A stretch of 64,000 nucleotides of DNA. Source: Kordiimonadales bacterium. GTDB lineage: Bacteria; Pseudomonadota; Alphaproteobacteria; Sphingomonadales; Kordiimonadaceae. The stretch is taken from assembly GCA_015485385.1 (NCBI GenBank), contig WFTS01000149.1, forward strand, positions 1-64,000. Reading direction: 5' to 3'. How positions within the stretch are numbered: position 1 is the stretch's first letter; each line of letters begins with the position of its first letter. The notes below the pieces were generated by a model. It had not been told where the DNA came from and ran no database searches. It saw only the letters and a program-made list of their open reading frames with translations. The translations under genes and the position numbers were made by a program. Shown piece by piece: positions 1-64,000 of this stretch.

Positions 1-666
1 GCCCCAGGGTGGGCTAAATTTTTTCTTGGATTTACGTGCTTTTCCACCCTGTTTCTGGGGGTGATCAACCTCTACCCCCAACGGTTGCTGGGCATGTATA
101 CCGACGGCGCACGCATGCTGACCATATTTCGTGGCGGTAGAAAATTTGAAGAAATGTATGCGCAATTTGTACTCACCGGTTATTTATACGCTGACACCAA
201 ACCTACCGATTGGCCGCAAGCGCTGATAGAAACCCTAAGGGGCAGCGCGCAATTCAGCCCCGAATGGCGAGCGGGACAATATTACGATTATATGAAAGCA
301 AAATACCGGCAGGACTGGACGCTGGCTGAATGTCACCTTAATGCCGCTAGCCAAGACATCGACGACTTGCCGCAGATTATGAAAAACAGCTATATCTCTG
401 AACGGGCCTGTTTCCGCGCCGTGACGAATCACGAATTTGCGGCCGCCGCAGAAACCCTGAAGAGAACGGGCAAGGGCATGATGACTCAGCCGTATACTGC
501 GGCCATCTATAAAGCAATTATTAAGATTGCCAACGGCGAGCTACCGGCAGCAGAGGCCCACTTGCAAGACGCACAAACTGCAACCGAGAAAGCCATGTTT
601 AAGGGTATGGTCTCGCTGGCTTTGCAGGATATTGATATTTTACGCGCATATATGACAGCAAAATAA
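1..666 (+). CDS. C-terminal part of a membrane protein, probable site-2-protease (M50)-like; 5' end outside window
   Basis: Frame is open from base 1 (APGWAKFFLGFTCFSTLFLGVINLYPQRLLGMYTDGARML...). The NLxP...DGARML pattern resembles the C-terminal M50 motif. The listed GTG at 61 is probably internal. Confidence 0.5.
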   Translation, partial: APGWAKFFLGFTCFSTLFLGVINLYPQRLLGMYTDGARMLTIFRGGRKFEEMYAQFVLTGYLYADTKPTDWPQALIETLRGSAQFSPEWRAGQYYDYMKAKYRQDWTLAECHLNAASQDIDDLPQIMKNSYISERACFRAVTNHEFAAAAETLKRTGKGMMTQPYTAAIYKAIIKIANGELPAAEAHLQDAQTATEKAMFKGMVSLALQDIDILRAYMTAK

Positions 667-699
667 GCGACTTAACATAGAATTTTATCCTTATGCTTC

Positions 700-1737
700 T
701 CATTTAAGTTGCGCTTTGGCCCAACCGGCGGCGTCGCGCACAATGTCGCTGTCGTCGGCAAGCAAGCCTTCAATTGCAGGCAGGTGGCTTTTGTCGCCCG
801 AGTTGCCAATGGCGATCAATACGTTGCGAACAAAGCGGTCGCGGCCAATGCGCTTTATTGGACTGCCGGAGAAAACCTGCCGGAAATTGGCATCATCCAA
901 CCCCACCAGATCAGCAAGCATCGGCGCCCCCAGTTCGACACGCGCATGAAAGACCGCTTCGCTTGAGGCTTGGGCAAATTTATTCCAAGGGCAGGCGGCG
1001 AGGCAATCATCACAGCCATAAATCCGGTTACCCATAGCTTTGCGGAACTCCAAGGGGATCGGGCCTTTATGTTCAATTGTCAAATAGCTAATACAGCGCC
1101 CGGCATCAATCTGGTATGGGGCCGGGAAAGCATCGGTGGGGCAGGCATTAAGGCAGGCGGTGCAACTGCCGCATTGATCCCTGTGAGAAGTATTAGCGGG
1201 CAGGTCCATATCGGTATAAATTGCCCCCAAAAATAGCCAGCTCCCATACTGGGTTGAGACCATATTGGTGTGTTTTCCCTGCCAGCCCAATCCTGCCGAT
1301 GATGCCAATGGCTTTTCTGGAACCGGCGCGGTATCAACAAATACTTTTAGGTCGCAATTAAATTCACTGACCATCCAGCGGGCCAAAGCTTTCAGCCGCT
1401 TTTTAATAAGATCGTGATAATCTTTGCCGCGCGCATAAACCGAAATATTGGCGGTATTTTTATGGTCCAGCAGAAGACGCGGATCATTTTTTGGGCCGTA
1501 ATTTACGCCAAGCATAATCACCGAACGCGCATTTTCCCACAGTTGCTGTGGGTGTTCGCGCTGGTGCATGCGGTCAGCCAGCCAGTCAAGGGAGGCATGA
1601 CGGCCAAGTTTGATAAAATTACGAAAGCCTTCGATGACCTGTTCGCTGGTGACGGCGTCTGTTATGCCAAACTGGTCGAACCCAAGACTTAGTGCCTTGG
1701 CCTCAAGCTGAGCGCGGATGTCCCCGTCCGCAGCCAT
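700..1737 (-). CDS. queG: Epoxyqueuosine reductase QueG
   Basis: Two 4Fe-4S motifs (CGSCTACLNACP, CDDCLAACPWNKF), QueG-like N-terminus and C-terminal HEAT-like region. Confidence 0.93.
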   Translation of the reverse strand: MAADGDIRAQLEAKALSLGFDQFGITDAVTSEQVIEGFRNFIKLGRHASLDWLADRMHQREHPQQLWENARSVIMLGVNYGPKNDPRLLLDHKNTANISVYARGKDYHDLIKKRLKALARWMVSEFNCDLKVFVDTAPVPEKPLASSAGLGWQGKHTNMVSTQYGSWLFLGAIYTDMDLPANTSHRDQCGSCTACLNACPTDAFPAPYQIDAGRCISYLTIEHKGPIPLEFRKAMGNRIYGCDDCLAACPWNKFAQASSEAVFHARVELGAPMLADLVGLDDANFRQVFSGSPIKRIGRDRFVRNVLIAIGNSGDKSHLPAIEGLLADDSDIVRDAAGWAKAQLK

Positions 1738-1739
1738 GC

Positions 1740-2408
1740 TTAAAAATCCAGTTCAGAATAATGTTTGGAGGGCGCAAGGCCATTGATTTTATCGCTAAGC
1801 AACGCGCGAACCGACCGGCGTGATTTTACACGCATATACCAGTCTTTTACCTGCGGCCAATCCTGCCAATGGACGTTACCAAAATAATCAGCCACAGAAA
1901 TATGGGCCGCCGCCGCAGCGTCTGCCATGGTGAATTGTGGCCCCGCCAAATAGTGGCGCTGTTCGGCAAGGTGGGTGATATAATTCAAGTGTGTTTTCAT
2001 ATTATGGGCGGCGCACCGTATGGCTTCGCTATCGGGTTCGCCCATACCAAAAAAACGCTTGTATAGTTTTTCTGTCACCAAATGGCGCGTGACTTCGCTG
2101 CCTAATTTGGTGTGAAACCAGCCAACCAAGCGGCGAATTTCACAGCGTTCTTCCGCACCACCGATCAAGAGTGCAGGCTGAGGCATTATTTCTTCCAGAT
2201 ATTCTGCTATTGCCATCACGCCGGAATAAGCCTTGCCGTCATCCATCACCAAAACGGGCACTTCACCCGCCGGATTGAGAGTTAAAAAGGCCGTGCGGCG
2301 ATCCCATTCATTTTCGATGCGCAGAGTGAAATCTATACGCTTCTCCACAAGAAGCACACGCACAAAGCGGGCGGCTGGGCTAAGCCAGTGGTGGTATAAT
2401 ATTGGCAT
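1740..2408 (-). CDS. Glutathione S-transferase family protein
   Basis: Thioredoxin-fold N-terminus (ILYHHWLSPAARFVRVLLVEK...NPAGEVPVLVMDDG) and GST C-terminal helical domain. Confidence 0.88.
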   Translation of the reverse strand: MPILYHHWLSPAARFVRVLLVEKRIDFTLRIENEWDRRTAFLTLNPAGEVPVLVMDDGKAYSGVMAIAEYLEEIMPQPALLIGGAEERCEIRRLVGWFHTKLGSEVTRHLVTEKLYKRFFGMGEPDSEAIRCAAHNMKTHLNYITHLAEQRHYLAGPQFTMADAAAAAHISVADYFGNVHWQDWPQVKDWYMRVKSRRSVRALLSDKINGLAPSKHYSELDF

Positions 2409-2531
2409 AATGGTTTCTTGTTACCTCAAGTGACGTCGTGCGCCTAATACCAATTGAATGTGGTTGAAAATTATGCCGATTTTGAGACAAAAACAAAGGT
2501 CTGTGCCTTGGTATTTTCGCCTGCTTTATAC

Positions 2532-2560
2532 AAAAGGGCGACCAGTTGGCCGCCCTTTTT
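2532..2560. terminator. Rho-independent-type terminator hairpin
   Basis: AAAAGGGCG-accagttggc-CGCCCTTTTT just downstream of the acnA stop (minus strand). Confidence 0.7.
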
Positions 2561-2582
2561 GCTTCTAATTTAAGGTGCTTTT

Positions 2583-5264
2583 TTAAGCAGCAAGGCGGCG
2601 CAGCACATAATGCAGAATGCCGCCAGATTTATAATATTCGACTTCGTTTTCGGTGTCGATGCGGCAGAGGACCACAATTTCTTTAGTGGTGCCGTCGGCG
2701 TAGGTTACTTTGACATTCACATCCTGGCGCGCTGTGATGGTGCCGGCAATGCCTGTGATATCAAATGTTTCAGTGCCGACAAGGCCAAGGCTCTCGCGGC
2801 TGTCGCCTTCTTTGAACTGTAGCGGCAGGACGCCCATGCCCACCAAATTTGAACGGTGGATGCGCTCAAAGCTTTCAACCAGTACGGCCTTGACGCCAAG
2901 CAAATTGGTGCCTTTTGCAGCCCAGTCGCGTGACGAGCCCGTGCCGTATTCCTTGCCGCCCACAACCACCAAAGGTGTGCCAGCATCTTGGTATTTCATC
3001 GAGGCGTCATAGATGCTCATTACATCACCAGAGGGCTGGTGTGTTGTCCAGCCGCCTTCGGTGCCCGGCGCCATCAGATTGCGTAGCCGCACATTGGCGA
3101 AGGTGCCGCGCATCATCACCTGATGGTTGCCGCGCCGTGAGCCGTACGAGTTAAAATCTTTTTGTTCCACACCTTTTGACCGTAGATATTCCCCCGCAGG
3201 GCTATCCAGTTTGATTGCACCAGCCGGGCTGATATGATCGGTGGTGATACTGTCCCCCAGCAAAGCCAAGGGCCGAGCGCCAATAATATCGGCGGTATCT
3301 TCAACGGCATCGCCCATATGTTCAAAGTATGGTGGGTGCTGGATATAGGTGCTATCGTCGCTCCAAGCATAGGTTTTACCCTCAACAAGTGGCACAGCCT
3401 GCCATTCGGGTGTTCCCGTGAAAACGTCAGCATAGCGTTTGATAAACATTTCACGAGACAAGCTGTTATGAATTGCTTCATGAATTTCGGCATTGGTGGG
3501 CCAAAGGTCCCGCAGGAATACATCATTGCCATCACTGTCTTGGCCAAGTGGCTCTGTCGTGATGTCTATCTTTAAGGAACCAGCAAGCGCATAAGCAACC
3601 ACAAGCGGCGGTGAGGCAAGGTACGAGGCTTTGAGGTCTTGGCTCACGCGGCCTTCAAAGTTGCGGTTGCCCGACAAGACACTGGCGCACACCATCTGGT
3701 TTTCATTGATGGTTTTTGAAATTGGTGCAGCCAAGGGGCCAGAGTTGCCAATACAGGTGGTACAGCCGTAGCCAACAAGGTTAAAGCCAAGAGCATCTAG
3801 ATGCTCGGTCAGGCCCGCGCGGTCAAGATAGTCTGTGACAACCTGAGACCCCGGCGCCAGAGACGTTTTGACCCAAGGTTGAGTTTTCAAGCCGCGTTCG
3901 TTGGCCTTTTTGGCAACCAAACCGGCGGCGATTAAAACACTTGGGTTTGAAGTGTTGGTACAGCTTGTGATCGCCGCGATGCAAACATCACCGTGGTTGA
4001 GCGCATAATCAGCCCCTTCAACCGTATAATCTGTTAGATCATTTTCTTTGCCCGCTTTTGTCAGCACTTGATTGATAAAGGCATCTTTTGCGCTGTCTAG
4101 GTCTACCCGGTCTTGCGGGCGGCTTGGGCCTGCAAGCGCGGCTTTTACAGTTGAAATATCCAGAGACAGTGTTGTTGTATAAATGGGGTCGGGTGTTTCT
4201 GCCCCGCGCCACATGCCTTGCTCTTTGGCGTAGGCTTCCACGAGGGCAACGGTATCTTCGTCGCGGCCTGTGAACGTCAGGAAATCGAGCGTTTGTTGGG
4301 ACACGGGGAAAAAGCCGCATGTCGCGCCGTATTCAGGTGCCATGTTGGCGACGGTTGCTTGGTCAGCAAGGGTTAATTGGTCAAGACCGTCCCCGTAAAA
4401 TTCAACAAATTTTCCAACCACACCCAACTCGCGCAGCATTTCAACAACCCTGAGCACGAGGTCTGTTGCTGTGATGCCTTCCGCTAATTTGCCGGTTAAT
4501 TTAAACCCAACCACTTCGGGGATTAGCATGGAAACTGGCTGGCCAAGCATGGCCGCTTCGGCTTCGATACCGCCCACACCCCAACCAAGAACAGCAAGGC
4601 CGTTAATCATGGTGGTGTGGCTGTCTGTGCCAACACATGTATCCGGCAGAGCAATTGTGCGCCCGTCTACCTCGTTGGTCCATACTGTATCGGCGATATA
4701 TTCCAGATTCACTTGGTGGCAAATGCCGGTGCCGGGCGGGACAGCATTGAAATTATCAAAACTGGATTGTCCCCATTTTAGAAACTGATACCGTTCGGCG
4801 TTGCGCTGCATCTCAAGGTCAACATTTTGCTGGAAGGCAAGCTTGGTTCCAAATTTGTCTACCATTACAGAATGGTCGATCACCAAATCACACTGGGCCA
4901 AAGGATTGATCAATTCAGGATCCCCCCCCATTGTTTTCATTGCGTCGCGCATGGCGGCCAAATCAACAACAGCAGGCACGCCGGTGAAGTCCTGCATTAA
5001 AACCCGCGCGGGGCGGTAGGCAATCTCATGAGATATTTTTTGCTCTTTTTGCCAATCAGCCAGCGCCTGAATGTCTGCAGTTTTAACACTTACGCCATCT
5101 TCATAGCGCAAGAGATTTTCTAAAAGAACTTTCAATGTATAAGGCAGGCGGGATACATCCCCGATCTGGTCTTGGGCGGCCTTGAGGCTGAAATAATCAT
5201 ATTCTTTATCACCGACATTCAGTGTGCGGCGGGTTTTCAGCGTATCGTGTCCAACAGTTGCCAT
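2583..5264 (-). CDS. acnA: Aconitate hydratase AcnA
   Basis: Full-length aconitase family with SCTNTSNP and [12 protein letters not shown] motifs. Start set at ATG 5264 (MATVGHDTL), preceded by GGAGG; the listed 5327 start adds an unlikely leader. Confidence 0.96.
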
Positions 5265-5470
5265 GAGAGGGGAGCCTCCTGATAAAGGGTTGAAGAAACC
5301 ACAGTGACCAAGTTGCTGGGGGAGCAAGCAAGCCTGCGGTTAACCTATTGAATTTCTTACGGGCGTTATGACGCAAAGACGCCAAAATTGCAACAATCTA
5401 ACCCTAATTAATTCATGATTACGCCTTATTTCTCCCTGATGATCACTGTGTCAGAATAAGGAAAAGACCG

Positions 5471-5575
5471 ATGGCAGATTTTACAAGTGTGGATTTACTG
5501 GTTGCTATTATGCTGTGTGTTATCGCAGCCGCAGGCATTGCCCATAGCCTCAACCAAGCGGGCCGCCACTTTTAA
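5471..5575 (+). CDS. Candidate single-pass membrane microprotein (34 aa)
   Basis: ATG ORF MADFTSVDLLVAIMLCVIAAAGIAHSLNQAGRHF with an AAGGAAA upstream. Not in the supplied ORF list (too short). Confidence 0.4.
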   Translation: MADFTSVDLLVAIMLCVIAAAGIAHSLNQAGRHF

Positions 5576-5616
5576 ATCAGGGGCAGGCATCCATTAAGTA
5601 TGAGATAAGCGTCCAT

Positions 5617-5647
5617 ATAAAAGGCCCCTTTTACAGAGGCCTTTTAT
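5617..5647. terminator. Bidirectional terminator hairpin
   Basis: ATAAAAGGCC...GGCCTTTTAT inverted repeat between the convergent microprotein ORF and S9 peptidase. Confidence 0.65.
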
Positions 5648-5663
5648 GAGTGTTTTTCTTGAT

Positions 5664-7727
5664 TTACTGTGTGGCGGTTTCACTTTTTGGCGTGTGCTCG
5701 TCGAACCATTTGCGAATATAAAGTTGGGTTCGCATGAAGTTGGACGGGATGCTGCCTGTGCCGTGAAATTCCCCGCGCATTGGGATCAGCATTGTCGGCA
5801 CACCGAGCAGTTTCAGGGCGCCGTAATATTCTTCCGCCTGACTTAACGGTGTGCGCAGGTCTTTGTCACCGGTCATCAGCAGAACCGGTGTTTTCACATT
5901 ACCCACATGCATGATAGGCGAATGTTCCAGCCATTTTGTCGGGTCATCCCAAAAGCGTGGGCGGAAGAAATTAGAGGCCCAGCCCGCAACGTCGGTGGTG
6001 TTCGCCATTGAGATCCAATTTGTAACAGGGCAGCGAGCAACGGCCGCCTTGAAACGGTCTGTTTGCCCGACAATCCATGTGGTGAGCACGCCGCCACCCG
6101 AGCAGCCTTCAACATACATACGGGCCTCGTCCACAAAGCCTTTGCCGACAGCAGTATCCACACCTGCCATCAGGTCGGCATAGTCGCGTTTACCAGGGTA
6201 CATGTCTTGGATTGCGTTCGCAAAGGCCATGCCGTAGCCCGTTGACCCGCGCGGGTTGGTATAAAGCACCACATATCCATTTGCTGCTTGTTCAAGCCTT
6301 GCGAAGCTAAAACCTGCATTATACATAGCGTGCGGTCCACCGTGGATGGAAAGATACAAAGGATATTTTTTGCTGGCGTCAAAGGATGGCGGCTTTAAAA
6401 TCCAGCCCTGCACACGTGTATCTTCCGTGGAGGTGTACCAAATTTCTTCTACACTGCCGAAATCTTTTCGAGCAAATATATCTGCATTCACATCGGTTAA
6501 TTCAGCCAGCTTGCTGCCGTCTTTGATGTTAAAGCGCACAATATCACGCGGGTTTGTAAAGCTTTCCAGCGTGCCAACGGCGATGCCGTTGTTGCTGATA
6601 TTTGAATAGCGTAGCACCTGCATACCTTGGGTGATGGCTTTCACCTTCGCCTTCATCGAAGCATGGTAGGTATTGACGGACCCTTCTTTCGAGAGTGTAA
6701 AATATACACCGCGCCCGCCTTTGGCCCACGTTAGCGCGCTAGGGCTATCAGCTAGGTTGTTCGCGATTATATGTTTGTTGCTGCCGTCGGCATTCATGGT
6801 CCAGATATCGGCGAAAGGCGCTGTGCGGTCCCATGCTGACACGCCTGAATAGGTTATTTTTTTGCCGTCCGGAGAAAAAACTGGCCCAGTCCAAAAACCT
6901 TTGCCGTCTGTGAGCGCTTCAATGGCCCCGCTTGTGACATCCACTGTGTAGATATGGGCTGTGAAAAAATTCATTTCCCAGTCAGCATTTTTGTTGCCGT
7001 CGAAGGCTATTTTCTTCCCGTCTGGCGACCAACTTAGGCTGGCAGGCGTTGCAATGGCCCCGATTCGGCGCGCCCCCACATTCCAGTTTCCTTTGGTAAG
7101 CTGGCGTGGTGTACCGCCTTCGGCTGGCACAATGAACAAATGGTCGCGCTGGTCATTATATGACCCAACCCGGTCCTGCCTATAATGATAGGTGTCGATA
7201 ATCTCGGGGTTTGAAGTCCATTTGGCGCCTCTGGGGCGTGCGGGTAATTTTACCGTCCATTTGGTTGGGTGCGGGATGCGGGCAACAAAAGCAATTTGGC
7301 TGCTATCAGGTGACCAAATCATGCCGCGTGACCGTAAAGTTCCGCGTGTTATTTGGGTAGTTGCGCCCTCGGCATCCATCCAGCGCACAAAAATCTGTGG
7401 TTTTTTATTCTCGTCCAGCTGCACATAGGCGATGCGGCTTCCGTCTGGCGACCAACGTGCCCCAAAACCCTTCACCAATTGGCGATTTTTACTGCCGTCT
7501 GCATTCATGATCCACAGAGTATTGGCCCGGCGGTCTTTCATTTTATCGACCCAGCCTCGGGTATAGATAATTTGTTTGCCGTCGGGTGAAATTTGCGGCC
7601 CGGCGACGGTTTCAAAATCTAAAAATTCCGATAATTTCAGTGTGTTTATGGTGCTATCAGCGTGTGCTGATACTGGTGCCCAAGCCAGCAAACACACAGC
7701 GGCAAATAAACGTAAAGCGTATCCCAT
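5664..7727 (-). CDS. S9 family peptidase (prolyl oligopeptidase / DPP-like), secreted
   Basis: WD40-like TolB repeats (SPDGKKI...) and catalytic GCSGGG; signal peptide from MGYALRLFAAVCLLAWAPVSAHA. ORF may begin at 7754. Confidence 0.92.
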   Translation of the reverse strand: MGYALRLFAAVCLLAWAPVSAHADSTINTLKLSEFLDFETVAGPQISPDGKQIIYTRGWVDKMKDRRANTLWIMNADGSKNRQLVKGFGARWSPDGSRIAYVQLDENKKPQIFVRWMDAEGATTQITRGTLRSRGMIWSPDSSQIAFVARIPHPTKWTVKLPARPRGAKWTSNPEIIDTYHYRQDRVGSYNDQRDHLFIVPAEGGTPRQLTKGNWNVGARRIGAIATPASLSWSPDGKKIAFDGNKNADWEMNFFTAHIYTVDVTSGAIEALTDGKGFWTGPVFSPDGKKITYSGVSAWDRTAPFADIWTMNADGSNKHIIANNLADSPSALTWAKGGRGVYFTLSKEGSVNTYHASMKAKVKAITQGMQVLRYSNISNNGIAVGTLESFTNPRDIVRFNIKDGSKLAELTDVNADIFARKDFGSVEEIWYTSTEDTRVQGWILKPPSFDASKKYPLYLSIHGGPHAMYNAGFSFARLEQAANGYVVLYTNPRGSTGYGMAFANAIQDMYPGKRDYADLMAGVDTAVGKGFVDEARMYVEGCSGGGVLTTWIVGQTDRFKAAVARCPVTNWISMANTTDVAGWASNFFRPRFWDDPTKWLEHSPIMHVGNVKTPVLLMTGDKDLRTPLSQAEEYYGALKLLGVPTMLIPMRGEFHGTGSIPSNFMRTQLYIRKWFDEHTPKSETATQ

Positions 7728-7896
7728 GATGTCCCCCTGTTTGCATATTTTCATCCTGCGATGGTTGGCAGGAAGTATGAATATTTTATACCTTGGCCGC
7801 CCTTTTGGGTTTTGTCACGCAAAACCAAAGCGCACGCGATTTTGTGATAGGGACCCGGTTTTACATATTTGGGTTTGGGGGGGCTTTAAGTTGGGC

Positions 7897-8163
7897 TTAA
7901 TCAGGTAGGCTTGCTTTGATTGCGAGCGCATGAATTTTGCTCGCTAATTCTTCTTTTAAGGCAGTCATTACCAGCCGTTGTTGTGCAACCCGAGATTTTC
8001 CGCGAAAAGCTTCGGCTTTGATTACCACAGTGAAATGGCTTTCCCCTGACCCATCATGGCCAGCGTGCCCCCGGTGATTTTCACTATCGTTTATCACCTC
8101 AAGAAAAGTCGGCATTAGTGCTGTAGTGAGTTTATGTTTGATCGTCTTAGTGACTTCGCTCAT
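7897..8163 (-). CDS. bolA: BolA family protein
   Basis: BolA fold sequence (SHFTVVIKAEAFRGKSRVAQQRLVMTAL). Confidence 0.88.
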   Translation of the reverse strand: MSEVTKTIKHKLTTALMPTFLEVINDSENHRGHAGHDGSGESHFTVVIKAEAFRGKSRVAQQRLVMTALKEELASKIHALAIKASLPD

Positions 8164-8310
8164 GATCGCCTTACTTTCAATAATATAGAAACATACGCTT
8201 GCAGCAGTTGCTGCTTCTGGTAAACGACTTAATTCCTTATTATATAGAGGATCAAGTCAGTAGGGTGCGTATTTTTTTAAAGTGCACCCCAAAAGTTAAG
8301 AGGTTGTCCC

Positions 8311-9306
8311 ATGACCGCACAAGCGGCTGATACATTACCCAGTTTGAACCTGCCGGAAGAAACCGTTTCTGTGCGGGATACCTTTGGCATTGACGTGGAC
8401 ATGCAAGTGCCTGCTTTCAGTGAGCGCACCGAGCATGTGCCAGAATTTGACAGCGCTTATGTGTTTGACCACGATACCACGCTCGCAATTTTGGCAGGAT
8501 TTAGCCATAACCGCAGGGTGATGATCCAAGGGTATCACGGCACAGGAAAGTCTACCCATATCGAACAAGTGGCAGCGCGGCTCAATTGGCCCACGGTCCG
8601 GATCAATCTGGATAGCCATATCAGTCGGATCGATTTAGTTGGCAAAGACGCCATTGTCGTTCGGGACGGCAAGCAGATTACCGAATTTCAAGAGGGCATG
8701 TTGCCGTGGGCGCTTCAAAGCCCCACCGCGCTGGTATTTGATGAATATGACGCTGGCCGTCCAGACGTAATGTTCGTGATCCAGCGTATACTGGAAGTAG
8801 AAGGTAAGTTGACACTGTTAGACCAAAACCGTGTGATTAGGCCGCACCCTGCATTCCGCATTTTTGCAACAGCCAATACGGTCGGCCTTGGCGATACCAC
8901 CGGTTTGTATCACGGAACGCAGCAGATCAACCAAGGCCAGATGGATCGCTGGAATATTGTCGCAACATTGAATTATCTGCCGCACGCGACCGAGACAAAA
9001 ATCATGTTGGCCAAAGAACCCGCCTATAATACCGAGGAAGGCCGTAAGGTGATTGAAAACATGGTGCGCGTTGCAGATTTATCGCGCACGGGCTTTATGG
9101 CGGGTGACATATCCACCGTGATGAGCCCAAGGACTGTGCTGACATGGGCACAAAATGCCGCGATTTTTGGGGATGTCGGCTTTGGTTTTCAAGTTAGCTT
9201 TCTCAATAAATGTGATGAAGCAGAACGGGCAATTGTTGCGGAATATTACCAGCGCTCTTTTGGTGTAGACCTGAAAGAAAGTGGTTCAAACCTACTTGTT
9301 GGCTGA
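8311..9306 (+). CDS. cobS: Cobaltochelatase subunit CobS (AAA+ ATPase)
   Basis: Walker [10 protein letters not shown]; CobS-like N-terminus; followed directly by cobT. Confidence 0.93.
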
Positions 9307-9333
9307 TGAAACCTCCACAAAGGACCGTGCGCT

Positions 9334-11193
9334 GTGGCAGAAAGTAGCCAGAAAAACCGTGAGATTTTTGAGCAAGCAATTGGCTGTGCAACTCGCGCTG
9401 TTGCTGGCGATCCTTCGCTTGAGGTGAGCTTCACTGCCGATGTGCCGGGCCTGAAAGACGGTGAAGCGCGTGTACCGCATTTGCCTCATAAAATTACCAA
9501 AGAGGGCATTGCCGAATTACGTGGTCAGGCGGATGCCTACGCGCTTAAACACAGATACCACAGTGAAACGCTTCACAAAAAGCTTGCGCCAACAGGCCAT
9601 TTGTCGCGAGCTATTTTTGACGGTGTTGAAATGGCGCGGGTTGAAGCCATCGGTGCGCGCCAGATGGACGGCACCAAGGCAAACCTCGCGGTCCTTGAAC
9701 AAAAACGCGCCCTAGAGGCAGGGCTGTCACGACCATCTGACGATGAACATGGCCGTTTGGCAGATGTAATGCGGCTGATGGTACGGGAACGCCTTACCGG
9801 AGAGGCCGCACCTGAAGAAGCCGCGCTTGCGGTGGAAGGCCAACGCAAATGGCTTGAAGAAAGTGTTGGGCACTTACTTGATACGCTTGGTGATAAAGTT
9901 GAAGATCAGCGCGCTTTGTCAGTGATTAGCCGCAGCATCATCTCGCATTTGCTTGGGGACGGTGAGGGCGATCAAATTGATCCTGAGGATCAAAAGACAA
10001 ACCCCGATGATGGCGAGGGCGATGCCGCAAACGAACCCGACAATAGCGACGCTGATGACGGCAGCGGGGACAGCGATACATCACAAAGCAGTGAAGACAG
10101 CGACGGTGAAAATGCCGATGATGATGCCGCCTCCGATGCCGCGCAAGACGAGATTGAAGATAGCGATGCAGATGCTGGCGAAGGCAAGCACGAAGGTGCG
10201 GTCCCGTGGCGACCAAACCGGCCCTTAGACCAATTGCCGGATGCAGGCTTTTACCAAATTTTCGCGCAAGAATTTGACGAAGTGATCAAAGCCGAGGAAC
10301 TGTGTGATACCGAAGAATTAGAGCGACTGCGGAAATATCTTGATCAACAGATGGCGCATTTATCGGGTGCTGTGTCCAAACTTGCTAATCGCTTACAGCG
10401 CCGCCTTTTGGCTCAGCAGCGGCGTCACTGGAACTTTGATTTGGAAGAAGGCGTTTTAGATGCCGGACGGCTATCGCGAGTGGTCACTGATCCTTTGCGA
10501 CCACTGTCGTATAAGGTCGAATCAGAAACGGAATTTAAAGATACAGTTGTTACGCTGCTTTTGGATAATTCCGGGTCTATGCGCGGACGGCCTATTTCCA
10601 TCGCTGCGATTTCGGCGGATATTTTATCGCGCACCCTAGAGCGCTGCGGCGTGAAAGTAGAAATTCTTGGTTTTACCACCAAAGCTTGGAAAGGGGGGCA
10701 AAGCCGTGAAAAATGGCTGCAAGCAGGCAGGCCTCAAAAGCCAGGGCGGCTGAATGATCTACGCCACATCATCTATAAAACCGCAGACAGCCCATGGCGG
10801 CGTGCGCGCCGGAACTTAGGCTTGATGATGCGTGAAGGGCTTTTGAAGGAAAATATTGATGGTGAGGCCTTAATGTGGGCGCATAATCGTTTGATGGCCC
10901 GCTCGGAAGAGCGCCGCATATTAATGGTAATCTCAGATGGTGCGCCAGTGGACGACAGTACATTATCTGTAAATTCAGGTACATATTTGGAAAATCACTT
11001 ACGGCAAGTCATAAAATGGATAGAATTACGCTCCCCCGTTGAGTTGATCGCGATTGGCATCGGCCATGATGTTACCCGCTATTATCAGCAAGCGGTCACC
11101 ATTTTAGATGCCGAACAGTTGGGCGGAGCAATGACCGAACAATTGGCAGAATTATTTGCTGAAACCATACCTAAACCCCGTAGGATAGGCTGA
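9334..11193 (+). CDS. cobT: Cobaltochelatase subunit CobT
   Basis: Acidic Asp/Glu-rich linker then VWA/MIDAS domain ([14 protein letters not shown]). Confidence 0.93.
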
Positions 11194-11219
11194 GATGCCT
11201 GAATGGAAATTTTAAAGAT

Positions 11220-12212
11220 ATGAAAAATAAACTCGTTGTTTTGTTGATGCTAGGGTTTGCGGCGGCGGCAGCCATCTCCAGCTATATTGGCCAAGGTTGG
11301 GCTGCACGCGCAATGGAGGCCGGCCCGTTTGTCACCGAAATTAACGCGGCAGCTATTCCTTTGAATCATGATGATCCGGGGCTGAAAACCGTGGGGGAGC
11401 TAACGTATGTCTCTGGCTGGGTTCTAACGGCTGAAAATAAAAACTTTGGCGGGTTTTCTAGTATGCTGGTTGCCCCTGATGCCAGATCTTTAATTGCTCT
11501 GAGCGACAAAGGGGACTGGTTGACAGCATCTTTGAATTTGGATCAAAAGACACCACTTACAAAAGGCCTGTTATATCCGTTTGAAGAGGGCGCTCATGCT
11601 AAAGAAGACGGCACATACGACGCAGAAAGTCTGGTGCGAACACAAACAGGGTTCCTTGTTGGCTTGGAACAGCATCACCGCATTTTAGAAGTAGAAGCCG
11701 TTGGTGGGAAAAACCAACTGGCTCCTTACAACGGTACGGTTGATCTTAGTGTGCTGTCAGGCAATGGGGGCTTGGAGGCGATGACACTGCTTCCGAACGG
11801 AAAACTCTTGATGTTTGCTGAACATGGTCTGGACCAAAAAGGCACACTGCCGGTTTGGATTTCAGACAAAAAAACCGCAACAGTCAGGCGGTTTCAGCCC
11901 CCTAAAAATTATTCTCCAACTGATGCAGCCAGTTTACCAAATGGCGATGTCCTTTTGCTGATGCGGCACTTTTCCACGTTTGACGGTGTTTCGGCCAAAG
12001 TGATGCATATCTCAGCCAGTGAAATTGCATCACAAAATGTGATCAAGGGTCGGGAGCTGGCGCACCTTGCCCCGCCGTATGCCGTTGATAATATGGAAGC
12101 GCTTGATATTCAGCCATTAGAAAACGGCAAGGTCCGTCTGTTTATGATGTCGGATGATAATTTTAATATCGCACAGGAAACCTTATTGCTGGTCTTTGAT
12201 TGGCAGCCTTAA
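11220..12212 (+). CDS. Esterase-like activity of phytase family protein
   Basis: Signal/TM N-terminus; GGFSSMLV...LIALSDKGDWL...NGGLEAMTLLPNGKLLMFAE pattern. Confidence 0.75.
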   Translation: MKNKLVVLLMLGFAAAAAISSYIGQGWAARAMEAGPFVTEINAAAIPLNHDDPGLKTVGELTYVSGWVLTAENKNFGGFSSMLVAPDARSLIALSDKGDWLTASLNLDQKTPLTKGLLYPFEEGAHAKEDGTYDAESLVRTQTGFLVGLEQHHRILEVEAVGGKNQLAPYNGTVDLSVLSGNGGLEAMTLLPNGKLLMFAEHGLDQKGTLPVWISDKKTATVRRFQPPKNYSPTDAASLPNGDVLLLMRHFSTFDGVSAKVMHISASEIASQNVIKGRELAHLAPPYAVDNMEALDIQPLENGKVRLFMMSDDNFNIAQETLLLVFDWQP

Positions 12213-12405
12213 GCCGAAAACCAGCCGAAGCCGCGTGCGGCTTTACCCGGCACAATCTTTCCAGCTGGTTTATATTCAGCGGACGGCTAAATACTGCATA
12301 GGTTTTTCTGGTAGGACGCCGCCAGTAAAGGCGCGCGAGGTATGATATGCGAAGTGACCCCGTTGGAAAATTCCATTTGGAGCCATTATAAATTTGCGGG
12401 GTCAT

Positions 12406-12439
12406 AAAAAACGCCGCAACCCAACGGTGCGGCGTTTTT
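12406..12439. terminator. Terminator hairpin between convergent genes
   Basis: AAAAAACGCCGCA-acccaacgg-TGCGGCGTTTTT. Confidence 0.8.
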
Positions 12440-12465
12440 CGAAATTCTTTAGTCGTTGCTTAGCC

Positions 12466-12759
12466 TTAGGCAGCCGCAGCAGCCTTCTTTTTCTTAATCT
12501 CTTTTTTGATTTTCAGCGCAGCAGCAGACAAATCCCCGTCGCGCGCCTTGAGCAAGAAATTATCGAGGCCATCATTATGTTCCACACTGCGCAGAGCGTG
12601 CGTTGAAATGCGGAAGCTGATAGAACGGCCAAGGCAGTCAGATATCAAAGTAGCTTTGGTTAGGTTTGGCAAAAAGCGACGACGGGTTTTATTATGTGCG
12701 TGTGACACATTGTTCCCAGTCATTACACGCTTTCCAGTTAGTTCACATACGCGAGCCAT
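12466..12759 (-). CDS. rpmB: 50S ribosomal protein L28
   Basis: [33 protein letters not shown]. Confidence 0.96.
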
Positions 12760-12966
12760 GATCTTTATCCTTATTTTTCTCGAGGCGCTTAAGCGACCCG
12801 GAATCTTTATGATCGGTTCAAAATATCCGCCTTTTTAGGTCGGATGCAGCGCTGAGTACGCGATTCGTCCTGCGTGGTCAAGCGATTGTTGAAGGCCATG
12901 CCGTTTATGGCCCAAGCCTAGTGTGGGATGTCTCATCGGTGTCACACGCATATGGGCGTTACGTCT

Positions 12967-14706
12967 TTAAAGATCAGGCCGGTTGTTTGCATGAAAGCGG
13001 ATGCCTTCTTCTAACAAACGCCCTATCGCTAAAATCTGGTCTTCACGAAACATATTGCCCCACAGCGTGATGGAATGCGGCAGGCTTTTGGGGGCGGTTT
13101 GCGGCTCAGCAGGCGGGTTGTGCGCTGTAAGCGGTACATTACCGCGTTCTTCCATCCCAACCGGCATAGAGAGGCTCGGCGAGCCGGTATAATTGGTGAT
13201 CATCAGCATGCTGCCGGTGAAGTTAGGGCAAACAATCACATCTACTGTCTCGTAAATATCGGCCATGGCCTCCATCACTTTACGGCGCAGTCGGTCCACT
13301 TGCAGCGCCTCAACGGCGGGCAGCAAATGAGCACGCCGGAACGTATTGGGCCAAGCCCGTTTTTCTTGCCAGCGCATCAGGTCATCTTGGTTTGAAAGCG
13401 TTAAATCCTCAAATGCGGCAGCGGCCTCTACCTCAAGCGTGGTGATCAGCGCGCCGTACGGCAGATCAGGCAGTTTGATTTCCGTAAGCTTGAACCCCAT
13501 TTCACGGACGCGGTCTAGGACGGCTTTGTCGCTTAGGGTGGCTTTTTCAAACCACGCCGGGTCATAGCCGATTTTAATATCTTCGGCGATCGCCGCCACA
13601 CCGTCATACGCAAAGCCATGGTCAAGCGAACTGGCGTCACCCGTGTGGGCTCCGTTCAGCACGTCCAGCACAAGGGCTGTGTCCTCCACATAGCGGCAGA
13701 TCGGCCCGATTTTGTCGAGCGACCAACACAGTGCCATTGCACCTGTGCGCGGCACGCGTCCGAAGGTGGGGCGCAGGCCAACAGCTCCGCAGCGGCTTGT
13801 TGGTGATATGATAGACCCCAGCGTTTCCGTCCCAATGGCAAAGCCGCACAAGCCCGCCGCCGTGGCTGAGGCCGACCCAGCGCTGGAACCAGACGATCCT
13901 TCTTCAATATTCCACGGGTTGCGGGTTAGTCCGCCAAACCACAGGTCGCCGTATGCAAGGGCCCCTAGCGTGGTTTTGCCGATCAAGATTGCGCCCGCTT
14001 TGCGCAATCGCTTTACAATTTCAGCGTCCTCAGTCGGTACGCGGTTCTTATAGGGTTCAGCCCCCCATGTGGTGCGCACACCGGCGGTATCGGCCAAATC
14101 TTTTAGCCCGTAGGGGATGCCGTGCAGTGGGCCTTTGTCAGTTCCTGCGCGTAAGGCACTATCGGCTTTGCGAGCTTCAGCGCGGGCGCTTTCCTCAAGG
14201 ACGGTGACAAAACACTCCAGTTTGGGGGCAATCTTTTGAATGCGGTGCAGATAAATATCGACAAGTCGCAGGCACGATATTTGGCCCGACCTGATCCAGG
14301 CTCCCTGTTTCCAAACAGGAGCGAAGGCAATGTCTTCATCAGCGGGTAAAGGTCCGGCATCTGCGGCTTTGGCAGCGATATCAACATGGTTCTCTTGCGC
14401 TGGATAGTCTCTACCCTTGAGGCGTGGATCAAAAATCAGCGCGGGGGCATCTTCATTTTTCAGCTTTACGCCTTCGCGTCGTGCGCGGATACGGTCAACG
14501 GTGGCCTCTAGCCCATCATAAATTTTCGCGCGCTCATCATCGGTATAAGCAACACCGGCCAATTTTTCCGCGATGCCCAAATCATCGGGAGCCGCCAGAG
14601 GTGGGCGTTTTGTTTCGTCTTGTGCCATAACCGCGCCGGTAACAGCCAAGCTGCCAACCATGCTTGAAGATTTTAAAAATTGCCGTCTGTCTAGCCGTTT
14701 AGCCAT
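12967..14706 (-). CDS. Amidase (amidase-signature family), Tat-exported
   Basis: Twin-arginine leader MAKRLDRRQFLKSSS; amidase signature GIPYGLKDL...GSSGSSAGSASATAAGLCGFAIGTETLGSI. Confidence 0.92.
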   Translation of the reverse strand: MAKRLDRRQFLKSSSMVGSLAVTGAVMAQDETKRPPLAAPDDLGIAEKLAGVAYTDDERAKIYDGLEATVDRIRARREGVKLKNEDAPALIFDPRLKGRDYPAQENHVDIAAKAADAGPLPADEDIAFAPVWKQGAWIRSGQISCLRLVDIYLHRIQKIAPKLECFVTVLEESARAEARKADSALRAGTDKGPLHGIPYGLKDLADTAGVRTTWGAEPYKNRVPTEDAEIVKRLRKAGAILIGKTTLGALAYGDLWFGGLTRNPWNIEEGSSGSSAGSASATAAGLCGFAIGTETLGSIISPTSRCGAVGLRPTFGRVPRTGAMALCWSLDKIGPICRYVEDTALVLDVLNGAHTGDASSLDHGFAYDGVAAIAEDIKIGYDPAWFEKATLSDKAVLDRVREMGFKLTEIKLPDLPYGALITTLEVEAAAAFEDLTLSNQDDLMRWQEKRAWPNTFRRAHLLPAVEALQVDRLRRKVMEAMADIYETVDVIVCPNFTGSMLMITNYTGSPSLSMPVGMEERGNVPLTAHNPPAEPQTAPKSLPHSITLWGNMFREDQILAIGRLLEEGIRFHANNRPDL

Positions 14707-14947
14707 GATAAACCTCCCCTGTTTCTGGTTATCATACAGTAATTCCCGGTAAAGAGAATCCCTCTTTAACGGAAGATGGCTAAGTGCCCCGAGATATTTG
14801 TGTTATTCCCACAGCTAATAATAAACCGCGTTATCTCGGCGTGCACCCCGATCAAGCTGTGGCCTAGATTTGTGTTTAATTATTGTTTGTCAGTTGCTTT
14901 TTAGCGCGTTAGGAAACGCGTTCGCTCTTTTATATTCAGGCTCTCTT

Positions 14948-17900
14948 ATGTCACCCATCATTAAAGCCGTCCTTGGCCCTACTAATACCGGGAAAACGCA
15001 TTACGCGGTTGAGCGCATGCTGGGCTATTCATCGGGGTTGATGGGGTTTCCGCTTAGGCTTTTGGCGCGTGAAGTGTATGACCGGGTGGTGGCCGTTAAG
15101 GGCAGAAATCAGGTGGCGCTGCTTACGGGCGAGGAGCGCATTGTGCCTGAAGGAGCGCGCTATTTCTTGTGTACTGCTGAGGCGATGCCACGCCAGAAGC
15201 TGGTGGATTTTGTCGCCATTGATGAAATCCAAATGGCCGCCGATCCCCAGCGCGGGCATATTTTTACTGAGCATCTGCTGCATATGCGTGGGCGGCATGA
15301 AACGCTGTTTCTGGGTGCGGCTACGATGCGCAATTTGATTGCCCGCTTGATCCCGGACGCCGAAATCATATACCGCGAGCGTTTTTCAAAGCTCTCGTAT
15401 GTGCGACCAGTTAAACTCTCTAAACTGCCGCGCCGCAGCGTGGTGGTGGGGTTTTCCGCCACTGATGTTTACGGTATGGCCGAGCTGCTGAAGCGCCATA
15501 AAGGCGGCGCGGCGATTGTGATGGGGGCACTTAGCCCTAGAACCCGTAACCGCCAAGTGGAAATGTATCAGGCGGGTGAAGTGGATCATTTGGTCGCCAC
15601 TGATGCAATTGGTATGGGGCTTAATCTGGATATAGAGCATGTTGCCTTTTCGGCGATGACCAAGTTCGATGGCCGCACGTTTCGCGAACTGAGCGCCGCC
15701 GAGGCTGCGCAAATTGCGGGACGCGCTGGGCGCTATAAAACAGATGGCACTTTCTCAGCTCTTGGCGGCGGCGGCGAGCAAAGCGAGATTTTAAATGATC
15801 GTATGATTAAGCAGATAGAAGACCATCAATTTGCTCCGGTGAAGCATATCTGCTGGCGAAACAGGCGGTTAAATTTTTCGACGATTCCACGGCTTTTGGC
15901 GTCACTGGAAGAGCATACAAAGGTTGAAGGCCTTATACGCTCACGCGGCAGTGTGGATCTGGCGGCGCTGAAGGCATTGTCTACGGATGAAGACGTTATA
16001 ACACTGGCCGATCATAAAGACGCTGTATCAAGGCTTTGGAATATATGCCAAATTCCGGACTTTCGTAAACTTTCGCCAGGCGACCATAATAGCCTTCTCA
16101 AGAGAATTTTCGTCAATATTATGGGCCCTAGCGGCACCATTCCCCATGACTGGGTCGCGGCTCAAGTTAAGCGTCTTGACAATATGGACGGTGATATAGA
16201 TACCTTGGCCGGTCGGATTGCCAGTATTCGGACGTGGACCTATGTTTCACACCGAAAAGATTGGTTAACTGATGCGGCCCACTGGGCTCATGTAACCCGC
16301 AGTGTTGAAAACCGATTGTCAGACGCGCTGCACGAAAAATTAACCCAGAGATTTGTGGATCGCCGCACGGCGGTCCTCATGCGCTCGCTCAGGCAAAGGG
16401 ACGCACTCCGCGTGAGCATCGATAGCGAAACAAATACCGTTTCTGTCGAAGGACATGAAATTGGCGAACTGAACGGCTTTTCTTTCAAAGTGGACCCAGC
16501 AAGTGCGGGCGACGAAGCCAAAACCCTTCAAGCAGCGGCTAATCAAGGCCTCCAAATTGAACTGACCCGCCGGGCAAAGATATTTGCCAATGTAGGCGCA
16601 AAAACGCTGGAATTTGATTTCAGAGAGGGCCTTGATAAGCCTATTCTCGTTTGGGAAGGCGCCCCTATTGCAACCGTTCATGATAGCGGAGCGCTGTTTG
16701 CGCCTCGGATTAAGCTGTTGGCCAACACACTATTGACCGGCGATATGGCCGATTTGGTGCGCGACAAAACCCAAGAATGGCTTGATGGTCGTATCACTGA
16801 GCGCATGGAACCCCTAGTGAAACTTGCGCAAGAGCTGAACGGTGAAATCGAAGCCCCCGAGGGTGCGGTGCCACTTTCTGGTTTGGCGCGCGGTGTTGCT
16901 TACCGGCTTTTAGAACATTACGGTGTGATGGGCCGTGCGGAAGTGGACGCTGATTTACGGCAACTTGACCAAGAAGCCCGTAAAGGTCTGCGCCGTTTTG
17001 GCATCAGGATTGGCGCCTCTAGCCTTTATATGCCGTTTGTCATGAAACCCCATGCGACCGAACTTAGGTTGGCGATGTGGGCGATGGCGGGTAAAATTGA
17101 AGGCCTGCCGAAAATCCCAACACCGGGCATGGTGTGGGTTGATATTCAAGAAGACGCCCCGGACAACTTCTATGAATTGGCGGGCTTTAAACCATGCGGC
17201 AAAAAAGCTGTTCGCATGGATATGTTAGAGCGCCTCGCAGATGCTGTGCGTCCTTTGGGGTCTGGACGTGACTTTTTTGAGGTCACGCCTGAGACGATGG
17301 GGCTTGTTGGCTTGTCCGGCGAAGATTTTGCCTCTGTGATGAGAACAATTGGCTATAAGCATGAAGTGCGTAAGATTGCACCGGTAAGGCCGGAACAATC
17401 TGATAAGGCTGGAAAAACAGGCACTGACGAAGCTGTGGAAGAGGCGGCGGGACAAAAACCTCAGCACACAGCGCCGGTTGAAGCTGTACCAGAAGTACAG
17501 GCGAATGAAGAAACTCCCAGTGAAGTAGTATCCACCCCAGAGGCATCAACTTCAGAGGTTATTACCGAAGACAATCCCGCAGATGATGCGCTGACAGCAG
17601 ATGCAGCTTTAGCGGATGCCCTCGCAGCAGAAGCTGGTGCTATTGATCCTTCCGACCTGTCCGTTACCACTAAAATAGAAGGCGACGCGACAAAGGATGA
17701 CGAGCTGGTCGAACGGTATTTCTTTGCATGGGCGCCCAAGCACAAGGCGCGCGCGCATGGACGCAAGCCCCATGCGGATAAGCAAGCAGATAAAAACGGC
17801 GAAGATCGCAGCAGGGGAAAACTCGGTGATCGCTCTAAGCGTACCTTCAGCAGTAAGGCGGGAGAACGCCCGAAAGGCGCTCATGCTAAAGGAGATAGAA

Positions 17901-18028
17901 GCCGGAACGCACAGCCGAACCGCGGCGCAAAGGGGGCGAGGCCACCGCGGCGTGAAAAGCAAGCGGACCCAGATTCGCCTTTTGCAGCGCTTGCAGGGTT
18001 GAAGGCGTCGCTTGAGAAGAAAAAATAA
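14948..18028 (+). CDS. SUV3-like DEAD/DExH helicase-related protein with basic disordered C-terminal tail
   Basis: MSPIIKAVLGPTNTGKTHYAVERML (Walker A), IDEIQMAADPQRG, HAQ-like QIAGRAGRY motif VI. Start moved from 14870 to ATG 14948. Confidence 0.88.
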   Translation: MSPIIKAVLGPTNTGKTHYAVERMLGYSSGLMGFPLRLLAREVYDRVVAVKGRNQVALLTGEERIVPEGARYFLCTAEAMPRQKLVDFVAIDEIQMAADPQRGHIFTEHLLHMRGRHETLFLGAATMRNLIARLIPDAEIIYRERFSKLSYVRPVKLSKLPRRSVVVGFSATDVYGMAELLKRHKGGAAIVMGALSPRTRNRQVEMYQAGEVDHLVATDAIGMGLNLDIEHVAFSAMTKFDGRTFRELSAAEAAQIAGRAGRYKTDGTFSALGGGGEQSEILNDRMIKQIEDHQFAPVKHICWRNRRLNFSTIPRLLASLEEHTKVEGLIRSRGSVDLAALKALSTDEDVITLADHKDAVSRLWNICQIPDFRKLSPGDHNSLLKRIFVNIMGPSGTIPHDWVAAQVKRLDNMDGDIDTLAGRIASIRTWTYVSHRKDWLTDAAHWAHVTRSVENRLSDALHEKLTQRFVDRRTAVLMRSLRQRDALRVSIDSETNTVSVEGHEIGELNGFSFKVDPASAGDEAKTLQAAANQGLQIELTRRAKIFANVGAKTLEFDFREGLDKPILVWEGAPIATVHDSGALFAPRIKLLANTLLTGDMADLVRDKTQEWLDGRITERMEPLVKLAQELNGEIEAPEGAVPLSGLARGVAYRLLEHYGVMGRAEVDADLRQLDQEARKGLRRFGIRIGASSLYMPFVMKPHATELRLAMWAMAGKIEGLPKIPTPGMVWVDIQEDAPDNFYELAGFKPCGKKAVRMDMLERLADAVRPLGSGRDFFEVTPETMGLVGLSGEDFASVMRTIGYKHEVRKIAPVRPEQSDKAGKTGTDEAVEEAAGQKPQHTAPVEAVPEVQANEETPSEVVSTPEASTSEVITEDNPADDALTADAALADALAAEAGAIDPSDLSVTTKIEGDATKDDELVERYFFAWAPKHKARAHGRKPHADKQADKNGEDRSRGKLGDRSKRTFSSKAGERPKGAHAKGDRSRNAQPNRGAKGARPPRREKQADPDSPFAALAGLKASLEKKK

Positions 18029-18045
18029 AGCAGGCACACCGCTTT

Positions 18046-18441
18046 ATGAAATATGAAGAAACAGGTGACAAAATTAGGCTGGATAAATGGCTCTGGCACG
18101 CCCGTTTTTTTAAAACCCGGTCATTGGCAGCTAAAATATGCAGGGGGGGTAAGGTCCGTATCAATGGCGATCACAGCGTGAAAGCGGCGTCATTGATCAA
18201 GCCCGGTGATGTGCTGACATTTAGCCAAGCCAACGATATCAGGGTGATCAAGATGCTTGCGCCCGGCGAACGTCGCGGACCCGCAGTAGAGGCGCAAGGT
18301 CTGTATGAGGACCTTAGTCCTGTTATTCTCAAGACTGACAAAACCAGTGTGCAGCACGTGGTGGGAGGTCGGGATGCAGGCTCTGGGCGCCCGACAAAAG
18401 CAGACCGACGAGCCACAGATAAACTTAAAAGTTGGGATTGA
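18046..18441 (+). CDS. S4-domain RNA-binding protein (Hsp15-like)
   Basis: IRLDKWLWHARFFKTRSLAAKICRGGKVRING S4 motif. Confidence 0.9.
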   Translation: MKYEETGDKIRLDKWLWHARFFKTRSLAAKICRGGKVRINGDHSVKAASLIKPGDVLTFSQANDIRVIKMLAPGERRGPAVEAQGLYEDLSPVILKTDKTSVQHVVGGRDAGSGRPTKADRRATDKLKSWD

Positions 18442-18545
18442 TTATAAATCCTGTGACAAAATCGTTGCCGAGCCGCAAACTTTTGGGCATAAATCCTTAG
18501 ATCGAAAACCTTAAGCGGTTTTTTGCGAATTTTTAGGAGAATCCT

Positions 18546-18881
18546 GTGACCTACATCGTCACCGAGGCCTGCATCAAATGTAAATATATGGACTGCGTAG
18601 AAGTTTGCCCTGTGGACTGCTTCTATGAGGGCGAGAATATGTTGGTGATCAACCCCAACGAATGCATTGATTGCGGCGTTTGCGAACCTGAATGCCCTGC
18701 TGAAGCAATTCTTCCCGATACGGAAGACGGGCTTGAGAAGATGTTGGAGATCAATACCAAATATTCTGAGGAATGGCCAAATATTACGGTGCGCCGTGAT
18801 CCGCCGGCGGATGCAGATGAATGGCAAGGTAAAGACGGCAAAATGGAATTTTTCTCTGAAAAGCCAGGTGAAGGTGATTAA
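18546..18881 (+). CDS. fdxA: 7Fe ferredoxin FdxA
   Basis: [54 protein letters not shown] start. Confidence 0.95.
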
Positions 18882-18914
18882 GCTAAAATTCTAAGACAAA
18901 ACCATGCTGATGGT

Positions 18915-18951
18915 ATAGAAAAACCGGGCTCTCGCAGCTCGGTTTTTCTAT
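18915..18951. terminator. Terminator hairpin downstream of fdxA
   Basis: ATAGAAAAACCGGGCT...AGCTCGGTTTTTCTAT. Confidence 0.8.
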
Positions 18952-18987
18952 GTCTGACTTATAGTGCTTCCAACCATAATTCCTCTT

Positions 18988-19015
18988 TTGTGATCACCCC
19001 CATTTATGATCACAA
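18988..19015. repeat. Perfect inverted repeat TTGTGATCA-N10-TGATCACAA
   Basis: 9-bp perfect arms at 18988-18996 and 19007-19015 in the fdxA-carD intergenic region. Confidence 0.75.
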
Positions 19016-19529
19016 CGAGAGCGACTGCGCCCGGCCAGCTTTGCGTGGACGTCTACACGGTGTTTGGGCGCCATTTCAGTAAAACTCAGTTGGAAAGACC
19101 TTAGTCTTGCCCTGAAGCGATCTTTGGGCATGTGATACTGTTCAAATCTGTCCAAAAAGATATAGAATATGGCTCTCACAGTGCGTTTTTCGGTATAATT
19201 TCACCATTAGTTTACCGCAAGGGCTACAAAAACCCTTAAAAATATGTTACAAGTGACCTTGAGAGACGCATTTATCCTTGAATGGGATGGATTAAATGTG
19301 GGTGGCTGGCACCACCAAAATATTAATCGGCGCCATCAAAATTAAATTGACGGCACGTCCAGCAGGGCGGTGCTCTGGTTTTTTTTGGCGATTTGTCGGG
19401 AATTGGTCCTTCGGGATAATTTCCAGGGGTTTCCGCGGCCAATCTTCAAATTGGTTGCGTTTGAAACCTGTTGTGGCCTCAAGGTTTAACATGTAGGTCG
19501 CATGTTAGTGAGAAGGATAAAATATCAAT

Positions 19530-20030
19530 ATGGCTAAATCATCTAAAAAAGCATTTTCAATCGGCGATTATGTTGTTTACCCAAAGCACGGCGTTGGCAA
19601 AATTACCGAGATGGAAAGCCAAGAGATATCAGGCATGATGCTTGAACTTTATGTGGTGCGATTTGAAAAAGAACGCATGACTTTGCGCGTTCCAACCAAT
19701 AAAGCCGAAGTAAGCGGTATGCGCCGCCTGTCCTCAGACGCAACTCTGAAAGAGGCCTTCACCACCTTGAAAGGCAAAGCCCGGATTAAGCGCACCATGT
19801 GGTCGCGTCGCGCACAGGAATATGAAGCCAAAATTAATTCTGGTGATTTGGTATCTATTGCTGAAGTTGTTCGTGATTTGCACCGGGGTGCAGATCAGCC
19901 TGAACAATCCTATAGCGAGCGCCAGATTTATGAAAATGCGCTTGGACGTTTGGCAAGGGAGCTAGCAGCTGTCGAGGATATCGACGAAGAAGCTGCAATT
20001 GTTAAGCTCGAAAGTGAGCTTGTCGCATAA
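19530..20030 (+). CDS. carD: CarD family transcriptional regulator
   Basis: FSIGDYVVYPKHGVGKITEMESQEI; typical CarD/CdnL N-terminus. Confidence 0.93.
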   Translation: MAKSSKKAFSIGDYVVYPKHGVGKITEMESQEISGMMLELYVVRFEKERMTLRVPTNKAEVSGMRRLSSDATLKEAFTTLKGKARIKRTMWSRRAQEYEAKINSGDLVSIAEVVRDLHRGADQPEQSYSERQIYENALGRLARELAAVEDIDEEAAIVKLESELVA

Positions 20031-20052
20031 GCAATTTACGTTGCTGTGCTTG

Positions 20053-20087
20053 AAAAACCCGCCTCGATGTATCGGAGCGGGTTTTTT
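20053..20087 (+). terminator. Terminator downstream of carD
   Basis: GAAAAACCCGC...GCGGGTTTTTT hairpin with T-run. Confidence 0.85.
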
Positions 20088-20403
20088 CATGCGCGAGTCG
20101 CAGAGAAATAAACTTTCCTTACTTTGTTCGCTTAAGTGCAGAGATTGATGCGGGTCTTTTTGATTGTCAGAATTGGCTTTGAGGGGGCTTTATGAATGGC
20201 TGCGCCATTTTTTTACCATAAGATAAAAAAAATGCTGCAATTCCGGTCAAAATAGGCATAATGCACTGAATTAATCGAATACATTAATTGCTGCCATGGG
20301 AAGGGAAGCCCGGCACTTTAGGGAATTTTATCCATAAGGTGGGATGGCAGCACATTGATAACGCGGCAAAGACACAATTTATTCAGCCAAAAGGGAGGGT
20401 GTT

Positions 20404-21285
20404 TTGGCAAGAGGCAATTGGGCGACAGTAGAAGATAGAAAGCTTATTCGCTTTGCGATGAAGGCTCCTATGCTGGAACGCGGGGAAGAAGCCGAGCTTG
20501 CTATAAGCTGGCAACAAGACCGAGATGAACACGCACTGAAAAAGTTAACCGAATCGCACCTTAGGCTTGCCATTTCATCAGCGAGCAAATATCGCCACTA
20601 TGGCCTTCCGGCAGCAGATCTTATTCAAGAAGGCACGGTTGGCTTGATGGAAGCCGCTTACCGGTTTGAAATTTCCCGCGAAGTTCGTTTTTCTACCTAT
20701 GCTAACTGGTGGGTCCGTGCAGCGGTGCAGGATTATGTCCTTAGAAATTGGTCGATTGTGCGCACCGGAACAACATCGGCTCATAAATCCCTATTTTTCA
20801 ATCTCAAACGCTTGAAGGCTCGTATGGGCGTTGACCCAGACCGGCCCCTTTCTTTCACGGCTCGTAATCAGATTGCTGATGAAATGGGTGTTAAACTGAG
20901 AGATGTGGAGGCGATGGAAGGTCGTATGACCGCTAATGATCGTTCTTTGAACGCCCCTGTTGCTGACGAATCTGTTCAAGAGTGGCAAGATTTATTGGTA
21001 TCAGATGCGCCTGCGCCAGAAGCGCTTTATATGGATAGTCATGACAGCACTAAAAAAGCTCAGTTGATCGAAAAAGCAATGGAAAACCTTACTGAGCGTG
21101 AAACCTTCATTATCCGCGAGCGTCAACTAAGGGAAGACGGCGTTACTTTGGCGGTTCTTGGGGGGCAGTTGGGTATTTCCAAAGAACGCGTGCGTCAGTT
21201 GGAGGCACAGGCACTTGGTAAATTAAAGCAGGCTTTGATCCGGCGGGTTGGGGATCCGGTTTTGGCGGGGCTCGCTGACGGATAA
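20404..21285 (+). CDS. rpoH: RpoH-type (sigma-32 family) RNA polymerase sigma factor
   Basis: TTG start; region 2 DLIQEGTVGLMEAAYRFEISREVRFSTYANWWVRAAVQDYVLRNWS and RpoH box-like HKSLFFNLKRLKARM. Confidence 0.9.
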   Translation: MARGNWATVEDRKLIRFAMKAPMLERGEEAELAISWQQDRDEHALKKLTESHLRLAISSASKYRHYGLPAADLIQEGTVGLMEAAYRFEISREVRFSTYANWWVRAAVQDYVLRNWSIVRTGTTSAHKSLFFNLKRLKARMGVDPDRPLSFTARNQIADEMGVKLRDVEAMEGRMTANDRSLNAPVADESVQEWQDLLVSDAPAPEALYMDSHDSTKKAQLIEKAMENLTERETFIIRERQLREDGVTLAVLGGQLGISKERVRQLEAQALGKLKQALIRRVGDPVLAGLADG

Positions 21286-21313
21286 ATGAACAGAGGGCAT
21301 AAATACCCTTATT

Positions 21314-22141
21314 CTATTTGGTCTGAATGGGCGGTATGATAATCAACTGAGCGGCATCCTCTAAAATAATTTTTGGACCGCCTGCCCATTCCACCCAGCC
21401 CCTTACTTCGATGGTTTTGCCTTCTAAGCCAAAGCTCTGGTTTTCTGTTTCAGTGAATTGGCGGTATAGGCGTTTGGGGATTTGCACAGTAAAATCTGTC
21501 GCCCAATCTTTGCCAAAGTTTAAATAGGTGCCGCTGCGGCTCCTCTTCTCGGACAAAACCTTTCCAATGATGATTTGAAACCAGCCAGGTTGCAGCTTGT
21601 CGCTATTTGCGTGAACAGGGGATAGGCCACCGATCGCCCAAAGGCCCTTATGGCTTTCCCGTGCGTTTTTCTCGGCGCCGCGTAAGGGGTCTGCTGCGAC
21701 AGGGCGCAAGGTGTGCGGCATGAAATAGACATGCCCACCCTCAACAAGGGCATGTTGCAGCCATAAGCCGCTCGTGGTTTGCACATGGGCAACTTGCGCC
21801 CCAAGTGCTGTGGTTTTTTTCCGAGCGCAAAAAAAGTATAGATCGGTATTTTCTACTACTGCTGCGAGCGCTAATTTGGATTTTTTAGCATATGGCCAAC
21901 TTCTGTAAGGCGCGCCGGGGGGCCAATATTCCGGCGCTTTGACTTCAGCCAGCAAGATGGTTTTTCCATTCATTAGCTGGAATTTATCACCAGATATGAC
22001 CTTTTTCACTCGTCCTGAGCCGCATGCTTTTAAGCGTTTAGGCAAGAGCTCAGAAGCAGTTATTGGCCCGGCAAAACTGGTGGCTGGCGTACTGCCAACC
22101 AACCATAGTATTGCCCCCAATAAGACCACTGTTTTGATCAT
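21314..22141 (-). CDS. Secreted thermonuclease (SNase)-like protein, catalytic residues apparently altered
   Basis: Signal peptide; SNase-like GKTILLAEVKAPEYWPPG..., ALVEGGHVYF, C-terminal OB-like segment. Confidence 0.7.
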   Translation of the reverse strand: MIKTVVLLGAILWLVGSTPATSFAGPITASELLPKRLKACGSGRVKKVISGDKFQLMNGKTILLAEVKAPEYWPPGAPYRSWPYAKKSKLALAAVVENTDLYFFCARKKTTALGAQVAHVQTTSGLWLQHALVEGGHVYFMPHTLRPVAADPLRGAEKNARESHKGLWAIGGLSPVHANSDKLQPGWFQIIIGKVLSEKRSRSGTYLNFGKDWATDFTVQIPKRLYRQFTETENQSFGLEGKTIEVRGWVEWAGGPKIILEDAAQLIIIPPIQTK

Positions 22142-22187
22142 TGGTCTACTAGTGCAGATATTGCGCGCCGGGTAAAGGTCTTAGCGT

Positions 22188-22769
22188 CTATCCAAGTTTG
22201 TCTAACGGCACGCCGCAGCTAACGCCAATACCTTCCATCGCGGCCTCTAGCGGCACATCTAACGCACTGGCTACGGTGCTGGTATAGCGCATCAGGGCAA
22301 CAGCCGCGACCACCTCAACAATCTCTGCGTCCGTCCATCCGGCGGCGCGCATGGCATCCGTCATGGCATCTGTTACACCAGCAGGTCGGCGAGCAACCTG
22401 ACGGGCAAAATCAACGGCCGCATTGTCTTTGTCGCTTAGGCGCGGTGAATGTGATCCACTAATCACTTCGACACATTCTGCCTGTGACCACTGTTTACCC
22501 AACAGCGCCATCATGTGTGCGGCTGTGCAATATTCGCATTCAACTTCGTGCGCAGTAACGGCAAAAAACACCCGCTTTAATTCTTCCCGGATATTACCTT
22601 CACTTGCTGTCATTAGGCTGAGCGTCCAAAGGGCATCAGTTGTTTCAGGCAGGTGTGCAAGGCCTTTCTGGAGGCCGGGCACCATATGATAATAAGCTTT
22701 CACGCGTTCAAAAACTTCTTGAGTACGTCCGGTTGCCTTGTCTGGGTCTATTAGTTTTACACGGGCCAT
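22188..22769 (-). CDS. Carboxymuconolactone decarboxylase / AhpD-like protein
   Basis: CEYCTAAH CxxC motif in an AhpD-like helical protein. Confidence 0.87.
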   Translation of the reverse strand: MARVKLIDPDKATGRTQEVFERVKAYYHMVPGLQKGLAHLPETTDALWTLSLMTASEGNIREELKRVFFAVTAHEVECEYCTAAHMMALLGKQWSQAECVEVISGSHSPRLSDKDNAAVDFARQVARRPAGVTDAMTDAMRAAGWTDAEIVEVVAAVALMRYTSTVASALDVPLEAAMEGIGVSCGVPLDKLG

Positions 22770-22802
22770 GAGTTTGCTCTTTCTTTCGAGGTTAATAGAG
22801 GA

Positions 22803-23732
22803 TTATGTGATTTCAACAGGGAGGGACGTATCCAGACCCCATTCCATCCATGATGCATCATAAAGTGCGGTTTTTTCATGCCCCATCAGAGCTAGAATAA
22901 AGAGGCTGAAGGAGGCAAATATGCCACCGCCACAATATGTAATAACCGGCTGTTCTGGTGCAATTTCTGCGCTTTCCCATAAAGTTTTCAGTTCAGAAAA
23001 CGGTAATATGCGCAAGGATTTTGGATCCAGATTAGCTTCAGCCGGAATATTGTGGGCACTGGGGATATGGCCTTTTCGGTGTCGAGGATAAAGCCCCATC
23101 TGGCCTTGGTAAAAAGGCACAGGCAAAGCGTCTAGGATACGGGTTTTTCCATCTGAAATTGCAGCGAGAACGTCCTGTTTTTCGACGCGTAGATCAGGAT
23201 TTATACTGGCTATATAGGGGGGTGTTTGGGCCACTTTTTTGGGCTTGGTGCTTAAATCTTTTCGCGTTTGAAAATCTTCTGGGGCGGCCTCAGAGCCGGT
23301 CCCTGCCAAGGCATAGCCCGCCGCCCGCCACGCGGTAAGGCCGCCGTTCAGCATCTTCACATTTTTATGGCCATAATATCTAAGCGCCCACCAAAGCCGC
23401 GCAGCCCACACTCCGCCTCTTTCATCGTAAATCACAATGGTGGTGTCGTTGCACACACCGAGCTTGGTCATCAGCGCCTCAAAGGCGTCTTTATTAATAA
23501 TGCTGGTCGGTTGATCAGGATCTGTAAGGTCATTATATAAATCAACAAATTGTGCACCGGGGATGTGGGCCTTCTGATAACCATCTAACCCATGCACCTC
23601 TTCTAGCCGACCCTCTGAATTGAGACGAACATCAAAGCGCGCATCAAGGATACAAAGTGTGTCACAGTCCAAGTTGGCAAAGAGCCAATCAGGTTCTGCT
23701 AGATAGTATCCACCGGGATAGGGTTGGGTCAT
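22803..23732 (-). CDS. Sulfurtransferase with two rhodanese domains
   Basis: Tandem rhodanese domains; active-site loop VITYCGGGIFAS. Confidence 0.88.
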   Translation of the reverse strand: MTQPYPGGYYLAEPDWLFANLDCDTLCILDARFDVRLNSEGRLEEVHGLDGYQKAHIPGAQFVDLYNDLTDPDQPTSIINKDAFEALMTKLGVCNDTTIVIYDERGGVWAARLWWALRYYGHKNVKMLNGGLTAWRAAGYALAGTGSEAAPEDFQTRKDLSTKPKKVAQTPPYIASINPDLRVEKQDVLAAISDGKTRILDALPVPFYQGQMGLYPRHRKGHIPSAHNIPAEANLDPKSLRILPFSELKTLWESAEIAPEQPVITYCGGGIFASFSLFILALMGHEKTALYDASWMEWGLDTSLPVEIT

Positions 23733-24439
23733 GATGCGTTTCCCTTATTACTGACATAGGCGAAAATCATATCCACCATGGGGGTGATATGGTCTGCTCT
23801 GTTAATTTCATCCGGTTGGCTTTGCCACTGCAATATCAGCCCATCATGCAGCGCCAGCATCATCCTTGCTGCCATAAGGCAATCAAGATCAGGGCGCACA
23901 TCGCCGCGCTTTTTGGCTTGTTCAAGGAAATCCGTCAGTAGCGATGTACAGTGGCGAAAAATAGATGCGGTTGCGCTTCGGTCCCAGTCGCTGCGGCCGG
24001 CCAGTGCAAAAAATTCGGTCGACAAGGCTGATCCGCATACGCCATTTTGGTGGAGTGCCCACGCACTTTCGGTAATTTCGCGGATGGCATCATATAGAGG
24101 CATGTCTGCATGAATACGCGCCGCCGTTGCTGCTGATCTCTGCTCTATATAATCAAGTTGAATGTCTCGAAACAAGGCTTGCTTGGTTTCAAAGTGTACA
24201 TAAAGCGCACCTCTAGCAACACCTGCAGCTTTGGCGATTTGGGCAACACTGGCCGCTTCATATCCATGTTTTGCGAAAACGCCTTTTGCTGCCTCTAGGA
24301 GGCGAGCGCGTGTTTGGGCCTTTTGCTGTTGCCGCTTATTATTGCGCGCGGGCTCTGGCATCGGGGGTGATGTTAGCGTTGATCTTGATGCAGAGAGCTT
24401 ATTCATATACTGATTTTCAAGTTTATTATGGATGAACAA
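23729..24439 (-). CDS. TetR/AcrR family transcriptional regulator
   Basis: TRARLLEAAKGVFAKHGYEAASVAQIAKAAGVARGALYVHFETKQALF HTH. Confidence 0.92.
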   Translation of the reverse strand: MFIHNKLENQYMNKLSASRSTLTSPPMPEPARNNKRQQQKAQTRARLLEAAKGVFAKHGYEAASVAQIAKAAGVARGALYVHFETKQALFRDIQLDYIEQRSAATAARIHADMPLYDAIREITESAWALHQNGVCGSALSTEFFALAGRSDWDRSATASIFRHCTSLLTDFLEQAKKRGDVRPDLDCLMAARMMLALHDGLILQWQSQPDEINRADHITPMVDMIFAYVSNKGNAS

Positions 24440-24679
24440 CTGTTCAGTGAACGTTTATTCATTAAAATGAATATAAAGTCAAGCTTCGAGGAAGTTTGAA
24501 GCTCCTTAATTTGGGTCCTTAGGCTGCAAGCGAGGCCTATGGCTTCATCTGTTCAAAGCAAAAGGACGCTTGTTTGTCACTTTGTGGGTTTGGGTGAAGG
24601 CCCCAGTGTTCAGCCCGTTGACGCAGAGCCGTAATCCCGCTATAGCGAGGCGGCTTTTCAAGCCTATATTCTAAGCTTG

Positions 24680-24756
24680 GGTCCCGTAGCTCAGTCGGAT
24701 AGAGCACCAGATTCCTAATCTGGGGGCCGGTGGTTCGAATCCACCCGGGATCACCA
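24680..24756 (+). tRNA. tRNA-Arg(CCT)
   Basis: Cloverleaf: acceptor GGTCCCG/CGGGATC, anticodon loop TTCCTAA on stem CCAGA/TCTGG, T-loop GGTTCGAATCC, encoded CCA. Confidence 0.95.
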
Positions 24757-24801
24757 TATTTTTCAAACATCTAAGACATGTTACGGTCTGATATAGTCAT
24801 G

Positions 24802-24837
24802 CGCCCTCAGAGGCTCATGCCTCTTTGGGGTTTTGGG
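24802..24837 (+). terminator. Probable terminator downstream of tRNA-Arg
   Basis: CCCTCAGAGGC-tcat-GCCTCTTTGGGGTTTT. Confidence 0.6.
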
Positions 24838-25060
24838 TGCAACCATCTATAAAATTTGGACACCCAAATTGTTCACAGATCACTTTTTGTCCTGCCCTTG
24901 CTATATGAAGCAGAGCCCCTGCAACGTCATGATTTTTTCTCTAAGTGCAACAAGGGCGTCAGCTACGCTATGTTAAAGGGTATAGCGTGCATATTAAAAC
25001 TCCAGCATGATATCCGCGTTAGCCGTATTGGTACTTATGCCGTGGTGGAAAAGATAAAGA

Positions 25061-26212
25061 TTGGAGGTGTCTTTGCGGGGGGACCGTCCTGTGTTTAGAG
25101 TTGCAAGGGGCATCTCAAAAGCTTTGGCCGCGAGAAGAAGTTTGATGGTGATGTGGACTCGACAAAATTTGCTGTGTGTATTTTTAAGCCTCGCTGTTTT
25201 TGTCTCAAATCCTGTGGTGGGGGGGCAAATACCAGCGCCAGCTTTATTAAAAAATAGCAAATATTCAGAATCATGGGATCAACAATTTCTCTTTGAAAAC
25301 AATACTGTCATCTCTAGCCAGTTTTTGATCGTCAACATGCCGTTTAGTAAGTTTCACGGTATGATGGTCGCCACAGTGAAGGAACCACAGAAATCAACCG
25401 TAGTTATTAAAAATGGTCGGCGGCGTAGTGGGTGGAATTTCTCAGGTGAAGACCAAAAACTAACGATTTTTCAACATGAATTGTCTGCCTCCACGCCCGG
25501 CTTTTTAATGCAGTTACATAATACCGCCGCTGAAGTTGATCTGTTATTTACAACACCCGCGCAAGCGATACCGTTAGTAGATGCTGGCGGTAAGCTCGGC
25601 CTACCGCAAATAACTTTATATGCCCCGCCTGCACGCGCTTATGCGCGCTGGAGGGCCGGACCAGAAATTGGTGGGCTAGGGCCTGAAGGAGAATGGAGCA
25701 CTATTGGGCACGGTTTTGGCTATGGCTTACATACCGTGCATACGAAACCAATGAATGCCACGATCAAGCGCTGGCGCCGCTTCACCGGGGATCGGACCTC
25801 TGATGGCTATTGGCCCCTTTTTCATGTGATTGAAACACCGGGAGGAGACAGAAAAATCATAATGATTTTGACCACACCCCTTGGTGTATCCACGCGCTTT
25901 GATGTAACAGACTTCACAGCCTCTGAGGGCGATAAAAACTGGCGGATTAAAGCACATGCTGGTGAAAATCAGCTGACAGGCACCATCACATTAAGTCATC
26001 AGCTTGAGCGATTTAGGTTGAAGGATCAATTAAATGGTCTTGAAAAATTAGCGGCGGGCTCTTTGGCTGATATTAGCCGCACACACTATGAGGCTACTTA
26101 TAGGTTTTCTCTGACAAAAAAGGGTGTCACGAAGCTCTTTGAAGGTCGGGCCATGGCTGAAGATATCCAGATGGGTGCGGTCAAGGCTAAACGTAGGCGC
26201 GCACGCAGATAA
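25061..26212 (+). CDS. Hypothetical secreted protein, family not recognised
   Basis: Long ORF with an internal hydrophobic signal-like segment (LLCVFLSLAVFVSNPVVGG) and strongly basic C-terminus (KAKRRRARR). True start uncertain (possibly M29 or M31). Confidence 0.6.
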   Translation: MEVSLRGDRPVFRVARGISKALAARRSLMVMWTRQNLLCVFLSLAVFVSNPVVGGQIPAPALLKNSKYSESWDQQFLFENNTVISSQFLIVNMPFSKFHGMMVATVKEPQKSTVVIKNGRRRSGWNFSGEDQKLTIFQHELSASTPGFLMQLHNTAAEVDLLFTTPAQAIPLVDAGGKLGLPQITLYAPPARAYARWRAGPEIGGLGPEGEWSTIGHGFGYGLHTVHTKPMNATIKRWRRFTGDRTSDGYWPLFHVIETPGGDRKIIMILTTPLGVSTRFDVTDFTASEGDKNWRIKAHAGENQLTGTITLSHQLERFRLKDQLNGLEKLAAGSLADISRTHYEATYRFSLTKKGVTKLFEGRAMAEDIQMGAVKAKRRRARR

Positions 26213-26296
26213 GGGATGACCCAGCCTTGCTAAGGCGTGTAATGGGCTCGCTTGCTTCGTGAAAAAGGATAGCCGCTTTCAGGAAAAATACTTTCG

Positions 26297-28813
26297 TTAA
26301 AATTGACGTTCTATGAAAATGCCGAAGGTTCTTGGTTGGGGCGGAGTTATCTGGCGCCGTTGTCTGAAGCTAAAGCCATTGCCAAAAGCGAAGGTGTTTG
26401 CTTGAGAATCTGTTAAATTTTTAGCATAAAGGCCGAGCTTCCAATCTTGGGCTATGAATTGAATTTTGGCGTTTAAAATGCCGTAATCTCCCATTGGGGC
26501 TGACGTGGCTTCGCTAAAGCTAAGCTTGGATTTTCCAATATAGCGATAATCAACGGATGCGGTTGCTGTCCAATTGGTGCTCAGATTAAACTGATAGAGC
26601 GCTGCAATACTGGCGGTGTTTTCAGGGATCGTCGGTAAGCGGTCCCCAGCTTTTACCTGTAAAAAAACATTGTCGTCGGACAGTTTGCTTTCGTTCCAAA
26701 AGAAAGATCCTCGAAGTTCTAGGTTTTGCAAGGGCCGTGCAAAAAATTCGATTTCGTAGCCAAGGCTTCGCGCTTCTCCAATGTTTGTTACAAATGGCAG
26801 TCCGGAGGCTCCAATTTGGTCAGACTGAATATTAGACCACTGAACGTAAAAAGCGGAAATATTGAAAGATAAATCGCGGTTCAACCAATAGGACTTTAAG
26901 CCAATTTCATAATTTACTAAATTGTCGGATTGGAAAGCGCGGCTGTTAAATTTATCTCGGATATCTTCATCGGGTTCAGCGGCTGCAAGCGCTTCTAGTG
27001 GAGTATTTATATTGATACCACCAACCCGGTACCCAACGGAAATTTGCGCGTAATTTTGAATGTCTTTGGACCATTCATACCGCACTGCAATTTTAGGTAT
27101 CACTTTGTTGGTCAGTCGTTTTTTGATAATATTTTGTTCATCAACGCCAGACACAAAACGAGATCTATACTCTAGCTTTAAACTATTGCGTGAGTATCTA
27201 AGCCCGCCTGTAAAACTGAGTTTTTTTGTTGTCTGGTAAACCATTTCTCCAAAGAAAGCTGTATCTTGCGTTGTTTCTTTTCTTCTATCAGCCAGAAAAA
27301 CATTTATCTCAGGTGTGTCAGATCCAAATGCCAAAAGGGAGCGAGTGCTCTGTTTCCTATGCAGAAAATATAGCCCAAATAGCCACTGAATCCGCGGCCC
27401 CAGTTTTCCGTGCAAGCGGGTCTCTTGGCTGAAGGTAAGAATATCGTCGTGTGTGAAATATGCCCGAACATTTTTGCCGAGGGGAGACTTTGTAAGCATT
27501 TCATCAGCCAGCTCGGATAAGCCACTGTCGAATAAGATAAGATCAGAATTACCGTCGAGGGTGTCGAGGAAAGCCTGCCCACTAGAAGCATCTGATGTTT
27601 CTTTAAGGGACCGTTTTACAAGGGCCGTGGCGCTGGTCAACTTCATAGACCCAAGCTTCCCCTTTAACGTTAAACCTGCTTGCAGAAATGTATCGTCGTA
27701 GGGTTCTTGTATTTGTAGGTTGCGCTTATTGCGGCCTTGGTCTTCAAAATAATATTGAGAATCGTCATAGCGAATTGATTGGTATGTTCCTGTTGCGTCT
27801 AGTGTCCAATTTGGACTAAGGCGCCACCGAAGAGCGGGGCGTATGCCGTAAATCTCCAATTTGTTGACGTTAGAAATCTTTTGCAGGGTATCGTCTATAT
27901 AACCGTCGCGCATGTCGGCATAGGCTGAGATACGAAACCCGAGGGAGTTTGCTATGATGGGCGCGTTAAATACCGCATCTAAAATGGAATTCGGCCCGCC
28001 GCCCTCTGTGTAGGACGCACCAAGCCGGACCGCACCGCTGTGCTCTTTAAGGTTCGGTTTTTTGGAAATTATTCTGTAAAGGCCACCCAATGAGCCAGAA
28101 CCATATAATGTACCTTGTGGACCCCGAACCAATTCAACACGTTCGACATCAAAAAGGCGTATATCAGGGTTGGTGTCGTTAAAATTGATGGGTGTTTCAT
28201 CAATATAGACCCCGACCATAGACTGTGTTCTATCAGAAAACGGACCATCGGAAAGCCCGCGTAAAAATATTTTATTACGCCCTGGCCCCAGATTGGTTGT
28301 GGAAACACCAGCTAAATACGGCGCCAAGGATTGTAGATCAAAAGCGTCGAGGTCTTCGAGGGTTAGTGCGGAAACACCAGAGACACTAATTGGCAGTGCA
28401 AAGTTTGTTTCTGGTCGCTTTGTAGCTGTGATGGTGAGATTTTCGATAATATCGGGGCGTTTTGTAAGTTTGTCTGTTTTGGGGGAGGCTGGGCTTTCTT
28501 GCGGCTGATATATTTGAACGCTGTTTGGTCCGACAAACCTATACATTAGGCCTGTTCCTGCAAGAATTGCCCGCAGAGAGGCTTCTTTTGAGATATGGTT
28601 CTGTGTCCCTCTTGAGGGAATAGTTTTTAAATCAAGACCTGAAAAATCAATTGATATTTGCGCGACTTCAGCAAAATCGAGCAGGGCTTTTTCAAGAGGC
28701 TGTGCCTGTATTTCAAAGAAGGGTGCTTGCGTAGAAAATGCGCTTGGTGCCATGCCCAACACGGCCACAGATAATATACCCCAAAATAATTTGGCTCTGA
28801 GAAAAAATGGCAC
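26297..28813 (-). CDS. TonB-dependent receptor with N-terminal STN signalling domain (FecA-type)
   Basis: Secretin/TonB N-terminal short domain (FEIQAQPLEKALLDFAEVAQISIDFS), plug, barrel, terminal aromatic (IERQF). Confidence 0.92.
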   Translation of the reverse strand: MPFFLRAKLFWGILSVAVLGMAPSAFSTQAPFFEIQAQPLEKALLDFAEVAQISIDFSGLDLKTIPSRGTQNHISKEASLRAILAGTGLMYRFVGPNSVQIYQPQESPASPKTDKLTKRPDIIENLTITATKRPETNFALPISVSGVSALTLEDLDAFDLQSLAPYLAGVSTTNLGPGRNKIFLRGLSDGPFSDRTQSMVGVYIDETPINFNDTNPDIRLFDVERVELVRGPQGTLYGSGSLGGLYRIISKKPNLKEHSGAVRLGASYTEGGGPNSILDAVFNAPIIANSLGFRISAYADMRDGYIDDTLQKISNVNKLEIYGIRPALRWRLSPNWTLDATGTYQSIRYDDSQYYFEDQGRNKRNLQIQEPYDDTFLQAGLTLKGKLGSMKLTSATALVKRSLKETSDASSGQAFLDTLDGNSDLILFDSGLSELADEMLTKSPLGKNVRAYFTHDDILTFSQETRLHGKLGPRIQWLFGLYFLHRKQSTRSLLAFGSDTPEINVFLADRRKETTQDTAFFGEMVYQTTKKLSFTGGLRYSRNSLKLEYRSRFVSGVDEQNIIKKRLTNKVIPKIAVRYEWSKDIQNYAQISVGYRVGGININTPLEALAAAEPDEDIRDKFNSRAFQSDNLVNYEIGLKSYWLNRDLSFNISAFYVQWSNIQSDQIGASGLPFVTNIGEARSLGYEIEFFARPLQNLELRGSFFWNESKLSDDNVFLQVKAGDRLPTIPENTASIAALYQFNLSTNWTATASVDYRYIGKSKLSFSEATSAPMGDYGILNAKIQFIAQDWKLGLYAKNLTDSQANTFAFGNGFSFRQRRQITPPQPRTFGIFIERQF

Positions 28814-28825
28814 GGATTAACTCTC

Positions 28826-29857
28826 TTACTTGGTATCAAGTAAAATCGATGAACCAGTAACATGGATATTCAGCGAAAGAAATTGCGCGAGCTGTTTGCT
28901 CATTGTTTCAGAATTAGAAACAACCAACGCGCCAGAAAAATTTCTGGTTTTAAGGCTGGCATCACCGAGAGTTATTTGGGTCGCTGGAAATAGTTGATCA
29001 ATCGAGGCGACCACTTTGTCAAGGGGCGCATCTTTGAACACCAGAACACCCTCTTTCCACGCACCAATAGTGCGAGGGTCTACCGCATTTAATATTGGGT
29101 CAGGGTTTGCGGTTTGGAATTCAACCGTGATACCCGGTTCAAGAAGAATTGGGGCAGATTTTTTAATTTCCGAAGCCCGCATAGCCACAGATACAAGGCC
29201 TTTATTAACGGCAACGCGTTCAAGGCCAGCAAGATTAACAACCTCAAAGCGCGTACCGACAACCCTTACCTGATGATCACTAAAGTTAACATAAAAGGGC
29301 TTTGAATTATCCGAGACAACATCGAAAAAAGCCCGTCCTTTTGGTAGGTCAACAATGCGGGCACCATCTTTGATTGTGAAGGTCATTTCTGACCCCATAA
29401 ACATGGAAACACGTGATCCATCGGCCAGTTTCACTGTCTCAATGCGGTCGGTGTTTGCCCTAAAATAATGTGGTGTTGACGGATTATCATAAAGAGCGGT
29501 GTTTGGAAGAATGGCGATAAAAGCCATCGCAGCCACTGCTGCTGCCGTGATCGCATATTGTGGCCATGTCAATTGACTGAAAATAGTACGCCAGCCTTTA
29601 TGACCATGCGTTTTTGGACTTTCCGAGTTGAAGACATCAGAAAACATAGTGCGGGCTGCAGCTTCAAAAATAGAGGCAGATTTCACCGTCTCGGCAACCT
29701 GTTCATAAGCGAGAAGGTGGGTGGGATCTTCAAGCAACCAATCTGCATGCTGTTGAATGTCACGATCAGTTGCCTCCGCGCCGTGGATGCGCAGATACCA
29801 TGCAGACGCGCGGTCTAACATTATAGAAGTGCCGTGGTTTAAATCTATTTTTGACAT
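28826..29857 (-). CDS. FecR family anti-sigma / sigma regulator
   Basis: FecR layout: N-terminal DUF4880-like segment (AWYLRIHGAEATDRDIQQHADWLLEDPTHLLAYEQV), TM, FecR domain (TVKLADGSRVSMFMGSEMTF). Confidence 0.9.
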   Translation of the reverse strand: MSKIDLNHGTSIMLDRASAWYLRIHGAEATDRDIQQHADWLLEDPTHLLAYEQVAETVKSASIFEAAARTMFSDVFNSESPKTHGHKGWRTIFSQLTWPQYAITAAAVAAMAFIAILPNTALYDNPSTPHYFRANTDRIETVKLADGSRVSMFMGSEMTFTIKDGARIVDLPKGRAFFDVVSDNSKPFYVNFSDHQVRVVGTRFEVVNLAGLERVAVNKGLVSVAMRASEIKKSAPILLEPGITVEFQTANPDPILNAVDPRTIGAWKEGVLVFKDAPLDKVVASIDQLFPATQITLGDASLKTRNFSGALVVSNSETMSKQLAQFLSLNIHVTGSSILLDTK

Positions 29858-29927
29858 AATTATTATCTCACCGACCTACTATATAATACGGAGACACATT
29901 AAACGTACCTCCATATCCGACAGCCTG

Positions 29928-30494
29928 TTAGGGCCTTTTTATTTTTGCTAAGGCTTTTATCGCCCGTATCATATGTTTTTCAATTGTGCTTTGGGGGATG
30001 TTTGTTCGGACTGAAACTTCGGCGTGTGTTAAGCCTTCAAATCTATGCAATAGGAAAATCCTTTGTGTTTTTTCAGGCATAGTATTTAACACGTCGATAG
30101 CCACACGAACTTGCTGTTTTGCAGATAATATACGGGCGGGATCAACGCTCTCGGTAGACGATAGTTCGACATCGGCCCCCGCAGTGTATAGTTTAGCCCA
30201 AGCATCCTCTCTGGATACCCTCGCGTTTTTTTCACGAAACCTGTCTATTATTAAATTAGTTGCTATTCGCACCAAAAGGGCTTCGGGTGCAGAGACCTCT
30301 TGCTCACTATATTTCTTTTGAAAACGCATGAAAGCTTCTTGGACAATATCCTCGGCTTCGCCTTGATCTTTTATGCGCGAAAGAGCAAAGCGTATCAGAG
30401 AGGGCCGCTGCAAACGAAAGAGGTCCTCAATAGAGCGCTTTAGGGTGTGTGAGCGGTCTTTGTTCAAGTCTATAACTTTCGCCGAATCAAGCAT
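29928..30494 (-). CDS. ECF sigma factor (FecI-like)
   Basis: Sigma-70 region 2 (DQGEAEDIVQEAFMRF) and region 4 (LHRFEGLTHAEVSVRTNIPQSTIEKHMIRAIKAL). Confidence 0.9.
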   Translation of the reverse strand: MLDSAKVIDLNKDRSHTLKRSIEDLFRLQRPSLIRFALSRIKDQGEAEDIVQEAFMRFQKKYSEQEVSAPEALLVRIATNLIIDRFREKNARVSREDAWAKLYTAGADVELSSTESVDPARILSAKQQVRVAIDVLNTMPEKTQRIFLLHRFEGLTHAEVSVRTNIPQSTIEKHMIRAIKALAKIKRP

Positions 30495-30616
30495 GGCGTG
30501 AGCTTAACGAAAAGAACGGCATTAAAATACCCCACGTTTTCCTGAATAGCATTTTTTGTTGGAGGTGTTGAATTGCCATGTCCGTTGTTCAGACAGTGTA
30601 AGATAACATCATTGGA

Positions 30617-31789
30617 GTGAACACCATGACAACAACAGAAAAATCCATAAAAGTAGCGATTATTGGCCTTGGAAATTGCGCTAGTTCGTTAATTCAGGGC
30701 ATCTACTATTATGGTGACGATGCAAACGGTGAAGCCTCAGGCTTAATGCATGCAGAGTTGGGCGGATATAAACCTTCTGATATTCAAATTGTGGCAGCTT
30801 ATGACATTGATACGCGTAAGGTCGGCAAAGATGTGTCGGAAGCCTTGTTTGTAGCACCAAATTGCACAGCCGTTTTTCAATCCGATGTGCCTTTTCAGGA
30901 TGTGACTGTGAAGATGGGTAATATTCTTGATGGATATTCGGACCATATGGAAGGCTACCCTGATGGGCGGCGGTTTATGCCAAGTGATGCTGTTCAGTCC
31001 AGCAAAGAAGATGTTGTACGCCACCTGCAAGATACGGGCGTTGATGTTATGATGAATTATTTGCCTGTCGGTAGCCAAAAGGCCACCGAGTTTTATGCGG
31101 AATGTGCGCTTGAAGCGGGTGTTGCTTTTGTAAACAACATCCCTGTTTTCATCGCAAGCAACCCTGAATGGGCGGATAGGTTTGAAAAAGCAGGCCTGCC
31201 GGTTATTGGGGACGATATTAAAGCCCAACTTGGTGCGACAATTGTACACCGTGTTTTGACAGACCTCTTTGCCAAGCGCGGCGTTGCGATGGACCGGACT
31301 TATCAGTTGAACACTGGCGGTAACACTGATTTTCTCAATATGAAAAATCAAAACCGGTTGGAATCGAAAAAAGAAAGCAAGACCGAAGCTGTACAGTCTG
31401 TCGCCGCAAGCCGCATTGACGATGAAAATATTCATGTTGGGCCAAGTGATTATGTGGCTTGGCAAAATGATAATAAGGTGTGCTTCCTGCGTATGGAAGG
31501 GCGGCTTTTTGGCGATGTGCCTATGAACCTAGAACTTCGTCTTTCTGTTGAAGATTCGCCAAATTCTGCGGGCGTAGCCATTGACACAATTCGCTGTGCC
31601 AAAGTTGCGTTGGACCGTGGACAGGCAGGCGCAATTGAAGGCCCGTCGGCATTCTTTTGCAAACACCCTCCAACACAACATACCGACGATGTTGCTCGCT
31701 TGATGACTGAAGCCTTCATTGAAGGTGGCCATGTCTCAACTGTTTCCATTTCCGCTGGTGATAAACAAGCCATAGCGGAAGCAGGCTAA
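30617..31789 (+). CDS. ino1: Inositol-3-phosphate synthase (Ino1/MIPS)
   Basis: VAIIGLGNCASSLIQGIYYY Rossmann motif, NTGGNTDFLNM and related MIPS signatures. Start possibly 30626. Confidence 0.92.
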   Translation: MNTMTTTEKSIKVAIIGLGNCASSLIQGIYYYGDDANGEASGLMHAELGGYKPSDIQIVAAYDIDTRKVGKDVSEALFVAPNCTAVFQSDVPFQDVTVKMGNILDGYSDHMEGYPDGRRFMPSDAVQSSKEDVVRHLQDTGVDVMMNYLPVGSQKATEFYAECALEAGVAFVNNIPVFIASNPEWADRFEKAGLPVIGDDIKAQLGATIVHRVLTDLFAKRGVAMDRTYQLNTGGNTDFLNMKNQNRLESKKESKTEAVQSVAASRIDDENIHVGPSDYVAWQNDNKVCFLRMEGRLFGDVPMNLELRLSVEDSPNSAGVAIDTIRCAKVALDRGQAGAIEGPSAFFCKHPPTQHTDDVARLMTEAFIEGGHVSTVSISAGDKQAIAEAG

Positions 31790-31875
31790 ACTTTTAGCCA
31801 AGACCCTTTTGTCAAAACCGCAGTGTAACTGAAATTAAATCGCTTCGGTTAATGACATTTGATTAAGGAAGCATA

Positions 31876-32784
31876 ATGACACTACAGCTTGTAGGAGACG
31901 CGCAAGAGGAAGGCAAAGCCCATGAATATGGGCGGCCGACCTCAATAGAGGATGCGTCAAACCGCTATTTTATCCATCCTATTTCTGATTGGATTGTGGC
32001 TGTAGGCATCAAATTTAGCTTAAGCCCAAACTTTGTTTCTCTGTTGGGCTTGGGCTGCGGTGTGTTGTCTGGGTTTCTCTATTATCAGTTGCCGCAACCG
32101 GCATTTGTCTTTGGGGCTTTCTTGGCCATGCTTGGTTGGCATGTTCTAGACGGCGCGGATGGCCGGCTGGCGCGAGCCACTGGAAAGACAAGTGCTTTTG
32201 GGCGCATTATTGACGGCATCTGTGATCATTTAGTGTTTGGTGCGGTTTATATCGCACTTGCACTTCACCTGATTGAAACAGGCTACCCTGCCGGCGTTTG
32301 GTGGTTGGTGATTGGTGCGGGTATTTCTCACGGAATTCAAGCCGCCGCCTATGAAGAACGGCGGCAAAAATATCAGCGCCGTATGGACGGTATCGCCCGA
32401 GATCAAGTTCAAGAAAGCCTTTTGGTCGTGAACGGTAAGACGTCCAAGCTTGCTGGATTCTATGATAAAATGCAAAAACTGATGGGTGGTAGTCCCTCTG
32501 GGTTGGATACAAAGCTCGCGGCACTGAATACCACAAGTGATGGCAAACAGTTGGCGGCGTCTCTTGTTGCAAGGACAACCCCAATGGTGAAGGCGTGGGG
32601 CTTGTTGAATGCAAATAATCGAACCTTTTTGATCTTTGTCTTTGCCTTGATAGGGCAACCGGCTCTATTTTTTGCTTTTGAATTGCTGGTGCTGAATTTT
32701 GTGTTGTTTGTTTTGTTGGTGGCGGAACGGCAAATGGAAAAAATGTTGGCACTTGAGGCGAATATATCTCAAGTGCCCGGATAG
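31876..32784 (+). CDS. CDP-alcohol phosphatidyltransferase / phosphotransferase family membrane protein
   Basis: Complete CDP-AP motif DGADGRLARATGKTSAFGRIIDGICD and multiple TM segments. Confidence 0.92.
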   Translation: MTLQLVGDAQEEGKAHEYGRPTSIEDASNRYFIHPISDWIVAVGIKFSLSPNFVSLLGLGCGVLSGFLYYQLPQPAFVFGAFLAMLGWHVLDGADGRLARATGKTSAFGRIIDGICDHLVFGAVYIALALHLIETGYPAGVWWLVIGAGISHGIQAAAYEERRQKYQRRMDGIARDQVQESLLVVNGKTSKLAGFYDKMQKLMGGSPSGLDTKLAALNTTSDGKQLAASLVARTTPMVKAWGLLNANNRTFLIFVFALIGQPALFFAFELLVLNFVLFVLLVAERQMEKMLALEANISQVPG

Positions 32785-32790
32785 GGTTCG

Positions 32791-34266
32791 ATGGGAGCAA
32801 CTAACGATATAAAAGACATCCTTCGCGGTGCTTTGGCTTCCCTGCTTGGGTTTGGCGGGCGTCTACTTGCCAGACTTTCCCTTATGGTCGTGGCTGGCCA
32901 ACTTTACGGCGCAGTGTCGTTGGGGCTTTTAGGTCAAGTTGCAGCAATCACTGAAATATTGGCAGCAATTGCCGTCTTTGGTTTGAAACGAAGCCTTCTG
33001 GACATGTTAAGTGCTGATAATGCAGGGGGGGGCAGCGATAGCGATGCCCTGCGCCTTATAAAAGAGGCCCTTGTTTCTTCCCTGATTGTTGCAGCTTTGT
33101 TATCTGCCCTTTTTGGTATGTGTTGGCCGCTTCTTTTCCCAAATGATACGATGCCGCTTCTTTTGTATTTGGCGATCCCATGCATTGTAATTGCAGAGGT
33201 TGGCGGAACGGCGATACGCTATAAACGTGTGATCCGCTGGGAAGTGATTGCCCGAGGAATAATGGAACCTTGGGCATTTTTTATTGCGGCTCTTGTTTTT
33301 TACACACTCGGCTTTTCAAAAAGCGGATTGATTTCGGGATATGCTATCTCTGCTGCTGGGGCTGCCGTCGGCATAGCCATCGGATTGAACCGCGCTTTTG
33401 GGCTTCGAAAATTATTGGGTGCTAAAATACGACTAAGTGCTCTCTATCAAATCCCCATTAAAAGCTTGCCTGTCGGCATAACCGATATTGGTATCATGGG
33501 GTTTCGGCGCCTTGATATTTTAGTTTTATCTTTGGTAGCGGGTCATCAGGTAACGGGTATTTATTATATGGCACAGCAGATAGTGACTGTGCCGCACAAG
33601 GTGTATCAATTGTTTGAGCCAATGATGGCACCGGTTCTTGCCAAACTTCATCATCAATCAAAATCAAAAACTATTGGTGCGAAGTTGGCGGGATTTTGTC
33701 GTTGGGTTTTCACCATTCAGCTTGCAATCACCGTGCCTTTCATACTGTTTTCTGGTGAATTGATGGGGGTATTTGGCAGCCAATTCGCGGCAGGGGCTTT
33801 GGTTCTTGGCGCGCTCTTAATCGCTGAATTGCTTGATGGAAGCTTTGCTCTTACAGAAATTGCTCTTGTATTCGCCAAACCTAAGGTTCCCCCCAAACTA
33901 ATATTAATGGCTTTGGCGATTGAGCTGGCGGCAATTTATGTTCTTGCAGCTCGTTGGGGGGCTGAAGGTGCGGCCATCGGATATTTGGTGGCGATGGCAA
34001 GCCTAGCTTGCGCGCGGCTGTTTATGCTTAAAAAACATCTTGGTATTTCAATCATCGGGCGGGCGTTTTTGGTGCCGATCTCTTTTGGAATTGTGATAGC
34101 GACAGCTTTAACGATTGTTCGCTCGTTCTGGCCCATGACAGAGGCCATTATGTTTGGTCCCGCCATCATTATTTCGATCGTTTTATTTATGGGGTCAGTG
34201 CGGCTTTTGGCGCTTACGTCAGATGACAAGCTGATTTTGCAACAGCTAAAAACAGCACAGCGTTAG
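32791..34266 (+). CDS. Polysaccharide/oligosaccharide flippase-like membrane protein (MOP superfamily)
   Basis: About 12 hydrophobic segments; N-terminus GFGGRLLARLSLMVVAGQLYG resembles Wzx/PST transporters. Confidence 0.78.
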   Translation: MGATNDIKDILRGALASLLGFGGRLLARLSLMVVAGQLYGAVSLGLLGQVAAITEILAAIAVFGLKRSLLDMLSADNAGGGSDSDALRLIKEALVSSLIVAALLSALFGMCWPLLFPNDTMPLLLYLAIPCIVIAEVGGTAIRYKRVIRWEVIARGIMEPWAFFIAALVFYTLGFSKSGLISGYAISAAGAAVGIAIGLNRAFGLRKLLGAKIRLSALYQIPIKSLPVGITDIGIMGFRRLDILVLSLVAGHQVTGIYYMAQQIVTVPHKVYQLFEPMMAPVLAKLHHQSKSKTIGAKLAGFCRWVFTIQLAITVPFILFSGELMGVFGSQFAAGALVLGALLIAELLDGSFALTEIALVFAKPKVPPKLILMALAIELAAIYVLAARWGAEGAAIGYLVAMASLACARLFMLKKHLGISIIGRAFLVPISFGIVIATALTIVRSFWPMTEAIMFGPAIIISIVLFMGSVRLLALTSDDKLILQQLKTAQR

Positions 34267-34288
34267 CACCCCTTAAAACCATACGCCA

Positions 34289-35030
34289 TTAGCGAATGTT
34301 AGAAACTGTATCTCGGTCATTGAGCCAGCGTGTCGCCATTTCGTGCATCTTTGGATCATCGACATCAATCCAAAAGGCGTCCTCAATATTGACACCGATA
34401 GCTTTTTTGTCGGCTGATAATATGCTCATGCCTCCGGATATGGAATAATCATCATTATTGCGCCCGCCTTTTTCAATCGCCTCAAAAAGGGCCGGCCCTG
34501 CAACAAAAATCCCGCAATCATAGGCATTATAGACAGGGAGGCTCTTGCCAATTCCCCTGATATGTTTGCCCCGCAAGCGCACTTTTGTCATCTTCAATGT
34601 CCACATAGGGATTGTCTAACCGTGTATCTACTGCCAAGCCAACCTCATCCTCTTTCAGCGTGGCTGCAAGAAGGCGCTTGTATAAAACAGGCTCTACAAG
34701 ATGGTCACACATCGCAAGACAGAAAGGGCGCGTCAACAATACCGGAGCCGCCTTGAGAACAGAGAGCCCGTTAGGATACATAAAATCTGGATTATGGACG
34801 GTATTAATCTCCCATCCGCGCCGCGCACTTAGGCTTGCCAGAAAAGACGTCAAAATATCAGCGTGATAGCCCGTGACAACAGTTGCCCGCTTGAGGCCCG
34901 CATTGAAGGCGGCGCTGATGGCATGCTCAATCATGGGTATGCCGCCAAGCTCAACAAGTGGCTTTAGGTTACCTTTTGCCCGCAGGCGGGTGCCCATGCC
35001 TGCTGCTACTATCAGTAGGTCTTCGATCAT
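34289..35030 (-). pseudogene. Nucleotidyltransferase (sugar- or inositol-phosphate cytidylyltransferase-like), frameshifted into two ORFs (35030-34527 and 34606-34289)
   Basis: N-half LIVAAGMGTRLRAKGNLKPLVELGGIPMIEH; C-half ...GKSLPVYNAYDCGIFVAGPALFEAI... in another frame. Removing one A from the AAAA run (T-run 34583-34586, + strand) joins them as VDIEDDKVRLRGKHIRGIGKSLPVYNAYDCG. Confidence 0.8.
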
Positions 35031-37535
35031 TTATGTATGTCCTGTGTTGGGAATAAGTGGCTGCTTTTTTAGGCGCTTTCCGAAAATAGAAAGAAGGGCC
35101 GGTAGAAGGGTCCATGTCAAAATAAGGCATGTACTGAAGCCTATCAAGGCAAGCATACCCAAAGACCGAAGCCCGCCCATAGAGGCCATAACCAAACCAC
35201 CAAACCCGAGCATTGTTGTTAATGTGGTGATGGATGCTGCTTGGCCAGTATGTTTCATTACAACGGCTAATGGATCAGATGTTTCTTGAAAGCGCTCATA
35301 AATATGAATTCCATTATCAACAGATATGCCGATCAGAGACGGCAAAATCACCATGTTAATGATGGAAAGCGGCAAGTTGAAAATGACCATTGCAGCAACG
35401 GTGATCACTAGACCAGCCATGGTGGGCAGCAAAATCACGGCAGCGGCGCTGAAAGATCGCACAAACAAGAGAACCAAAAGAATGGTGATACCGCTAACCA
35501 AAGCGACAGCCCTAAAGGCATCAGCTTTCATCAAAGCAAGCATTTCAACAAAAATAAAGCCTTCAGAGGCAGGGTGATAGACTTTTCCGTTTACGGTAAA
35601 TTCTGCGGCATCGTTATAAAATTGCCGCGCCAAGTCAGCGTCGTCCATTGTTACCGAGTTGTATATATACATTAAATATCCGGGTTGATTTTCATCACCT
35701 AAATAAACCCTGCGCATAGCAGGGGGTAGGTCGGTTGTTTTCAATTCGTCAACATCCAAATATTTCACTTGCGCGCGAAGATCTTTTGGAAGGGGGCCGG
35801 CTTCTTCTACTTTTGTCCACATTCGCTGGATCACTTTGAGCCGCTCGGACTGCTCTGTTGGACTGGGTATAAAATTTCTAACACTTGTGATTTTGGCAAT
35901 GGTCGGCGTTTTGGTATCAGACTTGGTATAGGCACTAAAATAGCGCTCAATGGCTTCCACTTCTTCCAGTGTATCAACAACCAGTACGGCACGGTCATGC
36001 CCGCCTTTGAAAATACCCTTGGATTGTTTGGTTGCCCACAAGTGCTCTGGTGATTGTGGCGCTTGAATATTTTTGAAGTTCTTTTCAAATTCTAAGTGTG
36101 GCGCAATCATGAAAGACAGGATCATGACGGGGGTAATCACCCCAAGTGTCATTCTGGGAAATCTGCTGCCAATCGACCAATCTCTGTCTCCGAAATATTT
36201 AGACAAATAAGCACCGAATCCCGACGGTTTTGTGGGTCTTCTGTGCCAGTTTATTTGCTTTTCAAAAACGGAAAGAAGTGCAGGAAAGACGCTGTACATG
36301 GCAATATAGATCAGCAAAACCCCACTTCCCGCGATGAAGCCAAATTCACGAAAGGCCCGAAATTCGGTAAACAGGAGTGCAAAAAACCCCACAGCTGTTG
36401 TCAACCCGGCAATAAGCGATGCTTTGCCAGTATGAGCCATGACAATGGCTAGCGCTTCTTCATGCGGGGTGCCTCTCGCACGCTCCTCTGAATAACGGCT
36501 AAAATTGTGGATGCCAAAATCAATACCCAGTCCAAAAAGAATGAGGGCCAAAAAGATGGTAATAAGGTTCAGGCCACCAATTACTATGGCTGTTAAGCCT
36601 ATGGTCCAGACGATGCCAACAACAAGCGGCAGAACAATCAGCGGGACTGCAACAAACCGCCTATAATGAATAAGCAATAGCAGAATGATCAGCCCTACGC
36701 TGCTGCCTAGCCCGGTTACAACGTCATTAATAACCGCATCAAACTGGGCTACTTTGTTTCGTATCCGACCTGCAATACCAACCCGTAGACCGTCTTCGGG
36801 TGCATTTAAATCTAAGGCGTTAATGATGGCCGCCGCTTCGGAAATCATTGTTTTGGCTTCCCCTAAGCCTTCAAACCCAGGTTTGGGCCAGACAACGAGA
36901 GCTTGAGAATGTGCATCATCAGACACAAAGTGCCGTTTTGTCTCAATCGGGGCAAACAAGCGGTCTTTGTCAATTTGATCGTCTTTTTGGCTGTCAGCTT
37001 GGGGCGCCGTTTTATCTTTGCTCGCTTGATCTGGATGGCTGGAAACATGCTGCCCGCTGTCTATAAGGTTGATGTTTAGATCAATACCTGTGGACTGTTT
37101 GAAAGCGTTTACTGTTGCGGAAAGGATTTCTTCGTCTAAGACATGTTCAACTTTTTCAAGTTCAGGCACACTCAGCTGCAGCAGCCGGTGTTGTTCCAGC
37201 ACAGAAATATCTTCAAAATACTGAACACTATCAACCCAAGGCAACCTTCTCATGAAGGCTTCAAGTAGAACAAGAGCCCCCTCTATCTTTTGTCGGTCAG
37301 TGCCTTTTATGATGATTTGGATTGATGCGAAACTACCGGCTTTTTCTTTCACGGCATTCAGGGTGTGCACGCTTTGTGCATTTTCTGGCATCAAGGCATC
37401 AAGACGTGTTGAAATCTTCAGCGTTTGCACGGACTGTAAAGCAAGCAAAAAAGCAACAAAGGCAACCATGAGTATCGGCCACCGCCTTCGCGAGCTAAAC
37501 TTGCTAATTTCTATACTCCAAGCAGGTAACTGCAC
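35031..37535 (-). CDS. MMPL/RND family transporter
   Basis: Two six-TM repeats with GxxxDfgIHnfsRY-like (GLGIDFGIHNFSRYSEE) and ISVDNGIHIYERF motifs. Confidence 0.88.
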   Translation of the reverse strand: MQLPAWSIEISKFSSRRRWPILMVAFVAFLLALQSVQTLKISTRLDALMPENAQSVHTLNAVKEKAGSFASIQIIIKGTDRQKIEGALVLLEAFMRRLPWVDSVQYFEDISVLEQHRLLQLSVPELEKVEHVLDEEILSATVNAFKQSTGIDLNINLIDSGQHVSSHPDQASKDKTAPQADSQKDDQIDKDRLFAPIETKRHFVSDDAHSQALVVWPKPGFEGLGEAKTMISEAAAIINALDLNAPEDGLRVGIAGRIRNKVAQFDAVINDVVTGLGSSVGLIILLLLIHYRRFVAVPLIVLPLVVGIVWTIGLTAIVIGGLNLITIFLALILFGLGIDFGIHNFSRYSEERARGTPHEEALAIVMAHTGKASLIAGLTTAVGFFALLFTEFRAFREFGFIAGSGVLLIYIAMYSVFPALLSVFEKQINWHRRPTKPSGFGAYLSKYFGDRDWSIGSRFPRMTLGVITPVMILSFMIAPHLEFEKNFKNIQAPQSPEHLWATKQSKGIFKGGHDRAVLVVDTLEEVEAIERYFSAYTKSDTKTPTIAKITSVRNFIPSPTEQSERLKVIQRMWTKVEEAGPLPKDLRAQVKYLDVDELKTTDLPPAMRRVYLGDENQPGYLMYIYNSVTMDDADLARQFYNDAAEFTVNGKVYHPASEGFIFVEMLALMKADAFRAVALVSGITILLVLLFVRSFSAAAVILLPTMAGLVITVAAMVIFNLPLSIINMVILPSLIGISVDNGIHIYERFQETSDPLAVVMKHTGQAASITTLTTMLGFGGLVMASMGGLRSLGMLALIGFSTCLILTWTLLPALLSIFGKRLKKQPLIPNTGHT

Positions 37536-37606
37536 GCCGTCTCCGCATATTGGACTTACCGTCTGAAGTGATAACGGGGTGCCTTAAATGAACCCTCCAA
37601 GATAAA

Positions 37607-39814
37607 TTACGAAAGTGCGTGCGTGGCTGTTTCTATCGTGGGGGAACTACAACTATAGCATACTTGAATTTTGGGATCTGAGGGTTTGTCTTTGCTTGAG
37701 GCGGCAGGAAGGCACAGGCAAACTTTTGTGCCTTTGCCTATATCACTGGATATTTTCAAGGCCCCGCCGCTGCGTTCGACCAAGCGTTTGCTCGCGGCCA
37801 AACCTAAACCCATTCCGTTCGTTGTGCGAGAAAAGCTGTCATCCACAATTTCAAACGGTTCTGTTATTCGCCCAAGATGCTTTGGCGAGATCCCGCGCCC
37901 ACTATCAGCTACAGAAACAAAGGCCGCACCGTTGGCCTCGCCGACCTCAATGATTACCGCGTCTTTTGGGCCTGTGAATTTTGATGCATTATCCATAAGG
38001 TGTTTTAAGGCTTGCTCTATTTCGTGGGGGTCGCACAAGGCCGTCACGGGGGAAAGAGGTACATCCAATACCAGCATTTTCTGCTGGCTTTTTAAACTAT
38101 TCACCCAGTCCTCTTTGATCACGGTTTCCCGGACAAAGCTGGTTAGGTCTGTTTCTTTTATATCTACGTCCGCGTCCCGGCTTGTAAGTTCCACAACGGC
38201 ATTGATCTTACCAAGTAATTCTTGGGCTCCAGTTTGCACATATCCTATCCACTCTTTCTGTTCGGGGTCGTTTAAATGAGAGCTTAGGATTTGGCTAAAC
38301 CCCAAAATATGATTAAGCGGTGTGCGCAGTTCGTGGTTCATATTTGCGATAAAATTGCTTTTGGCGCGTGCAGAGACCTCTGCTTTTTCCACCGCCTCCA
38401 AAAGCGCGGCTTCACTTTTGAGACGCAGTGTGATGTCTTCTGCAACGATCATTACCCTGAAACTAGAGGAGCGGCCGCTGACTAACGGAAAAAAATATGC
38501 AGAGTAAACAGCAGAGCCTTTTGGATTGGTCACGCCAATTTCACATGTGGAGGAAACACCTTTAGCGGCACTGCGGATAAGCGTTGAGACTTTTTCTTTG
38601 TCAGCCGCTGAAACTAGATTGAGAAAGCTGGCGCTTGGCGGGCCAGCCTTGCTTAAAAGCGATGCGGCGGTAACATTTTTGGAGTGTATGCGACCAATTT
38701 GATCTACTTCAAACACGGCCAAATGGCTAACCGCATCTAGGTTTTTATAGCGTTCACCCAAAACATGATTTTGGCTTTTCTCCCGATTTTGATCTCTGAT
38801 AAGCGACCGCGCCGTTTTAATCGATAAAACCGCCACAGAAACCCCAAGCACCCCGGCGACGACCACTAAAACCCAGAACGCCCGAAGCGAACGCTGTGAT
38901 TTCCTAAGCGCTTGTGCGGCGATATCTTTAGAATATATGTCACTTTGAACATGAAACACCGCAGCTCTTTTGCTGGCTAAATCGAACCATTTTTCTACAC
39001 TTATGGAAGGCTGCTTTGTGTTTTTTAAATACTGTGAAATGCTGGTGCGAGCCATATCAAGCGCAGTCAGGTTTGGGTCGTTAGCAAGCGCATTTACGCG
39101 GGCCTTGGCCAGCGTGCTGGCAGTAGACATAAAGACATTCAAATAGGCTTTTTGCTTTGCAATAAGGCTTATGAAACGGTCATGAATTTCAGGGATGTTT
39201 GCTGTTTCTGTTAAAATCAACACACCAACAGCGCGCTCTTGCCCTGCTAATTCTTCTAATTCTAATAGGCTGGTATAGGCGTGAATATCCCCGGATAAAT
39301 AAGACCCCAATCCAGCAGAATTTAGGGCTTTGACCCTATCCAAAAGATAGCGGATCGCACTGGAATAATAAAGCTCGGCCTCCTCGCTGCCTTGGGTTCC
39401 GCTTAGAATTCTTTCTCTGTAAGCCTCTAAGTTCGGTAAAAAACGGTCAGGGGAAAAGTCTGTGATTTGAAAAAAGTTGGATTGGCCCTGGGCTTTGTCA
39501 CGTTCGACGGCTTTGGTAAAATCAGCCAAAGCTTGATCCGTTTTTTCCCGCTGGCGAGTAAGGCGTTGTGAAAACACAGCTTTGGCTGACGAGAGATACC
39601 CAATAGTTGCGCCGCGCTCTTTTTGCAAAGTCTGAATTAAATGGCTTAACGTAGGGGCGATACGCACTATTTCATAGACTTCAGTTATCGCTTTATACCG
39701 ACTATAAGAGAGCCACATGCGTTCAGTGGCAAAACCAAAAAACAGCGCAAAAGATACGATAAATATACCGTATATTTTATGTTTATTGCGGATGTTTCGA
39801 GTGTTGAACTGCAT
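37607..39814 (-). CDS. Sensor histidine kinase with NIT-like periplasmic domain and PAS domain
   Basis: TM-LIQTLQKERGATIGYLSS... (NIT-like), PAS, H-box NFIANMNHELRTPLNHILGFSQ, HATPase DSGRGISPKHLGRI...GMGLGLA. Confidence 0.88.
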   Translation of the reverse strand: MQFNTRNIRNKHKIYGIFIVSFALFFGFATERMWLSYSRYKAITEVYEIVRIAPTLSHLIQTLQKERGATIGYLSSAKAVFSQRLTRQREKTDQALADFTKAVERDKAQGQSNFFQITDFSPDRFLPNLEAYRERILSGTQGSEEAELYYSSAIRYLLDRVKALNSAGLGSYLSGDIHAYTSLLELEELAGQERAVGVLILTETANIPEIHDRFISLIAKQKAYLNVFMSTASTLAKARVNALANDPNLTALDMARTSISQYLKNTKQPSISVEKWFDLASKRAAVFHVQSDIYSKDIAAQALRKSQRSLRAFWVLVVVAGVLGVSVAVLSIKTARSLIRDQNREKSQNHVLGERYKNLDAVSHLAVFEVDQIGRIHSKNVTAASLLSKAGPPSASFLNLVSAADKEKVSTLIRSAAKGVSSTCEIGVTNPKGSAVYSAYFFPLVSGRSSSFRVMIVAEDITLRLKSEAALLEAVEKAEVSARAKSNFIANMNHELRTPLNHILGFSQILSSHLNDPEQKEWIGYVQTGAQELLGKINAVVELTSRDADVDIKETDLTSFVRETVIKEDWVNSLKSQQKMLVLDVPLSPVTALCDPHEIEQALKHLMDNASKFTGPKDAVIIEVGEANGAAFVSVADSGRGISPKHLGRITEPFEIVDDSFSRTTNGMGLGLAASKRLVERSGGALKISSDIGKGTKVCLCLPAASSKDKPSDPKIQVCYSCSSPTIETATHALS

Positions 39815-39835
39815 TGTTAGAGCCTAATGAAATGC

Positions 39836-40537
39836 TTATGATTTTGGCGAAGTATCCAAACATTCGTCGTGTAAAGTCAGCCGTATTTTTTGGGCTAAAT
39901 CGTCAGCGCTATATGGTTTGTGAAGAATATCTTGTGAAATTCTGGCGACATATTCTTCGGCGCTTTGAGGCTCATTTTGTGGTTCACATTGTGCGGCGCT
40001 ATGCTCTGGGTCTAGCGCCGCACCCGCTTTGTTAAAGGCGGGCATATCAACATTGCGCAAATGATAGGCTGACGTTAAAACAATTTTTATATCAGGCCGC
40101 AGGGCTTTTGCGAGAATGGCCAGTTCAAAGCCGTCAATATTTCCTGGCATGCGAACATCGCTAAAAAGCAGATCAATATCCGTGTCACCGCCCAGTATTT
40201 TAAGGGCCGCCTTGGGGCCATCCGCCATTAAAATCTGGTATCCCATCAGCTCAAGGTGTGTGCTCGCTATTTCTAATAAAAACAGCTCATCATCAACAAC
40301 CAAGATGGTAGGAGCATCCATATCTGGTGCGTTTGTTTGCGCGGCAATATTTGTTTCTGTTTTATTCACGGTTTTTTTACCTACACTAATGAAACTGTTT
40401 ACGGCATACTCTAGGGGAACTGTTTGCTGCATGGGGGTGAGTATAAGGTGCCAGTGTTTCCCTAATGTGTTTTGGATTGTAAATTCTTGTAACCAAAATG
40501 AGACGCAAGGTGAATTTATGTTGCATAAAATATGCAC
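39836..40537 (-). CDS. Response regulator receiver protein (single REC with unusual insertion)
   Basis: TILVVDDELFLLEIAS...DLLFSDVRMPG...KIVLTSAY...ILHKPYSADDL. Real start may be downstream (e.g. about 40432). Confidence 0.85.
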   Translation of the reverse strand: MHILCNINSPCVSFWLQEFTIQNTLGKHWHLILTPMQQTVPLEYAVNSFISVGKKTVNKTETNIAAQTNAPDMDAPTILVVDDELFLLEIASTHLELMGYQILMADGPKAALKILGGDTDIDLLFSDVRMPGNIDGFELAILAKALRPDIKIVLTSAYHLRNVDMPAFNKAGAALDPEHSAAQCEPQNEPQSAEEYVARISQDILHKPYSADDLAQKIRLTLHDECLDTSPKS

Positions 40538-41302
40538 CCTTCACAAAGCGTTCACTGGGAGGATCATTTCGTGGCGGCGCTTGCCCCTATCCTGATTGTT
40601 GATGATGACGCTGATATGCGCGATACTTTGCGCGCCTTGCTGGAAGCGGATGGCTTTAGTGTGCATGAGGCCTCAGGCAGCCATGAGATGCAGGAAAAAT
40701 TATCACAGCATACATTTTCCCTTATATTGCTGGACCAAGTTCTGCCGGGCGGCGAAGACGGCATTTCAATTTTACGCAGACTTCGGCCAAGCCTTGATAT
40801 TCCAGTGATTATGCTGACCGGAAAAGATGATGTTATTGATAAAATTGTCGGGCTAGAGGTTGGCGCGGATGATTATATTACAAAGCCTTTTCACGGCCGT
40901 GAGCTGACAGCCCGAATTAAAAATATTTTGCGCCGCCGCGTCGTGCCCGAGGCTAAATCAGAGAAGGCCAGCCCAGATACAAAAACCCTTACTTTCAATG
41001 GCTGGAAGCTTGATCAATTGGCGCGGAAATTACAGTCTCCGGACGGTAATTTTGTCCGCTTGACCAGCCATGAATATAGTATCCTAAATTTATTGGTTAC
41101 GCGTGCAGGCCGAATTCTGTCTCGGGATCGCTTGTTGGATGAAATTTCGCCGGGAGCACAAGACTGGAGCCCCCTTGACCGTAGCCCGGATGTTTTAATC
41201 GCTAAATTGCGCAAAAAACTTGGTGACAACCCTAAAGATCCCGCGTTCATCCGAACTGTTCGTCAGGCGGGCTATATTTTCATTGCCCCAGTGGAACTGT
41301 AA
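40532..41302 (+). CDS. OmpR-family response regulator
   Basis: REC (PILIVDDDADMRDTLRALL...VIMLTGKDD...YITKPF) plus winged-helix domain (VRLTSHEYSILNLLV...SRDRLLDEI). Start may be GTG 40571. Confidence 0.92.
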   Translation: MHPSQSVHWEDHFVAALAPILIVDDDADMRDTLRALLEADGFSVHEASGSHEMQEKLSQHTFSLILLDQVLPGGEDGISILRRLRPSLDIPVIMLTGKDDVIDKIVGLEVGADDYITKPFHGRELTARIKNILRRRVVPEAKSEKASPDTKTLTFNGWKLDQLARKLQSPDGNFVRLTSHEYSILNLLVTRAGRILSRDRLLDEISPGAQDWSPLDRSPDVLIAKLRKKLGDNPKDPAFIRTVRQAGYIFIAPVEL

Positions 41303-41462
41303 AGCTCAGTGATTTCAAGTGGTTATGGGGTCTTAGGCCCGCGCCGCGAAACTGTAGGCATGTTTCTTTACAAATCAGAACATTTCTTCACCAAACAGAC
41401 ACAGACATAGCCTTTGCCGTACGATATTTTAAAGCCTTCCAAATCTCGTTTCGAAAGGCTTA

Positions 41463-43601
41463 ATGATGGAGCAGCTTCTCAATAAATATAGCTTAAATAG
41501 ACGTATCTTGGCGCTTGTGACCTTCCCTTTGCTGGTTGCTAGTGCTTTGGCGGTGAATTTAATCTTAGAAGCGAGCAACCGATCGAGCGAGATGGATAAA
41601 ATCTCAAGCCTTGCTGAATTGGCTCCCTTTGCAAGTGGCCTTATTCACGAGCTTCAAAAAGAACGCGGGCGCTCTGCGGGGTTTCTAGCCGCCAGTACGG
41701 ACCGCAAGCTTTTGTCCCAAATTAAAAAACAGCGCGCAGAAACGGACGAAACCCTTAGCAGCTGGAAACAGGCTCTAAAGGGTATGAAAACGGCCAGCCA
41801 CTCTAAAGAATTTGCTGCTGTTCTTACCAAGGCAGAGACGGCGGCATCCACTCTTGCTGCTCTGCGCGCTGATGTTATGGGCGGCTCTATAGCTGTTAGC
41901 GAAATGGCCAGCCGTTATACAAATATTATCGCGCGGCATTTGGATATTATAAAAGGCATGGTCACATTAAGTTCTGACGCCGCAATTTCCCGTAAAATAA
42001 CGGCGTTTGTCGGACTTTTGGAAGCCAAAGAGAGGGCGGGTCTGGAGCGCGCAATGGGCAATGCAGGATTTGCTGCGGGAAAATTTTCGCCACAAGTTTT
42101 CCAGCGTTTTGTCACATTGGTTGCACAGCAAGATGCCTTTCTTTCAGAGTTTCAGCACCATGCAACAGAGGCTGAGCGTGCTATTTATTCAAATGTCATG
42201 CGGGGGCCTTATATTAAGGATGTGAACAAAATGCGCGCGCATATATTTAAGACAAATGGCGCGATTGATCCTGATCTGTTTTCTTCGGCTGAATGGTTTT
42301 CTGCCATTACCGGGAAAATTGACCTGTTCAAGAAAATTGAAGACCAGTTAAGCGCGCAAATCCTCGCTGCTGCTGAAGGCGGAGCCTCGTCAGCATCCTT
42401 TGCTTTCTGGACAGTGATACTGGCGTCCTTGCTTGGCCTGCCGGTGCTTATATTTGCCTCTTATTCTGTCGCGGCCAGTATCGAACGCCCCTTAAGCCGC
42501 CTGCATGCAGTGATGGGCAAGCTTGTTGAGGGTGATCTGGAAACAACGGTTCCTCACACCTCTTACGGAAGTGAAATTGGCGCGATGGCCAAGGCAATCT
42601 CCTCTTTTAGAGAGGCCGCGATTGAACAGGTCCGTCTTGAGGCTCTCGCAGAAAAAGCGCGTGCGGAAAAAGAGGCGCGCGACAAGGAAGACGCAGAGCG
42701 TGCAATCGAAAGGCAGAAACGCGAGGCAGAGCGTGCCAAGCAGGCAGAAATACGCTCTAAGCGCCTTGGCGAGCTGATCGAATTATTTGATAATAGAGCC
42801 GGTGAAGCGCTTAAGATTATGGGCTCGACATCGGGGGAGCTGGAAAAAACAGCCCTCTCCATGAGCGACGTTGCAAGCCAAACGGAAAGCCAAAGCGGCA
42901 CTGTTGTTTCTGCGTCAGACGAAACCAGCCACAGCGTTCAAACGGTCGCGACCGCCGTAGAAGAAATGAGTGCGTCCGCCGCAGAAATTGGGCGGCAAAT
43001 GCAGCAATCTTCTGACATTACCTTGTCGGCGGTGACTAAAGCCGAGCAAGCCATGTCGGTTGTAGACAGCCTGACCGAAACATCGCAGCATATTGGGGAT
43101 ATGGTTTCCATGATCCAGGAAATTGCTGAAAAGACCAATTTGCTGGCCCTGAACGCAACCATAGAGGCCGCGCGTGCCGGCGATATGGGGCGCGGCTTTG
43201 CGGTGGTCGCCTCTGAGGTCAAAGCCTTGGCAGAGCAAACAACAAGCGCCACTGATGCCATTGGTGGTCAAGTAACCAGTATTCAGTCTGTTAGTAAAGA
43301 CGTGGCTGTCACTGTCTCAGAAATGAAAGATGTCATCCTTCAAACCGAGGAAATTGCGACAGCCGTATCCGCCGCCGTTGAAGAACAAAATGCCGCCACC
43401 TCTGAAATTTCGCGCAGCGTACAAGAAGCAGCGAAAGGAACGCAGCAGGTTTCTGCCCAGATGGTTGAGGTGCAAAAAGGTGCCGTGGAAACCAAAGGGG
43501 CCTCTAGCCAAGTTCTTTCATCGTCTAAAGACCTTGCAAGTAGCGGCACCCATCTAAAGGAAGTGATTTCTGAATTTTTAAAGGATGTACAAGCGGCATA
43601 A
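41463..43601 (+). CDS. Methyl-accepting chemotaxis protein with NIT-like sensor domain
   Basis: [18 protein letters not shown] (NIT-like), HAMP, MCP hairpin tip [41 protein letters not shown]. Confidence 0.93.
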
Positions 43602-43622
43602 TGAATTTATCTCGCTCCCTAA

Positions 43623-43671
43623 GGCTGGCGTTAACAACTGATTGCGCCCCCCCGCAATGTTAAGGCCAGCC
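43623..43671. repeat. Large imperfect hairpin downstream of MCP gene
   Basis: GGCTGGCGTTAAC...ATTGCG-cccccc-CGCAATGTTAAGGCCAGCC; no T-run follows. Confidence 0.65.
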
Positions 43672-43866
43672 GCCCGAGCTTGAAAGTATAAACATAGGTT
43701 AAGCACAACCAATACATTCGACATTAAAAGGTATTAATACAGACGTAAAAGAAACGAACAAATATAAAATCCATATCCAAAACCACTTCCATGGTGCGAA
43801 GTCGTTCGGGTACGGTGGCGACTAGCGGCCTGTTTGCTAGTTAAGCGGGAAGACGGGAGGGCTTAA

Positions 43867-44829
43867 ATGAAAATCTGGCGTTCAATAGTGATTGTCTTTG
43901 TAACCACGGCTGTTTTGCTTGGTTGCGCACCAGAGAAACAATCACCACTGCGACTTGGCACAAATGTATGGCCGGGATATGAACCGCTTTATCTTTCGCA
44001 AGGCTTAGGGTTTTTAGCCAAAGATGAAGTGCGTCTTGTGCAGCTAACCTCGGCAAGCGATGTTATTCGGTCTTTTAAAAATGGTGCGCTGGAAATGGCG
44101 AGCCTAACCTTAGATGAAGCCCTTAGGCTTGTTGAACTGGATATTCCCATAAAGGTCATTCTTGTGCATGACAGCTCTTACGGCGGGGATGCAATTGTCG
44201 CGAAGCCAGGCATCAAGACGATTAAGGATTTAGCCGGGAAAAAGGTGGCGGTGGAAGGGTCTTTAACTGGTGCGTATGTTTTGGCCCGAGCGATGGAAAT
44301 TCACGATATCAACTTCGAGCAGATCAGCGTTGTTCAGCTAGATGTTTCTGACCATATTGAGGCCTTCAGCCTTGCTGATGTAGATGCCGTCGTAACCTTT
44401 GAGCCGTCCCTTTCAAAACTGTTGACGATGGGTGCGCGTGAGGTGTTTTCCAGCAAGGATATACCGGGTGAAATTCTGGATGTTCTTGTGGTCAGAACAG
44501 AGACTTATGAAAAGAACCCTGAAAAATTGAAAAGGCTGATCGACGCATGGTTTTCAGCTCTTGATTTTATGAAGAATAATCCAGAGCAGGCCGCCGCCCT
44601 TATGGCCCCTCGTTTAGGGCTAAGCCCTGAGGGTGTTCTGAAAAGTTTCAGCGGACTACGCATGTTGGACAAAGAAGAAAACCGGGCTTTGTTTTCAGGT
44701 AGCCCCCCTAAAATTCAGTCAAATGCCCGGCGATTAAAAATCGTGATGCAGGATCAAAAACTGCTGTCGCGTAATATTGACCTCAGCGATCTTTTTGCAG
44801 AGGATCTATGGCAAGGGATCAGTAAATGA
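43867..44829 (+). CDS. Lipoprotein ABC-type substrate-binding protein (NrtA/SsuA/NMT1-like)
   Basis: Lipobox TAVLLGC; LRLGTNVWPGYEPLYLSQGLGFL...AKPGIKTIKDLAGKKVAVE. Confidence 0.87.
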   Translation: MKIWRSIVIVFVTTAVLLGCAPEKQSPLRLGTNVWPGYEPLYLSQGLGFLAKDEVRLVQLTSASDVIRSFKNGALEMASLTLDEALRLVELDIPIKVILVHDSSYGGDAIVAKPGIKTIKDLAGKKVAVEGSLTGAYVLARAMEIHDINFEQISVVQLDVSDHIEAFSLADVDAVVTFEPSLSKLLTMGAREVFSSKDIPGEILDVLVVRTETYEKNPEKLKRLIDAWFSALDFMKNNPEQAAALMAPRLGLSPEGVLKSFSGLRMLDKEENRALFSGSPPKIQSNARRLKIVMQDQKLLSRNIDLSDLFAEDLWQGISK

Positions 44830-47483
44830 TTTTCCGGCGCTCCCCCTCTATTTCCACCATGGTGCCGTTGCTTGTTGGCTTATTTGTCGCCCTTGCGCTT
44901 GTTGCCACATTTAGTGTCGCCAACAAAACCATGAAAGATGTGCAGGCCCAGCACGCGGCGACAATGTTGCGCGATACCCTTACCCGCGCCCAAGGTGTGA
45001 TCGAAGCTGATATGCGAGATAATCATTTGGTCAGCACGCGGCGCTATATCGCAGGTTTTGGATCGTCGCTTCAGTATCAATTGGTTTTTCTCGCAGGCCC
45101 TGACGGCAAAGTCATTGCCTCAACGGATATGGCTATCGTTGGCAGCCCGTGGCAAACGGCGCACGCAAAAAATAGATTAAAAGATGTGATAGGCCAACTG
45201 GGTACGGCGGATGTTAGCATTACATTTAATGATGACGAGACCCTCCTAACCGGGCTTGTCAGGGTGTGCGGTCAAAGTAATCGGGCGGCCTCTTTTACGG
45301 CGTCTTGCGGGTTTTTGTTTGTCCAGCAGTCTGTCTCTGTGGCCTATAGGGGCGTTCAGGATGTGCTGTTTTTCTCCACAGTTGAGGTGCTGCTGGCCAT
45401 CGCCCTGATTACTCTGATGTTGTTGCTTTCATTTCATACGCTGCTTTCTCGTCCAGTTGGTCATATCTTAAAGGTGCTTAGGAAAGTCACCGCCGGAAAC
45501 AGAAAAGTTCGTGTTGGTCTGAGGGGCAAGGGGGATATAGCAACCCTTGGGCGCGGCATAAATGAAATGCTTGACCGCTTGCAGGAAGACAGCGAAGCCC
45601 TGCGCAAATTTTCCCTTGCGATTGAACAATCCCCCACATCTATTGTCATCACCGACACCAACGGCTGTATCGAATATGTAAATCCAAAATTTGAAGATGT
45701 AACAGGCTATAGCTTCAACGAGGTTTTTGGAAGAAACCCCCGGTTTTTACAGTCGGGCCTGACCCCGCGCGAAGTCTATATCCAGCTTTGGACCGCACTG
45801 AAAAGCGGGTCAGAATGGCGCGGCGAGCTTTATAATAAAAGAAAAGACGGCACGATTTTTTGCGAAGCTGCCACGATTTCAGCCGTTTGTACCCCAGACG
45901 GAACCCCGACGCATTATCTTGCTATTAAAGAAGATATCACTGAACAAAAAGCCATCGAGAAAGAATTGAACCGGTTTGGCCGCTTGATCGAGCAGTCCCT
46001 TAGCGAGGTGTATATCTTTGATGTTACCACCTTCAGGTTTTTACAGGTCAATAAGGGGGCGCGGAAAAACCTTGGGTACACCATGGCCGAACTGCGGGGC
46101 ATGGCTGCTTTTGAGATCAAGCCAGACTTTTCAAAGGAAGACTTTTCAAAGCTTGTTTTGCCGCTGATAAACCGCGAGCAAGACATTCTTGTTTTTGAAA
46201 CTGTTCACCAGCGAAAAGATGGCTCCCGTTATGAGGTTGAGGTGCATTTGCAGCTTCTCCATGATGAAACACCTCCGGTTTTTGTGGCAAATATCCGTGA
46301 TATCAGCGAACAAAAAGCCTTAACGGCCCAGCTTGTTCAGGCCCAAAAAATGGAAATGGTTGGCCAATTAACTGGTGGAATCGCCCATGATTTCAACAAT
46401 ATTTTGGGCATTATTCTGGGCAATCTTGAATTGCTAGAGCGTATGCTACAAGGCAATGATAAGGCGCTGGCGCGGGTGGGCCGGTCACTTGCAGGGGCAA
46501 GACGCGGTGCAGATTTGATTGATAAATTACTTGGCTTTGCGCGCAAAAAATCCCCGCGCACCAGCTTTATCAATATCAATACCACCATCATAGCCATGCA
46601 AGATTTGTTTGTGCGGTCTTTAACGAAAGACATCACCATTGAAAACCGGCTTGATGATGAACTTTGGCCCATTTTGGTTGATGTTGGGGAATTTGAGAAT
46701 GTGATCCTCAATCTAGCGCTGAACGCCCGAGACGCTATGGCGGGTGTTGGAAAGCTAACTATTGAGACCAAAAATGAAACCATTCACCGCGATATGGCTG
46801 GCCCAAGTCGGGGCATAATAGAGGGTGATTTTGTGGTGGTTTCGGTTAGTGATACTGGCGAGGGCATGACACAGGAAACCGTCGATAGGGTTATTGAACC
46901 TTTCTTCACCACAAAGGGCCAAGGCAAAGGCACGGGGCTAGGCCTTAGCACCGTGTATGGCTTTATCCAGCGCTCGAAAGGCTATCTGGAAATTCTGTCC
47001 GAGGTCAATATCGGCACCAGTTGCCGTATGTATTTCCCTCGGGTCATGGAAGATACAGAAAAGAAACCAAGGTCACAAATACATAAAAAATCAGCCGACC
47101 ACCAACCCACCATTTTAGTGGTTGATGATGAAGAGGCCATGCGAGAAATCGCTTTAGAGTATTTAGAAGCCAACGGCTATAATACTGTCGTAGCCGAGAA
47201 CGGGGTCTCAGCACTGGAAATTCTGAAGATTAACCAAAGCATTGATCTTTTGTTCAGCGACATCATGATGCCGGGCGGTATCGACGGCTATTTGCTGGCA
47301 AAGGCGGCCGTGGAAATTTGCCCCGGTATTAAAATATTACTGACGACCGGATTTTCAAAAGAATTGGATATCGAAACCGCTGACGAGCGCAAAAGCCATA
47401 AACACACACGCACAAAAATCCTGCGCAAACCCTTCACTGAAAAGCAGCTTATTCGCCTCATCCGCGACCTATTGGGCCGCTAA
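44826..47483 (+). CDS. Hybrid sensor histidine kinase (periplasmic sensor-HAMP-PAS-PAS-HK-REC)
   Basis: ATGA overlap with upstream SBP; PAS SIVITDTNGCIEYVNPKFEDVTGYS; H-box LTGGIAHDFNNILGIILGNLE; C-terminal REC ILVVDDEEAMREIA. Confidence 0.92.
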   Translation: MIFRRSPSISTMVPLLVGLFVALALVATFSVANKTMKDVQAQHAATMLRDTLTRAQGVIEADMRDNHLVSTRRYIAGFGSSLQYQLVFLAGPDGKVIASTDMAIVGSPWQTAHAKNRLKDVIGQLGTADVSITFNDDETLLTGLVRVCGQSNRAASFTASCGFLFVQQSVSVAYRGVQDVLFFSTVEVLLAIALITLMLLLSFHTLLSRPVGHILKVLRKVTAGNRKVRVGLRGKGDIATLGRGINEMLDRLQEDSEALRKFSLAIEQSPTSIVITDTNGCIEYVNPKFEDVTGYSFNEVFGRNPRFLQSGLTPREVYIQLWTALKSGSEWRGELYNKRKDGTIFCEAATISAVCTPDGTPTHYLAIKEDITEQKAIEKELNRFGRLIEQSLSEVYIFDVTTFRFLQVNKGARKNLGYTMAELRGMAAFEIKPDFSKEDFSKLVLPLINREQDILVFETVHQRKDGSRYEVEVHLQLLHDETPPVFVANIRDISEQKALTAQLVQAQKMEMVGQLTGGIAHDFNNILGIILGNLELLERMLQGNDKALARVGRSLAGARRGADLIDKLLGFARKKSPRTSFININTTIIAMQDLFVRSLTKDITIENRLDDELWPILVDVGEFENVILNLALNARDAMAGVGKLTIETKNETIHRDMAGPSRGIIEGDFVVVSVSDTGEGMTQETVDRVIEPFFTTKGQGKGTGLGLSTVYGFIQRSKGYLEILSEVNIGTSCRMYFPRVMEDTEKKPRSQIHKKSADHQPTILVVDDEEAMREIALEYLEANGYNTVVAENGVSALEILKINQSIDLLFSDIMMPGGIDGYLLAKAAVEICPGIKILLTTGFSKELDIETADERKSHKHTRTKILRKPFTEKQLIRLIRDLLGR

Positions 47484-47492
47484 AGCCTGATA

Positions 47493-47520
47493 CCTCCAAA
47501 GGTATGCCTCCAAAGGTATG
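47493..47520. repeat. Tandem direct repeat CCTCCAAAGGTATG x2
   Basis: Two exact 14-bp copies at 47493-47506 and 47507-47520. Confidence 0.8.
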
Positions 47521-47549
47521 ACTAAAGGATATAAGGGCGCAAAAGCTTC

Positions 47550-48056
47550 TTATCTTTGGGGACGCCTTGGCTGGAAATCTTGGCTGCTATAATGGGTGTG
47601 TACGATTTTCCAATCGGGGCCAATTTTCCTGAAAAGAAATGTTTGCAGCCCAATTTTGTCAAAAAACTTGCTGGTTTGACGGATGGTCCCATTGACCCGC
47701 GTTGTGAAAATCGCCCAAGCAAAACCATTTTCAAATGTTACATCAATGTCGGAAAAATCAACACTTAGAGAATCTACCGCTTCTTTTTCTGGCACCACGT
47801 GATGGTGTATCAGATTATCCAAGCCAATGTCTTCACGCCCTGCTTTGACATAGCGCGCTGTCTTTGATTTGAGGAAATGTTTTCTAAAGATGGCGCCGTC
47901 ACCGGTTTCCCATCCCGTTTCCACTTCGGCGATTATGGCCTTGATCTGACGATCATCGCTAAACTGAAGGTTTGCCGAAATATCAACAGGGACAGCCTTA
48001 GTCGGGGCAGAGAAAGCCAATAAGGCGGCCAAAACGGTGATAAAAAATCTATGCAT
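47550..48056 (-). CDS. Secreted NTF2-like/SnoaL-like protein
   Basis: Signal peptide MHRFFITVLAALLAFSAPTKA and NTF2-like pattern ending FLFRKIGPDWKIVHTHYSS. ORF extends to 48083. Confidence 0.65.
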   Translation of the reverse strand: MHRFFITVLAALLAFSAPTKAVPVDISANLQFSDDRQIKAIIAEVETGWETGDGAIFRKHFLKSKTARYVKAGREDIGLDNLIHHHVVPEKEAVDSLSVDFSDIDVTFENGFAWAIFTTRVNGTIRQTSKFFDKIGLQTFLFRKIGPDWKIVHTHYSSQDFQPRRPQR

Positions 48057-48149
48057 GCCAAGGCTCTTTCTACAGTGGCCCAAGAGGAGGGATGGTTTGG
48101 CTACCAGAGGGAAAAGGGCTTACAAACTGCAGCCGTAGCCAAGGGGCAG

Positions 48150-48185
48150 ATGCCTAAGCTGGGCTAAATTACCCAGCTTAGGCAT
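48150..48185. repeat. Perfect inverted repeat (14-bp stem, 8-nt loop) downstream of sulP
   Basis: ATGCCTAAGCTGGG-ctaaatta-CCCAGCTTAGGCAT. Confidence 0.9.
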
Positions 48186-48190
48186 GATCT

Positions 48191-49843
48191 TTATGCGGCT
48201 TGTGTCCGGTGCAAACTCACGACAAAATCTACAGCGTCATGATGATGGTCAAACCAGTGCTCCGCCGGGATATTTGTGTGAACATCAAACCCGTGCAGCA
48301 TGGTTTTCAGCGCTTTGGACGATCCGGAGATGATTAGTTTTGTGCCCGATAAGTGCGCATCATTTGCAATGGCCTCAATTGCTTTTATCGCGGAAAGGTC
48401 AATGTGCGGTACTTTGGCAAAATTCAGGATCACAGCCTGTTGGCCGCTTTCCCATTTTTGCCGGAACGCAAATGTTAGATCTGATGCCGCGCCAAAACTT
48501 AGCAGGCCATCAAATTCAACAACCGATGCTTTGCCGTTGGTTTTATGGGCCACAGGGCATGTGGGTTTTCCGCTTTCAAGGTCACGGTCTCCCGCGACAT
48601 GTGTTAGCTGTATATCGGCACTTTGTTTCACATACCCAAGGGCAGCTAGAACAACCCCAACACCCACTGCTAAAATCAGATCAGCAAACACTGTCAACAG
48701 CAGGACGATCAGCATCAAAGCCAAGTCCCAACGTGGGCTTTTATGGAGCTTTTTCAGATAATTGATGTCAACAATATCATAGCCAACCTTCACCAAAATA
48801 CCGGCGAGCGCAGCGTGTGGGATTTGTGAGGCCAAGGGTGCAAGGCTAACGGCGATCATCAATAGAAATACAGCGTGGATCATGCCTGATATCCGTGTGC
48901 TGCCGCCAGAGCGAATATTCACCACGGTTCGCATGGTTGCACCCGCGCCGGGAATGCCGCCAAACAGGCCTGCCACGGTATTACCAATTCCTTGTCCGAT
49001 CAGTTCTTGGTCGGAGTTATGACGGGTTCGGGTCATATTATCAGCAACAAGCGATGTAAGCAGACTGTCGATCGCGCCCAAAAGCGCCAGTAAAATAGCG
49101 GCTTCCACAACGATGGTCATGACGCTGAAGTCGAACGAGGGTATGGTTAGCTCTGGCAGTCCTTGGGGGATGTTACCAAGAATAGGAGATCCTGGTAAGG
49201 CAACACTGACAAATGTGCCGACCACCAGAGCAACCAATGCGCTGGGCATATATTTGCCCCAGTTTTTTGGCCAAAAAAAGACGATAAAGAGCGAGACAAT
49301 CCCCACGATTAACGCCGTTGTGTTCATATTGGAAATAGCGTCAGGCAGGCTTGCAAGCGCGTTTATGGTGCCGGAGCCATCCGGCGTAAAACCGAACAAA
49401 CGCGGCAGTTGCAAGGCAATGATGATACAGCCTATCCCGCTCATAAAACCTGAAATCACGGGATAGGGTACCAGCCTGATATATTGACCCAATTTCAGCA
49501 CGCCCATTAAAATTTGGAACACGCCTGCGAGGATGACCGCTAGAAAAATAAGGCCTAAATCGCCTGATAAGCTGGCAAGCACGCCAGCAAAGACCACAAC
49601 CATAGGGCCTGTGGGGCCAGAAATTTGTGATCCGGTGCCGCCAAACAAGGCCGCGAAAAAGCCAACGATAATCGCGCCGTAAAGCCCAGCCACGGGCCCC
49701 GCACCAGAGGCTTCACCAAAGGCAAGCGCAAGCGGCAGCGCAATAACCCCCGCTGTAATGCCGCCCATAATGTCGCCTCTTAGCGACGAAGTCTGAAAGA
49801 TCTTGCGAATATCAAAACTGCTTTTTATATCAAACCGTGTCAT
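48191..49843 (-). CDS. SulP family inorganic anion transporter
   Basis: SulP N-terminus (GDIMGGITAGVIALPLALAFGEASGAGPVAGLYGAI) and C-terminal STAS domain. Confidence 0.92.
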   Translation of the reverse strand: MTRFDIKSSFDIRKIFQTSSLRGDIMGGITAGVIALPLALAFGEASGAGPVAGLYGAIIVGFFAALFGGTGSQISGPTGPMVVVFAGVLASLSGDLGLIFLAVILAGVFQILMGVLKLGQYIRLVPYPVISGFMSGIGCIIIALQLPRLFGFTPDGSGTINALASLPDAISNMNTTALIVGIVSLFIVFFWPKNWGKYMPSALVALVVGTFVSVALPGSPILGNIPQGLPELTIPSFDFSVMTIVVEAAILLALLGAIDSLLTSLVADNMTRTRHNSDQELIGQGIGNTVAGLFGGIPGAGATMRTVVNIRSGGSTRISGMIHAVFLLMIAVSLAPLASQIPHAALAGILVKVGYDIVDINYLKKLHKSPRWDLALMLIVLLLTVFADLILAVGVGVVLAALGYVKQSADIQLTHVAGDRDLESGKPTCPVAHKTNGKASVVEFDGLLSFGAASDLTFAFRQKWESGQQAVILNFAKVPHIDLSAIKAIEAIANDAHLSGTKLIISGSSKALKTMLHGFDVHTNIPAEHWFDHHHDAVDFVVSLHRTQAA

Positions 49844-49853
49844 GGACTAACCC

Positions 49854-50516
49854 TTACGCTGCACTGGTTTTATGGGAAACAGCCTGCACGACTTCGTCCG
49901 ACAGTGGCTCGAACAAGCCTGTTTTTGGATTATATTCGGTGATCAAACCGGCCCGAATATCATAAACCCAACCATGCAAGTTCACTTTTTTCGCGCGCAA
50001 TTGCGATGCGATGAAAGGGTATGTTTGCAGGTGCATCAATTGAGAAATAACATTTTCTTCAATCAGCTTGTTTAACTGGGCATCTCCCTCCAAGTCGCCG
50101 TGATGGTCTTTCATGATATGCAGGGCCGATGAGGAATGTTTTAGCCATTCGCACACATGGGGCAGCTCGGTTAGTGATTCGGGCTCTAAAGCGCCTTTCA
50201 TGGCACCACAATCCGTGTGGCCGCAGACAATAATTTCTTCGGTCTTAAGCGCTCCTACAGCAAATTCGATGGCCGCAACCGTACCCACGTCCGAGGATCC
50301 GATGGAATAAGGCGGTACGATATTTCCCGCATTGCGCACGATGAACAGATCACCGGGTTGGGTCTGAGTGATCAGATTGGTATCGATCCGGCTGTCAGAG
50401 CATGTGATGAACAAAACTTCTGGGTTTTGTCCTTCAGATAGGCGCTCAAATAGATCGCGGTGGTTGGGGTAAATGTCTTTTTTAAAGCGTGCTACACCGT
50501 CTTTTACTTTTTTCAT
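49854..50516 (-). CDS. Beta-class carbonic anhydrase
   Basis: Zn-site motifs ITCSDSRID and CGHTDCGAMKG. Start set at ATG 50516 (MKKVKDG) preceded by GGAG; the ORF list start is 50612. Confidence 0.93.
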   Translation of the reverse strand: MKKVKDGVARFKKDIYPNHRDLFERLSEGQNPEVLFITCSDSRIDTNLITQTQPGDLFIVRNAGNIVPPYSIGSSDVGTVAAIEFAVGALKTEEIIVCGHTDCGAMKGALEPESLTELPHVCEWLKHSSSALHIMKDHHGDLEGDAQLNKLIEENVISQLMHLQTYPFIASQLRAKKVNLHGWVYDIRAGLITEYNPKTGLFEPLSDEVVQAVSHKTSAA

Positions 50517-50640
50517 CTGTCGTCTCCAGGCCATAGTAGTTTGGGGATAACCGCTGCCGTTATTATATTTGGCGGCGGGTGTTATGGGGGATATAAGACT
50601 TTCTGTGAACATAAAAACCCATTAAAAAATCATGTTTGTG

Positions 50641-50655
50641 ATAGCATTTATCTAT
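50641..50655. promoter_or_regulatory. OxyR-like half motif ATAG-N7-CTAT
   Basis: ATAGcatttatCTAT in the CA/LysR divergent intergenic region. Confidence 0.5.
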
Positions 50656-50724
50656 CATATGATGTAGGCTGAGGCCGTAATTTTTGAACCAATCCCTGTA
50701 ATATGCAAGCAAAGCAGACGTAAG

Positions 50725-51645
50725 ATGGAACCAACGCTCAAGCAGTTGAAATACCTAAAAGCCGTTGCCGATCACGGTAGCTTTCGGCGTGCCGCTGAGT
50801 TTTTGCATGTATCGCAGCCAACCTTAACCGCGCAGATCACGGTGCTGGAGGAAAAGCTAGGGCGCATGGTCTTGGAACGGTCGCGCCAAGGCGCAACGCT
50901 TACACCTATCGGGCGCTCAATGATGCCGCATATTATGGCGATTGGGCAGGAAGTTTCCGCGCTTATTCATTTGGCACAGGAAGCAGAAAGCGGCCTTTCT
51001 GGCACCTATAGGCTGGGTGTGCCCCCCACCATTGGGCCCTATTTGTTGCCCGAGGTGATCCCTGCTTTGCACAAGGCCTTTCCGGGGTTAAAAATTTTCG
51101 TTCGCGAAAAAGGGCCGCGCGATTTGGAACTTGGGCTGGTGAACGGGGATTATGATTTTATCCTGACCAGCCGCCCGATGGAAATACCCCATCTCGCAAC
51201 GGCCCCGCTTTATGTTGAACCGCTAAGCCTTGTTTGTGCGCTGGATCACGCATTTGCAAATAAGGGTGTTATTCTCCCGGTGGATTTGAAAGGTCAAAGC
51301 CTGCTCGCGATCGAAGAAAAACACCGACTGTTTGTTTTGATGCAGGCGATCGCCACCCAATATGACGCCAAACTCTTGCGCGATTATGAAGGCACCAGTT
51401 TAGATACGATTAAACATATGATCAGTACTGGGCTGGGCATTGCCTTTTTACCGGCTTTGTATGTTCGGCTTGAAATTGACCCCAGAAAAGATGTGCTTTG
51501 TGTGCCGTTTAAGGGCGATAGTTTTTCCCGAGAAATTTTGTTGGCGTGGCGGCGCGGATCCCCGCAAACGGAATTTTTTAAGAAAATAGCCAGCCTGATG
51601 CGCGAACAGTGCCACAAAAATCTGGGTGAGTTTATTGATATATAG
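50725..51645 (+). CDS. LysR family transcriptional regulator, OxyR-like
   Basis: LysR HTH (LKQLKYLKAVADHGSFRRAAEFLHVSQPTLTAQITVLEEKLG); OxyR-like LLAIEEKHRL...GTSLDTIKHMISTGLGIAFLPAL. Confidence 0.9.
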   Translation: MEPTLKQLKYLKAVADHGSFRRAAEFLHVSQPTLTAQITVLEEKLGRMVLERSRQGATLTPIGRSMMPHIMAIGQEVSALIHLAQEAESGLSGTYRLGVPPTIGPYLLPEVIPALHKAFPGLKIFVREKGPRDLELGLVNGDYDFILTSRPMEIPHLATAPLYVEPLSLVCALDHAFANKGVILPVDLKGQSLLAIEEKHRLFVLMQAIATQYDAKLLRDYEGTSLDTIKHMISTGLGIAFLPALYVRLEIDPRKDVLCVPFKGDSFSREILLAWRRGSPQTEFFKKIASLMREQCHKNLGEFIDI

Positions 51646-51680
51646 TCCTTCCAACCGATCTTTACTGAGTTGGAAAGACT
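51644..51680. repeat. Inverted repeat downstream of lysR
   Basis: AGTCCTTCCAAC-N13-GTTGGAAAGACT, one mismatch. Confidence 0.7.
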
Positions 51681-51731
51681 GTGGAGAGGTGGCTTAGATA
51701 TAATTTCTATAATTGTTTGGTAAATTGAGTG

Positions 51732-52151
51732 TCAGGCTTCGCCTTGCGTTTGCTCTAAGCCGTCAAGGATCGGGCAGCCGTCTGTGTCATTGGTGCAAAG
51801 GTTTACCAAAAGGGACAATTCGTTTTTCAAAGTGGTTACTTCGGCGATGTGTTTTTCAATTTCGCTTAATTTTGTGTGGGCTAATTGGCGCACTTGGGGC
51901 TTGGCCTTTTGCGGGTTTTCGCGGAATGAAAGTAATTCCCCAATTTCTTTCAGGCTAAACCCCATCTGCTGTGCGCGTTTTATAAACCGTAAGCGAGAGA
52001 TATCTTTTTCACTGTAGCGCCTGTTGCCGCCAGCATTTCGGTATATGCGCTTCAGCAGGCCAATTTTTTCATAATAGCGCAATGTGTCCGCTGAAAGTCC
52101 GAGCCGTTTTGTGATGTCTCCGATCGCAAACATAGAATGCCTCATATCCAT
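51732..52151 (-). CDS. MerR family transcriptional regulator
   Basis: FAIGDITKRLGLSADTLRYYEKIGLLKRIYRNAGGNRRYSEKDISRLRFI; C-terminal LCTNDTDGCPIL. Confidence 0.93.
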   Translation of the reverse strand: MDMRHSMFAIGDITKRLGLSADTLRYYEKIGLLKRIYRNAGGNRRYSEKDISRLRFIKRAQQMGFSLKEIGELLSFRENPQKAKPQVRQLAHTKLSEIEKHIAEVTTLKNELSLLVNLCTNDTDGCPILDGLEQTQGEA

Positions 52152-52819
52152 AAGAAATAGTCATTGAGCAAATAAAGGCCCACCAATATCAATGTGATCC
52201 CTCCAGCAGTTTCAAAACCTTTGCGCCATGATGCGAGGGGTTTTAATGTTTCCAGCCAGCCGATGCTATAAGCCCCGGCAAGCAAAGGCAGTGTGCGCCC
52301 GGTGGCAAAAGAGCCCATCAAAAATGCGCCGTACAAGGGCTTTGCAATGGCTGCACTTGCTGCAAGGCCAACCCAAAGTCCAGGGGAACACAAGGGGCAA
52401 ATACCCACAGTGAAAGGGATGCCTAGCAAAAAGGCTCCGCCTGCTGTGGCGACGCGCTCGCCCTTCAGTGATACCCAAGGTAGTGGCAACTTTATCCAGC
52501 CAGGCCATACGAGGCCCATTATAATCAAAAGCGGCCCGACCAGAAGGCCCCACCATGGCCCCATGATGTCTTCGGTCCACTGACCGCCTAGGGCTGCGGC
52601 TATTCCGAGAATACTATGAGTTAAGATCATCCCTAAAGCAAACGAGCCGCCAAATAGCAGGGCCTCGCGCACGGTGCGGGCTTTTGTAACATAGGCCAAG
52701 ATCATTGGTATGGTGGCAAATGACACCGGGTTGAAGCTGAATAGAAACCCCGCAATGAGCGCAGCGATCAGCCCCGCAGTGCCGCCTGCTTGCATTGAAA
52801 GGTCGGCTAATAGGATCAC
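52142..52819 (-). CDS. CcdA/DsbD-like thiol-redox membrane protein
   Basis: Six hydrophobic segments, FNPVSFATIPMIL and GICPLCSPGLW motifs; overlaps merR start. Confidence 0.75.
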   Translation of the reverse strand: MILLADLSMQAGGTAGLIAALIAGFLFSFNPVSFATIPMILAYVTKARTVREALLFGGSFALGMILTHSILGIAAALGGQWTEDIMGPWWGLLVGPLLIIMGLVWPGWIKLPLPWVSLKGERVATAGGAFLLGIPFTVGICPLCSPGLWVGLAASAAIAKPLYGAFLMGSFATGRTLPLLAGAYSIGWLETLKPLASWRKGFETAGGITLILVGLYLLNDYFLWI

Positions 52820-53160
52820 GGTTTTTGGCCTTCAAGTGGGGCGTGTGTTCTGGCCGCTTGCTCTAGTGCAGCATCCAGCGCCCGGCGCAGTTTTTTCTCT
52901 GACGGCGGACCGCCAAATGCCAGCTTGCCGCCGATCGCCACCGCTGGGGTGCTTAACACCCCGATGGCGACGGCATAATCAATTTCTTCGACCACATTCA
53001 CTTCAGCATATTCTAATGCTCCAGCCTCGTGTTCATCGACCATTCGCCGCACTAGATCTTTTGTGTGTTGGCACGCAGCGCATCCACTGGCGGTTAAGAC
53101 CTCAACCTTTAAAGGGGTCGCGGCTTTCAAAGAGGCTGGAACTTTCAAAGGGGTCGGCAC
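52816..53160 (-). CDS. Small thioredoxin-fold protein
   Basis: KVEVLTASGCAACQHTKDLV with CAAC; overlaps ccdA-like gene by 4 nt. Confidence 0.78.
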   Translation of the reverse strand: MPTPLKVPASLKAATPLKVEVLTASGCAACQHTKDLVRRMVDEHEAGALEYAEVNVVEEIDYAVAIGVLSTPAVAIGGKLAFGGPPSEKKLRRALDAALEQAARTHAPLEGQKP

Positions 53161-53172
53161 GGGATATTTCCT

Positions 53173-54123
53173 TCAGAAATTAATGCGAAATCCGGTCCTA
53201 AGCCGGGATTTATTTTCCAGCGCCGGACCATTTAAATTTTGCACCAGCGGAACTTGAAACGCCGCCTCGATAATATAGCGTTTAGAGACATATTGCAGCC
53301 CCGGAGACAGAAAAACTGTGGTGCCGCCAGACGTGTCACTTGTCACACCATTTTGTGACAAATCCCGGGTTTTTTGCGCCCATGTGACTTCTAGCACACC
53401 ATAGAGGAAACCTGGTACACCGCTTGATAGGTCGCGCGGCCACATGCGGTATTGTAGGGAGGTGTCAATTTTTGTTTCGTTACCGTAATTAAGTCCATTT
53501 TCCGTACCGTTCAGCCGGTAGCTAATTTGGCTATCCAATTGAAAATCAAATGTTTGGTAGGTTAATACCGCCCCAAAAAAGCTGTCAAAAGCGCCGTTGC
53601 TTTGCTGTATTGCTGTGGGCAGTGTCCCAAGTGTGTCACGCCTAGTGTCACGCATGATCGGCAGTTTGACGCCAGCAATTCCAGCAAGCCGGAGGGTCTG
53701 GCCTGTGCCGTCTTTTTTGTAAAACTGGTAGCGGGCAAACACTGTAGGATCATCAATCCCGGCATTGTTACGCTGTGTGTTCATGCCTGCGGGATTGAGG
53801 GTCAGCTTGCGTTTGCTATAGGGTAAGACCCCGAAAAACGCCAGTTTTGCCGAGGCTCCGTACCCGACAACCGAGATCAACCGGTCGGCTTTTAGGCTGC
53901 GGTTTTGCCCGCTTGGGTCTTTGCCGCTGCGCCCTAAAACCAATTGTTCGCGCCAGACAAACTCTCCTTTTGCGACAGGAAGTGCCGTATTAAATGTGAT
54001 AGGAGCCGCCGACGCTATATTGCTAACTATTTGATTAATAACGGCTATTATAGTTATGGTTGCTGCTTTTAAGCTGCCGGATAGCCTAGGGTTGGCCATC
54101 AGATTTTTCGCCCTTATGCCCAT
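53173..54123 (-). CDS. Outer-membrane beta-barrel (transporter-like) protein
   Basis: Secreted, alternating aromatic beta pattern ending RTGFRINF; architecture shared with the 55416 ORF. Confidence 0.6.
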   Translation of the reverse strand: MGIRAKNLMANPRLSGSLKAATITIIAVINQIVSNIASAAPITFNTALPVAKGEFVWREQLVLGRSGKDPSGQNRSLKADRLISVVGYGASAKLAFFGVLPYSKRKLTLNPAGMNTQRNNAGIDDPTVFARYQFYKKDGTGQTLRLAGIAGVKLPIMRDTRRDTLGTLPTAIQQSNGAFDSFFGAVLTYQTFDFQLDSQISYRLNGTENGLNYGNETKIDTSLQYRMWPRDLSSGVPGFLYGVLEVTWAQKTRDLSQNGVTSDTSGGTTVFLSPGLQYVSKRYIIEAAFQVPLVQNLNGPALENKSRLRTGFRINF

Positions 54124-54418
54124 GGTCCCCGCCCGTATTTTTCACGGTTTCAATGGATTTAAACGAAAAGCCCGCGTCCGCGATCGCTTGTTTAATATCC
54201 GCCTCAGGAAGGATGATGCCGTCTTGCATCTTCACAGAAACAATGCTGGATTTCAGGTCAACCTCGGCAGAGGCAACGCCTTTCATTTCCTTAACTTTTT
54301 TCTCAACGCCGTGCGCGCAAAATGGGCAGGACATGCCTTCGACCTTAACCAGATATTGGTTGCCAGCAAAGGCGGATGTGCTGAATAAAAGCAGCAGAGA
54401 AGCGACAATATATTTCAT
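54086..54418 (-). CDS. Secreted heavy-metal-associated (HMA/MerP-like) protein
   Basis: Signal peptide; VEGMSCPFCAHGVEKKVKEMKGV. Confidence 0.88.
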   Translation of the reverse strand: MKYIVASLLLLFSTSAFAGNQYLVKVEGMSCPFCAHGVEKKVKEMKGVASAEVDLKSSIVSVKMQDGIILPEADIKQAIADAGFSFKSIETVKNTGGDHGHKGEKSDGQP

Positions 54419-54433
54419 GATAAGTCCTTTTGT

Positions 54434-54796
54434 TTACTGGTATTTTTCAAACCATAACGTGATTGGTAACAAGGCATAAGCCGCGAATATTGCAATGATA
54501 AACAGCCCGGTGCTGATCTTTAAAATCAGGCTTTGCAGCCGCAACCGCTTGGCATCTTTAACGTCGCAAGCCTCAACGCGGCGCACTTGATACCAGCTGT
54601 AAGCCAGCACCAAAGCCGTTAAGCTGAAAGTGATCAGTTTATATTTTGACAGGGTCGCCAACCACGGCAGCGCAGATACTAAGGAAGCCACTGTGCTCCC
54701 CATGCCCAGCGATACCAAAGTGATTGGCAGCGCGCAGCATGTGGTGCCCAACAAGGCAAGTCCTGCTCCAGAGGCGATACTACCGTTTGTTTTCAA
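54434..54796 (-). CDS. MerT-like metal transporter
   Basis: GLALLGTTCCALPITLVSLGMG vicinal Cys in TM1; three TM segments. Confidence 0.78.
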   Translation of the reverse strand: MKTNGSIASGAGLALLGTTCCALPITLVSLGMGSTVASLVSALPWLATLSKYKLITFSLTALVLAYSWYQVRRVEACDVKDAKRLRLQSLILKISTGLFIIAIFAAYALLPITLWFEKYQ

Positions 54797-54852
54797 TTCA
54801 GAGATGGCTTTAATCCTAAGGTTTTCAGTGTTTCAAAGGTGATTGAAGGCAC

Positions 54853-54883
54853 ACTCTATTACTTGGAGTATACTCCAGATCAA
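54853..54883 (-). promoter_or_regulatory. MerR-type promoter/operator upstream of merT-like gene
   Basis: Minus strand TTGATC-[TGGAGTATACTCCAAGTAA]-TAGAGT: 19-bp spacer containing the perfect palindrome TGGAGTATACTCCA. Confidence 0.7.
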
Positions 54884-54920
54884 GCCGATTATGGCTAATA
54901 ACACAAACATGTGACCTCTG

Positions 54921-55047
54921 GTGATCGGGACAGTGATTGCTCAAGAGACTCTGAAAAGGATTCTCCCAAGCGATTCTCTCAAGCGATTCCCTTTAGTGAT
55001 TCAAATTTGATTCTCTAGGTGATTTTCCTCCGGTGATTTTCCGGGTA
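54921..55047. repeat. Degenerate ~13-bp tandem array (GYGATTCTCTCAA-like)
   Basis: About seven degenerate units, e.g. GGATTCTCCCAA, GCGATTCTCTCAA, GCGATTCCCTTTA, GTGATTCAAATT, GTGATTTTCCTCCG, GTGATTTTCCGGG. Confidence 0.5.
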
Positions 55048-55084
55048 ATCGGCGGGGGTCCTGCCGGGGAAGGCGCGGTGCCTC

Positions 55085-55393
55085 TTATTTATCGTCAGGC
55101 ACTTGTGTTTTGGTCACTGAGCGAAAACTAAAACCTGCGTCCTTAAATAAGGTCATCAATTGCCCTTGTGTGAAGGTTAGGTTTTCAGTTCCTTTGACAA
55201 GCACCAGCCCCTCAGACAGCTTGATGTCCACATGCTTAACCCCATTGATTTTCATCAATTTTTTCTCGATGCCGTACGCACAGTAAGGGCAGGCCAGTCC
55301 GTCTGCGCGGATAGTAAACAGGCTATCGTCTGCCTTGGTCGCTGGGGCTAAAAGGGTCAGTGCTAAAACCATAGCTATCAAAAATGTCCGCAT
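55085..55393 (-). CDS. Second secreted HMA/MerP-like protein
   Basis: Signal peptide; ADGLACPYCAYGIEKKLMKINGV. Confidence 0.85.
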   Translation of the reverse strand: MRTFLIAMVLALTLLAPATKADDSLFTIRADGLACPYCAYGIEKKLMKINGVKHVDIKLSEGLVLVKGTENLTFTQGQLMTLFKDAGFSFRSVTKTQVPDDK

Positions 55394-55415
55394 GATTTAT
55401 GCCTTTCTTACGGTG

Positions 55416-56303
55416 TTAAAAGTGCCATTCCAATTCCACAAGTGCTCTCATTTTAGATTTTGCCTGACTGCCGTTCAGGCGGGCAGCAACAGGGATTTGA
55501 AGTCCGGCCTTCAGGGCGAAATTGCGCAGTGTCCACATGGCCCCGGGCGAGACAAACCACCGACTTCCACCCGCATTCGCATTGCTAATGCCAAAAGTTG
55601 AGCCCGAGTTTATAATTTCCCCGTTTAGTTCCAGCATCCAAACGGTATCCAACGCGCGGTAATCATTTACCTTAGGCCGCCAGCCGCCAGCCAAATCAAC
55701 AAACAGTTGGTCCCCCCGAATACGACCACTTTGATTTTGGTTCACCTTATAGCGCACGCTGGCCCAGCGGTACCACTTCAGGCTTTCATACCCGTATGTA
55801 AGCCCAAACAGCGCATCGGTTGTGCCACTACCAAGGGAACCCGCTGTATCCAGTTTTAGCTTCACAAGTGCGGCCCATGATTGCTGCACCCCCGGTGTAT
55901 CACGCCGCCAAAAACGATATTTACTGGTAAGCGTAATATCTTCAAGCCCACCACCGCTTACACCGTCTGTACCGCTGCCCGTGGTCGCGCCCGCACCGTT
56001 CAGCGCATAAGGCAATTCAACACCAACCGCCCAGTTGGCATTGATACCATATATCAAACCTTGCCTTAAAACATCTTTGCTGCGGCCATCTTTACCCGTG
56101 CTGCGTTCATAATTGCTGTGCAGTTCAGTGCCGCCTTTGAACAAAACATGGGGTCCGGGGCTAAAGACTGGATCATGGGCCTCCACGCCAGACCCAACCA
56201 TAGCGTAAGCCAGAAGAAGGCCACTGTAGCGCACAATTAAGCGGCGAGGCCTTATAGCAGGCTTGTTGATAGGGCGGCTGGGGATCGTGCGGATAAAAAC
56301 CAT
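55416..56303 (-). CDS. Outer-membrane beta-barrel (transporter-like) protein, second copy
   Basis: Signal-like N-terminus ending in a probable cleavage site (GVEAHDP), beta-barrel pattern. ORF listed to 56357; start at 56303 or 56327 is more likely. Confidence 0.6.
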   Translation of the reverse strand: MVFIRTIPSRPINKPAIRPRRLIVRYSGLLLAYAMVGSGVEAHDPVFSPGPHVLFKGGTELHSNYERSTGKDGRSKDVLRQGLIYGINANWAVGVELPYALNGAGATTGSGTDGVSGGGLEDITLTSKYRFWRRDTPGVQQSWAALVKLKLDTAGSLGSGTTDALFGLTYGYESLKWYRWASVRYKVNQNQSGRIRGDQLFVDLAGGWRPKVNDYRALDTVWMLELNGEIINSGSTFGISNANAGGSRWFVSPGAMWTLRNFALKAGLQIPVAARLNGSQAKSKMRALVELEWHF

Positions 56304-56348
56304 AGTTTGGCACCAATTGCTATTCATGATTCGCTTTAGAGTGCCATA

Positions 56349-56368
56349 TGGAGCCAACTCCAGATCAA
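56349..56368 (-). promoter_or_regulatory. Second MerR-type operator-like site
   Basis: TGGAGCCAACTCCA followed by GATCAA (minus-strand TTGATC). Shares the 14-mer ACTCCAGATCAAGC with the 54864 site. Confidence 0.5.
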
Positions 56369-56434
56369 GCGTTTATTTCGTGTATCCGTCTGTTCCCCCT
56401 GATCGACAGCAAAACCTGTTGCAGAGCCTATTTT

Positions 56435-57310
56435 TCAAGGGCGTTTCCGTTCAATGGTGACGCTATAGCGCTGGCGCATATCCGCATAATAATCTGCCAT
56501 CACTTGTTGGCGTAAAACATATTGATAATCCGCTAAAACTTGGCGGCGCACCTCATCTAGCGGGGGAATGCGGCGTGAATTTCGGTGTTTTATTTTCACC
56601 AAATGCACGCCTATACCGGACGTAAGCGGCCCATGCCAATCCCCATCTTTCACAGCCCCATCTTCCAAAACTCTATCCGCTAAAGCCCCGTCTGCTAAAG
56701 CCATGATTGCCTGTGCAAAACCCTCTCCGAAGGTGGTTGCAATATAGGTTGGCGTCATGGTGTTTGGCAGCTCTGAACGGGGAAATGGGTCCCCCATTTC
56801 ATAAGCGTCGGCACCCTTTTGAATTTGCTGCAACGCGGCTTCGGCGTCTTTTTGCGCACTTTGTCTTTGATCGGTATCAAAGAAAATCTGATCAAAACTG
56901 TAGGTTGATGGCAGCGCGTAGCTTTCTTGATTTTTAAGGAACCACCGGGTTAGTTCGGCATCCGTTGGGGTGTCTTGCATGGCAAGGGCTTCTTGAAGAT
57001 ATTCCAGTTTTTGCACCAGCCTTCGTTCAAGGATTTTATCGTCTTGGTCCAAATGCAGCCTGCGGGCTTCACGCGCTAAAATATGATTGCGAATGGTCGC
57101 CTTTAAGCTGGTTTCAAATTCTGCATCGCTGGGTGGGCGGCCCCACTGTTTTTGCCAGCCGTCGATGATTTGCTGTTGTTCGTGTGCTGAAATGGTAAGG
57201 GCATAATTTTGATCTGCCCCGATATCGCCTCGCCCTCCGACTATAAAAAACAGAAGGGCCCCGCCAAAGAGAAATTGCAGCAATGGTTCATGAATGATGG
57301 TCCGTAACAC
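56435..57310 (-). CDS. PpiC-type peptidyl-prolyl isomerase-like protein
   Basis: N-terminal membrane anchor, SurA-like helical region, parvulin-like GEGFAQAIMALADGALADRV...SGIGVHLVKI. Confidence 0.8.
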   Translation of the reverse strand: MLRTIIHEPLLQFLFGGALLFFIVGGRGDIGADQNYALTISAHEQQQIIDGWQKQWGRPPSDAEFETSLKATIRNHILAREARRLHLDQDDKILERRLVQKLEYLQEALAMQDTPTDAELTRWFLKNQESYALPSTYSFDQIFFDTDQRQSAQKDAEAALQQIQKGADAYEMGDPFPRSELPNTMTPTYIATTFGEGFAQAIMALADGALADRVLEDGAVKDGDWHGPLTSGIGVHLVKIKHRNSRRIPPLDEVRRQVLADYQYVLRQQVMADYYADMRQRYSVTIERKRP

Positions 57311-57354
57311 GGCAGTCCTCGGTTGGTAGTTGGGTCTAAAATACAGAGTATAAA

Positions 57355-59286
57355 ATGCTTGTTAGCAAAGTGTGGCATAGAAATCAGACATTGGCTATGC
57401 TGGCAAAACGCGTGCAGACTTGTCTAAAGGATCGGCATATGAAATCAAAGGTTTCGTCATGGAGCATGGTTGCACTTGTTCTTGCCGTCTTGCTTGGCTT
57501 AGGGCCACAAATAAACGTTGGCGCCGCAGAAACTAGCGGGGACGTTAATGGGGAAACGCACCAGAAAAAAGCCTGGTTTGGCGAACTGCATGTTCATAGC
57601 GCCAATTCCTTTGATAGCTATTTTGAAAGTGTGCGCGCCGGACCGGAGGAGGCCTACAGATTTGCGATAGGGAAACCGGTGAAGGTGGGGGCTGTCACTG
57701 CGCGTATCAAAAGACCTCTCGATTTTTTGGCGGTTACAGACCACGCTATGTATTTGGGTGTGCTGCCTGCCTTTCGTAAGAAAGGTCATCCAGCGGCGGC
57801 CTTGCCGGTTGCCAAAAAATACCAAAGCGGTGCCAAGATTTCCTTCCCTGAGTTTTGGCAAATGCTGTTTCCAAAAACAGAAGCAGAGCGCCAAATCCCC
57901 ATGGATATACTCAATCAAACCGTACGGGAAACATGGGCAGACTATGCCAAGCTGGCCGATAAATATTATATGCCGGGCACTTTTACCACCTTAGTTGGTT
58001 ATGAATGGACATCGGCGATTAAGGATCAGGGCCTTCATAGAAACATCATTTTTCGCACCACCCAAGTGCCCGAAAAGATATTTTCAACGCTTGATTCTAA
58101 GAACCCCGAAGACCTATGGGCTTGGATGGAAAGCCAACGCGCAAACGGTATTGATTTGCTGGCGATCCCTCATAACAGCAACCAATCAAACGGCCTGATG
58201 TTTGCCTTGAGAAAATGGGATGGCTCGCCTGTGGATGCTGCTTGGGCGGCTATGCGTGGCCGCAACGAACCGCTGGTTGAGGTAACTCAGATTAAAGGCA
58301 CATCAGAGACAACCCCGGCCTTATCCCCCAGTGACGAATGGGCCGGCTTTGAAATATTTGATGAATTGATGGGCTCAGGGGGCGTACGCACCAAGCCGCA
58401 AGGGTCTTATGTGCGCCGCGCGTTCAAGGATGGGTTGACCCTAAGCCAGCGCCAAGGGTTCAACCCTTATAAATTCGGCTTGATCGGTTCGTCTGATGGT
58501 CATAATGCCGTATCACCGTCAGAGGAAAGCAATTATAGCGGCAAGTTGGTCGGGATCGACGGCACAGCCGAAAAACGCCGAACTGGCGGCAGCGGCATTG
58601 CTCGCCATAACTGGATGCTGTCAGCGGCTGGGCTTGCGGGGGTTTGGGCAGCCAATAACACCCGTGAGGATATTTACCGCGCGCTGGAACATAAAGAAGC
58701 CTTCGCAACCTCAGGCCCGCGTATCAAGATACGATTGTTTGCAGGTTGGGGATTTGATCAGGCGATGATGAACCGCGTGAACTGGGCCGATATTGGCTAT
58801 AAAAAGGGGGTGCCGATGGGCGGAGACTTGCCTAAGCGCCCAAGGGGGGCAAGCGCGCCAACCTTTGCGCTTTGGGCGATGCGGGACCCGGCAAGCGGTT
58901 GGCTGGACCGGCTTCAGATTATTAAAGGCTGGACTGACCCAACGGGCAAAGCTCATGAAAAAATTTATGATGTGGCCTGTGCTGGCGGCGCACAAGCTGA
59001 CAAAAAATCTCACCGCTGTACCGAGACAGACACTCTGCCCTCGGTTGACCTGAACACCTGTGAAATTCTACGCGGCGGCGGTAATGTAGCTTTGAAAACC
59101 GTATGGAAAGACCCGGATTTCAACCCGGAGGCACACGCTTTTTATTATGCGCGTGTCATTGAAAACCCCACCTGCCGTTGGAGCACATGGGATGCTGTGC
59201 GCGCAGGTTTGCCGCCCCTTGAGGGTGTGCCGGCTACGCTGAAAGAACGCGCTTGGTCCAGCCCCGTGTGGTATACGCCGGGTTAG
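57355..59286 (+). CDS. DUF3604 family secreted protein
   Basis: WFGELHVHSANSFDSY...DFLAVTDHAMYLG...GLIGSSDGHNAVSPSEE PHP-like His motifs. Real start probably at 57439 (MKSKVSSW). Confidence 0.85.
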   Translation: MLVSKVWHRNQTLAMLAKRVQTCLKDRHMKSKVSSWSMVALVLAVLLGLGPQINVGAAETSGDVNGETHQKKAWFGELHVHSANSFDSYFESVRAGPEEAYRFAIGKPVKVGAVTARIKRPLDFLAVTDHAMYLGVLPAFRKKGHPAAALPVAKKYQSGAKISFPEFWQMLFPKTEAERQIPMDILNQTVRETWADYAKLADKYYMPGTFTTLVGYEWTSAIKDQGLHRNIIFRTTQVPEKIFSTLDSKNPEDLWAWMESQRANGIDLLAIPHNSNQSNGLMFALRKWDGSPVDAAWAAMRGRNEPLVEVTQIKGTSETTPALSPSDEWAGFEIFDELMGSGGVRTKPQGSYVRRAFKDGLTLSQRQGFNPYKFGLIGSSDGHNAVSPSEESNYSGKLVGIDGTAEKRRTGGSGIARHNWMLSAAGLAGVWAANNTREDIYRALEHKEAFATSGPRIKIRLFAGWGFDQAMMNRVNWADIGYKKGVPMGGDLPKRPRGASAPTFALWAMRDPASGWLDRLQIIKGWTDPTGKAHEKIYDVACAGGAQADKKSHRCTETDTLPSVDLNTCEILRGGGNVALKTVWKDPDFNPEAHAFYYARVIENPTCRWSTWDAVRAGLPPLEGVPATLKERAWSSPVWYTPG

Positions 59287-59337
59287 ATTTTCCTCTCTAT
59301 GCTGTTTGGCAGCAAGGCCGTTTGGGACGACTAGATT

Positions 59338-60327
59338 TTAAGCCCGGCTTTTGGCCCGGGCCTGTGCGGCTGCAAGCGCTTTCATGCCATCTGAGACTGC
59401 GATCACTGGTATATAACCAAGCTCGGTTTTGGCCTTGTCGATCACAATGGTACATTCTCGCCGGGTCATATCAACGGGAAAGCGCGTAAGCGGCGGCATG
59501 CTTTTCAAGAGGAGCAGGTGCCAAATGGCTTCAAACAGACGTGCAGCTATACTTACCATCCAACCGGGCGCAGATTTATCGGGAATGGTAATATTTTGGG
59601 TGGCCAGAAGCGCTGTGAGAAAGCCCCGCATCGTTCGGTTCTCATCGTCGGTGACAAAGTAAGCTTCGCCTCCGGCCCCTTTTGTCAGTGCCAGCGTAAC
59701 ACCGTGGACCAGATTATCGATATGGGTTGAACTGGTGAGCATATGCCCGCCATCAAGCCACATAAATTTGCCCTCAGAAACCATTGCAGCAATGGCTGGT
59801 AAAACAGTGGTATCCCCCGGACCCCACACCAGCCGGGGCCTGATGGAAAGTGCAGTAAATCCGGCTTTCGGCTCGTTAGCTGCCAGAACAGCCTCTTCGG
59901 CATAGGCTTTTGTGCGCGAGTAAGCATAAGGGGATTTGAAAGCCAAGGGCTCGGTCTCGTCAATTTCGTGCATATGTTGGCCGTGAAATACCGAGGCTTC
60001 TGTCCCTATATGAATGAAACGGCTTACGGCTGCGTGCTTGGCAGCATCCAAAAGCTGTTTGGTGCCTTCAACATTGATAGTCCAGAAATCTTTAAAGCGG
60101 CCAAATTCTTCCACTTTTGCGGCGGCGTGAATAACGGCGTCTATGCCCTCAAGCAAGCCGGGATCTATGGTGCCAAGCGAACAGCGCACCGGTGTTGCCC
60201 CGTTTTCTTTGATCAAAGTGTCAGAACGCTCAGACCGTGACATGGCCAAGACCGTATGGTCTTTTGAAAGGCTTTTTGCCAGCGCGCCGCCAACAAAGCC
60301 AGAGGCCCCGGTTATAAATATTTTCAT
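59338..60327 (-). CDS. NAD-dependent epimerase/dehydratase (extended SDR)
   Basis: MKIFITGASGFVGGALAKSL; YSRTKAYAE catalytic motif. Confidence 0.9.
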   Translation of the reverse strand: MKIFITGASGFVGGALAKSLSKDHTVLAMSRSERSDTLIKENGATPVRCSLGTIDPGLLEGIDAVIHAAAKVEEFGRFKDFWTINVEGTKQLLDAAKHAAVSRFIHIGTEASVFHGQHMHEIDETEPLAFKSPYAYSRTKAYAEEAVLAANEPKAGFTALSIRPRLVWGPGDTTVLPAIAAMVSEGKFMWLDGGHMLTSSTHIDNLVHGVTLALTKGAGGEAYFVTDDENRTMRGFLTALLATQNITIPDKSAPGWMVSIAARLFEAIWHLLLLKSMPPLTRFPVDMTRRECTIVIDKAKTELGYIPVIAVSDGMKALAAAQARAKSRA

Positions 60328-60403
60328 GGTCGGTCGGTCCTTATTTCTCGAGGTATTTCATGCGGTATTTCACACCATATTTAACGGGGTGTTGGTACGA
60401 TCT

Positions 60404-61258
60404 CTAACCGCATCTTTCGACGAGATTATCGATTGCGGCTAAACATTCAGGCTCGGTCATCAGGGGTACATGGCCGATATCTGGTACGGTCACAGCCACC
60501 AAATCCGGGTGCCGTTTGGCCATTTCGTCAAGGGTTTCTTCCGCAAGTATATCGGAGATGCCGCCTCGTAGCACTACCGTTGGCACAGATTTCATCATAT
60601 CAAACACGCCCCACAGATCGGGTGTTTGCTCAGGATTGCTTTCAAATGTCTGGCTGATTGCTGCATCATAACTAGCGGTTAATTTACCGTTCTTTTCGGT
60701 GAAAGTTTTCTGGGCGAAATCTTCCCACTGGTCATCTGTAAACTTGGGGAAGGTGTTTAAATTGGCGATCTTCACAGCGGCGAAAGCCTGTGCCCAAGTT
60801 TTTGGCGGTGTGGTTTTGCCAACATAGGATTTAATACGTTTGATGCCTGCGGGGTCCACCTCTGGGCCGATATCATTGATGATGGCAGCTTTGAGAGTGC
60901 CCGGATGCATCGCGGCGAGCATCATAATCAATAGTCCGCCGAGCGAGGTGCCAAAGGCGATAATTTCGGGTGTCTTGAGGTGTGCTAAAAGTGCCATAAT
61001 ATCGCTGATATAAACATCAGGCCGATACCGCGTGGGATCATCATCCCAATCGCTGTTGCCGCGCCCCCGAAGATCAAGGCAAATCACCCGACAGGTTTTT
61101 GCCATATGGGCGGCAATTTGGTTAAAATCACGGGCATTGCGTGTTAGTCCGGGAATGCATAAAACCACGGGTACATTGTCGCCAGCATTATTATAGTCCC
61201 GGTAATACAGCTTGAGACCATCGGAATTGGTGAAATAGTTTTCGCTATACTCGATCAA
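60404..61258 (-). CDS. Alpha/beta hydrolase
   Basis: VVLCIPGLTRNARDF, nucleophile elbow GTSLGG, DIGHVPL. Confidence 0.9.
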   Translation of the reverse strand: MIEYSENYFTNSDGLKLYYRDYNNAGDNVPVVLCIPGLTRNARDFNQIAAHMAKTCRVICLDLRGRGNSDWDDDPTRYRPDVYISDIMALLAHLKTPEIIAFGTSLGGLLIMMLAAMHPGTLKAAIINDIGPEVDPAGIKRIKSYVGKTTPPKTWAQAFAAVKIANLNTFPKFTDDQWEDFAQKTFTEKNGKLTASYDAAISQTFESNPEQTPDLWGVFDMMKSVPTVVLRGGISDILAEETLDEMAKRHPDLVAVTVPDIGHVPLMTEPECLAAIDNLVERCG

Positions 61259-61291
61259 AGATTTTGTCCTTCCTTACGGGGTTTCCGTGCC

Positions 61292-64000
61292 TTAGCTTGC
61301 GAATTCATCTGCGAGCAACTGTGCGGTGACATAGTCCGTTTTGCCAGTACCAAGAACGGGGATTTCGTCGATTATCTTACAGTGTTTTGGGGCCATCAAT
61401 TCTGACATGCCCTCAGCCACCATATATTTTCTTAAAGCACTGGTTTGGGCGGTTTTCTCGGTGGTCAAAAGTACCAATTGCTCACCTTTCTTGGCGTCAG
61501 AAACGGCCACGACCGCATGTGCAGACTGGGTCCAAAGCGTTGAGGCGGCGGTTTCAACGGCGGTTAATGAGACCATCTCTCCCGCGATTTTTGCAAAGCG
61601 TTTGGCGCGTCCAACAATTTGGACAAAACCCTCGCCGTCTATTTCTACAATATCGCCAGTGTCGTACCAGCCGTCCTTTGGTGGCTCTAGTACACCGGGG
61701 CTGTTGGTGCGCAAATAGCCCTTCATAATATTGGGGCCTGAGACCTCAAGCCGACCGCCTTTTTTGATGCCTGGCACTGGCACGATCCGGTGCTTTATGC
61801 CCGGCAGCAGACGCCCCACAGTACCCGGTTTGACATGCATCGGTGTATTCACCGCTAATACAGGCGCGGTTTCTGTGGTGCCGTAGCCTTCAAAAATGCG
61901 CACTCCAAACTTGTTGGCATACAGCCGCCGGGTTTCGGCCTTTAATTTCTCCGCGCCCGCGAAAATATAGCGCATTGAATAAAAATCATAGGCATGGGCA
62001 AAGCGCGCATAGCCAGCCAGAAATGTATCGGTGCCAAACATGATCGAGGCGTTGCTGTCATAGACCAGTTCAGGCACGATCCTATAATGCAGCGGTGACG
62101 GATATAGAAAGACCCTTAGACCCGCAAGGATCGGCAACAGTGTGCCGCCTGTCAGACCAAAGGAATGGAAAATCGGCAGTGCGTTAAAGAGTGTATCAGC
62201 GGGGGAGAAATCTACCCTTGCAGAAATTTGCAAGCGGTTGGCTTGCAGGTTTTTATGGCTTAGGACCACTCCTTTGGGGACACCCTCAGACCCAGAGGTG
62301 AACAGCACAACCCCGGCTTCCTCTGATTTGGTGTTATGGCTCAGTCTGTGGTGCCAAAACTCAGGCGTTAACCGAGCGATCAGCGCGAATATTTTACCAG
62401 TAAGGCCGACCGAAGCCTTGAGGTCTTCTAGATACAAAAGAGTGGTCTCATCGGCGAGGGCTTTTGCATCATCCTCTAGTCCACTAAGCTTGATAAAGCG
62501 CCGAGAGGTTAGGATAGTCTTTATCTCCGCTGCTTTGCAGGCGCCTTTCAGGTTTTTGATCCCACTTGAGTAATTTAACATCGCAGGCACTCGGCCATAG
62601 GCTTGCAGTGCAAAAAAGGCCACTACGGCTCCTACCGAATTGGGCAGCATTAACGCTACATTTTCGCGGGCATGTGTATGTTTTTTGATGGACCGCCCAA
62701 GTGCAAAGCTGGCGAGAATCAGCGTTTTAAAGTTCATCGGGCTTCGTTCAACATCTTCTATCACCATCTGTTTGCCACCGTGAACGCGTTTGGCGTCCAG
62801 CAAGCTTTCAAACAAGGTGCGCTCTATATTGCTGGTATTGAACATCAGGTTTGACATGCGGTCATACAGCGCTTCAGCCAGCCACTGTCTGCGATCACGG
62901 GCATTCAATCCAGCAGGCGCAACAAAGCGGGAAGGTTCTTCGATCGTCAGTGTGATCTTGGGGAACATCCGCAACCGCAACACACCCTTTAGCCGCGAAA
63001 AGGGTGTGAACTGCGCGCCTTCGATGCGAACCGGCAACAAGGGTGCATTGGCGAGCTGGGCGATGGTGCCTGGGCCTTCATATACTTTCATCAAGGCCCC
63101 TGTGACCGTTAATCGCCCCTCAGGGAAAATCACGATACGGCGGCCTTTTTTCACTTCTCGCACCAAGGATTTGGTTGCCATCGGGTTGGTGGGGTCAAGC
63201 GGAAGTAGATCAAACAGCATAAACGCCGGTTTTACCCACCATTTGTTTGCGATGTGGGTGTTGATCGCAAATGTAAGCTGGTGCGGTAGAAATGCGCCCA
63301 AAAGCAGCCCATCAAGGAACGATGTATGGTTGGCGATAATCACCACTTTGTTCGAAACCTTCTGGTAATTGGACAGCCCCCTAACTTCCACCCGGTACAA
63401 GGCCCTTAGAACAGCGCGCGCAACGGATTGCACCAGATCTTGCGGCAAGATTTGCACAATGAAAATTGCGACTAGGCCGCTCATGATACCAACAGCGAGG
63501 AACATGGTGGGGATGGTGAAATCCAGCTTGGCAAAAATACCAATGCTGATGGCTGACCCCACCATAAAGAGCGCATTCATAATATTATTGGCTGCAACCA
63601 TGCGGGCGCGCTGCGATATAGGGCTCCGCGCCTGCATGGTGGCATATAGGGGTACGATATAAACGCCGCCCGCCGCTGATGTGCCGATGATATCAAGAAG
63701 GATGCGCCAACTGCCGGGCAGGCTTAGAAAGTCTTTGATCCCGATTAAATTATCGCCTGCAACGGGAATAAGGCTGCTGGAAAAATACAGGTCGCCAGAG
63801 AAGAGTGCCATCACCACAGCCGCTAAGGGTACAAAGCGCGCAGTTACCATACCGCGAAGCAGACGGTTACAGATCAAGGAGCCAAAGGCGATTCCAATAG
63901 AAAATAAAGCAAGAAACAGTGTGACAAGTTCTTCGCGTGCGCCCAGCGTTTCTTTTGCATAGGCCGGGAACAGCGTTAAGAAGGTGGCGCCCACAAACCA
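61292..64000 (-). CDS. MFS transporter / acyltransferase / AMP-dependent acyl-ligase fusion (Aas-LplT-like); 5' end beyond window
   Basis: MFS segment, acyltransferase ANHTSFLDGLLLGAFLP and FPEGRLT, AMP-binding VLFTSGSEGVPKGVVLSHKN. Frame remains open to the window edge. Confidence 0.88.
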   Translation of the reverse strand, partial: WFVGATFLTLFPAYAKETLGAREELVTLFLALFSIGIAFGSLICNRLLRGMVTARFVPLAAVVMALFSGDLYFSSSLIPVAGDNLIGIKDFLSLPGSWRILLDIIGTSAAGGVYIVPLYATMQARSPISQRARMVAANNIMNALFMVGSAISIGIFAKLDFTIPTMFLAVGIMSGLVAIFIVQILPQDLVQSVARAVLRALYRVEVRGLSNYQKVSNKVVIIANHTSFLDGLLLGAFLPHQLTFAINTHIANKWWVKPAFMLFDLLPLDPTNPMATKSLVREVKKGRRIVIFPEGRLTVTGALMKVYEGPGTIAQLANAPLLPVRIEGAQFTPFSRLKGVLRLRMFPKITLTIEEPSRFVAPAGLNARDRRQWLAEALYDRMSNLMFNTSNIERTLFESLLDAKRVHGGKQMVIEDVERSPMNFKTLILASFALGRSIKKHTHARENVALMLPNSVGAVVAFFALQAYGRVPAMLNYSSGIKNLKGACKAAEIKTILTSRRFIKLSGLEDDAKALADETTLLYLEDLKASVGLTGKIFALIARLTPEFWHHRLSHNTKSEEAGVVLFTSGSEGVPKGVVLSHKNLQANRLQISARVDFSPADTLFNALPIFHSFGLTGGTLLPILAGLRVFLYPSPLHYRIVPELVYDSNASIMFGTDTFLAGYARFAHAYDFYSMRYIFAGAEKLKAETRRLYANKFGVRIFEGYGTTETAPVLAVNTPMHVKPGTVGRLLPGIKHRIVPVPGIKKGGRLEVSGPNIMKGYLRTNSPGVLEPPKDGWYDTGDIVEIDGEGFVQIVGRAKRFAKIAGEMVSLTAVETAASTLWTQSAHAVVAVSDAKKGEQLVLLTTEKTAQTSALRKYMVAEGMSELMAPKHCKIIDEIPVLGTGKTDYVTAQLLADEFAS

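Follow-up and report, generated by a model that had tools for sequence, protein, structure and literature searches.

A MerR-type operator-promoter heads a predicted metal-responsive operon in a Kordiimonadales bacterium

Results

Gene organization of the locus

The window (the whole stretch of 64,000 nucleotides that was analysed) carries two similar promoter sites, P1 and P2, each with genes placed directly behind it on the minus strand (Table 1). Downstream of P1, six genes running from the gene of a MerT-like membrane protein to merR are separated by gaps of at most ~16 nt or overlap, and the transcription unit does end in merR, as the first-pass annotation had described it. Since merR would be carried on a single P1 transcript, autoregulation is the simple reading. 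It had been taken as implied by the earlier annotation; the tight packing of the six genes and the occurrence of the same operator in front of merR-containing operons of relatives make it well supported, although it is a step that we infer. The first gene, with a probable TTG start ~50 nt past the predicted transcription start, keeps its description as merT-like on the basis of its match to PF02411, but the score stays below the Pfam gathering cut-off (27.0 vs 32.9 bits). The third mercury cysteine is, in addition, missing from the regulator (see below), so the label "mer operon" should not be assumed.

Table 1. Positions of the two promoter sites and their genes in the window.
Feature	Positions	Strand	Description
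MerR-family regulator	51732..52151	-	closes the operon; SADTLRYYEK as recognition helix; Lys84; loop C119-X6-C126
CcdA/DsbD-type membrane protein	52142..52819	-	PF02683
Thioredoxin-like protein	52816..53160	-	Thioredoxin_3, CAAC
OMP1	53173..54123	-	predicted outer-membrane protein, Phenol_MetA_deg family
HMA1	54086..54418	-	signal peptide and heavy-metal-associated domain PF00403 (CPFC); best models CopZ, below cut-off
MerT-like membrane protein	54434..54796	-	first gene after P1; PF02411, E 5e-6, 27.0 bits
P1 promoter/operator	54853..54883	-	-35 TTGATC (54883-54878), dyad TGGAGTATACTCCA (54877-54864), -10 TAGAGT (54858-54853)
HMA2	55085..55393	-	HMA1 paralogue (CPYC), second gene after P2
OMP2	55416..56327	-	OMP1 paralogue, first gene after P2; alternative downstream ATG start near 56303
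P2 promoter/operator	56338..56368	-	-35 TTGATC (56368-56363), dyad TGGAG-TTGG-CTCCA (56362-56349), -10 CACTCT (56343-56338)

Similar gene neighborhoods occur elsewhere. OMP1 homologues adjoin HMA and merR genes in other loci, and homologues of the CcdA/DsbD-type protein (~50% identical) adjoin MerR and thioredoxin genes on plasmids; in the literature no description of a MerR-thioredoxin-CcdA set was found. Searching the genome contigs with the MerT-like and OMP1 proteins gave no related loci. In a genome of the same genus (G024) and one of the same class (G032), OMP1-HMA-MerT genes were present with no dyad or merR nearby.

Sequence of P1 and a second copy, P2

The layout proposed earlier for P1, TTGATC-N19-TAGAGT with a perfect palindrome, proved exact in its coordinates when the minus strand was re-read. 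The first 14 bases of the 19-nt spacer, TGGAGTATACTCCAAGTAA (54877-54859), form the perfect 14-bp palindrome, and the distance of 19 bp between the boxes lies within the 19-20 bp of MerR-activated promoters. The -10 box is weak (4/6 to TATAAT), as is customary in MerR promoters. A sigma-70 scan with 16-18-nt spacers did not detect P1, as is to be expected when the spacer measures 19 nt.

The palindrome taken by itself was rejected as significant; four perfect 14-bp palindromes were observed in the window, vs a mean of 5.6 expected from simulated windows. The composite pattern is of another order: TTGANN-N19/20-TANNNT, in which a dyad of seven pairs has its centre 7 or 8 bases behind the -35 box, is present once in the window and absent from all of 300 first-order simulations of it, so that the spacer dyad exceeds chance, and when relaxed to at least five dyad pairs the pattern has an expectation of 0.05. 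The 20-mer from the -35 box through the dyad end, TTGATCTGGAGTATACTCCA, was matched with at most three mismatches at two places on the minus strand of the window (54864-54883 and 56349-56368) and in none of 100 shuffles; no further match was found in the 2.97-Mb genome. In this genome the operator is thus limited to P1 and P2, the latter of which the earlier annotation had missed.

P2 (TTGATCTGGAGTTGGCTCCA at 56368-56349; full form TTGATC-TGGAGTTGGCTCCATATGG-CACTCT) lies ~1.5 kb from P1 in an identical register. It sits just ahead of the OMP2-HMA2 unit, which is paralogous to OMP1-HMA1, and each of the two sites heads an OMP/HMA unit. The -10 box of P2 is poor (2/6 to TATAAT). That P2 is real is supported by the sequence TTGACC-TGGAGTTAACTCCAGGGGG-TAGGCT ahead of the OMP2 and HMA2 orthologues in G231, a genome from another family of the same class.

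Conservation in relatives

G231 has the same operator in the same geometry, a spacer of 19 bp with the dyad centre 7 bp from the -35 box (19/7), followed by OMP2-HMA2-NHL-thioredoxin-MerR with MerR as the last of the five genes. Its MerR (helix SVDTLRYYEK) is 55% identical to the operon MerR (53% in a two-row alignment) and by far its best match. An NHL/beta-propeller lipoprotein gene adjoins the HMA gene in several relatives (L112:4532-5488, L205:1649-2623) and is missing from the P1 operon.

In family f188 (same phylum, other class; gammaproteobacterial-type), TTGACY-CTKGAGTATACTCCA-N5-TANNNT precedes merR in operons with merT, merP, OMP1 and HMA genes. These loci (L112, L111, L103, and L120; merR-merT-merP(-merA)-OMP-HMA) resemble the P1 operon in the TGGAGTATACTCCA-type operator, the Asp-type MerR and the OMP1 and HMA genes, but follow the 20/8 rule with a 20-bp spacer, have merR first and Cys79 present, and in L112 include a true MerA. 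Plasmid sets of MerR-thioredoxin-CcdA(-MerT-MerP) in Afipia, Nitrobacter, Variovorax, and Cupriavidus have the same gene partners as the P1 operon, while their MerR falls in a different clade and has CysCys as its selectivity residues, the gene order is reversed and the spacer has 20 bp; the site on the Afipia plasmid reads TTGACC-CTGGAGTATACTCCGCAGTC-TACAAT. The Afipia and Nitrobacter plasmids (L093:1077, L096:1067) also carry a second MerR-type site, TTGACC-TAGGAGGTACCTCCAAGGGT-TAGCAT, before genes for an HMA protein and a P-type ATPase. Sites of the zntA type (TTGACTCTGGAGTCGACTCCA), obtained from phylum-wide pattern searches, were not counted as relatives.

Operator type and the matching regulator

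By sequence the P1 operator is of the GGAG/CTCC type of ZntR and the "heavy metal-responsive" regulators (HMRTR) and not of the mercury GTAC type. It has their CTGGAG/CTCC half-sites together with an aspartate in the regulator helix, and reads GGAG-N4-CTCC where an Hg(II) MerR operator has GTAC-N4-GTAC, a pattern absent from the window. MerR proteins contact their operator via the recognition helix. The operon MerR has Asp22 at residue 2 of this helix, the position before Thr-x-Arg. Among 45 regulator-site pairs, drawn from loci chosen by protein similarity, hand-counted CTC half-sites accompanied 13 of 14 Asp-helix regulators and none of the 31 others (Fisher p 2e-10, a value that is no true probability because the rows are related); hand counting replaced an automatic base-by-offset operator table, which shifts odd-length dyads by one base. 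A published analysis of 776 pairs gives the same correspondence, in which Asp14 correlates with a G in position 6 of the site and a C in position 13 (PMC5045206, Table 2).

The genome, which is 93% complete, encodes five MerR homologues, and only the operon MerR has an Asp-type helix; the other four have a Glu, Gln, Arg or TipA-like helix. A separate complete merR-merT-merP-merA set lies elsewhere in this genome (L162, G000:C8:76573-79325); its MerA scores above the curated cut-off, its MerR is of the Glu type, and its operator is GTA/TAC.

Compared to P1, ZntR/HMRTR operators (consensus ACTCTGGAGTCGACTCCAGAGT, PMC1526738) are alike in the CTGGAG/CTCC half-sites, the helix Asp, the dyad between the boxes and the dyad-to-(-10) distance of 12. 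They differ in the 20-bp spacer with 8-bp phase, vs 19 and 7 here, and in Cys79 of the sensor, which is absent here. Moreover, no site of this kind autoregulates zntR, whereas merR here lies within the operon.

Proposed function of P1

We consider it very probable that 54883-54853 serves a thiophilic-metal-responsive operon as its operator-promoter and that the MerR encoded by the operon's last gene binds there; this MerR would also act on P2. The direct basis of this assignment is the sequence, its uniqueness, the gene packing, the helix-to-operator match and the conservation in relatives, from which binding, the transcription start and the metal response are predicted. When metal is absent, a MerR dimer on TGGAG-N4-CTCCA between the boxes would keep the over-long 19-bp promoter inactive. 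Metal bound to the C119/C126 loop would cause the dimer to kink and underwind the spacer, realigning the -35 and -10 boxes; the genes for the MerT-like protein, HMA1, OMP1, the thioredoxin, CcdA, and merR itself would then be switched on, which would make merR autoregulated. The same MerR at P2 (56368-56338) would allow co-expression of OMP2-HMA2. Against this explanation count the poor -10 box of P2, the 19/7 geometry vs the usual 20/8, the mer operons of f188 with MerA (L112), and the size of the regulator clade, which has two members.

Sensor residues, inducer and a possible role in mercury resistance

The operon MerR keeps two metal cysteines, C119-X6-C126, and has Lys84 at the selectivity position, where the G231 MerR has Arg. 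According to the published selectivity rule, this position is Cys in MerR, ZntR, CadR, and PbrR and Ser in copper sensors (PMC11591864). The operon MerR reached no NCBIfam equivalog cut-off: it scored 115.4 vs 147.4 bits with CueR, the best model, 104.5 vs 167.95 bits with ZntR, and 101 vs 150.85 bits with MerR. Lys84 stands at the Cys position of ZntR and in place of the first of the three cysteines of Hg(II) MerR. The loop before C-P-I recalls CueR (C119-X6-C126-P-I, where CueR has X7), and the CueR-copA/cueO system is also alike in having no Cys at position 77-79 and a 19-bp spacer with 7-bp phase; CueR is unlike the operon MerR in its half-site CCTTCC, the helix Lys instead of Asp22, and Ser77 (Lys/Arg here).

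In the tree, the operon MerR and the G231 MerR form their own long-stemmed clade of two (support 96), whose deeper placement is unsure given the few columns. We tentatively suggest, as a reading that is somewhat less likely to be right than wrong, that these two proteins are the first representatives to be seen of a two-cysteine MerR clade of its own, which has Lys/Arg at the mono-/divalent selectivity position, combines a ZntR-type operator with the 19/7 geometry of CueR promoters, and controls genes for outer-membrane, HMA and thiol-redox proteins; such a protein would be the sensor of a novel metal form.

Of the possible inducers, the soft monovalent metals Cu(I) and Ag(I) are the most likely, with about an even chance. 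This choice is favoured by a selectivity position that holds neither Cys nor Ser, by the CueR-like two-Cys loop and CopZ-like HMA proteins (best models CueR and CopZ, below cut-off), by CusB and CusA/CzcA-like genes downstream of the G231 operon, by the operon having no MerA while the genome has a separate canonical merRTPA, and by the thioredoxin and DsbD-type pair, which seems to resemble redox systems of copper tolerance like Scs (ScsC is described in PMC8900818). The Cus genes of G231 may be a separate unit from its operon. Hg(II), for which the MerT-like protein and the f188 mer operons speak, is only about half as likely, as is another ion.

The strongest alternative for P1 as a whole, although an unlikely one, is that it drives a mercury-resistance (mer) operon controlled by an Hg(II)-sensing MerR. 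A MerT-like protein is the first gene, nearly the same operator controls merR-merT-merP-merA operons in f188, and Trx-CcdA-MerT-MerP-MerR sets occur on plasmids that also bear mer or metal genes. MerR-PmerT of Tn501/Tn21 likewise shares the 19-bp spacer, the central dyad and a MerT-like first gene, but has GTAC half-sites, a three-Cys sensor, a divergent merR and MerA in the operon. The P1 operator has no GTAC and its operon no merA, the genome's own merRTPA uses another operator, the third Hg cysteine is replaced by Lys in the operon MerR and by Arg in its G231 orthologue, and the MerR model stays almost 50 bits below its cut-off; all of this argues against the mercury assignment.

Promoter geometry

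P1 had been called a textbook MerR-type promoter. The 19-bp spacer with a central dyad agrees with this description, but metal-sensor sites of the GGAG/CTCC type combine a 20-bp spacer with a distance of 8 bp between the -35 box and the dyad centre (PMC5045206; PMC1526738 for ZntR), whereas P1, P2, and the G231 site have 19 and 7, with one base fewer between TTGA and CTGGAG on the -35 side. MerR-type induction is known to change when a single base is altered (PMC1526738, PMC3431237). P1 could be a degraded or constitutive promoter which lost one base between the -35 box and the dyad and is bound but badly inducible, or leaky; in favour of this are the deviation from the 20/8 of metal relatives (PMC5045206) and the higher basal expression of MerR-type promoters from whose spacer one base has been deleted (PMC3431237). 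We regard such decay as very unlikely, because the identical shift recurs at all three sites, and by comparison of the sequences the 19/7 geometry is a kept variant. Moreover, CueR- and CadR-type promoters normally have 19 bp with phase 7, a geometry also found before other Asp-type MerR genes (L203). At the latter locus (L203:4113-4653), the Asp-type MerR has no metal loop and stands beside the site TTGACC-TAGAGTGCACTCCAGCAAT-TACGGT.

Although switches of this kind are well known, the regulator by its sequence is without the residues that mark known mercury, zinc, and copper sensors. The pair is a variant and not a new kind, as it departs from every tested subfamily in its phase and spacer length, in the Lys/Arg that takes the selectivity position and in having merR as the last gene. 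MerR metal sensors serve metal-regulon prediction and the building of biosensors. Here the helix-to-operator code is kept, while the published Ser/Cys selectivity rule and the spacing rule are broken; genome scans enforcing such rules (PMC5045206, PMC1526738) would therefore miss the pair. The Lys/Arg position would offer a direct probe of how metal selectivity is set.

Proposed assignment of P1 to the operon MerR

As merR is distal, 2.7 kb from P1, and regulators can act in trans, a different cellular regulator might bind P1 and the operon MerR act elsewhere. This seems very improbable, since one of the five MerR homologues in the 93%-complete genome, the operon's own, has the Asp-type helix, the operator and an operon-type MerR recur together in G231, and the genome holds no further such site beyond P1 and P2. 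That P1 is a functionless chance palindrome with hexamers has a negligible probability: about five 14-bp palindromes are expected per window, but the composite is missing from the 300 simulations, P2 is a second copy, and conservation in another family contradicts it. With the 19-nt spacer, the dyad, the cognate-type MerR linked to HMA and MerT-like genes, and relatives bearing the same operator, the earlier view that a MerR-type promoter/operator heads the operon of the MerT-like gene is borne out; judged by the sequence code and conservation that match regulator and operator, P1 is a genuine member of the MerR promoters.

Flanking sequences

Upstream of P1, between HMA2 and the -35 box, short degenerate repeats occur at 54959-55042, GATTCTCCCAAGC x2.4 and GGTGATTTTCC x2. 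Downstream of the operon, at 49854-51645, ORF translations point to two genes, one probably for a carbonic anhydrase and the other for a LysR-type regulator.
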